In this document: piece after piece, positions 1 to 37,976 of the stretch | How positions within the stretch are numbered: the first letter of the stretch is position 1 | How the letters are laid out: each line of letters opens with the position of its first letter | Assembly (NCBI GenBank): GCA_022340545.1 | Contig: JAJDNV010000030.1 | Coordinates: 1 to 37,976, forward strand | Reading direction: 5' to 3' | Length of the DNA stretch: 37,976 nt | Source of the DNA: Acidobacteriota bacterium | GTDB lineage: Bacteria; Acidobacteriota; Vicinamibacteria; Fen-336 | Position numbers and translations under genes: made by a program | Notes under the pieces: model-generated | Database searches by the model: none | What the model was told of the DNA's origin: nothing | The model's input: only the letters and a program-made list of their open reading frames with translations

Positions 1-223
1 ATGAAGCCGACGACTCGCATCTCGGCTCCACACCGGGGACACACGAGCGGGTCTGTCTCGTACACCCGCCGGACCAGGTTCGCCCAGCGGCGCCTCAACG
101 CCGCCCGCTCCGGCGGAGGCGGGACAGGCTCGACAACCTCACCTGAGCCGTTCCCTTGGAGCTGGGTCTCTGCCTTGCGGCGCTGACCCCTCTGCCCGGT
201 TCGAATACGCCCCGTAGTAGCGC
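1..223 (-). pseudogene. IS91/Y2-type transposase C-terminal remnant, frameshifted, runs off the window edge
   Basis: Reading the minus strand from about 223 toward 1 gives RYYGAYSNRA, then (after skipping one extra base near 190-197) RGQRRKAETQ, a linker, ERAALRRRWANLVRRVYE, and TDPLVCPRCGAEMRVVGF. This order is what I know from IS91-like transposases with the Y2_Tnp fold: RYYG-x-YSN-x-RG, a basic linker, a RRRWA-x-L-x-R-x-YE-x-DPL block, then a CPRCG zinc-knuckle half. Only the C-terminal part is present, with a +1 frameshift between the YSNRA and RGQRR blocks. The catalytic region is missing upstream and replaced by nuclease-like codons. The last residues reach base 1, so the true 3' end lies outside the window. 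Homology is recalled, not searched. Confidence 0.65.
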
Positions 224-282
224 CGGCGGCAGGAGGCGAAGGTGTCGTGGCGCGACGCCGACCACGAGAAGGGCACGTCCAT
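139..282 (-). pseudogene. 47-codon chimeric ORF: PD-(D/E)XK nuclease-like start fused to transposase
   Basis: The ORF starts at ATG 280-282 with MDVPFSWSASRHDTFASCRR and runs into RYYGAYSNR before a stop at 139-141. The first 20 residues match the N-terminus of RecB/Cas4-like PD-(D/E)XK nucleases, which typically begin FSWS-x-SR-x-x-TF-x-x-C-x-RRYYY. After that the codons belong to the transposase remnant. Both families carry an RYY-x-x-Y motif, so the junction may be a microhomology fusion. The product would be 47 residues with no catalytic residues, so it is presumed non-functional. No Shine-Dalgarno precedes the ATG, but TAGAGT lies 7 nt upstream on this strand (290-295), resembling a leaderless promoter kept from the original gene. 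Confidence 0.5.
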
Positions 283-350
283 CTCGCCGACTCTAGCACG
301 CGGGCTGGATCTCGCTTGAGCCTTGCGACGACGCGTGGCGAGGCGCGTCC

Positions 351-429
351 GGGGCGGCCACCCGCCTGCGGGCCCGACAGCTTCGAAGCGGAGCAGAATC
401 CTCGTCGGGTCCCGCCCGCCCCGGCCTTG
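351..429. repeat. Degenerate copy of the dispersed repeat core
   Basis: This stretch has the repeat-family core in the same order as the copy at 12503-12668: GGCGGCCACCCGCCTG, then CTTCGAAG, then TCCTCGTCGGG, then a CCGCCC/CCGGCC block. It lacks the terminal inverted repeats and the CTAG ends. The rest of 283-545 holds nothing I recognise apart from the ribosome-binding site of the gene at 546. Confidence 0.5.
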
Positions 430-545
430 GACGAACCGCGCGTCGATGGCCCCGTGCCCCCCGAGGGATCGCTCGTGGGCCCCGCATGGCCGACCCGTTC
501 CCGGGACACAATAGGGAAGCATTCCGCCTGCGGAGGGTGTCTCAA

Positions 546-1070
546 ATGCGTCTTCTCGTCGCCACGGCCCTGTGTCTCGTCGCGCTGCCCGCTCACGGCG
601 AGCTCACGCTCTCCCGCCCGGATGGGTTCCGGGTGGAGCACGTCTTCGATGTCAGTGCGCCGCCGGAGGCGGCCTATGCGATCCTGATCCAGCCGGCCCT
701 CTGGTGGCCGAGCGATCACACCTGGTCGGGAGATGCCGCTCACCTCTCCCTCGATGCCCGCGCGGGAGGATGCTTCTGCGAAGCCTGGGACGGGGGCAGC
801 GCCGAACACGGCCGGGTGGTGATGGCGCAACCCGGCCGACTGCTCCGCTTCGTGGGGGCGCTGGGACCGCTCCAGGAGTCGGCCGTCTCGGCGGTGTTGA
901 CCGTCACCCTGGAGGCCGCGGGCTCGGGAACCCGGGCCACGGTGACCTACCGCGTCAGCGGAGACGCCGGCCACGGGCTCGAGACCCTGGCCCCCGTCGT
1001 CGACACCGTCATCGGACAGCAGTTCGGTGGCTTCGCCCGCCTCGCCAGCGAGAGCGGGCCCTCATCCTAA
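546..1070 (+). CDS. Exported START/SRPBCC-like (AHSA1-type) protein
   Basis: The product is 174 residues. Residues 1-18 are a signal peptide (MRLLVATALCLVALPAHG), so it is probably periplasmic. The rest looks like an SRPBCC/START-like ligand-binding fold: RVEHVFDVSAPPEAAYAIL matches the opening strand and helix of AHSA1/polyketide-cyclase-type domains, WWPSDHTWSG resembles their W-x-x-x-H-(T/S) segment, and LLRFVGALGPL matches the strand-turn before the last sheet. Such domains usually bind hydrophobic ligands or are of unknown use; I cannot name a ligand. The ATG at 546 is chosen because GGAGGG lies about 9 nt upstream and the signal peptide starts there; an upstream in-frame ATG at 486 would bury the signal peptide. 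Family assignment is from recalled motifs. Confidence 0.7.
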   Translation: MRLLVATALCLVALPAHGELTLSRPDGFRVEHVFDVSAPPEAAYAILIQPALWWPSDHTWSGDAAHLSLDARAGGCFCEAWDGGSAEHGRVVMAQPGRLLRFVGALGPLQESAVSAVLTVTLEAAGSGTRATVTYRVSGDAGHGLETLAPVVDTVIGQQFGGFARLASESGPSS

Positions 1071-1193
1071 AACCGAAGTTCATGTTCAGACAACCTCGCC
1101 CGGACACAGTCACTTAAAACCGGGTTTCATCTTCGGCTCGTCCGCCGTTGGCAAGAGGGGCCACGTCCGGCGCGGTGGCGATCGATTGTAGGC

Positions 1194-1222
1194 TTGAAAT
1201 CTGAAGCGATTCGCTTCAATCT
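1194..1222 (+). promoter_or_regulatory. Candidate promoter with palindromic operator ahead of the AAA_14 ATPase
   Basis: TTGAAA (1194-1199) is followed after 17 nt by CAATCT (1217-1222), 7 nt before ATG 1230. The spacer is almost filled by a 17-bp inverted repeat, TGAAGCGA-T-TCGCTTCA (1202-1218). The -10 is weak apart from its conserved A and T. The palindrome between -35 and -10 is well placed for a repressor, possibly autoregulatory. Confidence 0.35.
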
Positions 1223-1229
1223 TCTAGCT

Positions 1230-2399
1230 ATGCCCTTGGTCGAGCGAGCCGCCCACATGGCCCGGCTGGAGCGACTGCTTCGCGAGTGGCCCATCGTGGC
1301 GCTGCTCGGCGCCCGGCAGGTCGGCAAAACCACCCTGGCCAGGGCCTTGGCTCGCCGCTGGCGGGGCCCGACGACCATCTTCGATCTCGAGGACCCGCGT
1401 GACCTGAACCAGCTTGACGAGCCCACTCTGGCCCTCGAGGGCCTCGAAGGCCTCGTGGTGCTCGACGAGATACAGGCTCGACCGCAACTGTTTCCCATTC
1501 TCCGAGTGCTCGCCGATCGCCCGCGCCGACCGGCCCGCTTCCTTGTACTCGGGAGCGCCACGCCAGATCTGCTCCACCAGGGCGCCGAGACCCTGGCCGG
1601 ACGCGTTGGGTTCCACGAACTGGGCGGCCTCGACATTCAGGAGGTGGGTGGCCGGCGGCTCGACCGCCTGTGGTTCCGCGGAGGGTTTCCCCTCTCCTAT
1701 CTGGCCCCGAGCCACCGCGCGAGCGAAGAGTGGCGACGCGACTTCATCCGCACCTTTCTCGAACGTGACATGCCGCGCCTCGGAGGGGCGTTGCCGGCGG
1801 CGACCCTGGAGCGATTCTGGACCATGCTCGCCCACTACCACGGGCAGATCTGGAACGCGTCCGCCTTCGCGCGCTCCTTCGGGGTGTCACACACGACCGT
1901 GCGGAAGTACCTGGACCTGCTCTCCGGCGGCTTTGTCGTGGAGCAGCTGCGGCCGTGGGTCGAGAACGTGGGGAAGCGCCTGGTGCGCTCTCCGAAGGTC
2001 TACCTCAGTGACAGCGGGATTCTCCACGCTCTGCTCGGGCTCGCGACGCCGAGGGACGTCCTGCGTCACCCGGTGCTCGGTGCGAGCTGGGAGGGGTTCG
2101 CCCTGGCCCAGGTACGGCGGACACTCCGCGCGCGTCCCGAGGAGTGCTTCTTCTGGGCCACCCACGCCGGAGCGGAGCTGGACCTGCTGGTCGTCAGCGG
2201 CAGACGTCGACTCGGGTTCGAGATCAAGCGCACCGACACGCCGGGAGTCACCGCTTCCATGCGCAGCTCTCTCGAGACGCTCCGGCTCGATCATCTGGAT
2301 GTCGTACATGCCGGACAGCGAACCTATCCCCTCACAAAGGAGATCAGGGCTGTTTCGGCCGCACGGCTCGCTACGGACCTGACCGCGCTGCGCCGCTGA
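1230..2399 (+). CDS. AAA_14 / DUF4143 family ATPase
   Basis: The product is 389 residues, usual for this family. The N-terminal P-loop domain has a Walker A, GARQVGKT (residues 27-34), and a Walker B, LVVLDEIQ (about 75-83), then a sensor-like LVLGSATPDLL. The middle contains a winged-helix-like stretch (SAFARSFGVSHTTVRKYLDLL). The C-terminus is the DUF4143 region with AELDLLVV and GFEIKRTDTP, resembling the restriction-nuclease-like core (E/D...E-x-K) seen in this family. Cellular role is generally unknown; these ATPases are often single accessory genes. The ATG at 1230 fits the family start; a TTG at 1194 is possible but would place the palindrome inside the coding region. It ends 74 nt before the convergent addA stop. 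Confidence 0.88.
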   Translation: MPLVERAAHMARLERLLREWPIVALLGARQVGKTTLARALARRWRGPTTIFDLEDPRDLNQLDEPTLALEGLEGLVVLDEIQARPQLFPILRVLADRPRRPARFLVLGSATPDLLHQGAETLAGRVGFHELGGLDIQEVGGRRLDRLWFRGGFPLSYLAPSHRASEEWRRDFIRTFLERDMPRLGGALPAATLERFWTMLAHYHGQIWNASAFARSFGVSHTTVRKYLDLLSGGFVVEQLRPWVENVGKRLVRSPKVYLSDSGILHALLGLATPRDVLRHPVLGASWEGFALAQVRRTLRARPEECFFWATHAGAELDLLVVSGRRRLGFEIKRTDTPGVTASMRSSLETLRLDHLDVVHAGQRTYPLTKEIRAVSAARLATDLTALRR

Positions 2400-2473
2400 G
2401 GCCGGGCGCTCCCCTGGGCGGCCGATGAGCATCTGCGTCCGCATCTCGCGGAGACCGTCGCTGTTGCGGGCGG

Positions 2474-5400
2474 CTAGACCCGCACCGTGCGGCCGAGGGC
2501 GGTGAAGAGCACCAGGCGCTCGCGGACGGGCTGGCCCAGGGCCTGGGCGAGACCCCGGCCGTAGAGCTGGAGCTGCGGCGCGTGGTGCGCGGCCTGGGCC
2601 AGGGCCTGCTCGTCGGTGATCGCGTCGCTCTTGTAGTCCACGACCACGAGCTGGCCGTCCTCCTCGAAGACGAGGTCCACCTTGCCCTCGACGAGGTGCT
2701 CGCCGTCCGGGAACCACAGGCGCATCTCGCGCCACACCCGCGAGGCGGATCGGGCGCGCTCCAGCACGGGCAGGCCGAGCGCTCGTGCCACCTGCTCCGC
2801 CGCTCCCCGGGCGGCCTCGGCGTCGAGGCCAAACGCCGGGGCGAGCGCGGAGGACATGTTCCGCACCCGCTCGCCGAGATCCTTCCCTGCGTCATCGAAT
2901 GGGATCCATTCGAGGAGCCGGTGCACGAGGCTCCCGAAGTCGCGGCCGTCACGGCCTCCAGGCGCGGCCGCGGCCGGCGGCGCGCTCGCGGCGGCGAGAC
3001 GCGTCGCGGAGACCGGGACGAACGGACGCTGCGCGGCGGCGGCGATCTGCTCATGCCGGTCCCTCTCCCAGCGAGCGGCCACCGCGTCGCCCCCCTCGGC
3101 GCCGGCGAGGGCCCACAGCTCCGCGCCCCGCCCCGCGGGCTCGGGGATGGGGATCGTCTCCGCGTCGACGAGCCGCACGTCCTCGTCGGAGGCGGCGGGC
3201 AAGCGCTGGATGAGCTCCTTCCAGAAGTCGCCCACCGCCGCGTCCACCGGCGGGCGGGGGATCACGAGAAGATCTCGCGCGCGAGTGCAGGCGACGTACA
3301 AGAGGCGCCGCGTCTCCGCCCAGGCCTTCCTCTTCTCTCGCTGGACGAGCGTGGGCCAGCCCTCGGGCTGACAGCCCTCCCGAAACCCAATGGCGATGCG
3401 CCCCTCCTCCCACACCGGCACGGTGTCCGCGGAGAACCAGGCCTTGTCGGCGGTGTCATAGAGGGCCACGATCGGGGCCTCGAGACCCTTCGCCTTGTGG
3501 ATGGACAGCACTCGCACCGTCTCGGGATCACCGGGCCGAGTCGAAGGAAGGTCCGGCTCCTCCCTCGCGCTCTCGACCCGCTCGGCGAGGAGGTTGGCGA
3601 AGCCGCGCAACGTGAGCACGCCGAGATCGCCCGCCTGGCGGGCGAGCGTGGCCGTCTTCTCGAGGTTGGCCACCTGGGCCTCGCCCCGCCGCGTGCCGGT
3701 GAGGGCGGCCAGCACCCGTGTTTCGTCGTAGAGCCGCTCGAGAAGCGCGGGGACGCTGACGTGAGTGCGCTCCAGATGCAGGGTCTCGAGCAGCGCGAGT
3801 GCGGGACCAAGCGCCGCGGCCCCCGGGCGGTCCTCGTCCACCGCGTCCATCGAGGGAGGCCCACCCGAGAGCGTGTAGGCCACGATGTCCCGATCGCTCA
3901 CGCCGAAGAACGACGACCGCAGCGCGGCCACGAGAGAGAGACGGTCCGACGGGTCGTCGATGGCCCGGAGGACCGCGAGCGTCTCGTGCACCTCCTGCCG
4001 ATCGAAGAACGACTTGCCCCCCTCCACCGCGAAGCGGAGCCCGGCCGCCTCGAAGGCCTCCTCGAGGACGCTCACCTTCGTGAGCCGTCGTGTCAGCACC
4101 AGGACGTCGCCGGCCTGGCTCGGGCGCGAGGCCCCGCTCACCGGGTCGCGGACGGTGTGCGCGCCGCGCGCCGCCTCGGCGAGGAAGGTGGCGAGGGCCC
4201 CGGCCTCCGCGTGCAGGAGGTCGTTTCCGGCGGCGGCGGGGGGGGCGGGAAAGCGCAGCGCCACGACCGAAGGCTCGTCGGGAAGGCCTGGAGGAGGCGA
4301 GATCGGCTCGTAGGCGGGCTGGTCGGCCTCTTCGGAGGCCTCGATGAGCTCGCCGAAGACGCGGTTGACGAAGCGAAGGATCGCGGGGCGCGAGCGAAAG
4401 TTCTGCTTCAGATGAAGCACGATCCGTTGATCGCCGTCGCGGGCTTCGTCCGCCAGCTCGCGGAAGAGGCGCACCTCGGCTCGTCGGAAACGGTAGATCG
4501 ACTGCTTGGCATCGCCCACCACCACCAGCGCCCCTGGCCGTCCTCCGGCGAGAAGGCGCGCCAGCTGCACCTGGAGGGGGTCTGTGTCCTGGAATTCGTC
4601 GATGATGAGGTGGCGGAAGCGGCGCTGGAAATGCTCGCGCACCGCCGGCCGGTCGCGCAGCGCGTCGCGCGCTTTCAGGAGCAGGTCCAGGAAGTCGAGG
4701 ACCCCCTTCTCGGCCTTGGCGCGCTCGTAGAGCGTCGTCACCCCGGCGAGGGCGTGAACGAGGCGGCCATGGACGTCCGCCCCGACCGCGGCGCGCCACT
4801 CCCGGGCCGACTCACGGGACCAGGCCGCGATCCCCCGGGCTTCCTCGAGGGTCTCGGTGCTGGGCCAGCGAGGGCGGTGTCCGAAGTTCTTCGGCACGTC
4901 GGGCGGGCTCAGGAGGTGCTCGACCAGCGCCGGCCCCTTGAGAAACTGCGCGGCCTCGGCGTGGGCCACGAAGCCCTCCAGCCTCTCCGCGAGCAAGTCG
5001 CCCTCCCGGGCGGCGGCAGCGAGCGTCCTCGCCCGCGAGGCCTTCGCGAGCAGCTCCCCCTTTGCGGCCTCGGGATCGAACGGGTCCTCGGCGACGAGCG
5101 GGGTCAGATCGCGCTGCTCGAGGAGCACCCGGGCCAGACCGCGCAGCGAGGTGCGCTCGCCCCAGACACTCGGCGCCTCGAGGGGGATACCGCGGTCCAG
5201 CGCCTCGAGGAGCACGTCGTCTCCGTGGGTCAGGCGCTCGCCCAGCCACTCCTCCCAGGCCCGGGCGAAGAGCACGTCGGCCTCGGCCTCGTCGGCCATG
5301 CGGAAGCCGGGAACGACGCCGCACTCGATTGGCCGCTCCTGGAGGATCGCCGCGCACAGGGCGTGGATCGTCGAGACGTTGGCCCGCTCGAGGACCTCGA

Positions 5401-5686
5401 GCGCCTCCGCCGCCCGCGCCCGCTCCTCGGGAGGCAGCCCGGCGCCGACGCGGGCCGCCTCGAGGCGCTCGCGTAGGCGCAGCTTCATGGTCGTGGCCGC
5501 GTTCTCGGTGAAGGTGACGGCCGCGATCTCGTCGAGCCGCGCCGCCCCCGAGCGCACGAGCGACTCGATCCGGTCGATGAGGAGGGTCGTCTTGCCCGTT
5601 CCCGCGCCCGCCTCCACCACGAGGCTCGTCCCGTGGTCGGAGCGGGCCCTCTCGCGGGCGTCCTGGTCGACGGGCCGGAAGCTCAT
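2474..5686 (-). CDS. addA: AddA/RecB-like UvrD-family helicase with C-terminal PD-(D/E)XK nuclease
   Basis: The product is 1070 residues, somewhat shorter than Bacillus AddA (about 1230). SF1A helicase motifs are present in order: Walker A GAGTGKT (27-33), motif Ia AVTFTENAA (about 56), LIIDEFQDTDP (about 364), GDAKQSIYRFRRA, LKQNFRSRP, SIHKAKGLE (about 730) and YVACTRARDLL (about 800). The C-terminal nuclease has GSLVHRLL (about 920), VEGKVDLVF and VVVDYKSD (about 1015), the D...DYK signature. It should act in double-strand break end-processing with the adjacent AddB-like subunit. Its ATG overlaps the addB stop by 4 nt (5683-5686), implying translational coupling. Whether this pair is a true AddAB or a related RecB-like pair cannot be decided from motifs alone. 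Confidence 0.9.
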   Translation of the reverse strand: MSFRPVDQDARERARSDHGTSLVVEAGAGTGKTTLLIDRIESLVRSGAARLDEIAAVTFTENAATTMKLRLRERLEAARVGAGLPPEERARAAEALEVLERANVSTIHALCAAILQERPIECGVVPGFRMADEAEADVLFARAWEEWLGERLTHGDDVLLEALDRGIPLEAPSVWGERTSLRGLARVLLEQRDLTPLVAEDPFDPEAAKGELLAKASRARTLAAAAREGDLLAERLEGFVAHAEAAQFLKGPALVEHLLSPPDVPKNFGHRPRWPSTETLEEARGIAAWSRESAREWRAAVGADVHGRLVHALAGVTTLYERAKAEKGVLDFLDLLLKARDALRDRPAVREHFQRRFRHLIIDEFQDTDPLQVQLARLLAGGRPGALVVVGDAKQSIYRFRRAEVRLFRELADEARDGDQRIVLHLKQNFRSRPAILRFVNRVFGELIEASEEADQPAYEPISPPPGLPDEPSVVALRFPAPPAAAGNDLLHAEAGALATFLAEAARGAHTVRDPVSGASRPSQAGDVLVLTRRLTKVSVLEEAFEAAGLRFAVEGGKSFFDRQEVHETLAVLRAIDDPSDRLSLVAALRSSFFGVSDRDIVAYTLSGGPPSMDAVDEDRPGAAALGPALALLETLHLERTHVSVPALLERLYDETRVLAALTGTRRGEAQVANLEKTATLARQAGDLGVLTLRGFANLLAERVESAREEPDLPSTRPGDPETVRVLSIHKAKGLEAPIVALYDTADKAWFSADTVPVWEEGRIAIGFREGCQPEGWPTLVQREKRKAWAETRRLLYVACTRARDLLVIPRPPVDAAVGDFWKELIQRLPAASDEDVRLVDAETIPIPEPAGRGAELWALAGAEGGDAVAARWERDRHEQIAAAAQRPFVPVSATRLAAASAPPAAAAPGGRDGRDFGSLVHRLLEWIPFDDAGKDLGERVRNMSSALAPAFGLDAEAARGAAEQVARALGLPVLERARSASRVWREMRLWFPDGEHLVEGKVDLVFEEDGQLVVVDYKSDAITDEQALAQAAHHAPQLQLYGRGLAQALGQPVRERLVLFTALGRTVRV

Positions 5687-8600
5687 CCCAGATCTCTCAG
5701 TCGCAGGTAGGAGAGCAGCGTGGCATCCCGCCGCTTGTACTGCTGCCGGCGCTGGAGGATGCCCTTCGGTCCGCAGACGACCTTGAAGTCACACCAGTCG
5801 CACGCGGCTGGCTCCTGTACGAACACCCCGCCCGCGATCAGGTCCACCAGGCTTCTCAAGACGGTGCGGAACGGCTCGCCCCGGGCGGCGGCGGGATCGA
5901 AGGCCACCTGGCGCCCCCCGTCCACGTAGTCGAGGAAGGCCTCCACGACCCGCTCCTGCGGATAGAGCCGCTCGGCGGCCAGGACGTAGAAGGGGATCTG
6001 GAGCTGACGCCCCCCGCGGAAGACGCCGCCATCGTCCTTCGGCGCCTTGCCCGTCTTGTAGTCGCGCAGCACCAGGCCGTCCTCCCGGCGGTCGATGCGG
6101 TCGATCTTGCCGGAGACGCGCAGCGTGCGCCCATCGCCCAGCGGGATCTCGATCGGCTCGGGGTCGTGGGGCTCCGCGCTGTCCGGGCCCTGCCCGAGCC
6201 CGAAGCTCACCTCGAAGTGGGCGGGGGTCGACCGCCCTGCGGTCCGTGCCTCGCGCTGAAGCCAGGTGAGAACGGACTCGCGGAAGCGGCGCTTCTCCCG
6301 CTCCCACAGGAGCGTGAAGCGCGGGGGACTCCCCTGGACCAGCTCCTCGAGACCCTCCTCGGCCATCTCCAGGATTCGCGTCCGGCTCTCCAGGGTGTCC
6401 TGCACCGGAAGCTCTTTCCGGTCACGGCGCTCCCGCAAGAAGCGCTCGGCCACGTCGTGGAAGAGGGTTCCGCGCTCGAGGGGATCGAGGCGCCGGCGCT
6501 CCTCGGGCTCCAGTGCCGCCTCGAGGTGGAGCACGTGCTCGAGCAGGTACTGGAAGCCGCAGCGGGCGTAGACAGCCAGACGGGTCGCCGACATCGCCCG
6601 CGTCCGACGGAGGGGGTCGATTCTCTCCACCGCGTCGTCCGGCAGCTCGTTCAGGAGACCGTCGTAGCGGGTCAGCCGACCCGACCAGCGGGCCTGCGCG
6701 GCGAGACGCGACTGCTTGAAGAAGCTCGATCCGGCGGCAATCGCCTCGGCGGCGGCGCGGTCCTCCGCCCGCACCCGGGCCCGGTCGCGCTCCCCGGCAT
6801 CGAGGGTCGCCTCGAGGGGGAGGACCGCCGGATCGTCCTCCACGACCATCCGCTCGAGATCGGCGCCGGCAAGAGGCCGGCCGGCCAGGGTCGAGGCGGC
6901 GGCGGCGAAGAACAGCGACGGCAGCCGCTCGCGCCCGGTGCGCGCATCGGCGCGGGGGTAGGACAGCACGAGCCGCTCGGTGGCCTGCGCGACCGCGCGC
7001 TGGAAGAGGCGTCGGGCCTCCAGGAGGCGGTCCTGGGTGGTGGGGAGGGGCGACGGGTCGTCCGGCTCGGCCTCGGCCGTCGCGCTCCGAGCGGGCTCCG
7101 GTGCGCCGCTCGCCCCCGGCTGCGCTCCCGCCGAGGGCTCGCCGACGTCGTCGAACAAGCTCAGCTGGCTCCCGGCTCCGGCGCGGGGCCCACGCGTCTG
7201 TCCGGGGCCCGCGTTGCCGGCCGGTCGCTCCGGCGCCACTGTCGCGCGGGCAAGGGCCTCGCGCTCCGCATCGAGGAGAAAGGGATCCGGTCGGAGAACC
7301 CCGGGATAGCCGCCCTCCACCAGGCCGGGGATCGCGACGAGGCGGAACGGCAGGCCGGCCATGGCGTCGAGAGCCCCGACGTGAACGGCACCCCCCTCCG
7401 GGGGCTCGAGGGGAAGACGCTCCCACTCGAAGCGGGCCTCGAGAACCTGCTCGACCTCGTCCCACGTCGCCCGTGGGGACACCGCGCCGAGGCCGCCGAG
7501 ATCGTCGATCACGTCGAGCACGGCCTGGCGGTCGCGTTCGGGGCCAATCCACTGATCACACGCGGTGCGCAGGCGCTGCGACCAGACCGGCCACGACTCG
7601 GAGCCCGAGAGCGTGTCCAGCATCGCGGAGAGCAGCTCGACGACGCGCAGGAGCGCCTCCGCCTCGCGGGCCTGGCGCTGGCGCCGCTCCCGCCGCTCCG
7701 CGCCCTCGGCCTCGCCGGCCTCGCGCTCGGCCTCCGCGTACGCGCGCAGGCCGATCATCCAGCGGTCGAGCCCGGAGACGACCCCCGTGTCCCGGCTGAT
7801 GGCGTCCCATCGTGGAGGCTGCGGGTCCTCGTCCTCACCGAGGAGCTCGACGAAGGGCACCGGCGCGAAGGTCAGGAACTCCATGACCGCTGCCCGCCCG
7901 AGGCCGCGACAGCGAAACAGGAGCAGAAGCGAGCGTGCGCACCGGCCGAATCGGAGAGGCAGCGAGGGGTGCAGGCGGTGCGGGACGCCGAGCCGCTCGA
8001 GGAGATCGGTGAAGAGGGGGGCATAGGTCTGGGGCCGGGGGAGCACCACACCGATCTCCTCGAACGGGACTCCTCGGGCGGCCTCGCCCAGCAGGCGGCG
8101 CACGATGGCCCGCACCTCCGCGGCCTCGCCGGGGGCGGAGACGAGGGCGACCGAGTCGTCCTCGACCGGCGCCCCGGCTGGCGGCTCGAACAGACCCTGC
8201 CGGAGGCGCGCGAGGCCTTCCGGCGGAGGCGGGGGGGCGAGGGGGGCCAGCAGCGTGTCTCCCTCGTCGACCTCGGTCATCCCGCGCCGCTCCGCCCAGG
8301 CGCGGAACGAGGAGCGCCGCAGACCTGGAGGCCGCTCACGGCGGAGCAGGCGCACGGGTCGGGCTCGGGCGAGGGCGGCCACGAAGTCCCGTTCCACGGG
8401 ATCGAGCTCGAGGTCGTCGAGCACGAGCACCTCGGCCTCGGACATCCAGCCCCCTCGTGCGAGGCCCTCCGCCGCCGCCGCCAGCAGCGTGACGGGGTCG
8501 GCGGTCTTCCCGTCGAGCGAGTCGTGGAAGCGGCGGTAGAGGCGGCCCAGGCCGCGCAGACGCTCGGCGTCCCCGGGAGGATGAGCTGTCCTCTCGGCAT

Positions 8601-8937
8601 ACGCCTCGAGGCGCTCCGGCGGAATGCGCCCCTGGCGCAGGGCCCGAAGCGTCCGGGCGAGCGTCGCCGCCACCGGCCCCCGCGGCAGGTCGGCGGGGAG
8701 CCCGAAGCCGGCGCCACCCTCGGCGAGAAGCCGGGCGGCGAGCAGCGCGTCGTGGCCGTTGTCCCACGCGCGCAGCCCCCGTCCGAGGAGAAGCGGCTCG
8801 GCCAGCGCGCGGGCGAGGTCGAGGACCTTGAACGGATAGAGGCCGGCGAGCGCCCCTCGGGAGGAGGCGAGTCGACGGGGCAGCTCGACCACCGCCGCCA
8901 TCGAAGGACTGAGGAGGACGAGAGGGCGCAAGGTCAC
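5683..8937 (-). CDS. addB: AddB-like subunit with Fe-S PD-(D/E)XK nuclease; contains QLSLF motif
   Basis: The product is 1084 residues. Nuclease signatures lie at the C-terminus: ATRLAVYARCGFQYL (Cys about 792), GTLFHDVAERFL, SGKIDRIDRREDGLVLRDYKTGKA (D and DYK about 950-960; written here as family motif context) and ACDWCDFKVVCG (about 1046). The three late cysteines (C-x2-C-x5-C) plus the earlier one make the usual AddB four-cysteine iron-sulfur set. No N-terminal P-loop is visible; the helicase half is probably degenerate, as in many AddB-like proteins. A Pro/Ala/Gly-rich linker (about 570-625) carries QLSLFDD at 591-597 (bases 7147-7167). The start is GTG at 8935-8937, giving MTLRPLVLLSPS. 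It is first in the two-gene unit with addA. Confidence 0.85.
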   Translation of the reverse strand: MTLRPLVLLSPSMAAVVELPRRLASSRGALAGLYPFKVLDLARALAEPLLLGRGLRAWDNGHDALLAARLLAEGGAGFGLPADLPRGPVAATLARTLRALRQGRIPPERLEAYAERTAHPPGDAERLRGLGRLYRRFHDSLDGKTADPVTLLAAAAEGLARGGWMSEAEVLVLDDLELDPVERDFVAALARARPVRLLRRERPPGLRRSSFRAWAERRGMTEVDEGDTLLAPLAPPPPPEGLARLRQGLFEPPAGAPVEDDSVALVSAPGEAAEVRAIVRRLLGEAARGVPFEEIGVVLPRPQTYAPLFTDLLERLGVPHRLHPSLPLRFGRCARSLLLLFRCRGLGRAAVMEFLTFAPVPFVELLGEDEDPQPPRWDAISRDTGVVSGLDRWMIGLRAYAEAEREAGEAEGAERRERRQRQAREAEALLRVVELLSAMLDTLSGSESWPVWSQRLRTACDQWIGPERDRQAVLDVIDDLGGLGAVSPRATWDEVEQVLEARFEWERLPLEPPEGGAVHVGALDAMAGLPFRLVAIPGLVEGGYPGVLRPDPFLLDAEREALARATVAPERPAGNAGPGQTRGPRAGAGSQLSLFDDVGEPSAGAQPGASGAPEPARSATAEAEPDDPSPLPTTQDRLLEARRLFQRAVAQATERLVLSYPRADARTGRERLPSLFFAAAASTLAGRPLAGADLERMVVEDDPAVLPLEATLDAGERDRARVRAEDRAAAEAIAAGSSFFKQSRLAAQARWSGRLTRYDGLLNELPDDAVERIDPLRRTRAMSATRLAVYARCGFQYLLEHVLHLEAALEPEERRRLDPLERGTLFHDVAERFLRERRDRKELPVQDTLESRTRILEMAEEGLEELVQGSPPRFTLLWEREKRRFRESVLTWLQREARTAGRSTPAHFEVSFGLGQGPDSAEPHDPEPIEIPLGDGRTLRVSGKIDRIDRREDGLVLRDYKTGKAPKDDGGVFRGGRQLQIPFYVLAAERLYPQERVVEAFLDYVDGGRQVAFDPAAARGEPFRTVLRSLVDLIAGGVFVQEPAACDWCDFKVVCGPKGILQRRQQYKRRDATLLSYLRLRDLG

Positions 8938-8989
8938 GGGGGCGAGCCGATTCTAGCCCGATCCCACACGAGGGGTGGGCCCCATCGGT

Positions 8990-8995
8990 CATAAT
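8990..8995 (+). promoter_or_regulatory. -10-like CATAAT directly before the brkB-like start (leaderless type)
   Basis: CATAAT ends 6 nt before ATG 9002, and no Shine-Dalgarno is visible. This geometry puts the transcription start at or near the A of the ATG. I see no convincing -35 at 17 nt. On the other strand, TAGAAT (8950-8955) lies 12 nt before the addB GTG, so the 64-nt divergent gap may carry both promoters. Confidence 0.4.
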
Positions 8996-9001
8996 CCCGC
9001 C

Positions 9002-10354
9002 ATGGGTGTTCTGGGCCGGGTGCGCGAGTACGTCGAGTGGCTCGTCAGCCACCCGGTGGCGGAGCTGAACCGCGCCCAGAGGTACCTGCGATTCTCGGTC
9101 GATCTCGCCCGGCACTGCAGCCGAGAGCTCGGAGAGGACCAGGCGGGCCAGATGGCCGCCGCCCTGACCTACCGGACGATCTTCAGCCTCGTGCCGCTCA
9201 CGATGATCAGCATGCTCGCCTTCCGGATGTTCGGCGACATGGAGGCCGCGTTCCTGAGGCTGCAGCAGGTGGTGTACGGCGTCTTCGAGTACGAGGTCCC
9301 CGGAGGGTCCCCGGAGGCGCTGGCGTTCAAGGCCGAGCTGGACCGTCAGCTGCTCGAGATCGTGCGCTCGGTCTCGAGCCTCAGCTTCGAGGCCATCGGG
9401 GGCATCGGCCTGCTCCTCCTCATCTGGGCAGCCCTCGGCCTTCTCGTCTCCTTCGAGCACTGCGCCAACCGCATCTATCGGGCCCCGCAGGGCCGAGGCT
9501 GGCTGATGCGGATCGTCGTCTACTGGGCCCTGGTCACGCTGGGGCCCCTGGTCCTCTTCGTGGTGCTCTTCGTGGCCCAGGCCGGCTACGACGTTGCCCA
9601 GGGCGTGCCCCTGATCGGTCCTCTCCTGGGGGTCCTGAAGCCATTTCGTTCGCTGATCGCGGGCTTCGTCGTGCTGCTCCTCGCCTACCGGCTCACGCCG
9701 AACACCGCGGTCCGCCTTCGCCCCGCGGCCTGGGGCGCGCTCGTGGCAGCAACGCTGTGGGCGCTGTCCCGCTGGGGCTTCGGCCTCTATGTGAGCAAGG
9801 CCCTCCCCTACATGAAGCTCTACGGGGCGCTCGGGCTCATCCCGCTCTTCCTCTTCTGGCTCTACCTGACATGGCTGATCGTGCTCTTCGGGATGGAGCT
9901 CGCCTTCACCCTGCAGGCGATGAAGGGTCGGCGCTTCGAGCCCCTCGAGCGGCGCGGGGTCCTCAGCGTCTCCGACCCCCAGTGGCTGGTCCCGATGATG
10001 GCGGCGATCGCCCGCGGATTCGCGAACGGTCAACCGCTGAGCCGCCAGGAGCTGGCCGAGGAGCTCCAGCTGCGTTTGCAGGCGGTGGCCGAGCTGGCCG
10101 GGAAGCTCGAGGCGGAGGGTCTCGTCCACCAGGTGCAGAAGCGAGGGACGTCGGACGTGGCCCTCACCCTCGCCCAGCCGCCGGAGAGCATCCCGCTCGC
10201 GCGCCTCGTGGACCTCGGGGCGCGCCTCAGCGTGGGTCCGGGCGAGCGGGGCGGCCCGGGCTGGGCCTTCCTCGGCCGCATGCGGGACGCCGCGCGCTCC
10301 GCCGCCGGCGAGCGCACGCTCGCCTCGCTTCTCGGTGAGACCGGGGGCTCCTAG
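9002..10354 (+). CDS. YihY/BrkB (UPF0761) family membrane protein with C-terminal winged helix
   Basis: The product is 450 residues. The N-terminal and middle part is a polytopic membrane domain of the YihY/BrkB family (formerly 'RNase BN'): QMAAALTYRTIFSLVPLTM matches the family's A-x-x-Y-x-x-x-F-S-x-x-P motif, and PNTAVRLRPAAWGALVAATL, YMKLYGALGLIPLFLFWLY are the typical late helices. After about residue 320 comes a soluble winged-helix-like domain (LSRQELAEELQLRLQAVAEL), seen in longer family members. Function is unknown for the family; transport or virulence roles have been proposed. Start chosen at ATG 9002, where a CATAAT lies 6 nt upstream. The stop codon TAG (10352-10354) lies inside the CTAG that flanks repeat copy 1. 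Confidence 0.85.
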   Translation: MGVLGRVREYVEWLVSHPVAELNRAQRYLRFSVDLARHCSRELGEDQAGQMAAALTYRTIFSLVPLTMISMLAFRMFGDMEAAFLRLQQVVYGVFEYEVPGGSPEALAFKAELDRQLLEIVRSVSSLSFEAIGGIGLLLLIWAALGLLVSFEHCANRIYRAPQGRGWLMRIVVYWALVTLGPLVLFVVLFVAQAGYDVAQGVPLIGPLLGVLKPFRSLIAGFVVLLLAYRLTPNTAVRLRPAAWGALVAATLWALSRWGFGLYVSKALPYMKLYGALGLIPLFLFWLYLTWLIVLFGMELAFTLQAMKGRRFEPLERRGVLSVSDPQWLVPMMAAIARGFANGQPLSRQELAEELQLRLQAVAELAGKLEAEGLVHQVQKRGTSDVALTLAQPPESIPLARLVDLGARLSVGPGERGGPGWAFLGRMRDAARSAAGERTLASLLGETGGS

Positions 10355-10527
10355 TGGTACGTCACGACCGAAGTCGTGTTCATAGGTTGGGCGTGGTGGC
10401 GCGCAGGCGGCCGGGGCCCCCGACGAGGACGCAGCTGCACTTCGAAGCTGGCGCGCCCGCAGACGGGGTGGCCGCCGAGCGCCGAACGCCCCCGAGAATG
10501 CACACGACTTCGGTGACAGGACACTAG
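10351..10527. repeat. Dispersed inverted-repeat element, copy 1, flanked by CTAG direct repeats
   Basis: A 169-bp element (10355-10523) lies between two CTAG tetranucleotides (10351-10354 and 10524-10527). Its ends are imperfect inverted repeats: the left reads TGGTACGTCACGACCGAAG and the right, reverse-complemented, reads TGTCCTGTCACCGAAGTCG. The core carries a second inverted repeat, GGCGGCC ... GGCCGCC. It is non-autonomous: no transposase fits in it. The two CTAGs supply the TAG stops of both convergent flanking genes. Copies 2 (12499-12668, inverted) and 3 (19857-20026) are clearly homologous over their whole length. Confidence 0.85.
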
Positions 10528-11240
10528 ATCGAGGTCGGGTTCAGGCGCACCGTCTCCCCGAGACCGTAGGCGAGGACCTCGTAGGCCCAGAACGCCGCCG
10601 GGAAGATCCCGACGCAGCAGAGGATCACCCCGAACTGCGACAGGAAGCTCGCGACGAGATAGATGACGAGCGCGAGCGCGTAGTTGCCGAGGTTGGCCTG
10701 GATGAAGCCCACGATCTCGCGCCAGGCAAAGCCCTCGGAGAAGCTGTCGCGCAGCGCGGCCCGGGCCATGGCCGCGGGCAGGTAGACGATCGCGGCCAGC
10801 GAGACGACCATGATGATCGCCCAGAAAACGAGCGTGCCCAGGCCGCCGAGGGCGGCGAAGAGGCCGCTGGCGCCGTCGTCGAGCTCGCCCGACGCGCCGA
10901 GGGCGATGAAGGGCACCATCAGGACGCCGCCGATGAGACCCAGGACCAGGGCGAGGCCGATGGCGTACACCAGGTAGACGCCCACGAGACGCAGGCCGTC
11001 GCCGAAGATCCCGCCGAGGTCGTCCCATTCCGGCAGGGGGTGCGGCTTCCCGGCGGCCACGTTCTTCAACGTGCGTGCCCAGTACCCTGCCACGAAGGGG
11101 ATGCCCACGAGAACCATGGTCAGAAGCGCGAAGAGGCCGCCGACCAGGATCTTCGTCAGCCAGGCCGGATCCTCGGTGAGGAAGGTGAAGCAGCGTCCGA
11201 AGTCGACCGTGCCAGACGGGGCAGGAGCAGCGGTGGCCAT
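10524..11240 (-). CDS. DUF4013 family membrane protein
   Basis: The product is 238 residues with four to six hydrophobic helices (for example ILVGGLFALLTMVLVGIPFV, VYAIGLALVLGLIGGVLMV, FWAIIMVVSLAAIVYLPAAM, ALALVIYLVASFLSQFGVIL). GYWARTLKNVAAGKPHPLPE and WDDLGGIFGDGLR are the hallmark loop of DUF4013 proteins. Function is unknown; it is an inner-membrane protein. Start at ATG 11238-11240 is supported by a strong GGAGGAG 7 nt upstream; longer in-frame starts are unlikely. The stop TAG is contributed by the CTAG at the right end of repeat copy 1. The MFS gene ends 76 nt upstream on the same strand, so the two may share a transcript. Confidence 0.85.
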   Translation of the reverse strand: MATAAPAPSGTVDFGRCFTFLTEDPAWLTKILVGGLFALLTMVLVGIPFVAGYWARTLKNVAAGKPHPLPEWDDLGGIFGDGLRLVGVYLVYAIGLALVLGLIGGVLMVPFIALGASGELDDGASGLFAALGGLGTLVFWAIIMVVSLAAIVYLPAAMARAALRDSFSEGFAWREIVGFIQANLGNYALALVIYLVASFLSQFGVILCCVGIFPAAFWAYEVLAYGLGETVRLNPTSI

Positions 11241-11316
11241 GTTCTCTCCTCCTTCGGGATCCTGGGGGGACAGTGGCGGACGGCCGGCCAAGCTTGGACT
11301 GGAGCGCCGTCCCACG

Positions 11317-12489
11317 TCAAACGCGTGCCGCGGGCTCGGGCACCAGGAATTGCAGGCCGAGGGCGGCCACCCCGGCCAGCGCCGCCCCGGTCCCCAGAGC
11401 GACCGGGGCGCCGAAGTCCTGCCAGAGAAACCCGGTGAGGAGGCTGGCCGGCAGGAGCGCGGCCCCGGTGACGGCGTGGAAGAGGCCGAAGGCGCGACCC
11501 CGCAACTCGGGTCCGGAGAGGTCGGCCACCAGGGCCCGCTCCGGTCCCTCCGTCAGCGCGTGAAAGACCCCGTAGAACGCGAACAGGCCCACGATCGCGA
11601 GCGGCGACCCGGCGAAGGCAAACCCGGTGTAGGACAGCGCGTAGACGGCCCAACCCAGGAGGATCGCCCGCCTCCGACCCACGCGGTCGGAGAGCGTCCC
11701 ACCCCAGGTGCTGCCCCCCGCCTTGACGAGGTGGTGCCACGCCCAGAGCATCGGGATGAGGGCCAGCGGGATGCCCGTCTCCTGGGCGCGCAGGAGGAGG
11801 AAGGCGTCGGACGAGTTGCCGAGGGTGAAGACGGCGAGGACGACGAGGTAGCGCCGGAAGGCGCTCCCGAGCGGACCGGTCGTACCGGCTCGAGCCCGAA
11901 TGGGCTGGACCGCAGGAGCGCTTCGGTCCTCTCTGACGCCGAAGACGAGCGTGGCCATTGCGCATGCGGCCGGGACCGCCGCCGCCGCGAAGACGAGTCG
12001 CAGCTCGTCGGTGAAGAGCAGCACGAGAGAGGCCAGCAACGGACCCACCATCGCCCCCGCGTGGTCCATGGCCCGGTGGAAGCCGTACGCCCGACCGCGC
12101 TGGTGGCCGGCCGTGACCTCGGCGAGGAGCGCGTCGCGTGGGGCGCTGCGGACACCCTTGCCGAGGCGGTCGGCGAGCCGGACCGCGAGCACGTGGACCG
12201 GGAGGGCAGCCAGCGCCAGGAGGGGCCGGGCCACCGAGGAGAGCCCGTACCCGGCGACCACCAGCGGCTTGCGTCGCGGCAGGCGGTCGGAGACGCGTCC
12301 GGAGACGACCTTCACCAGCGCCGCCACGGTCTCGGCCAGACCCTCGATCACCCCCAGGAGCGCGGGGCCGGCGTGGAGCGGCCCGGTGAGGAAGGCGGGC
12401 AGCAGCGGGTAGATCATCTCGCTGCTGGCGTCGGTCAGCAGGCTGACGAACCCGAGGGCCTTGACGTTGCGATGCAGCGGGGGGGCCAC
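11317..12489 (-). CDS. MFS transporter (multidrug/tetracycline-efflux type)
   Basis: The product is 390 residues, with about 12 hydrophobic segments as usual for the major facilitator superfamily. RNVKALGFVSLLTDASSEMI is the typical opening of an MFS clade with this start, and GRVSDRLPRRKPLVVAGY is the loop 2-3 motif (G-x-x-x-D-R-x-x-R-R). LGKGVRSAPRDALLAEVT matches helix 4-5 of the same clade. Substrate cannot be inferred. The start is GTG 12487-12489 with no Shine-Dalgarno; TAGAAT (12496-12501) lies 6 nt upstream and overlaps the CTAG at the end of repeat copy 2, so any promoter or leader must involve that element. The sulfatase-like gene lies 207 nt upstream on the same strand. Confidence 0.85.
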   Translation of the reverse strand: MAPPLHRNVKALGFVSLLTDASSEMIYPLLPAFLTGPLHAGPALLGVIEGLAETVAALVKVVSGRVSDRLPRRKPLVVAGYGLSSVARPLLALAALPVHVLAVRLADRLGKGVRSAPRDALLAEVTAGHQRGRAYGFHRAMDHAGAMVGPLLASLVLLFTDELRLVFAAAAVPAACAMATLVFGVREDRSAPAVQPIRARAGTTGPLGSAFRRYLVVLAVFTLGNSSDAFLLLRAQETGIPLALIPMLWAWHHLVKAGGSTWGGTLSDRVGRRRAILLGWAVYALSYTGFAFAGSPLAIVGLFAFYGVFHALTEGPERALVADLSGPELRGRAFGLFHAVTGAALLPASLLTGFLWQDFGAPVALGTGAALAGVAALGLQFLVPEPAARV

Positions 12490-12495
12490 GGTGGG

Positions 12496-12501
12496 ATTCT
12501 A
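12496..12501 (-). promoter_or_regulatory. -10-like TAGAAT at the repeat edge, 6 nt before the MFS start
   Basis: TAGAAT on the minus strand overlaps the CTAG that borders repeat copy 2 and ends 6 nt before the GTG start. A -35 would have to lie inside the element; the bases at 17-18 nt spacing do not resemble TTGACA. It is a candidate leaderless promoter built at the element junction. Confidence 0.35.
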
Positions 12502-12668
12502 GTGTCCTGTCACCGAGGTCGTGTGCGTTCTCTGGAGCTCTGGGCGCTCGGCGGCCACCCCGCCTGTGGGCGCATTAGCTTCGAAGTACAGCTGCGTCCT
12601 CGTCGGGGGCCCCGGCCGCCTGCGCGCCACCACGCCCGTCCTCTGGACACGACTTGGGTGACGCAGCA
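12499..12668. repeat. Dispersed inverted-repeat element, copy 2 (inverted orientation)
   Basis: The element runs 12503-12668 (166 bp), starting TGTCCTGTCACCGAGGTCG next to a CTAG (12499-12502) and ending with a degraded mate of the other terminus (GACTTGGGTGACGCAGCA). It is in the opposite orientation to copies 1 and 3. The far end has no CTAG, so either the target duplication decayed or this end was rearranged. The core matches copies 1 and 3, including TTCGAAG and the GTCCTCGTCGGGG block. It fills most of the 206-nt gap between the sulfatase-like gene and the MFS gene. Confidence 0.8.
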
Positions 12669-12695
12669 CGAATCGCCACGCCTCGGGCACCGCGG

Positions 12696-14171
12696 CTACT
12701 GCAGGTAGCCGAGGGCCTCGAGACCGTCCCGGGCTTCCGCCGAGAGCTGGCCCTTCTCGGGACGGCCGACCGTCGCCAGCAGCCCTCGCAGCTCCGCGTC
12801 CAGGGCCGCGACCCGTTCCGTCCGATCGTCCGCCCCCGCCCCTTCGACAAGATCGCGCCGCTCGTCCGGATCCTCGAGGAGGTCGAAAAGGGTCCGCCGG
12901 GCGTCGGGGGGAACGAAGCTGCGGCCCCTCTCGGCCACGCTGGCGGCGTCGATGGTCAAGAGGTACTTGTAGCGCTCGGTGCGCAGGCTCTTCATCTCCT
13001 TCTCCTCGGAGAGGGATTCGCTGAGCGCGGCCTCCGGCGTCCAGTCTTCCGGCCTCTCCCAGAGAGGTCGCAGCGACCGGCCCTGTGCCTCCGGGGGTGC
13101 GGGCACGTCGAGCACGTCGAGGATCGTCGGCATCACGTCGATGCTGGCCGTGACCGGGGCGATGCGCCGAGCTCCCGGGACGCCCGGAATCCGGATGATC
13201 AACGGGACATGGATCAGCTCCTCGTAAAGCGCGTGGCCGTGCACGTTGTAGAAGCCGTCGCCGAAGGGGGCGGGTCGTCCTTCCTCCCCGAGCTGCTCGC
13301 CGTGGTCGCTCGTCAGGACGAGCAGCGTCCGGTCCCAGAGCCCGCGCTCCCGGAGGCCATCGACGAAGAGACCCAGCCAGCGGTCAAAAGAACGGATTCC
13401 TCCGTCGTAGAGGGCGCGAGTGACCTCCGGATCGTAGGCGTCGTACGCGCGCATCACCCTCTTTGCGGCCCGGACCGCCTTCCACCCCTTCCTCTCGGGG
13501 ATGGCCTCGAGCCGCTCGCCGAGGGCCCGGGCTCGCTCCGGAGGAAGCACGTCGGCGAGGAAGTCGGGGGCCAGGTAGGGGGCGTGGACCTCGAAGGTGT
13601 GCCAGAAGAGGAAGAAGGGCCCTTCGTCGTGGGCGTCGATCCAGCCGAGCACGCGATCCACCTTGGCCCGATCGAGCTTCACCATCGAGGTGTCGTACTT
13701 CCCGAACCCCTGATCGAACCCGATCCGCGGGTCGAGCGTCGCACCGCCGGTGAAGGCGGCGGTCGCCCAGCCCCGCGCGGCGAGGGCCTCGGCCAGGGTG
13801 GTGATGGCCTCGGGCAGGCGTTCGATGGGCCTCTCGCCCTTGAGGGCCTCGCGCAAGCCGCGGTCGCTGCCGGTGACGCCGTGGCGAGTGGGCACGAGGC
13901 CGGTCAGCAGGCTCATGTGGGACGGCGTGGTCCAGGGCGCGGCGGCCACATGGACCTCGAAGAGGAGCGCCTCCGTGGCCAGCGCGTCGATCCGTGGGCT
14001 CGTCGGGCGCGCGGTGTACCCGTAGGCGCCCAGCCGGTCGGCCCGGAGGGTGTCCACGGAGACCAGCACGACGTTCAGTGGAGACTCCCTGTGGGCGCAA
14101 GCCAGGGCGATTGCTCCAGCCAGTCCCAGCACGACCGCGGCGAGCCGGACGGCCGCCCGTCCGCTCGGCAT
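12696..14171 (-). CDS. Sulfatase-fold (alkaline phosphatase superfamily) exported hydrolase with Thr nucleophile position
   Basis: The product is 491 residues. An N-terminal hydrophobic segment ends in ALACAH, a plausible lipobox, so it may be a lipoprotein. Family features: VSVDTLRADRLGAYGY (metal-binding start), PWTTPSHMSLLTG (active-site segment), LVLTSDHGEQLGEEG (second metal site), HGHALYEELIHVPLIIR, and the C-terminal LFDLLEDPDERRDLV. In classical sulfatases the active site is C/S-x-P-S-R, converted to formylglycine; here it is T-T-P-S-H (Thr about 81), so a formylglycine enzyme is unlikely and a phospho- or other ester hydrolase/transferase is possible. Start at ATG 14169-14171 is chosen because GGAGGTGAG lies about 10 nt upstream; the alternative ATG at 14189 overlaps that site. 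It follows the GH109-like gene by 49 nt, probably as an operon. Confidence 0.82.
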   Translation of the reverse strand: MPSGRAAVRLAAVVLGLAGAIALACAHRESPLNVVLVSVDTLRADRLGAYGYTARPTSPRIDALATEALLFEVHVAAAPWTTPSHMSLLTGLVPTRHGVTGSDRGLREALKGERPIERLPEAITTLAEALAARGWATAAFTGGATLDPRIGFDQGFGKYDTSMVKLDRAKVDRVLGWIDAHDEGPFFLFWHTFEVHAPYLAPDFLADVLPPERARALGERLEAIPERKGWKAVRAAKRVMRAYDAYDPEVTRALYDGGIRSFDRWLGLFVDGLRERGLWDRTLLVLTSDHGEQLGEEGRPAPFGDGFYNVHGHALYEELIHVPLIIRIPGVPGARRIAPVTASIDVMPTILDVLDVPAPPEAQGRSLRPLWERPEDWTPEAALSESLSEEKEMKSLRTERYKYLLTIDAASVAERGRSFVPPDARRTLFDLLEDPDERRDLVEGAGADDRTERVAALDAELRGLLATVGRPEKGQLSAEARDGLEALGYLQ

Positions 14172-14220
14172 TCGCTCTCTCACCTCCATCAGGTCAGGCT
14201 GCCCTTCGACGCGTGTCAGC

Positions 14221-15600
14221 CTACGTCCGCGTCTCGCTCCAGCGACCGCGGGTGAAATCGGGAAACGGCACCGACGCCGAGCGATTCGCCACCGACTGCT
14301 CGCTCAATGGCCCGGGCGCGCTCCACGAGGCGGCATCATAGACGTCCGTGTCCGGGATCAGGCCCTCCCGCAGGCACTCGACGAGCCGCCAGCTCATGAT
14401 GTAGTCCATTCCCCCGTGGCCGCTCTTCGTCGCGGTCTCGGCGAGCTTCTTCCAGAGCGGGTCTTCGAAGCGGTCCTCGACCCCGCCCGTCGTCCTCTTC
14501 TCCTTCTCGATCGGCTGCCACTCGTCGTGCGGCTGCTGCCCATCGAGGAAGAGTCGGTCAGGGTAGCCCCGGATCGTCCCCTTCGTCCCCGAGACGAGGT
14601 TGATCCGGCTGTACGGGCGCGGGGAGACGGTGTCGTGCTGGAGGACGACGGTGCGGCCTCTCGCGGTCTTGATGAGGCTCGTGTTCATATCGCCGCAGTC
14701 GTAGGTTTCCATTCGCTTGGGGTCGCCGGGCGGGAGTGTGCGATCGCGGTAGGCCTGAAGCCCGAGGGACGGCGAGCTCATGGAGACCAGGTACTCGAAG
14801 CGGTCGCCGCGGTTGACGTCGAAGTAGCGGGCCACCGGCCCCAGGCCGTGGGTGGGGTAGAGATTTCCGTTCCGCCGCCAATGCTCGAAGCGGCGCCAGA
14901 GCCCCTCGCCGCGGTCCTCGAAGAGCAGCGACCTCAGATCGTGGATGTAGGCGCACTCGGCGTGGGTCAGCTCACCCAGCTCCCCGGCGCGGATCATGTT
15001 GAGGACGAGCATCTCGCTCCAGCCGTAGCAGCAGTTTTCGAGCATGATGCAGTGCCGTTGCGTACGCTCGGAAGCGTCGACGAGCTGCCAGCACCCCTCG
15101 ATCGTGGTGGCCGCCGGGACCTCCACGCCGGCGTGGGCCCCGCTCTCCATGACCGCGCGCGCCATGCGCACGTGCCAGTTCCAGGGAGTGGCGACGTAGA
15201 CGAGATCGAGATCCTCGCGACGGCAGAGGTTCTCGTAGTCACGCTCGCCTCTCGCGTATCCCTCGGGCCTCGCCTGCCCGGCCTTGGTCACGAGGCCCTG
15301 CGCCTTCTCGACCTTCTCGGGCACGATGTCGCAGACGGCCTTGACCTCCACCCCGTCGATGGCAAGGAGATCGCGAAGGAGGCTCTGGCCACGCCCGCCG
15401 CATCCGATGAGGCCGAAGCGCACGGCGGCGTGGCGCTCGAACGGAACGCCGATCATCGACGAGCTGGTGTCGGGACGCGGTGGAGCCGCGGAACCGTCGG
15501 CTCCGGCGTGGGCGTGGCCGGCCAGGCCGGCCCCGGCAGCGGTGCCGGCGGCGGCCTGGAGCAGCTGCCGGCGGGACAAAGAGCGGGGTTTCTCGGCCAT
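14221..15600 (-). CDS. Tat-exported Gfo/Idh/MocA oxidoreductase-fold enzyme, GH109-like
   Basis: The product is 459 residues. SLSRRQLLQAAAG plus an Ala-rich stretch is a twin-arginine signal. A Rossmann start VRFGLIGCGGRGQSL follows. GH109-type signatures are seen later: CIMLENCCYGWSEMLVLNM, HAECAYIHDLRSLL, LYPTHGLGPVARYFDVNRGD and GHGGMDYIMSWRLVECL, ending VYDAASWSAPGPLSEQS. GH109 enzymes are NAD-dependent glycosidases, the founding members being alpha-N-acetylgalactosaminidases; the substrate here is not known. ATG 15598-15600 is preceded by AGGAGG 4 nt upstream. It starts 85 nt from the divergent polyphosphate kinase gene and probably leads an operon with the sulfatase-fold gene, suggesting periplasmic breakdown of a decorated glycan. 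Confidence 0.85.
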   Translation of the reverse strand: MAEKPRSLSRRQLLQAAAGTAAGAGLAGHAHAGADGSAAPPRPDTSSSMIGVPFERHAAVRFGLIGCGGRGQSLLRDLLAIDGVEVKAVCDIVPEKVEKAQGLVTKAGQARPEGYARGERDYENLCRREDLDLVYVATPWNWHVRMARAVMESGAHAGVEVPAATTIEGCWQLVDASERTQRHCIMLENCCYGWSEMLVLNMIRAGELGELTHAECAYIHDLRSLLFEDRGEGLWRRFEHWRRNGNLYPTHGLGPVARYFDVNRGDRFEYLVSMSSPSLGLQAYRDRTLPPGDPKRMETYDCGDMNTSLIKTARGRTVVLQHDTVSPRPYSRINLVSGTKGTIRGYPDRLFLDGQQPHDEWQPIEKEKRTTGGVEDRFEDPLWKKLAETATKSGHGGMDYIMSWRLVECLREGLIPDTDVYDAASWSAPGPLSEQSVANRSASVPFPDFTRGRWSETRT

Positions 15601-15685
15601 GGATCCTCCTGTCCTGTCGCCCCAGAGCATATCCGCCTCCGGAGACGTCGGGTAGACTCGGCGAAATGCGGGAAGGAGGCGCCCG

Positions 15686-16582
15686 ATGGCCGGTCGCAGA
15701 CAGAAGATCGAGTCTCTCATCAAGCCCTATCGCGTCAGCGACGGGAAGGGCTTTCGGTTGAAGCAGATCGACCCGCGCGACGCCGGCGGTCTCAAGAAGC
15801 GGGAGGGACGGGAGTATCTCCAGCGAGGCATCCGGCAGCTCGCCGCCTTGCAGGACCGGCTCTACGCCCAGGACGAGTGGGGGGTCCTCCTCGTCTTCCA
15901 GGCCATGGACGCGGCGGGGAAGGACAGCGCGATCAAGCACGTGATGTCCGGTGTCAACCCCCAGGGCTGTCAGGTCTACTCCTTCAAGGCTCCGTCCTCG
16001 GAGGAGCTCGACCACGACTTCATGTGGCGGACGTCCAAGGCCCTCCCGGAGCGGGGGCGCATCGGGATCTTCAACCGCTCCTACTACGAAGAGGTTCTGG
16101 TGGTGCGTGTCCACCGCGCGATCCTCGAAGGCCAGAAGCTGCCGAAGCGGGTCGTGACCAGGGGGATCTGGGAGGAACGCTTCGCGGACATCGCCGCCTT
16201 CGAGCGCTACCTGGCCCGTCAGGGCTACGTGATCCTCAAGTTCTTCCTGCACGTGTCGAAGGAGGAGCAGAAGGAGCGCTTTCTCGAGCGGCTCGACCGG
16301 CCCGAGAAGAACTGGAAGTTCTCGAAGGCCGATGTTCGGGAGCGAGAGCATTGGAACGCCTACCAGCGGGCCTATCAGGACATGATCCGCGCCACCGCCG
16401 CCCCCCACGCACCGTGGTACGTCGTGCCCGCCGACCGGAAGTGGTTCACGCGCCTCGTGGTGGCGGCGGCCATCCACGACGCCCTCGACCGGCTGAAGCT
16501 GGCCTACCCGACGGTGAGCGAGGCGAAGAAGAAGGAGCTCGCCGCCTGCCGCGCCGAGCTGGTGGGCACCGCAGAGACCTGA
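15686..16582 (+). CDS. ppk2: PPK2-family polyphosphate:nucleotide phosphotransferase
   Basis: The product is 298 residues, within the usual range. IKPYRVSDGKGFRLKQIDP is the family N-terminal extension. Catalytic features are the P-loop-like FQAMDAAGKDSAIKHVMSG (about 72-90), SFKAPSSEELDHDFMWR, the FNRSYYEEVLVVRVH block, and RPEKNWKFSKADV (lid). It should transfer phosphate between inorganic polyphosphate and nucleotides in the cytoplasm. The sequence most resembles the subgroup containing the Meiothermus-type class III enzymes, which accept AMP and ADP; that subclass is inference from recalled sequences. ATG 15686 has a clear GGAGG about 8 nt upstream. It is transcribed divergently from the GH109-like gene. 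Confidence 0.9.
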   Translation: MAGRRQKIESLIKPYRVSDGKGFRLKQIDPRDAGGLKKREGREYLQRGIRQLAALQDRLYAQDEWGVLLVFQAMDAAGKDSAIKHVMSGVNPQGCQVYSFKAPSSEELDHDFMWRTSKALPERGRIGIFNRSYYEEVLVVRVHRAILEGQKLPKRVVTRGIWEERFADIAAFERYLARQGYVILKFFLHVSKEEQKERFLERLDRPEKNWKFSKADVREREHWNAYQRAYQDMIRATAAPHAPWYVVPADRKWFTRLVVAAAIHDALDRLKLAYPTVSEAKKKELAACRAELVGTAET

Positions 16583-16663
16583 GGCGGGCCGGAGTCAGAA
16601 GGCGGACAGAGTCGCAGATCGGCGGCGCGCGCCGATGTGGGAAGGGGACCGGTCGCCATACGG

Positions 16664-16692
16664 TTGACATTTATTCTATTTTTCGATAAAGA
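16664..16692 (+). promoter_or_regulatory. Strong AT-rich promoter of the HTH/nucleotidyltransferase pair, leaderless
   Basis: TTGACA (16664-16669) and TAAAGA (16687-16692) are 17 nt apart. The -10 ends 8 nt before ATG 16701 and there is no Shine-Dalgarno, so the message is probably leaderless. TCGAT-AAAGAT-ATCGA (16683-16698) is an inverted repeat overlapping the -10, a likely operator for the HTH protein. The stretch 16664-16700 is far more AT-rich than the rest of the window. Confidence 0.65.
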
Positions 16693-16700
16693 TATCGATC

Positions 16701-17450
16701 ATGCTGAGATATCTAGTGCCCGGGAGCACACGCCGAAGGCTCTTGGAGGTGCTCTGGCGTGACGAGGAGTCCGGCTCCGTCTCGGAGCTGGCGCGTCTGG
16801 CGGGACTGAGCTTCTCCGGTGCCCACCGGGAGCTGCAGGCGATGCTGCGGGCAGACCTGGTGCGGCAGACATCGCAGGGCGGCACCCCGGTGTATCGGGC
16901 CAACTCGGCGCACTCGGGGGCTCGGCTCCTGAGGGAGCTGGTCACCATGCCGACATCGGAGCCGGCGGCTGACGATGGGTCTGACGCTGAAGTGCGGGGA
17001 TGGCTGGTGGATCTCGGCGCGCTCCTCGACGCCCCCCGCCGGCCGGCCCCGTCCCCTGAGCGAGCGCTCGCCGCGGGGGCACGGCTCTCCCACCGGGACC
17101 CTTCAGTCGCCCGGATTCTCCCGGCCTTGGTCTGGAAGCTTCGCGATCGCCTCGATCCCGACCGCCTGGTCATCGAGGCGCGGCGCCAGGCGGAGAAGCA
17201 GGCCCTGGGCCTCTTCGTGGACCTGGCCGCGGAGTTGGGAGGAGACCCCTCTCTTCTTCGCTTGGCCGAGCGCCTCCGGGATCGCCGGATCCGCTCGACG
17301 AAGGACTTCTTCCACCGATCCCGATCGCCGTATGCCCGGCGCCTGGCCGAGCTGAATACGCCGGACGCCGCCAGGCGCTGGCACTACCGGCTCAACATGG
17401 GAATGGACAGCTTCGAGGCCAGCTTTCGGCGGCATGTGAGGGCCGCGTGA
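16701..17450 (+). CDS. Winged-HTH regulator, putative antitoxin of a nucleotidyltransferase pair
   Basis: The product is 249 residues. The N-terminal 80 residues form a winged helix: STRRRLLEVLW, SVSELARLAGLSFSGAHREL (recognition region) and LVRQTSQGGTPVYRAN (wing). This kind of domain is common next to minimal nucleotidyltransferases. The remaining residues (about 95-249) are mostly helical and charged (for example RLVIEARRQAEKQALGLFVD, STKDFFHRSRSPYARRL); I do not recognise a family for them. The stop overlaps the GTG of the next gene by 4 nt, implying coupling and near-equal synthesis. The operator-like repeat over its own -10 suggests autorepression. An antitoxin role is inferred from context. 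Confidence 0.7.
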   Translation: MLRYLVPGSTRRRLLEVLWRDEESGSVSELARLAGLSFSGAHRELQAMLRADLVRQTSQGGTPVYRANSAHSGARLLRELVTMPTSEPAADDGSDAEVRGWLVDLGALLDAPRRPAPSPERALAAGARLSHRDPSVARILPALVWKLRDRLDPDRLVIEARRQAEKQALGLFVDLAAELGGDPSLLRLAERLRDRRIRSTKDFFHRSRSPYARRLAELNTPDAARRWHYRLNMGMDSFEASFRRHVRAA

Positions 17451-18013
17451 AACGGTACTCGGCCCAGGAGCTGACGAGCTTCCTCCGGGCGCTCGACGAC
17501 GAGATCGAGGATCCTCTGGACGTCATCCTGATCGGTGGATCAGCGGCCGCCCTCGCCTACCAGGCCACTCGGACCACCTTGGACATCGACACCTGGAACG
17601 CCCCCTTTGAGGCTCTGGCGGAGGAAATCGACCGAGCACGCCGGCGGAGCGCGCTTCCAGTGCCGGTCGAGCACGCGGGCGTGGCTGGCGCCCCCTCCAA
17701 CTTCGAGACGAGACTCGAGCTCCTCGAGGTGCCTGGCGTCAGCAAGCTCCGGCTCCGCGTGCCCGAGAAGCACGATCTCGTCCTCATGAAGACGATCCGG
17801 GGATATGAGCACGACCTGGAGACCGCAAGGGAGATCCACCTCAAGCACGGTCTCGACCTCGAGGTGCTCGTCGAGCGATATCTGGAGGAGATGTCCCACG
17901 TAGTCGGGGATCGCCAGACGCTCGACCTGAAGTTCCTCGCCCTGGTCGAACGTCTCTTTGGCGAGTCTGCCCTGGCCCGGGCCGAAAGAGCCGTCGATCG
18001 ACGAGGCCGGTGA
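17447..18013 (+). CDS. DUF6036-like nucleotidyltransferase, putative toxin
   Basis: The product is 188 residues, starting at GTG 17447 inside the stop of the upstream gene (GTGA overlap). The nucleotidyltransferase-fold signature is visible: LIGGSAAALAYQATRTTLDIDT has the G-G-S turn followed by D-I-D, the metal-binding pair. LRLRVPEKHDLVLMKTIRGYEHDLE is the conserved lysine/arginine segment found in DUF6036 and AbiEii-like proteins, and the C-terminus is helical. Relatives act as toxins or RNA-modifying NTases with HTH or AbiEi-like partners. No Shine-Dalgarno is needed if translation is coupled. Toxin activity is inference; an ordinary NTase role is possible. Confidence 0.72.
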   Translation: MKRYSAQELTSFLRALDDEIEDPLDVILIGGSAAALAYQATRTTLDIDTWNAPFEALAEEIDRARRRSALPVPVEHAGVAGAPSNFETRLELLEVPGVSKLRLRVPEKHDLVLMKTIRGYEHDLETAREIHLKHGLDLEVLVERYLEEMSHVVGDRQTLDLKFLALVERLFGESALARAERAVDRRGR

Positions 18014-18029
18014 CCTCGCATCCCCCGAG

Positions 18030-18066
18030 CCCCCTACGTGGGGAGGGCTAGGGAGGGGGGTCAATG
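18030..18066 (+). repeat. 37-bp direct repeat, unit A, with G-quadruplex-type runs
   Basis: The unit begins CCCCCTACGTGGGG, continues AGGGCTAGGGAGGGGGG, and ends TCAATG. It differs from unit B (18161-18197) at one base. The four or more closely spaced G-runs fit the G3+N1-7 quadruplex pattern. It lies just after the nucleotidyltransferase stop. Confidence 0.8.
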
Positions 18067-18103
18067 CACGATCGCGGCTGACCATCAAGCCCAGAATCGC
18101 CCG

Positions 18104-18126
18104 CATGTCCCTTCCCTGGGGACATG
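18104..18126. other. Hairpin between the two direct repeats
   Basis: CATGTCCC and GGGACATG are 8-bp inverted arms around a 7-nt loop. There is no T-run after it, so it is not a typical intrinsic terminator. It sits between two direct repeats in the convergent gap between the nucleotidyltransferase and the sigma-54 activator gene. Confidence 0.5.
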
Positions 18127-18160
18127 TGGGTGTCCAAGGCCTGACTCCAAGCCTTTCCCT

Positions 18161-18197
18161 CCCCCTACGTGGGGAGGGTTAGGGAGGGGGGTCAATG
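18161..18197 (+). repeat. 37-bp direct repeat, unit B, with hairpin and G-quadruplex-type runs
   Basis: This unit is nearly identical to unit A. With the preceding CCCT it forms CCCTCCCC-CTACGT-GGGGAGGG (18157-18178), an 8-bp stem with a 6-nt loop, followed by more G-runs. It ends 14 nt before the stop of the minus-strand activator gene, so it lies in that gene's 3' region. Confidence 0.8.
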
Positions 18198-18211
18198 AAT
18201 GATCAGGGACT

Positions 18212-19743
<1,532 letters not shown>

Positions 19744-19744
<1 letters not shown>

Positions 19745-19798
19745 GTCGCGATTCTGACGGAAATGTCGATCTTCCTCCAATCGGCGACAGCGCTGTCG
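19744..19798. promoter_or_regulatory. Phased TGTCG boxes and a 14-bp palindrome at the activator gene start
   Basis: TGTCG occurs on the plus strand at 19744, 19764 and 19794, spaced 20 and 30 bp, so on one face of the helix. The last lies in the perfect palindrome CGACAGCGCTGTCG (19785-19798). On the minus strand, CAGAAT (19751-19756) is a -10-like site 6 nt before the ATG. This could be an operator set for autoregulation of the activator gene. Confidence 0.35.
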
Positions 19799-19856
19799 GA
19801 GCCTGTCACCACGTCCCCGTCGCCGAACGCGAGACCGAGATGCTGCTGGCGGCTGG

Positions 19857-20026
19857 TGGTACGTTACCGAAGTCGTGTTCATGAGATGGGCATGGAGGCG
19901 CGCAGGCGGCCGGGGCCCCCGACGAGGACGCAGCTGCGCTTCGAAGCTGGCGCGCCCGCAGACGGGGTGGCCGCCGAGCGCCCAACGCTTCAGAGAAGGC
20001 ACACGACTTCGGTGACAGGGTACTAG
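19857..20026. repeat. Dispersed inverted-repeat element, copy 3
   Basis: The element runs 19857-20022 (166 bp), starting TGGTACGTTACCGAAGTCG and ending CACGACTTCGGTGACAGGG next to CTAG (20023-20026). It has the same orientation as copy 1 and is nearly identical through the core. The right CTAG provides the stop of the minus-strand gene at 20023. The left flank has no CTAG. It fills most of the 278-nt gap upstream of the sigma-54 activator gene. Confidence 0.85.
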
Positions 20027-20817
20027 GGGCGAATCGCTTCCTGCACGTCCACCTCGAAGCGGCGGTAGTTGGAGTAGGTGGACGTCCGACGCCAGCGAAA
20101 GCGCCGGAAGAGGATGCGCCGCCCCTCGGCGTAGGTCTCGAGCCGTCGGGGCAGCCACACCCCGTCCTCCATATGTGTGAAGGCCATGGCGAAGGACAGC
20201 ATCGACACGGACGCGCCCAGCCCGAAGGCGAAGCGCAGCCCCGACGTGTTGCGGGCCTCGAGCCGCGCCACCGCGTGCTCGTCCTCGTCCACCCAGAGTC
20301 GCCCGGAGAGCCTCTGCAGCAGGTTGTCCCGCTTGAGATCGGCGTCTCCCGGGCGCGCCGCGAAGTCGAAGACGAGGCTGCATCGGCCCTCCCGCACCTC
20401 CCCGCCGCGGGCGGTGAAGTCGTAGCGCTCGAGGATCCGCGAGAGCCGCACTCCCGGTGTCTCGGTGACGGCTCGGCCCTGCCGGATGGCCGCCACCAGC
20501 TGCTCGACCCGCCGATCCTCGCGCTCGCGGTCTCGGCCGGCGAGCGCGCGGTTGTCGCGGGCGACGAGGCGACGCACCGGACGGCCCCGCACGTAGAACA
20601 CCTCGTACTGCCTGATCTCCCGCCGCTGGGCTCGTCCTTCCTTGTCGAGCCGCTCGCGAACATCGGTCACGTCGTAGGCGTAGCGGGAGAGCGCATCCTC
20701 GCCCCGGCGCTGCGCCCCGACAAGGCCGCGCACGAAGGCGTTGGCGTTCGCGGGGGGAGCCTCGGCCGGACAGGCCTCGCCCCCGAGCAGGAGCACGAGC
20801 GGGAGCGCCAGAGGCAA
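20023..20817 (-). CDS. Secreted protein of unknown function, possible LolA/LppX-like fold
   Basis: The product is 264 residues. The first 20 or so residues (MPLALPLVLLLGGEACPAEA) look like a short signal peptide. The rest has long beta-prone stretches, for example REIRQYEVFYVRGRPVRRLV, CSLVFDFAARPG, LSGRLWVDEDEHAVARLEA and DGVWLPRRLETYAEGRRIL. Alternating strands of this kind, with a 'rating of lipid-like' pattern (W-V-D-x-x-x-x-x-V-x-R-L), recall LolA/LppX-type sorting proteins, but I cannot assign the family. It starts at TTG 20815-20817, 6 nt after the stop of the GGDEF-PilZ gene, so the two are probably co-transcribed. Its stop TAG comes from the CTAG bordering repeat copy 3. Confidence 0.65.
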   Translation of the reverse strand: MPLALPLVLLLGGEACPAEAPPANANAFVRGLVGAQRRGEDALSRYAYDVTDVRERLDKEGRAQRREIRQYEVFYVRGRPVRRLVARDNRALAGRDREREDRRVEQLVAAIRQGRAVTETPGVRLSRILERYDFTARGGEVREGRCSLVFDFAARPGDADLKRDNLLQRLSGRLWVDEDEHAVARLEARNTSGLRFAFGLGASVSMLSFAMAFTHMEDGVWLPRRLETYAEGRRILFRRFRWRRTSTYSNYRRFEVDVQEAIRP

Positions 20818-20823
20818 GGAGCG

Positions 20824-22029
20824 TCAGGCCTTGGGGGACCGGGCGGCCTCCGGATCGACGGAGTCCATGAAGCGAACGCCGACGTCGAAGGCCGACTCCT
20901 CCTCGCCGGGCACGCGCTGGAGGTGCACGACCTCGCCGCGCAGCCCGACCGGCTCCGCGTCCGGGGCTTCGATGACGAGACTCACCGTGCTCCCCATCGG
21001 CACCTCCTGGCGGAGGCTCACGAGCAGGCCGCCCTCCGAGACGTTCTTGACGAGCACCGGCGCCGGCCCCTCGGAGGTCGACATCTTCACCCGTGGCGTG
21101 GCCGCGATGCGACGGTGTCGCCGCCGCTCGCCCTGTGCGAGCAGGACCTGGTTCTTCCCGGCGGCCTTGGCGCGGTAGAGCCCGGCGTCGGCCTGGACGA
21201 TGAGGTCGGCGGGGGTTCCCGCATCCTCGGGGAATATGGCCAGGCCCCCGGAGGCGGTGACCCTCGGGCGCTTCCGGCGAAACCGCTTCTCGATCCGGGT
21301 CCGGATGCGCTCGGCCACGACGAAGGCGCCGAGGCGGGCGGTGTCGGGCAGCAGGACCGCGAACTCCTCGCCCCCGTAGCGGGCGGCGATGTCGATCTCG
21401 CGCACCGAATCACGGACGATGGCCGCCGCCTTCATCAGAACGCGATCGCCCTCGACGTGTCCCCTCTGGTCGTTGACGTTCTTGAAATCGTCGAGGTCGA
21501 GGAGCAGCAGCGAGGCCCGGAGGCCGTGCCGCTTCGAGCGCAGCACCTCCTGGCGCAGGGCCTGAAGGAAGTAGGCGTGGTTGTAGAGCCCGGTCAAGCC
21601 GTCCGTCACCGCCGAGCGCGCCGTACGCTCGTAGATCGAGAGCTCGATCATCTTCGGGTTCTTGAGCTCGTGGCTCACGTTCACGAAGTAGTCGAGGATG
21701 GCGACCCGCAGACCGGGGTCGCGTCCCAGGCCCTGGCGCAGCCGCTCGAGGTGGGCGAGGATTCGCTTCCAGTGGCGAGCGGCGCGCGCCTCCGTAAAGT
21801 TAAGGTGAGTCAGGAGATAGAGGAGAGGCGAGTAGAGGGCGTCCGCCTTGCCCCTCTTCTTCTCGAACTCCTCGAGCAGCTTCTCCTCGCGGGCGGGACC
21901 CGCCTCGAGAAGCTCGAGCAGCGATTGCCGGAAGCTGAGAGATTCAGCGGGACTCTTCACAGCGCGCTCAGTGGGCCTCGGAGTTGCGACGGCTGCGAGA
22001 CTGTATGATAGCGACCCGCGGTTGTCCAT
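20824..22029 (-). CDS. Diguanylate cyclase with C-terminal PilZ domain
   Basis: The product is 401 residues. The N-terminal 135 residues are helical (SLLELLEAGPAREEKLLEEF, YLLTHLNFTEARAARHWKRI) and may be a sensor. The GGDEF domain follows: DGLTGLYNHAYFLQAL, LLLLDLDDFKNVNDQRGH and ARYGGEEFAVLLP (about 217). The A-site GGEEF is intact, and an I-site R-E-I-D sits five residues before it, so product feedback is expected. The PilZ domain (about 305-400) has RRRHRRIAATPR and NVSEGG, close to the R-x-x-x-R and D/N-x-S-x-x-G c-di-GMP-binding motifs. It should make and also bind c-di-GMP. The ATG at 22027-22029 lies only 21 bp from the divergent GTG; an alternative GTG start is at 21958-21960. Confidence 0.88.
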   Translation of the reverse strand: MDNRGSLSYSLAAVATPRPTERAVKSPAESLSFRQSLLELLEAGPAREEKLLEEFEKKRGKADALYSPLLYLLTHLNFTEARAARHWKRILAHLERLRQGLGRDPGLRVAILDYFVNVSHELKNPKMIELSIYERTARSAVTDGLTGLYNHAYFLQALRQEVLRSKRHGLRASLLLLDLDDFKNVNDQRGHVEGDRVLMKAAAIVRDSVREIDIAARYGGEEFAVLLPDTARLGAFVVAERIRTRIEKRFRRKRPRVTASGGLAIFPEDAGTPADLIVQADAGLYRAKAAGKNQVLLAQGERRRHRRIAATPRVKMSTSEGPAPVLVKNVSEGGLLVSLRQEVPMGSTVSLVIEAPDAEPVGLRGEVVHLQRVPGEEESAFDVGVRFMDSVDPEAARSPKA

Positions 22030-22050
22030 AGATACTTCGGGGGATTCATC

Positions 22051-22767
22051 GTGTTGCACGTGCCCGCGCTCACGTTGGCTGTTCTGGCGGCGGCATCGGC
22101 GCCGGGCTTGTACTTCGAGCAAACGACAATCGTGTACCAGGGCGGCGAGCCGGCGGGGCCGGGCGTTCGGACACGGGCGTGGCACGCCGGGCAGAGCATG
22201 CGCCTCGAGGCTGGTGACGCCCCGGGGGGTCCGGCGCTCGTCCTGCGCTTCGACCTCGACCGCGCCTTCCGCCTCGACCCGGCCCGCCGGGTCGTGGTCG
22301 AGCTGGACATGGACCGTCTGCGGGCGCGATCGCAGACCGACGCCGCCGTCGCCGCCGGGATGACCGGCGGAGGCGAGGAGGGCGCGGTGAGGTCGATACC
22401 GGTCGAGGGCTCGCGGACGATCGCCGGGTACGTCTGTCGGGGCTTCCGTCTCACCGGGCCCTCGATACAGATGGTGGTGTGGGTCGCGGAGACACTCCCC
22501 GTGGGGGTGGAGACCTTCGCCGCCTTCCTGGAATGGTCGGGGGCAAGCCGATCGCTGGGGGGCCTTCTCGAGGAGATCCGCGCGCTCCCCGGGTTCCCGC
22601 TCCAGACGCAGACCCGGGTCGAGGTCCAGGGCGGGGTGCGGGACACGGTCTCCACCGTGACCGCCATCCGAGTGGGGCCACAGCCGGCCGAGCTCTTCGA
22701 GGTCCCCCCAGGGTGGTCCGTCGAGGCATCGCCGGCGCTCAGCCCGGAGAACGGAGGTCCTGAATGA
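22051..22767 (+). CDS. Exported DUF4412-like protein
   Basis: The product is 238 residues, starting at GTG 22051. The first 18 residues (MLHVPALTLAVLAAASAP) are a signal peptide. The rest has strand-rich segments such as YFEQTTIVYQGG, AWHAGQSMRLEAG, VVVELDMDRL and TIAGYVCRGFRLTG, plus VVWVAETLPVGVETFAAFL; this order, with 'internal C-x-G-F/Y' and 'V-W-V-A-x-x-L-P-V', matches DUF4412-type periplasmic proteins. Function unknown. GGGGGAT lies about 7 nt before the start. TATGAT (22004-22009) upstream could serve as its -10 and would lie inside the divergent cyclase gene. It overlaps the next gene by 4 nt. Confidence 0.7.
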   Translation: MLHVPALTLAVLAAASAPGLYFEQTTIVYQGGEPAGPGVRTRAWHAGQSMRLEAGDAPGGPALVLRFDLDRAFRLDPARRVVVELDMDRLRARSQTDAAVAAGMTGGGEEGAVRSIPVEGSRTIAGYVCRGFRLTGPSIQMVVWVAETLPVGVETFAAFLEWSGASRSLGGLLEEIRALPGFPLQTQTRVEVQGGVRDTVSTVTAIRVGPQPAELFEVPPGWSVEASPALSPENGGPE

Positions 22768-23114
22768 GACTGATCCTGGCGATCGTCGGCAACGCGATTG
22801 CCCTCTGGGCCACCACGGTGGTGCCCGGCATCACGTTCACCGGCACCTGGCTCCAGCTCGCCCTGGCCGGGGCGATCTTTGGCCTGCTCAACCTGATCGT
22901 GCGGCCCCTGGCGCTGATCCTGTCGATTCCCGCCCTCATCCTGACGCTCGGGCTCTTCTACTTCGTCCTGAACGCGCTGCTGCTCTGGGGCTTCTCGCGG
23001 CTGCTGCCGGGCTACGCGGTCAGCGGCTTCTGGCCGGCCCTCGGCGGCAGCCTGGTCCTCATGGTAGTGAACTGGGTGCTCTCCGGCCTCTTCGGCAAGA
23101 CGAAGGACGACTGA
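22764..23114 (+). CDS. YvlD/phage-holin-4-2 family small membrane protein
   Basis: The product is 116 residues with four hydrophobic segments. [15 protein letters not shown] and [18 protein letters not shown] and [15 protein letters not shown] are the conserved blocks of the YvlD (Phage_holin_4_2) family, inner-membrane proteins of unknown role, sometimes linked to envelope stress. It starts at ATG 22764 in an ATGA overlap with the DUF4412-like gene. It ends with a charged tail, GKTKDD. Its stop is followed by repeat-derived DNA with a long inverted repeat before the convergent dehydrogenase gene. Confidence 0.9.
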
Positions 23115-23129
23115 GTCCAGGCTTGCCGG

Positions 23130-23213
23130 GGCCGCGGCGGACACCCGCCTGCGGTCCTCGCGCGGGCCAGGAATGGACGCTGCGGTCCTCGTCGGGTCCC
23201 GTCCGCCGCGGCC
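23130..23213. repeat. Degenerate relative of the dispersed repeat with perfect 13-bp inverted repeat
   Basis: GGCCGCGGCGGAC (23130-23142) and GTCCGCCGCGGCC (23201-23213) are perfect 13-bp inverted arms. Inside are CACCCGCCTGCGG and GCGGTCCTCGTCGGGTCCC, which match the cores of the copies at 351-429 and 12503-12668. The CTAG ends and outer inverted repeats are absent. It lies between two convergent genes (stops at 23114 and 23253) and could act as a bidirectional terminator-like structure. Confidence 0.55.
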
Positions 23214-23252
23214 ATGGACGCTCGGGGCTCAGTCGTCCTCCGTGCCTCCGGG

Positions 23253-24254
23253 TCAGACTCTGGCGGCGATCGCCTCCGCGATCTCCGTCGTGCCCGCCTG
23301 CCCGCCCAGGTCCCGCGTCAGCGTCTTCCCTTCCCGCAGCACCGCGTTCACCGCCGCTCGCACGCGCTTGGCCGCCTTCTTCTCCCCGAGGTGCTCGAGC
23401 ATCATCGCCGACGAGAGGATGAGGGCCACCGGGTTGGCGAGGTTCTTACCGGCGATGTCGGGGGCGCTTCCGTGGACCGCCTCGAAGACCGCCTCTTCGT
23501 CGCCGACGTTCGCCCCCGGGGCCAGACCCAGGCCCCCCACGAAGCCGGCGCAGAGATCCGAGACGATGTCACCGTAGAGGTTCTCGAGCAGCAGCGTGTC
23601 GAAGCGGCTGGGATCGAGGACGAGCTGCATGCAGGCGTTGTCGATGATGATTTCGTCGTACTCGATCTGCGAGTACTCGTTCGCGACGTTCCGGCAGCAG
23701 TCGAGGAAGAGACCGTCCGAGAGCTTCATGATGTTCGCCTTGTGGACCGCGGTGACGCGCTTTCGACCGTGGGTCAAGGCGTACTCGAAGGCGAAGAGGG
23801 CGATGCGGGTGGATGCCCGCTCGGTGATGATCTTGAGCGACTCGACGACGCCGGGCACCACCACGTGCTCGAGCCCGCTGTAGAGATCCTCGGTGTTCTC
23901 GCGCACCACCACGACGTTGACGTGCTCGTAGCGGGTGTTCACCCCGGGGAGAGTGCGCAGCGGCCGCAGGTTGGCGTAGAGGTCGAGCGCCTTCCGGAGG
24001 GCCACGTTCACGGAGCGGTGTCCGGTCCCCACCGGCGTCTCGGTGGGCCCCTTGAGCGCCACCTTGTTGCGCCGGACCGACTCGAGAAGCCGCGGGGGCA
24101 GGGCGGTGCCGTGCTCGCCCACCGCGGACGCCCCGGCGACCTCGGTCTGCCAGTCGAGCTCGACGCCGGTGGCCGAGAGAACCCGCACCGCGGCCGCGGA
24201 GACCTCCGGCCCGATGCCGTCACCCGGGATGAGCGTGACGGTGTGGCGGCTCAT
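23253..24254 (-). CDS. Isocitrate/isopropylmalate dehydrogenase family, probable NAD-dependent isocitrate dehydrogenase
   Basis: The product is 333 residues. [12 protein letters not shown] is the family start. [20 protein letters not shown] and [10 protein letters not shown] carry the substrate-binding S-x-N and arginines; [15 protein letters not shown] and [14 protein letters not shown] contain the catalytic Tyr and Lys; [15 protein letters not shown] has metal-binding Asp. [20 protein letters not shown] is typical of NAD-type isocitrate dehydrogenases: an Asp in the APDIAGK stretch favours NAD. It is a TCA-cycle enzyme in the cytoplasm. It begins 10 nt after the LOG-family gene on the same strand, with a GGAGAAGG upstream of the ATG. 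Isopropylmalate or tartrate activity is less likely but not excluded. Confidence 0.85.
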
Positions 24255-24264
24255 GGCCTTCTCC

Positions 24265-24918
24265 TCAGCGCACCGGTCCGGCGGCGATGAACGAGAGGAC
24301 CTCCTCGGTGCTCCGCGCCCGCTTCACGAGGTCCAGGTCCCCCGGGCTGATCTTTCCCTGCCGCAGCAGGGTGGACTCGAACCAGCCGAGGAGCCCTTCC
24401 CAATACTCGTCGTCCCCGGCCAGGATCACCGGGATGCGGGGCACCTTTCGCGTCTGGACCAGCGTGACCGACTCGAAGAGCTCGTCGAGGGTGCCAAAGC
24501 CCCCGGGCAGGATCACCACCGCCTTCGCGTATTTCACGAACATGACCTTCCGCACGAAGAAGTAGCGGAACGAGACGGTGTCGGTCAGGTAGTCGTTTGG
24601 CCTCTCCTCGCGCGGCAGCTCGATGCAGACGCCGATCGATCGGCCGCCCGCCTCGTACGCCCCCTTGCTCACCGCCTCCATGACGCCGGGCCCGCCGCCG
24701 GTGATGACGGCGTGCCCCGCCTCGGCGAGGGCGCGGCCGAGCTGCTCCCCCATCTGGTATTCGGGATCTTCACGGCGGGCGCGGGCGGACCCGAAGACCG
24801 TCACCGCCTTCGGGACCCGGGACAGGGCCTCGAAGCCGTCGACGAACTCCGCCATGATCCGAAAGATGCGCCAGGTGTCCTCGGTGGTGAAGTCCGCCCC
24901 GGCCTCTGGGTCCTGCAA
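24265..24918 (-). CDS. LOG family (TIGR00730) nucleotide phosphoribohydrolase-like protein
   Basis: The product is 217 residues. The Rossmann-like LOG fold is indicated by VTVFGSARARREDPEY, VITGGGPGVMEAVSKGAYEAG (the GGG-x-GxM-E motif) and VVILPGGFGTLDELFE (the PGGxGTxxE motif), the two catalytic elements. Relatives cleave nucleoside 5'-monophosphates to free base and ribose phosphate, including cytokinin nucleotides; the true role in bacteria is often unclear. The start is TTG 24916-24918 with AAGGAGAG upstream. It is first in a two-gene unit with the isocitrate dehydrogenase, and divergent from the ECF operon. Confidence 0.88.
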   Translation of the reverse strand: MQDPEAGADFTTEDTWRIFRIMAEFVDGFEALSRVPKAVTVFGSARARREDPEYQMGEQLGRALAEAGHAVITGGGPGVMEAVSKGAYEAGGRSIGVCIELPREERPNDYLTDTVSFRYFFVRKVMFVKYAKAVVILPGGFGTLDELFESVTLVQTRKVPRIPVILAGDDEYWEGLLGWFESTLLRQGKISPGDLDLVKRARSTEEVLSFIAAGPVR

Positions 24919-24983
24919 GCCTCTCTCCTTCAGTGAGTTGAGGATTATGCGCGAGGGGACGACTGGAAATCAAACGGCGGCCC

Positions 24984-25010
24984 GGAACCCCGGCCTCGCC
25001 TCGTGCGTTA
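24984..25010 (+). promoter_or_regulatory. ECF-type promoter of the sigma/anti-sigma operon
   Basis: GGAACC (24984-24989) and CGTTA (25006-25010) are 16 nt apart, the layout of ECF-group promoters (GGAAC near -35, CGTT near -10). Transcription would start about 25016, just before the GGAGG ribosome-binding site of the lipoprotein at 25033. It points to autoregulation by the sigma factor encoded in the same operon. Confidence 0.6.
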
Positions 25011-25032
25011 GGCAGGTGGAGGGGAGAGGAAC

Positions 25033-25416
25033 ATGAGGTTCGGCAGTCTTCTGGCGGTGATCGCGGCAATGACGTTCGGCGCCTGTTTCGTCGACATCAA
25101 GGACGTGTCGGACCCCGGTCCCGCGTTCGCGAAGGCCCGGGCCGAGGCCGCTCGCGTGGAGGGTCGCCCCGGGCCTCCCGACAGCCTGGAGATCCTCGTC
25201 TACGACCGGGGGGAAGGCCGGCTCGTGCGAGCCAGCCTCCCGATGTGGGTGGTCGAGAAGATGGATGACGAAGGGATCGACATCGACCTGGAGGACGACG
25301 CCGCGGAGCGCGTCCGATCTCACCTCAAGGTGAGCGATCTCGAGGAGGCCCCCCTCGGTCCCCTGGTCGAGGTCGACGAGGAGGACGGCGACCAGGTGCT
25401 CGTCTGGCTGAGGTAG
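25033..25416 (+). CDS. Small lipoprotein with the operon-wide C-terminal domain
   Basis: The product is 127 residues. Residues 1-18 end in a lipobox (MTFGAC; Cys18), so it should be a lipoprotein. The C-terminal 75 residues share a pattern with two later genes of the operon: SLEILVYDRGEG...VRASLPMWVVEKMDDE..., then ...GPLVEVDEEDGDQVLVWLR at the end. The shared features are an R/L-V strand, an LP-x-x-x-V helix start, an acidic turn and the closing V-x-V-W strand. I know a similar layout from the N-terminal part of LiaX/YvlB-type 'SHOCT-like' proteins, but this is only a resemblance. It has a strong GGAGG-rich site before the ATG and leads the ECF operon. Confidence 0.75.
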   Translation: MRFGSLLAVIAAMTFGACFVDIKDVSDPGPAFAKARAEAARVEGRPGPPDSLEILVYDRGEGRLVRASLPMWVVEKMDDEGIDIDLEDDAAERVRSHLKVSDLEEAPLGPLVEVDEEDGDQVLVWLR

Positions 25417-25496
25417 CCGGGCGAGCGGCGCCGTGGTCCAATGACCCGACAAAGGACGGAACGGGGCGGCCAGACGAGGAGAGGAGCCTTCGGGGC

Positions 25497-26078
25497 ATGG
25501 AGCCGTCGCAGGGGGGAGGGGCCTCCGACCGGGACCTCATGGCCCGGCTCGCGGCGGGCGACCGCGAGGCCCTCGCCCCGCTCATGGAGCGGCACTACCC
25601 TCGCCTCTACCGGATTGCCCTCTCGTACCTGCGCAACCCCGACGATGCGCTCGACACCGTCCAGGAGACGTTCGTGAAGGCCTTCCAGAACGCAAATCGG
25701 TGGGACGGCTCGGTGGAGGCGGGGCCGTGGCTGTCGCGGGTGGCCATCAATCAGTCCATCGACCGGTGGCGCCGGATTCGCCGCCGGCAGGCCACGTTCA
25801 CCCCCCTCGCCCCGGGCGATCATGAAGCCGCGCTCGCCGACGGCGCCCTCGACCCGGACGCTCGCGTCCACGGGCGAGAGCTGCGTGACCGCCTCGCGAC
25901 CGCGCTCGGCCGCCTGCCCGAGCGACAAAGGGCGGTGGTGATCCTGCGCCACTACCAGGAGATGACCCTCGAGGAGATCGCCGACGCGCTCGGGATGAAG
26001 CTGGGGACCGTCAAGAGCAGCCTCCATCGCGCGCTCGGTCGCCTGCGCACGGGGCTCCAGAGAGGGCTCGAGTCATGA
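25497..26078 (+). CDS. ECF RNA polymerase sigma factor
   Basis: The product is 193 residues. Region 2 is LAPLMERHYPRLYRIALSYL, DDALDTVQETFVKAFQN and GPWLSRVAINQSIDRWRRIR. Region 4 is LGRLPERQRAVVILRHYQE, MTLEEIADALGMKLGTVKSS, a standard sigma-70 HTH. The linker of about 40 residues is typical. It is an ECF sigma of the RpoE-like type, held by the anti-sigma protein encoded next. ATG 25497 has GGAG about 12 nt upstream; the in-frame ATG at 25539 is an alternative. Its stop overlaps the anti-sigma ATG by 4 nt, as usual for such pairs. A promoter of the type it may recognise lies upstream of the operon. Confidence 0.93.
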   Translation: MEPSQGGGASDRDLMARLAAGDREALAPLMERHYPRLYRIALSYLRNPDDALDTVQETFVKAFQNANRWDGSVEAGPWLSRVAINQSIDRWRRIRRRQATFTPLAPGDHEAALADGALDPDARVHGRELRDRLATALGRLPERQRAVVILRHYQEMTLEEIADALGMKLGTVKSSLHRALGRLRTGLQRGLES

Positions 26079-26848
26079 TCCTGGCCCACCTGCTTCTGCG
26101 CCGGCGTGTGGCCCTGCTCGCCGCGGGCGTCCTCGACGGGCGCGAGCGTGACGAGATGCGAGCCCACGTGGACTCGTGTTCCCGGTGTCGTCGGGAGTAT
26201 GACGAGCTCCGGGCCGTCGTCGGTGCCCTCGAAGCCGACCCCCTCCGCTCGGCGGAGCCGGAGATCCCGGTGTCGGTCCTGATCGACCGAGTTGAGCAAC
26301 GGCTCGATCGCGTGGCCACCTCGAGGCCGAAGCGAGCGCACGGGTGGAGGGTGGCCCTGCCCGCCGCGGCCGCGGCCGTGTTGGCCTTTGTCCTTCTCGG
26401 CACGGAGCTGCTCCCGCGGCGGGGGCCGGAGCCGGTGGCGCCCACGCCGGTCCCGGCGGCGGCGTTGCCCTCCGAGGTCCTCGACCGCCTCGAGCGGAAT
26501 CTGGCGCGGGAGCAGGCCGCGCGCTACCTGAGCGAGGCCCAGGACGTCCTGCTGGCGGTCTCGGCTACGGAGGCGGACTGCCTGCGGGAAGAGGACCGGC
26601 TGGACGTCGGCGAAGCCCCCGATCGAAGCCGGCAGCTGCTCGCCCGGCGGGCGCTGCTCGTCGAGGGTCGCCCCGAGGCGGTGGCGAGCGCGCAGGCGGT
26701 CCTCGACGACGTTGAGCTGGCGCTGCGGGAGGTCGCGGACCTGCCCTCGTGTGTCCGGCGTCGCGACGTGGAGCGGCTGCGTCAGGACATCGACCGGCGC
26801 CAGCTGCACATGCGGATCCGCCTCATGACGAGGGAGCTCGAGGGATGA
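26075..26848 (+). CDS. Transmembrane anti-sigma factor with zinc-finger (zf-HC2) domain
   Basis: The product is 257 residues. The cytoplasmic N-terminus has the zinc-binding anti-sigma signature AHVDSCSRCRREY (H-x3-C-x2-C, about 31-38), with His5 upstream. A single membrane segment, VALPAAAAAVLAFVLLGTEL (about 92-111), follows. The C-terminal periplasmic part is helical and Leu/Arg-rich (LPSEVLDRLERNLAREQAAR, VADLPSCVRRRDVERLRQDI), and contains two cysteines that might form a disulfide (about 168 and 229). It should sequester the sigma factor and release it when the periplasmic part senses a signal. It overlaps both neighbours by 4 nt. Confidence 0.88.
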   Translation: MILAHLLLRRRVALLAAGVLDGRERDEMRAHVDSCSRCRREYDELRAVVGALEADPLRSAEPEIPVSVLIDRVEQRLDRVATSRPKRAHGWRVALPAAAAAVLAFVLLGTELLPRRGPEPVAPTPVPAAALPSEVLDRLERNLAREQAARYLSEAQDVLLAVSATEADCLREEDRLDVGEAPDRSRQLLARRALLVEGRPEAVASAQAVLDDVELALREVADLPSCVRRRDVERLRQDIDRRQLHMRIRLMTRELEG

Positions 26849-27687
26849 GGACCCCGACAGTGGCGCTCACCGCGATGGCGCTCCTCGTCGCCCCGGCCGC
26901 GGGCTGGGCGCAGGTGGACGCCCAGACGCTCCGCAACGCCAAGACCCTGTTCTTCGACCGGCAGTATGCCGAGGCGCGCGCCGCCTGGCAGGAGGTCCGC
27001 GAGGCGGGTGACGGTCGGGAGACGGGGAGCGCCCTCTACTGGATCGCGCGCTGCAGCGAGAAGCTGGGGGAGGATGACCGGGCCCTGGAGGAGTACGGCC
27101 AGTACCTCGACTCCCGCCCCTCCGACCGCACGCTTCGCGAGGAGGCGAAGACCAGCCGGGTCGCCCTGGCCGCGAAGCTCTACAAGTCCGGCGAACCACG
27201 CCAACTCGACGTCATGCTCGGGGCTCTCCACGACCCGAGCCGGACCGTCCGCTACTTCGCGGCACTCCAGATGGCCTCGCTGGGCCCCGCAGTCGGGCAC
27301 CCCGCGGTGCCCGTGCTCCAGGAGATCCTCGAGAAGGAGACGGACGAGGATCTCGTGGAGCGGGCCAAGCTGGCGCTCCTCCGGCTCGATCGCAAGGCCC
27401 TGGCCGAGGCGAGCCCGCCCCCGGCTCGACGGGGCGGGGGTTCGGCCACGTGGATCCGCGTGCGGGTCTGGGAAAAGGGAGCGAGCAAGCCGCAGCTCTC
27501 CTTGAACTTGCCCGTTTTTCTGGCCGATATGGTGTTCAAGAGCCTCCCCGACGAGACGCGGGACGATCTGCGGAAGGAAGGCTTCGACGCCCAGAGCTTC
27601 TGGGAACGCCTGAAGAGGTCAGGGCCGACCGACATCCTCACCGTGGAGGGGAAGGACGGGGGCCGCATCCAGGTCTGGATCGAGTAG
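26845..27687 (+). CDS. Exported TPR/HEAT-like protein with the operon-wide C-terminal domain
   Basis: The product is 280 residues, starting in an ATGA overlap with the anti-sigma gene. Residues 1-22 are a signal peptide (ending AGWA). Residues about 24-100 look like TPRs (LYWIARCSEKLGEDDRALEE), and about 115-190 like HEAT repeats (SRTVRYFAALQMASLG, VPVLQEILEKETDEDLVERA). The last 75 residues match the lipoprotein of 25033 and the product of 27701: WIRVRVWEKGASKPQLSLNL, then LPVFLADMVFKSLPDE, and the end ILTVEGKDGGRIQVWIE. Helical repeats plus the shared domain suggest a protein-interaction platform in the periplasm. Function is unknown. The following gene starts 13 nt after its stop. Confidence 0.8.
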   Translation: MRTPTVALTAMALLVAPAAGWAQVDAQTLRNAKTLFFDRQYAEARAAWQEVREAGDGRETGSALYWIARCSEKLGEDDRALEEYGQYLDSRPSDRTLREEAKTSRVALAAKLYKSGEPRQLDVMLGALHDPSRTVRYFAALQMASLGPAVGHPAVPVLQEILEKETDEDLVERAKLALLRLDRKALAEASPPPARRGGGSATWIRVRVWEKGASKPQLSLNLPVFLADMVFKSLPDETRDDLRKEGFDAQSFWERLKRSGPTDILTVEGKDGGRIQVWIE

Positions 27688-27700
27688 GAGGAGAAACCTG

Positions 27701-28099
27701 ATGAAGACGCTGACGCTAACGCTCGTGCTGGCTCTCGCCGGCCTGGCCACTCCCTCCGCCGCCGGTAGCTCTGCAGACGAAGACCTCGCGGTCGTGAAGA
27801 AGGCGACGGCCTCGGGCAACGGCCAGGCGGTGGCCGCGGAGGCTCCGCCCCGCTCGAGTGCGGATGAGCCCGAGTGGTTCCGTGTGCGGATCGTCGAGAA
27901 AGGGAAGAAGAAGGCCACGGTGAAGGTCAACCTCCCCCTCGCCCTCGTCCACGCACTCGGCGACGATGTGCCCATTCCCGGCTGCGGCGGACGCGACCGG
28001 CATCTCACGATCGGCGAGGTGTTGCGGTCTCTCGACACCGGCGAGAGCCTCGTGGAGATCGAGGACGACGACGCCACGGTCCGGGTCTGGGTCGAGTAG
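27701..28099 (+). CDS. Small exported protein consisting mainly of the operon-wide domain
   Basis: The product is 132 residues: a signal peptide (MKTLTLTLVLALAGLATPSAAG), a linker of about 30 residues, and the shared domain: WFRVRIVEKGKKKATVKVNL, LPLALVHALGDDVPIPGCGG, LTIGEVLRSLDTGE and ESLVEIEDDDATVRVWVE. The LTIGEVLRSL helix before the last strand is the part that most recalls LiaX/YvlB-type domains. The start has a strong AGGAGGAG about 8 nt upstream. It is the last gene of the ECF operon and the simplest carrier of the shared domain. Confidence 0.8.
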   Translation: MKTLTLTLVLALAGLATPSAAGSSADEDLAVVKKATASGNGQAVAAEAPPRSSADEPEWFRVRIVEKGKKKATVKVNLPLALVHALGDDVPIPGCGGRDRHLTIGEVLRSLDTGESLVEIEDDDATVRVWVE

Positions 28100-28235
28100 C
28101 CCGCACCCACCCTCACACGCGTCCCCGCACGTCTCCCGGGACGTGCCCGCATCCGGCGACACCCCCCTGTGCACCGGGGAGGACGGCGATCCGGTGCCGC
28201 CCTCTGTAAGTCGTTGAAGACGAGCCCCACCGTGC

Positions 28236-28250
28236 TGGAACGGCCCTTGC
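28236..28250 (+). promoter_or_regulatory. Sigma-54 promoter upstream of the Tyr/Arg-rich secreted protein
   Basis: TGGAACGGCCCTTGC has the -24 GG (28237-28238) and -12 GC (28249-28250) exactly 10 nt apart, and differs little from the consensus TGGCACG-N4-TTGCW. Transcription would start near 28262, 22 nt before ATG 28284. The sigma-54 activator at 18212 is a possible regulator. Confidence 0.6.
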
Positions 28251-28283
28251 CTTCCCTTTCGCTGAAGACTCGGGAGGTTCGCC

Positions 28284-28718
28284 ATGAAGATTCGAGCACT
28301 CGTCCCCACGCTCGCTGTCGCCGCGGCGCTCGTCGCCCCGTCGTCACTTCTCGCCGAGCCTGATCAGCACCGCTCCCGCGACGGTGGTCGTGGGCCGGGC
28401 TACGATCGGTCGTCACCCGGCCACCGCGACTCCTATCGTTCCGTGGGCCGGAGCGACAGAAGCGCGTACCAGCGGGGGTACCCGCGCGTGTACCGCCATC
28501 GCCGGTACACCCCGCCACCCCGCCGCTACCTGCTCCCGTCCCCGCGGGCGTACCGCTACCGGCCGTACTCCCGCCCCTACTACGGGTATCGGCCGGTTCC
28601 CCCGGCGTACTACCCGCCGCGCGCACCCTACGGCTACCCGGTCCCGCTCCGCCGTGGCGGTGTCCACGGCTCGGTCTCGGTCGGGCTGCCTTTCCTCGGC
28701 GTCAGCCTGCACTTCTGA
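28284..28718 (+). CDS. Secreted Tyr/Arg/Pro-rich low-complexity protein
   Basis: The product is 144 residues. Residues 1-24 are a signal peptide (ending SSLLAEP). The middle 95 residues are rich in Arg, Tyr and Pro (for example RYTPPPRRYLLPSPRAYRYR, RPYYGYRPVPPAYYPP), with no globular pattern. The end, SVSVGLPFLGVSLHF, is strand-like and finishes with Phe, recalling beta-barrel C-termini, but there are too few strands for a barrel. The protein is highly basic and might bind an anionic polymer; this is a guess. Similar secreted basic Tyr/Pro-rich proteins occur in many Gram-negative genomes without known function. ATG 28284 has GGGAGG 8 nt upstream and a sigma-54-type promoter ahead. Confidence 0.75.
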   Translation: MKIRALVPTLAVAAALVAPSSLLAEPDQHRSRDGGRGPGYDRSSPGHRDSYRSVGRSDRSAYQRGYPRVYRHRRYTPPPRRYLLPSPRAYRYRPYSRPYYGYRPVPPAYYPPRAPYGYPVPLRRGGVHGSVSVGLPFLGVSLHF

Positions 28719-28748
28719 CAACGCCGCGGCTCGTGGGGTGAACTCTCC

Positions 28749-28772
28749 CCGGCGGCGCGCCCGGCGGCGCGC
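28749..28772 (+). repeat. Perfect 12-bp tandem duplication ahead of the permease promoter
   Basis: CCGGCGGCGCGC occurs twice in tandem (28749-28760 and 28761-28772), ending 2 nt before a -35-like TTGACG. It could be a binding site or simple slippage. Confidence 0.6.
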
Positions 28773-28774
28773 TG

Positions 28775-28803
28775 TTGACGATGGATCCGCGCGGGCCTAG
28801 GCT
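28775..28803 (+). promoter_or_regulatory. Candidate promoter of the permease-Usp gene
   Basis: TTGACG (28775-28780) and TAGGCT (28798-28803) are 17 nt apart. The -35 matches 5 of 6 consensus bases, the -10 only 3. The start would be about 28810, 38 nt before ATG 28848. Confidence 0.4.
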
Positions 28804-28847
28804 TCCGCAGTCTCGTCGCCGAGGCCGTCCCGAGAGGTCCGCGCACC

Positions 28848-31094
28848 ATGGCCCTGGAAATCCGGCTGAGCCGCGAGATGCGGCTCGTCGACGTCACGAT
28901 GATCGGCGTCGGGGCCATGATCGGCGCCGGGATCTTCGTTCTCACCGGCATCGCCGCCGGGGTCGCCGGCCCCGCACTCCTCGTGGTCTTCGGCCTCAAC
29001 GGCCTCGTGGCCCTGCTCAGCGCCGCCGCCTACGCCGAGCTCGGCGGGGCCATCCACGGCGCCGGGGGCGGCTACCTCTGGATCAAGCGGTCGCTCCCCG
29101 ACCCGAGCGGGTTTCTGGCCGGATGGATGGACTGGTTCGCCCACGCCGTGGCCTGCTCGCTCTACGCGCTCGGGTTCGGCGCGTACTTCGGAGAGGTGCT
29201 CGCCCTCATCGGCGCCCCGGAGATCCGCCCTCCCCTGGCTCCGCTCGAGATCTGGCTGGCGGTGGGCGCCTGCGCCCTCTTCTCCTACATCAACTACCGC
29301 GGGGCTTCGGAGACGGGGAAGGCCGGAAACGTGGTGACCATCGGGAAGGTGGTGATCATCGGCGTGTTCGTGGCGGCGGGCCTCTGGACCATGGGGTTGC
29401 GCGGGGAGTGGGAATCCTCCTTCACCCCGTTCATGACCCACGGATGGACCGGTGTCTTCGCCGCCATGGGCCTCACGTTCATCGCCTTCGAAGGCTACGA
29501 GATCATCGCCCAGACCAGCGAGGAGGTGGAGAACCCCAAGCGCAACGTGCCGCAGGCGGTCTTCCTCTCCTTGTTCATCGTCGTGCCCATCTACCTGCTG
29601 GTGGCCTTCGTCGCGATCGGCGCGGTGACCCCGCCGCCGGGCACCGAGGTCACCCAGTACCTGGGAGAGCAGAAGGAGATCGCACTCGTCAGGGCGGCGG
29701 AGCAGTTCTTTCGCGGCGGGGCTCTCGTCATCCTGGTCGGTGGACTCCTCTCGACCCTCTCCGCGCTCAACGCCACCATCTACTCCTCCTCGCGGGTGGC
29801 CTTCGCGATGGCGCGGGACGCGAGCCTCCCCCAGCTCGTCGCGCGCGTCCACCGCGAGCGCGCCACGCCCCACTTCGCGATCCTCTTCTCGACGGTGCTG
29901 GTCATTGGAATGGCGGTGGCGCTGCCAATCGAGGACGTGGCGGCCGCGGCCGGCGTAATGTTCCTTCTTCTCTTCGGGGGCGTGAACGTCGCCCTCATCC
30001 GGCTCCGACGCCTGCATCCGGAGCTCGACCGCGGCTTCAAGGTCCCCTTCGTACCGCTCACCCCGATCCTCGCGATCGTGGCCATGCTGCTCCTCGCCGG
30101 GTTCATGCTCGTCGACTATCCCCTGGCCGGCATCGCGGCCGGGGGCTGGATCGCCGCCGGCTGTGCCTTCTACTACGCATACAGCCGCAAGCGCGAGACC
30201 GCCTTCGGGGAGCGCGTGACCTGGATGGAGCGCATCGAGCGCCGGGAGTACCGGGTCCTCGTCGCGATCTCGTCCCCTCGGACGATGGAGTCGCTCATGG
30301 AGAGCGCGATCGCCATCGCTCGCCGTCACGACGGGGAGCTCGTCGTGGTGACGGTCGCCGAGGTCCCGGAAGGAGAGACGCTCTTCTCGGGCCGGCGCCG
30401 GGTCCGGGAGCTCGAGCCCGTCCTCGAGAGCGCGGTGCGATACGCCGAGGAGCGGGGCGTGGCCGCCCAGCCGGTGATCAAGATCGCGCGCCGCATCGGG
30501 CACGGGCTCACCCAGACCGCCCGCGAGGAGGGCTGCAACTTCCTCATCATCGGCCAGCCCTCCACAGGCTCCTTCGTCGAGCGCCTCGTCGCCTCGATCG
30601 TCGAGCGCGTGTTGCAGGACGCGCCCTGCCACGTCGCGGTCGTCTACGGGGCCATCGACAAGGAGCGGGTGAATCACATCGTGGTTCCGGTGACCAAGGG
30701 CGGCAACTCCAAGCTCGCGGCCGAGCTCGCGGCCCCCTTCTCCGACTGGTTCAGGGCGCCCATCCGCGCGCTCACCGTCATCGAGCGGGAGCGGGCGGGC
30801 GACGGCGGGGAAGCGCACGCGGCCGAGGCCCGCGAGACCCTCCGCGCGGCCGGGAGCGTGGTTCAGCTCGACGTGCTCCTGCGGGGCGAGATCGCGAGCG
30901 GCCTGCTCCGCAACCTCAAGCGCGGAGAGCTGGTCCTGATCGGCGCCCCCAGCTCCGGCCCCGTCGTTCCCCTGTTCGGGGAGACGATTCCCGCGCTCAT
31001 CGCCAGGCGGGGGCGCAACTCGGTGGTGGTCGTGCGGCACGTGGAGGAGCTGCGCGCGCGGCGTTTCGAGCGGTCGTTCTTCGCCAGGAGCTGA
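28848..31094 (+). CDS. APC-superfamily amino acid permease fused to C-terminal Usp domains
   Basis: The product is 748 residues. Residues about 1-455 are an APC-type permease: VTMIGVGAMIGAGIFVLTG is the conserved helix 1 motif, AYAELGGAIHGAGGGYLWIK is helix 2-3, and FIAFEGYEIIAQTSEEVENP is the conserved helix 6 region. Residues about 465-745 are cytoplasmic universal stress protein-like: YRVLVAISSPRTMESLMESA, LIIGQPSTGSF (G-x2-G-x-S/T pattern), then a second copy from about 605 (HIVVPVTKGGNSKLAAELAA, ELVLIGAPSSG). Such fusions transport amino acids or polyamines under Usp control; the substrate is unknown. It is followed after 6 nt by the MscS-helix gene. Confidence 0.88.
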   Translation: MALEIRLSREMRLVDVTMIGVGAMIGAGIFVLTGIAAGVAGPALLVVFGLNGLVALLSAAAYAELGGAIHGAGGGYLWIKRSLPDPSGFLAGWMDWFAHAVACSLYALGFGAYFGEVLALIGAPEIRPPLAPLEIWLAVGACALFSYINYRGASETGKAGNVVTIGKVVIIGVFVAAGLWTMGLRGEWESSFTPFMTHGWTGVFAAMGLTFIAFEGYEIIAQTSEEVENPKRNVPQAVFLSLFIVVPIYLLVAFVAIGAVTPPPGTEVTQYLGEQKEIALVRAAEQFFRGGALVILVGGLLSTLSALNATIYSSSRVAFAMARDASLPQLVARVHRERATPHFAILFSTVLVIGMAVALPIEDVAAAAGVMFLLLFGGVNVALIRLRRLHPELDRGFKVPFVPLTPILAIVAMLLLAGFMLVDYPLAGIAAGGWIAAGCAFYYAYSRKRETAFGERVTWMERIERREYRVLVAISSPRTMESLMESAIAIARRHDGELVVVTVAEVPEGETLFSGRRRVRELEPVLESAVRYAEERGVAAQPVIKIARRIGHGLTQTAREEGCNFLIIGQPSTGSFVERLVASIVERVLQDAPCHVAVVYGAIDKERVNHIVVPVTKGGNSKLAAELAAPFSDWFRAPIRALTVIERERAGDGGEAHAAEARETLRAAGSVVQLDVLLRGEIASGLLRNLKRGELVLIGAPSSGPVVPLFGETIPALIARRGRNSVVVVRHVEELRARRFERSFFARS

Positions 31095-31100
31095 TGCAGC

Positions 31101-31769
31101 ATGCCGACACCTGATACGGGACCGTTCGCCGAGTTCGTCCAGCGGCTCATCGGCTACGCGCCGACCCTGACCGCCGGCCTGCTGGTGCTGCTCCTGGGCG
31201 TGGTGGTCGGGTGGCTCGCGAAGAAGGCAGTCGTTCGCGTTTTGATCTGGCTTCGCCTCGATCGTCTCGGGGGCAACGCGTCGTGGCGCGCGGCACTCGG
31301 CAAGGGTGACGTGCGGGCGGCTTTCTACGACCTCGCCGGCAACGCGGTGTTCCTCCTCCTGGTGCTCGTGTTCCTCGACAACTCGCTGGAGATCTGGGGC
31401 CTGGTCGTGCTGTCGCGGATGATCGAGGGACTCATCGTCTACCTTCCCAACCTGGCCCTGGTTGCGCTGATCTTCGGCGGCGGGGTGTTCCTGGCCAACA
31501 CCCTGGCCGGGGCCATCGAGAACACCCTGGAGGAGGAGGGGGCGCCCCGCCCCCGGCTGGTGGCGAAGGGCTTCAAGGCCGCGGCCCTGGGGATGGTCGG
31601 GGCTTTGGCCCTCTGGCAGCTCAACTTCGCTCGGGAGATCGTCCTCGCGGCATTCCTCATCGGCTTCGGTGCCCTCGGGATCGCCTTCGCCATCGCCGTT
31701 GGGCTTGGATCGGCGAAGGCCATCCAGAAAGGCTGGGACGCGCTCTTCGACAAGAACCGGCGCAAGTAG
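31101..31769 (+). CDS. MscS TM-helix family membrane protein lacking the pore/beta domain
   Basis: The product is 222 residues with about five hydrophobic helices. TLTAGLLVLLLGVVVGWLAK and VYLPNLALVALIFGGGVFLA are two copies of the conserved TM helix (PF05552-type) found in MscS-like proteins, each followed by a charged segment (NTLAGAIENTLEEEG). FLIGFGALGIAFAIAVGLGS is the last helix. There is no MscS pore helix and beta domain, so it is not a complete channel. Role unknown, possibly in tension sensing or as a partner. It starts 6 nt after the permease-Usp stop, so is likely co-transcribed. Confidence 0.82.
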   Translation: MPTPDTGPFAEFVQRLIGYAPTLTAGLLVLLLGVVVGWLAKKAVVRVLIWLRLDRLGGNASWRAALGKGDVRAAFYDLAGNAVFLLLVLVFLDNSLEIWGLVVLSRMIEGLIVYLPNLALVALIFGGGVFLANTLAGAIENTLEEEGAPRPRLVAKGFKAAALGMVGALALWQLNFAREIVLAAFLIGFGALGIAFAIAVGLGSAKAIQKGWDALFDKNRRK

Positions 31770-31824
31770 GTACCGCTCCAGCCAGGCTCCTCGGGACGGC
31801 GAGCCGCCTCTCCGCCGGGGCTCG

Positions 31825-32757
31825 TCAGCCTCCGGGGGCGTAGTAGCCGAGCTTGTGGCGAATGGTCACGCCTTCGCGCTCGGGGACGCGCACCACGATG
31901 CGTCGCCACTTGCCGTCGCGGCGCTGGTTCGTGGAGACATAGCCCACGCTGTAGAGCGTGCGCAGCTCCTCGGCGATGCGGTCGTAGACGGCGTCGAGCT
32001 CCGAGAGCGAGGCCGGGAAGTAGACACGCCCCCCGGTCTCCCGGGTCAGCGAGGTCAGCAGGTACTCGGCCTGGCTGAAGGCCTGTCGGGTGCGGTCCTG
32101 GGGGCGGTTGGGCCGAAGGCTGATCGCGTAGATGTTGATCTCGCTCTTCTTGGCGAGCTCGAGAACTTGCTCGTCGCTCACCAGGGAGGCCGTGTCCTCG
32201 CCGTCCGAGAGCAGAACCACCGCGCGGCGACGCAGCTGGCTCGGGTCCCTCTCGCGGGTGAGGTCCTTCAGGGCGATGTAGAGCGCGTTGTGGAGCGCGG
32301 TCGGCCCCGAGGTCTCGGTCGCCAGGATTGCCCTCTCGAGTGCCGCCTGGTCGTTGGTGAAGGGCTGCAGCGTCGTGGCGCGGTCGTTGAACTGCACGAT
32401 CTGGGCGAGATCCACCGGGCGCAGCGTCTTCGTGAAGCGGATGGCCGCCTGCTGCGCCACCGCGATCTTCTCCTCCATCGAGGCGGAGGTATCCAGCATG
32501 ATGACCATCGAGATCGGGAGGTTCTCGTGGGTGAAGAGGCTCAGCTCCTGCCGGATGCCGTCCTCGTAGACCGCGAAGTCGGGGGCGTCGAGGTCGGTCA
32601 CGTAGTTGTCGGTGGGGTCGGTGACCGAGAGGTTGAGGTTGATGATCTCGATGCCGGTCCCGAAGGTGGGCGGCGTGACCTGGGCGAGGCTCGCACGGGG
32701 ATCGAGCCCGATCGCGGCAGCGAGGACGGCGATGGAAAGGAGGACTCTTCTCGTCAT
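31825..32757 (-). CDS. Secreted VWA protein of the acidobacterial VWFA-related type
   Basis: The product is 310 residues. A signal peptide (MTRRVLLSIAVLAAAIG, ending SLA) is followed by a short strand domain typical of this type (IIN-LNLSVTDPTDNYVTDL, FAVYEDGIRQELSLFTHENL) and then the VWA domain. The metal-ion (MIDAS) residues are intact: LDTSASM (D-x-S-x-S), SGPTALHNAL (Thr) and LLSDGEDT (Asp). The C-terminus ends YSVGYVSTNQRRDGKWRRIV, another hallmark. The VWFA-related group is especially expanded in Acidobacteriota. It binds an unknown protein partner outside the cytoplasm. It starts 23 nt after the stop of the other VWA gene, so the two form an operon. Confidence 0.88.
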   Translation of the reverse strand: MTRRVLLSIAVLAAAIGLDPRASLAQVTPPTFGTGIEIINLNLSVTDPTDNYVTDLDAPDFAVYEDGIRQELSLFTHENLPISMVIMLDTSASMEEKIAVAQQAAIRFTKTLRPVDLAQIVQFNDRATTLQPFTNDQAALERAILATETSGPTALHNALYIALKDLTRERDPSQLRRRAVVLLSDGEDTASLVSDEQVLELAKKSEINIYAISLRPNRPQDRTRQAFSQAEYLLTSLTRETGGRVYFPASLSELDAVYDRIAEELRTLYSVGYVSTNQRRDGKWRRIVVRVPEREGVTIRHKLGYYAPGG

Positions 32758-32780
32758 CGTCTTGACCGGGAGACTGAAGG

Positions 32781-33659
32781 TCAGAGCTCGGGTGCCAGCT
32801 CTGATTCGATGTCCGTTCGAATCGGCACGCGCGCCTCCGTGTCGGGCCGGGCCACGGTGACCTCGATCTCGCGCTTCTTCAGATCGGGGACGGTGGCGTA
32901 GGCCAGCCGATAGCCCGCCGTCAGGAACGGGGACAGCTTCCGGAGCCCGGTGTCCGTCCCCATGTAGGACAGGATGATGTCGTACTCACCGCCGGTGGCC
33001 TTGGCCAGACGGTCGAAGACGAAGCTCAGGTTGGCCCGCATCTCGAAGTCCGCCCCGCCCACGTCAACCTGGAGCATCAGGAAGAGGTCGGCGTTCTCCT
33101 CCGCGGTGTCCGCGGAGCGCCACTTGTCGAGGTAGCTGAGCTCGGGGCCGGTGCCGCTGATCGCGACGACCGCGGATCGGGTTCCCTCGCGAGCGTTCTC
33201 CTTGAGGTCCTTCGAAGCCTCGGCGAGTGCGTCGAGCATGTAGTTTCCCCCGAGGGGGGGGACCCGAAGGAGGGCCTTCGACGCCTCCGCGGGGTCCTCG
33301 GTGTAGTCGACGAGCTTCGTCGGCCGATCACCCGTCGCCCACAACGCGTACGCCGTCCCCGAGGGCATCCGGGCGATGAAGGCGGAGACCGCGTCGACGA
33401 CGTGGGCTCGGAGAGCGGACCCCACTGCTTGGCTCGTGTCCACGATCACCGCCACGGTGAGGGGGCGGGTGTCCGGCCTGAAGGAGGTGATGTCTCGGAT
33501 GACCCCATTCTCGGAAAGGGCGACATCCGTCCCGCTGAGTCCCTCGACGGGTGCGCCCTCCTTGTCGAGCACGATGGTCGTGATGGCGCGCACCTCGGCA
33601 TCGGGCGCGATGGTCGCAGCCTGGGCCAGGACGAGCAGCGAGAGAGAGAAAGCTGTCAT
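32781..33659 (-). CDS. Secreted VWA-like protein with degenerate MIDAS
   Basis: The product is 292 residues, starting at ATG 33657-33659 with GGAGGA 6 nt upstream. Residues 1-17 are a signal peptide. Like its neighbour it begins with a strand domain ([32 protein letters not shown]) and then a VWA-like domain, [20 protein letters not shown]. The metal site looks lost: DTSQA instead of D-x-S-x-[10 protein letters not shown] without the usual Thr, and [12 protein letters not shown] where an Asp would be. A homologous but non-metal-binding partner of the downstream gene is likely. A TTGACC-N18-TATAGT promoter lies upstream (33718-33747). Confidence 0.82.
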
Positions 33660-33717
33660 TGTGTCCTCCGAGGGGCCGGATTCGGCTTGCGCGGTCCCCG
33701 ATGGACTTCTAACATCC

Positions 33718-33747
33718 ACTATAGGTTTCGCCGTCAGCGAAGGTCAA
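33718..33747 (-). promoter_or_regulatory. Sigma-70-type promoter of the VWA gene pair
   Basis: On the minus strand, TTGACC (33742-33747) and TATAGT (33718-33723) are 18 nt apart. Both hexamers match 5 of 6 consensus bases. It drives the two VWA genes and lies in the 114-nt gap to the divergent mogA-like gene. Confidence 0.65.
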
Positions 33748-33773
33748 ACCCTGGGTCCAGCGCCTCTTCCCCC

Positions 33774-34253
33774 ATGCCGCGTGCCACGGTGATCACGGTG
33801 AGTGACGGCTGCGCGGCGGGCGAGCGCGAGGACCTCTCCGGCCCCGAGGCCTGCCGCCTCCTTGGCGCGGAGGGCCTCGAGGTGGAGGGTCCGTGGGTCG
33901 TGCCCGACGACCTCCCCGTCATTGCCTCCGCCCTCCGGGCGGCGTCGTCGTCCTCGCGTCTCGTCGTGACCACCGGCGGGACCGGCTTCGGGCCGCGGGA
34001 CGTGACCCCGGAGGCGACGCTCCAGGTGGTCGAGCGCGAGGCCCCCGGCCTGGCCGAGCGGATCCGCGCCCACGGGCTCGGGAAGACGCCCCTGGCCGCG
34101 CTGTCGCGTGGCCGGACCGGCCTCATTGGCCGCTGCCTCGTCGTCAACCTGCCGGGCAGCCCCGCCGGCGTGCGGGACGGGCTCGCGGCCCTGGTGCCCC
34201 TGCTTCCCCACGTTCTTGAGCTCCTGGAAGGGCACACGGAGCACCCGGCTTGA
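33774..34253 (+). CDS. mog: MogA/MoaB-type molybdopterin biosynthesis protein
   Basis: The product is 159 residues, typical for the family. [20 protein letters not shown] is the N-terminal signature, [20 protein letters not shown] the central TGGTG motif with the following (P/T)RD-x-TPEA, and [16 protein letters not shown] the C-terminal NLPGSP motif. It adenylylates molybdopterin in molybdenum-cofactor synthesis. No other moco gene is in the window. The ATG at 33774 has no clear Shine-Dalgarno. The stop overlaps the -35 hexamer of the nuoL promoter. Confidence 0.9.
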
Positions 34254-34279
34254 CGTCATTCCGAGCGTTCTAATAAGAT
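34250..34279 (+). promoter_or_regulatory. Sigma-70-type promoter of nuoL
   Basis: TTGACG (34250-34255) and TAAGAT (34274-34279) are 18 nt apart, with the start expected near 34286, about 17 nt before ATG 34303. The -35 overlaps the mog stop codon. It suggests nuoL-nuoM are transcribed from here and not from upstream nuo genes. Confidence 0.55.
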
Positions 34280-34302
34280 CCGCCCGGCTCTTAAGGGTTT
34301 AG

Positions 34303-36441
34303 ATGGACTCTTCCCTCTTCCTCATCCCCCTCTTCCCGCTCCTCGGTTTCCTCTTCAACCTCACCGTCGGGGTCCGTGTCCTCGGCCGTCGTGAAGGCGA
34401 CGGCGCTGAAGCGCACACCGGCGCGCCGTCGCCCATCATCGGCCTGGTCTCGTGCGGGACGGTCCTGGCCTCGTTCCTGGTGTCCGTCTGGGCGGTCATA
34501 GATGCGCACCAGGCCCCCGACCACACCCTCGCGCAGACGCTGTGGACCTGGATCCCGGGCGGGGTGACCGAGACCGCGGTCCACGGAGCGGCCGGCGCGA
34601 CCCCGTTCAATGTTGAGTGGGGCTATCTCCTCGACCCGATCTCCTCGGTGATGGTCCTGGTCGTCACGCTCGTCGGCTTCCTGATCCACGTGTACTCGAT
34701 CGGGTACATGGGGCACGACCCTGGCTACGCGCGCTACATGGCGTACCTGAACCTCTTCATGTTCGCCATGCTGACGCTCGTCATGGGCGCGAACTACGCG
34801 GTCCTCTTCGTGGGCTGGGAGGGCGTGGGGTTCTGCTCGTACATCCTCATCGGCTTCTGGTTCGACAAACAGAGCGCGAGCGACGCGGGCAAGAAGGCCT
34901 TCATCGTCAACCGGATCGGGGACGCCGGCTTCCTGGTCGGGATGTTCCTGGTGTTCGTGACCTTCGGCACCCTCGACTTCCGCGAGGTGATGGCGGCGGC
35001 AGGGCACATGCCGGTCGAATACGCCTGGGGCGGCACCCTCACCGTGATCGGATTGCTCCTCTTCGTCGGGGCCGCGGGCAAGAGCGCCCAGGTGCCGCTC
35101 TACGTGTGGCTCCCCGACGCCATGGAGGGCCCGACCCCGGTTTCAGCCCTCATCCACGCTGCCACCATGGTCACCGCCGGTGTCTACATGGTGGCCCGCT
35201 CGTCGGCCATCTACGCTCACGCCCCGAAGGCGATGCTGGTGGTGGCGCTCGTCGGTGCATTCACAGCGATCTTCGCCGCCTCGATCGGCCTCGTCCAGAA
35301 CGACATCAAGCGGGTGCTGGCCTACTCGACGGTGAGCCAGCTGGGCTACATGTTCCTGGCCTGCGGGGTGGGGGCCTTCGGGGCCGGGATCTTCCACCTC
35401 GGCACCCACGCCTTCTTCAAGGCGCTCCTCTTCCTCGGGTCGGGCTCGGTGATCCACGCAATGTCCGGCGAGCAGGACATGCGCCACATGGGGGGCCTCG
35501 GACCCAAGCTGCCCTGGACCCGTCTGACGATGCTCGTCGGCTGCGTCGCCATCGCCGGCATCCCGATCTTCGCCGGCTTCTTCTCGAAGGACGAGATCCT
35601 GTGGTCGGCCTTCAAGGTCGGCGGATACGGGCGGTGGGTGTGGGGCGTCGGGCTCGTGGCCGCGGCGATGACCGCCTTCTACATGTTCCGCCTCTACTGG
35701 ATGACCTTCGGCGGCAGCTTCCGGGGAACGGCCGAGCAGGAGCACCACCTGCACGAGTCGCCGAGGGTGATGGTGATCCCGCTGCAGGCGCTGGCCATCG
35801 GAGCCACCATCACCGGCTTCCTCGGCGTCCCCGCCGCCCTCTTCGGGAACAACTGGATCGAGCACTACCTCCACCCCGCGTTCGAGAACGCCCACCACGC
35901 GCTCGAAGAGGTCTTTGCCGCACCTGTCCCCGGTCACAGCGTCGAGCTGGGCCTCATGGGGCTGAGCGTCGTCGTCGCCGCCGCCGGCATCCTGGTGGCG
36001 TGGCGCTTCTACCGTGGGGATGCCGTCATCCCGGAGCGCCTCGCATCCACCTTCTCCGGTCCTTACCGCCTGCTCCTGAACAAGTACTGGGTGGACGAGG
36101 CCTACAACGCCGTCGTCGTCCGCGGCCTGACCCTCGGCGGCGGGAGCGCGCTCTTCGCCACCGATCGCTACGTCGTCGACGGAGGCAACGGCGAGGTGCA
36201 GCCCGGACTCGGCGTCAACGGCGTCACCTGGGGGACTCGCGACGTGGTGGCGAAGGCCTCGAACCTCTGGGATCGCTGGGTCGTGGACGGCGCGGTGAAC
36301 CTCACCGCCTTCGTTCTCGACAACCTGAGCTACGCCTTCCGCTCCGTGCAGGACGGCCTCGTCCAGCACTACGCGCTCGGGATGCTGATCGGCCTCTTCC
36401 TGCTCATCGCCGCCGGACGCTTCGTGCTGGGGCTCTACTAG
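34303..36441 (+). CDS. nuoL: NADH-quinone oxidoreductase subunit L
   Basis: The product is 712 residues, longer than E. coli NuoL (613) but usual for many phyla with an extended C-terminus. EWGYLLDPISSVMVLVVTLV is the N-terminal signature. VGWEGVGFCSYILIGFWF and DAGKKAFIVNRIGDAGFL are conserved; VWLPDAMEGPTPVSALIHAA carries the key Lys/Glu/His environment of the proton channel, followed by VQNDIKRVLAYSTVSQLGYM. The last residues (NKYWVDEAYN...) hold the transverse helix and final membrane helix. It forms the distal proton-pumping arm of complex I. nuoM follows after 15 nt. Confidence 0.95.
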   Translation: MDSSLFLIPLFPLLGFLFNLTVGVRVLGRREGDGAEAHTGAPSPIIGLVSCGTVLASFLVSVWAVIDAHQAPDHTLAQTLWTWIPGGVTETAVHGAAGATPFNVEWGYLLDPISSVMVLVVTLVGFLIHVYSIGYMGHDPGYARYMAYLNLFMFAMLTLVMGANYAVLFVGWEGVGFCSYILIGFWFDKQSASDAGKKAFIVNRIGDAGFLVGMFLVFVTFGTLDFREVMAAAGHMPVEYAWGGTLTVIGLLLFVGAAGKSAQVPLYVWLPDAMEGPTPVSALIHAATMVTAGVYMVARSSAIYAHAPKAMLVVALVGAFTAIFAASIGLVQNDIKRVLAYSTVSQLGYMFLACGVGAFGAGIFHLGTHAFFKALLFLGSGSVIHAMSGEQDMRHMGGLGPKLPWTRLTMLVGCVAIAGIPIFAGFFSKDEILWSAFKVGGYGRWVWGVGLVAAAMTAFYMFRLYWMTFGGSFRGTAEQEHHLHESPRVMVIPLQALAIGATITGFLGVPAALFGNNWIEHYLHPAFENAHHALEEVFAAPVPGHSVELGLMGLSVVVAAAGILVAWRFYRGDAVIPERLASTFSGPYRLLLNKYWVDEAYNAVVVRGLTLGGGSALFATDRYVVDGGNGEVQPGLGVNGVTWGTRDVVAKASNLWDRWVVDGAVNLTAFVLDNLSYAFRSVQDGLVQHYALGMLIGLFLLIAAGRFVLGLY

Positions 36442-36456
36442 GGGGCTAAAGAAACG

Positions 36457-37976
36457 ATGGACTTCTTCCGGGACCACCTGCTCTCGATCGTCACCTACAC
36501 CCCCCTCGCGGGAGCCCTCATCCTGCTGCTCCCGCTGTTCAAGGGCCGGGACACCGCCGTGCGTTGGGCGGCGAACTTCTTCGGGCTCCTCGGCTTCCTG
36601 GTCAGCCTGCCCCTCTGGTTCTGGTTCGATCGTGGTGCCGCCGGCTTCCAGTTCGTCGAGAAGCAGGAGTGGATCCCCTCCATCGGGGTCCAGTACTTCT
36701 TCGGGGTCGACGGGATCAGCACGCTGCTCATCCTTCTGACGACGCTCCTCGGCTTCATCAGCATCCTCTCGTCCTGGACGGCCATCACCCAGCGTGTCCG
36801 CCAGTACTACGTCTTCCTGCTGCTCCTGCAGACGGGGATGATCGGGGTCTTCTGCGCCCTCGACCTCTTCCTCTTCTACTTGTTCTGGGAGGTCATGCTC
36901 GTCCCGATGTACTTCCTCATCGGGATCTGGGGCAGCGCCCGCCGACTCTACGCCGCCATCAAGTTCTTCCTCTACACGCTGGTGGGCTCGGTGGTGATGC
37001 TGCTCGGCATCCTGGCCCTCTACTTCCAGTCGCGGCAGCTGCCGGGCCTCGAGGAGACGGGGTCCTTCGACTACACCGTCTGGCTGCAGATGGGGATCCC
37101 GGGCGAGATGCAGTTCTGGGTCTTCCTCGCCTTCTTCCTGGGCTTTGCGATCAAGGTCCCGATGTTCCCGTTCCACACCTGGCTCCCCGACGCGCACGTG
37201 GAAGCCCCCACCGCGGGCTCGGTGATCCTGGCCGGCGTCCTCCTGAAGATGGGGACCTACGGCTTCATCCGCTTCTCGCTGCCGCTGCTGCCCGAGGCCA
37301 CGCTCGCCGCCGTGCCCTGGATGGTCACACTCGCGATCATCTCCATCATCTACGCCGCGCTCGTCACCCTCGTCCAGAAGGACATGAAGAAGCTCATCGC
37401 GTACTCCTCGGTGAGCCACCTCGGCTTCGTGATGCTCGGGATGTTCGCCCTCAACCCGCTGGGGATGGAGGGCAGCGTCCTGCAGATGATCAACCACGGG
37501 CTGTCCACCGGGGGACTCTTCCTGATCGTCGGCCTCATCTACGAGCGGCGGCACACCAAGGAGATCGTCGAGTTCGGTGGGCTGGCGAGCACCATGCCCA
37601 TCTACGCGACCTTCACCTTGATCATCTTCCTCGCCTCGCTCGGGCTGCCCACGCTCAACGGCTTCATCGGCGAGCTCATGATCCTGCAGGGCGCCTTCGC
37701 CGCGAACCGGATCTGGGCCTACTGGGCGGTGCTGGGCATCGTCCTCGGTGCGGCCTACCTGCTCTGGCTCTACCAGCGCGTCTTCTGGGGCAAGGTGACG
37801 AAGGACGAGAACCGCAACCTGCCGGATCTCAACGCGCGCGAGCTGGCCACCCTCGTCCCGCTCGTCGTGCTCTGCTTCTGGATCGGTCTGTACCCGAAGC
37901 CCTTCCTCGCCTTTCTCCACGCCCCCGTGGGCAAGGTCGCGACCATCGTCCAGCCCGAGAAGTTCGGCGGCCAGGT
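36457..37976 (+). CDS. nuoM: NADH-quinone oxidoreductase subunit M, truncated by the window end
   Basis: 506 complete codons are visible with no stop. SIGVQYFFGVDGISTLLILL, LFLFYLFWEVMLVPMYFLIG and AIKVPMFPFHTWLPDAHVEA (with APTAGSVILAGVLLKMG) are the NuoM signatures, and VQKDMKKLIAYSSVSHLGFV the conserved channel helix. It is a proton-pumping antiporter-like subunit of complex I, next to NuoL. ATG 36457 is preceded by a G-rich stretch (GGGGGC) near the nuoL stop. The C-terminus and any nuoN lie outside the window. Confidence 0.95.
   Translation, partial: MDFFRDHLLSIVTYTPLAGALILLLPLFKGRDTAVRWAANFFGLLGFLVSLPLWFWFDRGAAGFQFVEKQEWIPSIGVQYFFGVDGISTLLILLTTLLGFISILSSWTAITQRVRQYYVFLLLLQTGMIGVFCALDLFLFYLFWEVMLVPMYFLIGIWGSARRLYAAIKFFLYTLVGSVVMLLGILALYFQSRQLPGLEETGSFDYTVWLQMGIPGEMQFWVFLAFFLGFAIKVPMFPFHTWLPDAHVEAPTAGSVILAGVLLKMGTYGFIRFSLPLLPEATLAAVPWMVTLAIISIIYAALVTLVQKDMKKLIAYSSVSHLGFVMLGMFALNPLGMEGSVLQMINHGLSTGGLFLIVGLIYERRHTKEIVEFGGLASTMPIYATFTLIIFLASLGLPTLNGFIGELMILQGAFAANRIWAYWAVLGIVLGAAYLLWLYQRVFWGKVTKDENRNLPDLNARELATLVPLVVLCFWIGLYPKPFLAFLHAPVGKVATIVQPEKFGGQ

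Follow-up and report, generated by a model that had tools for sequence, protein, structure and literature searches.

Proteins with SHOCT-like and DUF4097 domains have been established as partners in membrane stress systems, in a survey of PSP/Toastrack systems (PMC11237479) and in accounts of LiaX (PMC10269926) and YvlB (PMC9239133). The Bacillus subtilis yvlABCD operon belongs to the core regulon of the ECF sigma factor sigma-W (PMC3498285); LiaZ, once called YvlD, carries a phage-holin-family annotation (PMC10269926). The survey places SHOCT-like and DUF2089-type proteins near membrane-stress genes, some with a sigma factor in the operon, and predicts the SHOCT partner domains to be intracellular (PMC11237479); its main text does not mention Acidobacteri*, and the sections drawn on here do not link “heat” to such an operon. 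A literature search, with many subscription papers outside its scope, found no paper describing the operon or the domain discussed below.

The operon lies in a window of 37,976 nt, the whole stretch of DNA that was analyzed, which makes up contig C73 of a 5.04-Mb draft Acidobacteriota genome. Acidobacteriota are abundant soil bacteria; to our knowledge, their envelope stress responses have been little studied.

The operon and its conservation

The initial annotation of this region proposed a single operon encoding an ECF sigma factor, a membrane anti-sigma, and one domain in three exported contexts: a lipoprotein, a TPR/HEAT protein, and a small protein. The five open reading frames lie where that annotation placed them, and the Pfam matches of the sigma factor, the anti-sigma, and the TPR/HEAT protein agree with it (Table 1).

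Table 1. Features of the putative envelope operon (window coordinates)
Feature	Position	Strand	Remarks
Predicted ECF-type promoter, GGAACCCCGGCCTCGCCTCGTGCGTTA (GGAAC-N16-GCGTTA)	24984..25010	+	Kept in 12/12 family genomes
Lipoprotein gene, 127 aa	25033..25416	+	Domain at residues ~51-127, C-terminal
ECF sigma factor gene, 193 aa	25497..26078	+	Pfam PF04542, PF08281
Membrane anti-sigma gene, 257 aa	26075..26848	+	zf-HC2/ZAS; ATGA overlap with sigma gene
Exported TPR/HEAT protein gene, 280 aa	26845..27687	+	ATGA overlap with anti-sigma gene
Small exported protein gene, 132 aa	27701..28099	+	Signal peptide; domain at residues ~56-132

The sigma factor consists of regions 2 and 4 only (Sigma70_r2 and Sigma70_r4_2 in Pfam). 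The anti-sigma has a zf-HC2 match over the Pfam cut-off and a ZAS motif, HVDSCSRC, at residue 31; H-x3-C-x2-C is present in 12 of 12 orthologues, and all have a single clear TM-like segment (about residues 90-115; ~95-113 in the protein encoded here) as well as a long conserved C-terminal region predicted to be extracytoplasmic. The lipoprotein cysteine at the end of the signal peptide (Cys18) is invariant in all orthologues, and an additional N-terminal strand and helix precede the shared domain. Pfam TPR and HEAT matches cover the N-terminal two thirds of the TPR/HEAT protein, with helices at residues 26-187 and the domain at ~202-280, while in the small exported protein a short DDLxVVKxA segment separates the signal peptide from the domain.

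The sigma factor is found in 12 of 14 family genomes at 60-100% identity, the window's own genome included (60-79% in the 11 others); no orthologue was found in G006 (68% complete) or G008 (98% complete). Conservation of gene order had been proposed as a check on the operon: of the 12 sigma-bearing genomes, 11, again counting the window's own, keep all five genes in this order, and in the twelfth the contig stops inside the anti-sigma gene (gene 3). The sigma/anti-sigma and anti-sigma/TPR-HEAT overlaps are 4 nt each in all 11 complete operons. Farther afield, sigma, anti-sigma, and a TPR/HEAT protein with the terminal domain occur together at about 20 loci in distant Acidobacteriota families, among 40 loci fetched from a phylum sample (mostly high-scoring rather than random) plus one, L060, from another scan. 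The TPR/HEAT gene is the most constant extra gene of these distant operons; the gene for the small protein often comes next, and three loci (L098, L101, and L103) begin with a lipoprotein gene. The named relatives carrying the operon are Acidobacteria/Vicinamibacteria metagenome-assembled genomes, which points to an acidobacteriote, most probably in the class Vicinamibacteria, as the source of the window.

A Phage_holin_4_2 gene lies 2 kb upstream of the operon, in a synteny kept within the family, and is a point of likeness to the LiaX and YvlB systems, given the annotation of LiaZ. It was not found near the distant operons and was dropped as a candidate linked, LiaZ-like part.

The shared C-terminal domain and its SHOCT-like relatives

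The lipoprotein, the TPR/HEAT protein, and the small protein end in one common domain of about 80 residues. Profiles built from orthologues in the 14 family genomes align in hhalign with a probability of 98.6% for the TPR/HEAT and small proteins (score 80.5; best shuffled 12.4), 85.7% for the small protein and lipoprotein (37.0; best shuffled 17.2), and 49.6% for the TPR/HEAT protein and lipoprotein (28.2; best shuffled 10.8), the nulls being 54-60 column-shuffled profiles with best scores of 10.8-17.2. Once distant Acidobacteriota versions are added, these become 99.6% (119.5), 97.4% (61.5), and 96.1% (50.9), respectively, with null maxima of 12-15. Independent AlphaFold2 runs, on alignments of 12 sequences for the TPR/HEAT protein and 10 for the lipoprotein, predict the order E-E-H-H-H-E-E in both (residues 203-279, pLDDT 71-78, and residues 51-126, pLDDT 81-93 across most of the domain, with a weak loop at ~80-100). 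The structural comparison suggested in the initial annotation thus gives the same strand/helix order in the two proteins modeled.

Pairwise identity among the C-termini is low, 16-29% over aligned profile columns, as might be expected if short strands and acidic runs had come to look alike by chance. This is highly improbable: phylum-wide scores of 50-120 stand well above the null maxima, the predicted topology is the same in both models, and a tblastn search with the small protein recovers the TPR/HEAT C-terminus at E ~1e-5. Chance similarity was rejected on both shuffled and reversed nulls. By profile, and for two of them also by model, the three C-termini are homologous versions of one undescribed domain, and the C-terminal pattern first noticed in the three proteins holds. 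No Pfam or NCBIfam model covers any of them, which excludes a known domain of either database as their identity and upholds the description “uncharacterized.” Sequence searches for solved-structure relatives gave chance matches only, and comparison of the lipoprotein model with solved folds found no relative.

Outside the operon, domain copies were detected in the 5.04-Mb genome at one other locus only, a pair of adjacent genes on contig C379 for exported proteins with two tandem copies each. Nine of the 14 family genomes retain the pair or, at a minimum, the first of the two genes; no relative of the tandem-domain proteins was found among plasmid records.

Acidobacteriota also possess a few cytoplasmic SHOCT-like_DUF2089-C (PF22746) proteins, and the C-terminal half of these, after the SHOCT-like helices, is by profile comparison related to the exported domain. 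Against the TPR/HEAT and small-protein versions it aligns at 95.9-96.0% probability (score 49; null maxima 13-17), and against the tandem copies at 94.9% (first) and 64% (second); the lipoprotein domain alone gives no significant match (0.7%). The relatives begin directly with the SHOCT helices and have no signal peptide, whereas the operon proteins carry a signal peptide or lipobox and lack the SHOCT helix pair. A full-length SHOCT-like relative with 49% identity turned up among plasmid records on an Embleya replicon only, so the SHOCT-like form is not confined to Acidobacteriota.

The likeness to LiaX/YvlB-type stress proteins noted in the initial annotation is therefore partly right, in this kinship to the C-terminal half of SHOCT-like (DUF2089-C) proteins. 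The three exported proteins have no Pfam match to the SHOCT-like motif (PF22746), which is not found in the 5.04-Mb genome either, and none to DUF4097, so they are not LiaX/YvlB members; a LiaFSR or PspC partner is likewise absent from the operon, where the regulator is the ECF sigma/anti-sigma pair.

Promoter motif and predicted regulon

The motif GGAAC-N16-(G/T)CGT(T/A)A, which has the classic form of an ECF promoter, lies upstream of the first operon gene in 12 of 12 family genomes. Its form in the window, GGAAC-N16-GCGTTA, has that one exact match in the genome. A relaxed pattern, RGAACC-N16-CGTWA, has exactly two, before the operon and about 50 nt ahead of the C379 gene pair, and its reversed control has none. 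The R at its first position was picked after the C379 site had been seen; independent support comes from the other genomes. Of the nine family genomes with a tandem-domain gene, eight have a motif of this class ahead of it; in the ninth, G008, neither the motif nor an operon orthologue was found. The pattern [ACG]AACC-N15-17-CGT[AT] precedes 16 of 22 distant operons and 7 of 12 tandem-domain loci, two of these loci being from the window's family, as against 2.6% of background windows.

These sites suggest that the operon's own sigma factor recognizes a GGAAC-type promoter, and so is autoregulated. Against this, the genome holds about 20 sigma-70-type matches, and a still laxer V-pattern gives 43 hits family-wide, only modestly above its reversed control (about 30); in G011 and G012 one hit stands directly before the gene for an ECF paralogue, which leaves room for cross-talk among ECF factors.

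For this genome the motifs predict a very small regulon, composed solely of shared-domain proteins. In G010 and G001 the exact promoter, and in G004 a near copy, precedes a MacB-like permease, which we take to be of the ADOP type; it was not retained as a member, since the scored stretches around the closest permease here (45% identity) showed no clear motif. The other exact-pattern matches were set aside as well, since they fall within coding regions or ahead of unrelated genes.

Proposed output and feedback roles for the domain proteins

In this genome every detected domain locus is downstream of one ECF-type motif, the unlinked pair included, which suggests that the domain proteins are an output of the system at least as much as a sensor. 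Monitoring of the envelope, the role first proposed for them, is not supported as the main one. The reading we favor, and think reasonably probable, is that of an autoregulated envelope operon of the ECF/ZAS type, with the domain proteins as output first and feedback second.

At rest, the one-TM anti-sigma would keep the sigma factor bound by means of the zinc-binding ZAS domain on its cytoplasmic side. A disturbance of the envelope, detected either by the anti-sigma's own conserved extracytoplasmic region or by a domain protein attached to it, would free the sigma factor to drive GGAAC-N16-CGTWA promoters, those of its own operon and of the unlinked tandem-domain pair. The domain would then accumulate in the envelope in lipid-anchored, helical-repeat-borne, and free versions, which may bind a damaged or foreign envelope component; as their levels rose, they would help the anti-sigma to re-sequester the sigma factor. 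Here we infer that the proteins are exported and oriented as described, act at the envelope, bind a ligand there, and feed back on the anti-sigma. A stricter version, a closed loop in which one sigma factor induces every exported copy of a domain that both binds the stressor and tunes the anti-sigma, is more tentative, and on balance somewhat doubtful. If true, it would make the domain an extracytoplasmic counterpart of the one used inside the cell by SHOCT-like proteins.

Two other roles can be considered. The domain proteins, and the TPR/HEAT protein above all, might be RseB-like co-regulators of the anti-sigma that set the threshold for sigma release, an idea close to the sensing role of the initial annotation. 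Translational coupling of the TPR/HEAT gene to the anti-sigma gene in 11 of 11 complete family operons would fit this, as would its constancy in the distant operons and the long conserved extracytoplasmic region of the anti-sigma; sigma systems also often induce their own regulators. One argument against it is that the same motif precedes the tandem-domain pair, which has no sigma gene nearby. An output role accounts for both loci, and we regard the co-regulator role, taken as the main one, as unlikely. Alternatively, the exported proteins could be structural or assembly factors, a BamD/YfiO-like TPR scaffold with accessory domains that is encoded in the sigma operon only by happenstance, and in which the shared domain is a ligand-free protein-protein contact module. 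Among PDB folds, the TPR/HEAT model does indeed match helical repeats best, BamD first, and a partner protein is lipid-anchored; these matches, however, are limited to the generic helical part, with none at E <= 0.001, the YfiO sequence match is negligible, and the tandem-domain proteins lack a scaffold part altogether. Such a role seems to us improbable.

Comparison with described systems

ECF/anti-sigma envelope operons are of an already known kind. New here are the domain itself, the four arrangements in which it is exported (lipid-anchored, helical-repeat-borne, free, and tandem), and a regulon predicted to consist, in this genome, of domain proteins alone. The domain is present in 110 of 297 genomes of the phylum sample, more than a third, and had remained undescribed; it can now be connected with the SHOCT/LiaX/YvlB sphere, itself poorly understood, and be assigned a candidate regulator along with a promoter sequence and a predicted regulon of small size.

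Sigma-W/RsiW and sigma-E/RseA-RseB share with this operon an ECF sigma factor, a one-TM anti-sigma, and autoregulation, which is predicted here from the promoter sequence. The promoter, [G/T][G/A]AACC-N16-CGTWA, also resembles the sigma-W consensus, TGAAAC-N16-CGTA. Unlike those systems, this one has a very small predicted regulon whose members share one domain; the operon proteins have no Pfam match to RseB/MucB, and the operon contains no RseB homologue. Relative to the PSP/Toastrack survey, one difference is location: the SHOCT partner domains are predicted there to be intracellular (PMC11237479), whereas the domain is predicted to be exported here.

YvlB and LiaX, which consist of SHOCT-like and DUF4097 “Toastrack” domains under sigma-W or LiaFSR control, are set apart from the operon proteins by Pfam domain content, and resemble them in their envelope-stress setting; a further link is that the exported domain is akin to the C-terminal region associated with SHOCT. 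The regulator, which the initial annotation took to be a point of difference from LiaX/YvlB systems, is not one: with yvlABCD in the sigma-W core regulon (PMC3498285), ECF control is a further similarity.

Similar promoters at other loci

The ECF promoter of the operon recurs about 60 nt upstream of a MacB-like permease gene of the ADOP type in three family genomes, matching exactly in two (G010 and G001) and with one mismatch in the third (G004); no clear orthologue carrying the motif was found in the window's genome. In G012 and G011 a very similar promoter stands before a further ECF sigma gene (about 34% identity), which suggests that promoter specificity overlaps among ECF paralogues.

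Features discussed (G, family genome; C, contig; L, fetched locus)
Feature	Location
Exported protein, DUF4412 match	window 22051-22767
Phage_holin_4_2 (PF04020) four-TM protein	window 22764-23114
Small exported Arg/Tyr/Pro-rich protein	window 28284-28718
Amino acid permease/universal stress protein domain fusion	window 28848-31094
Mechanosensitive-channel-type membrane protein	window 31101-31769
Promoter before ECF sigma paralogue	G012:C217:23580-23606; G011:C3:45585-45611
MacB-like permease loci with promoter	L155 (G010:C229); L170 (G001:C564); L169 (G004:C2)
Tandem-domain gene pair	L096:4945-6024 (genome contig C379)

Tandem-domain proteins

The C379 pair encodes neighbouring exported proteins with two tandem domain copies in each; in the second (172 aa), the first copy is very divergent.

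Genes flanking the operon

Directly after the operon lies the gene for the Arg/Tyr/Pro-rich protein, which has no Pfam match and finds a counterpart in the nearest relative (L039) for its C-terminus only. The permease/universal stress protein fusion is followed immediately by the mechanosensitive-channel-type gene.

The PF04020 gene, adjoined by that of the DUF4412-matching exported protein, lies 2 kb upstream of the operon. It keeps this place in most genomes of the family, separated from the operon by isocitrate/isopropylmalate-type dehydrogenase and LOG-family genes; no Phage_holin_4_2 gene was found near the distant operons. In enterococci, LiaZ (formerly YvlD) bears the annotation "phage holin family protein" (PMC10269926).
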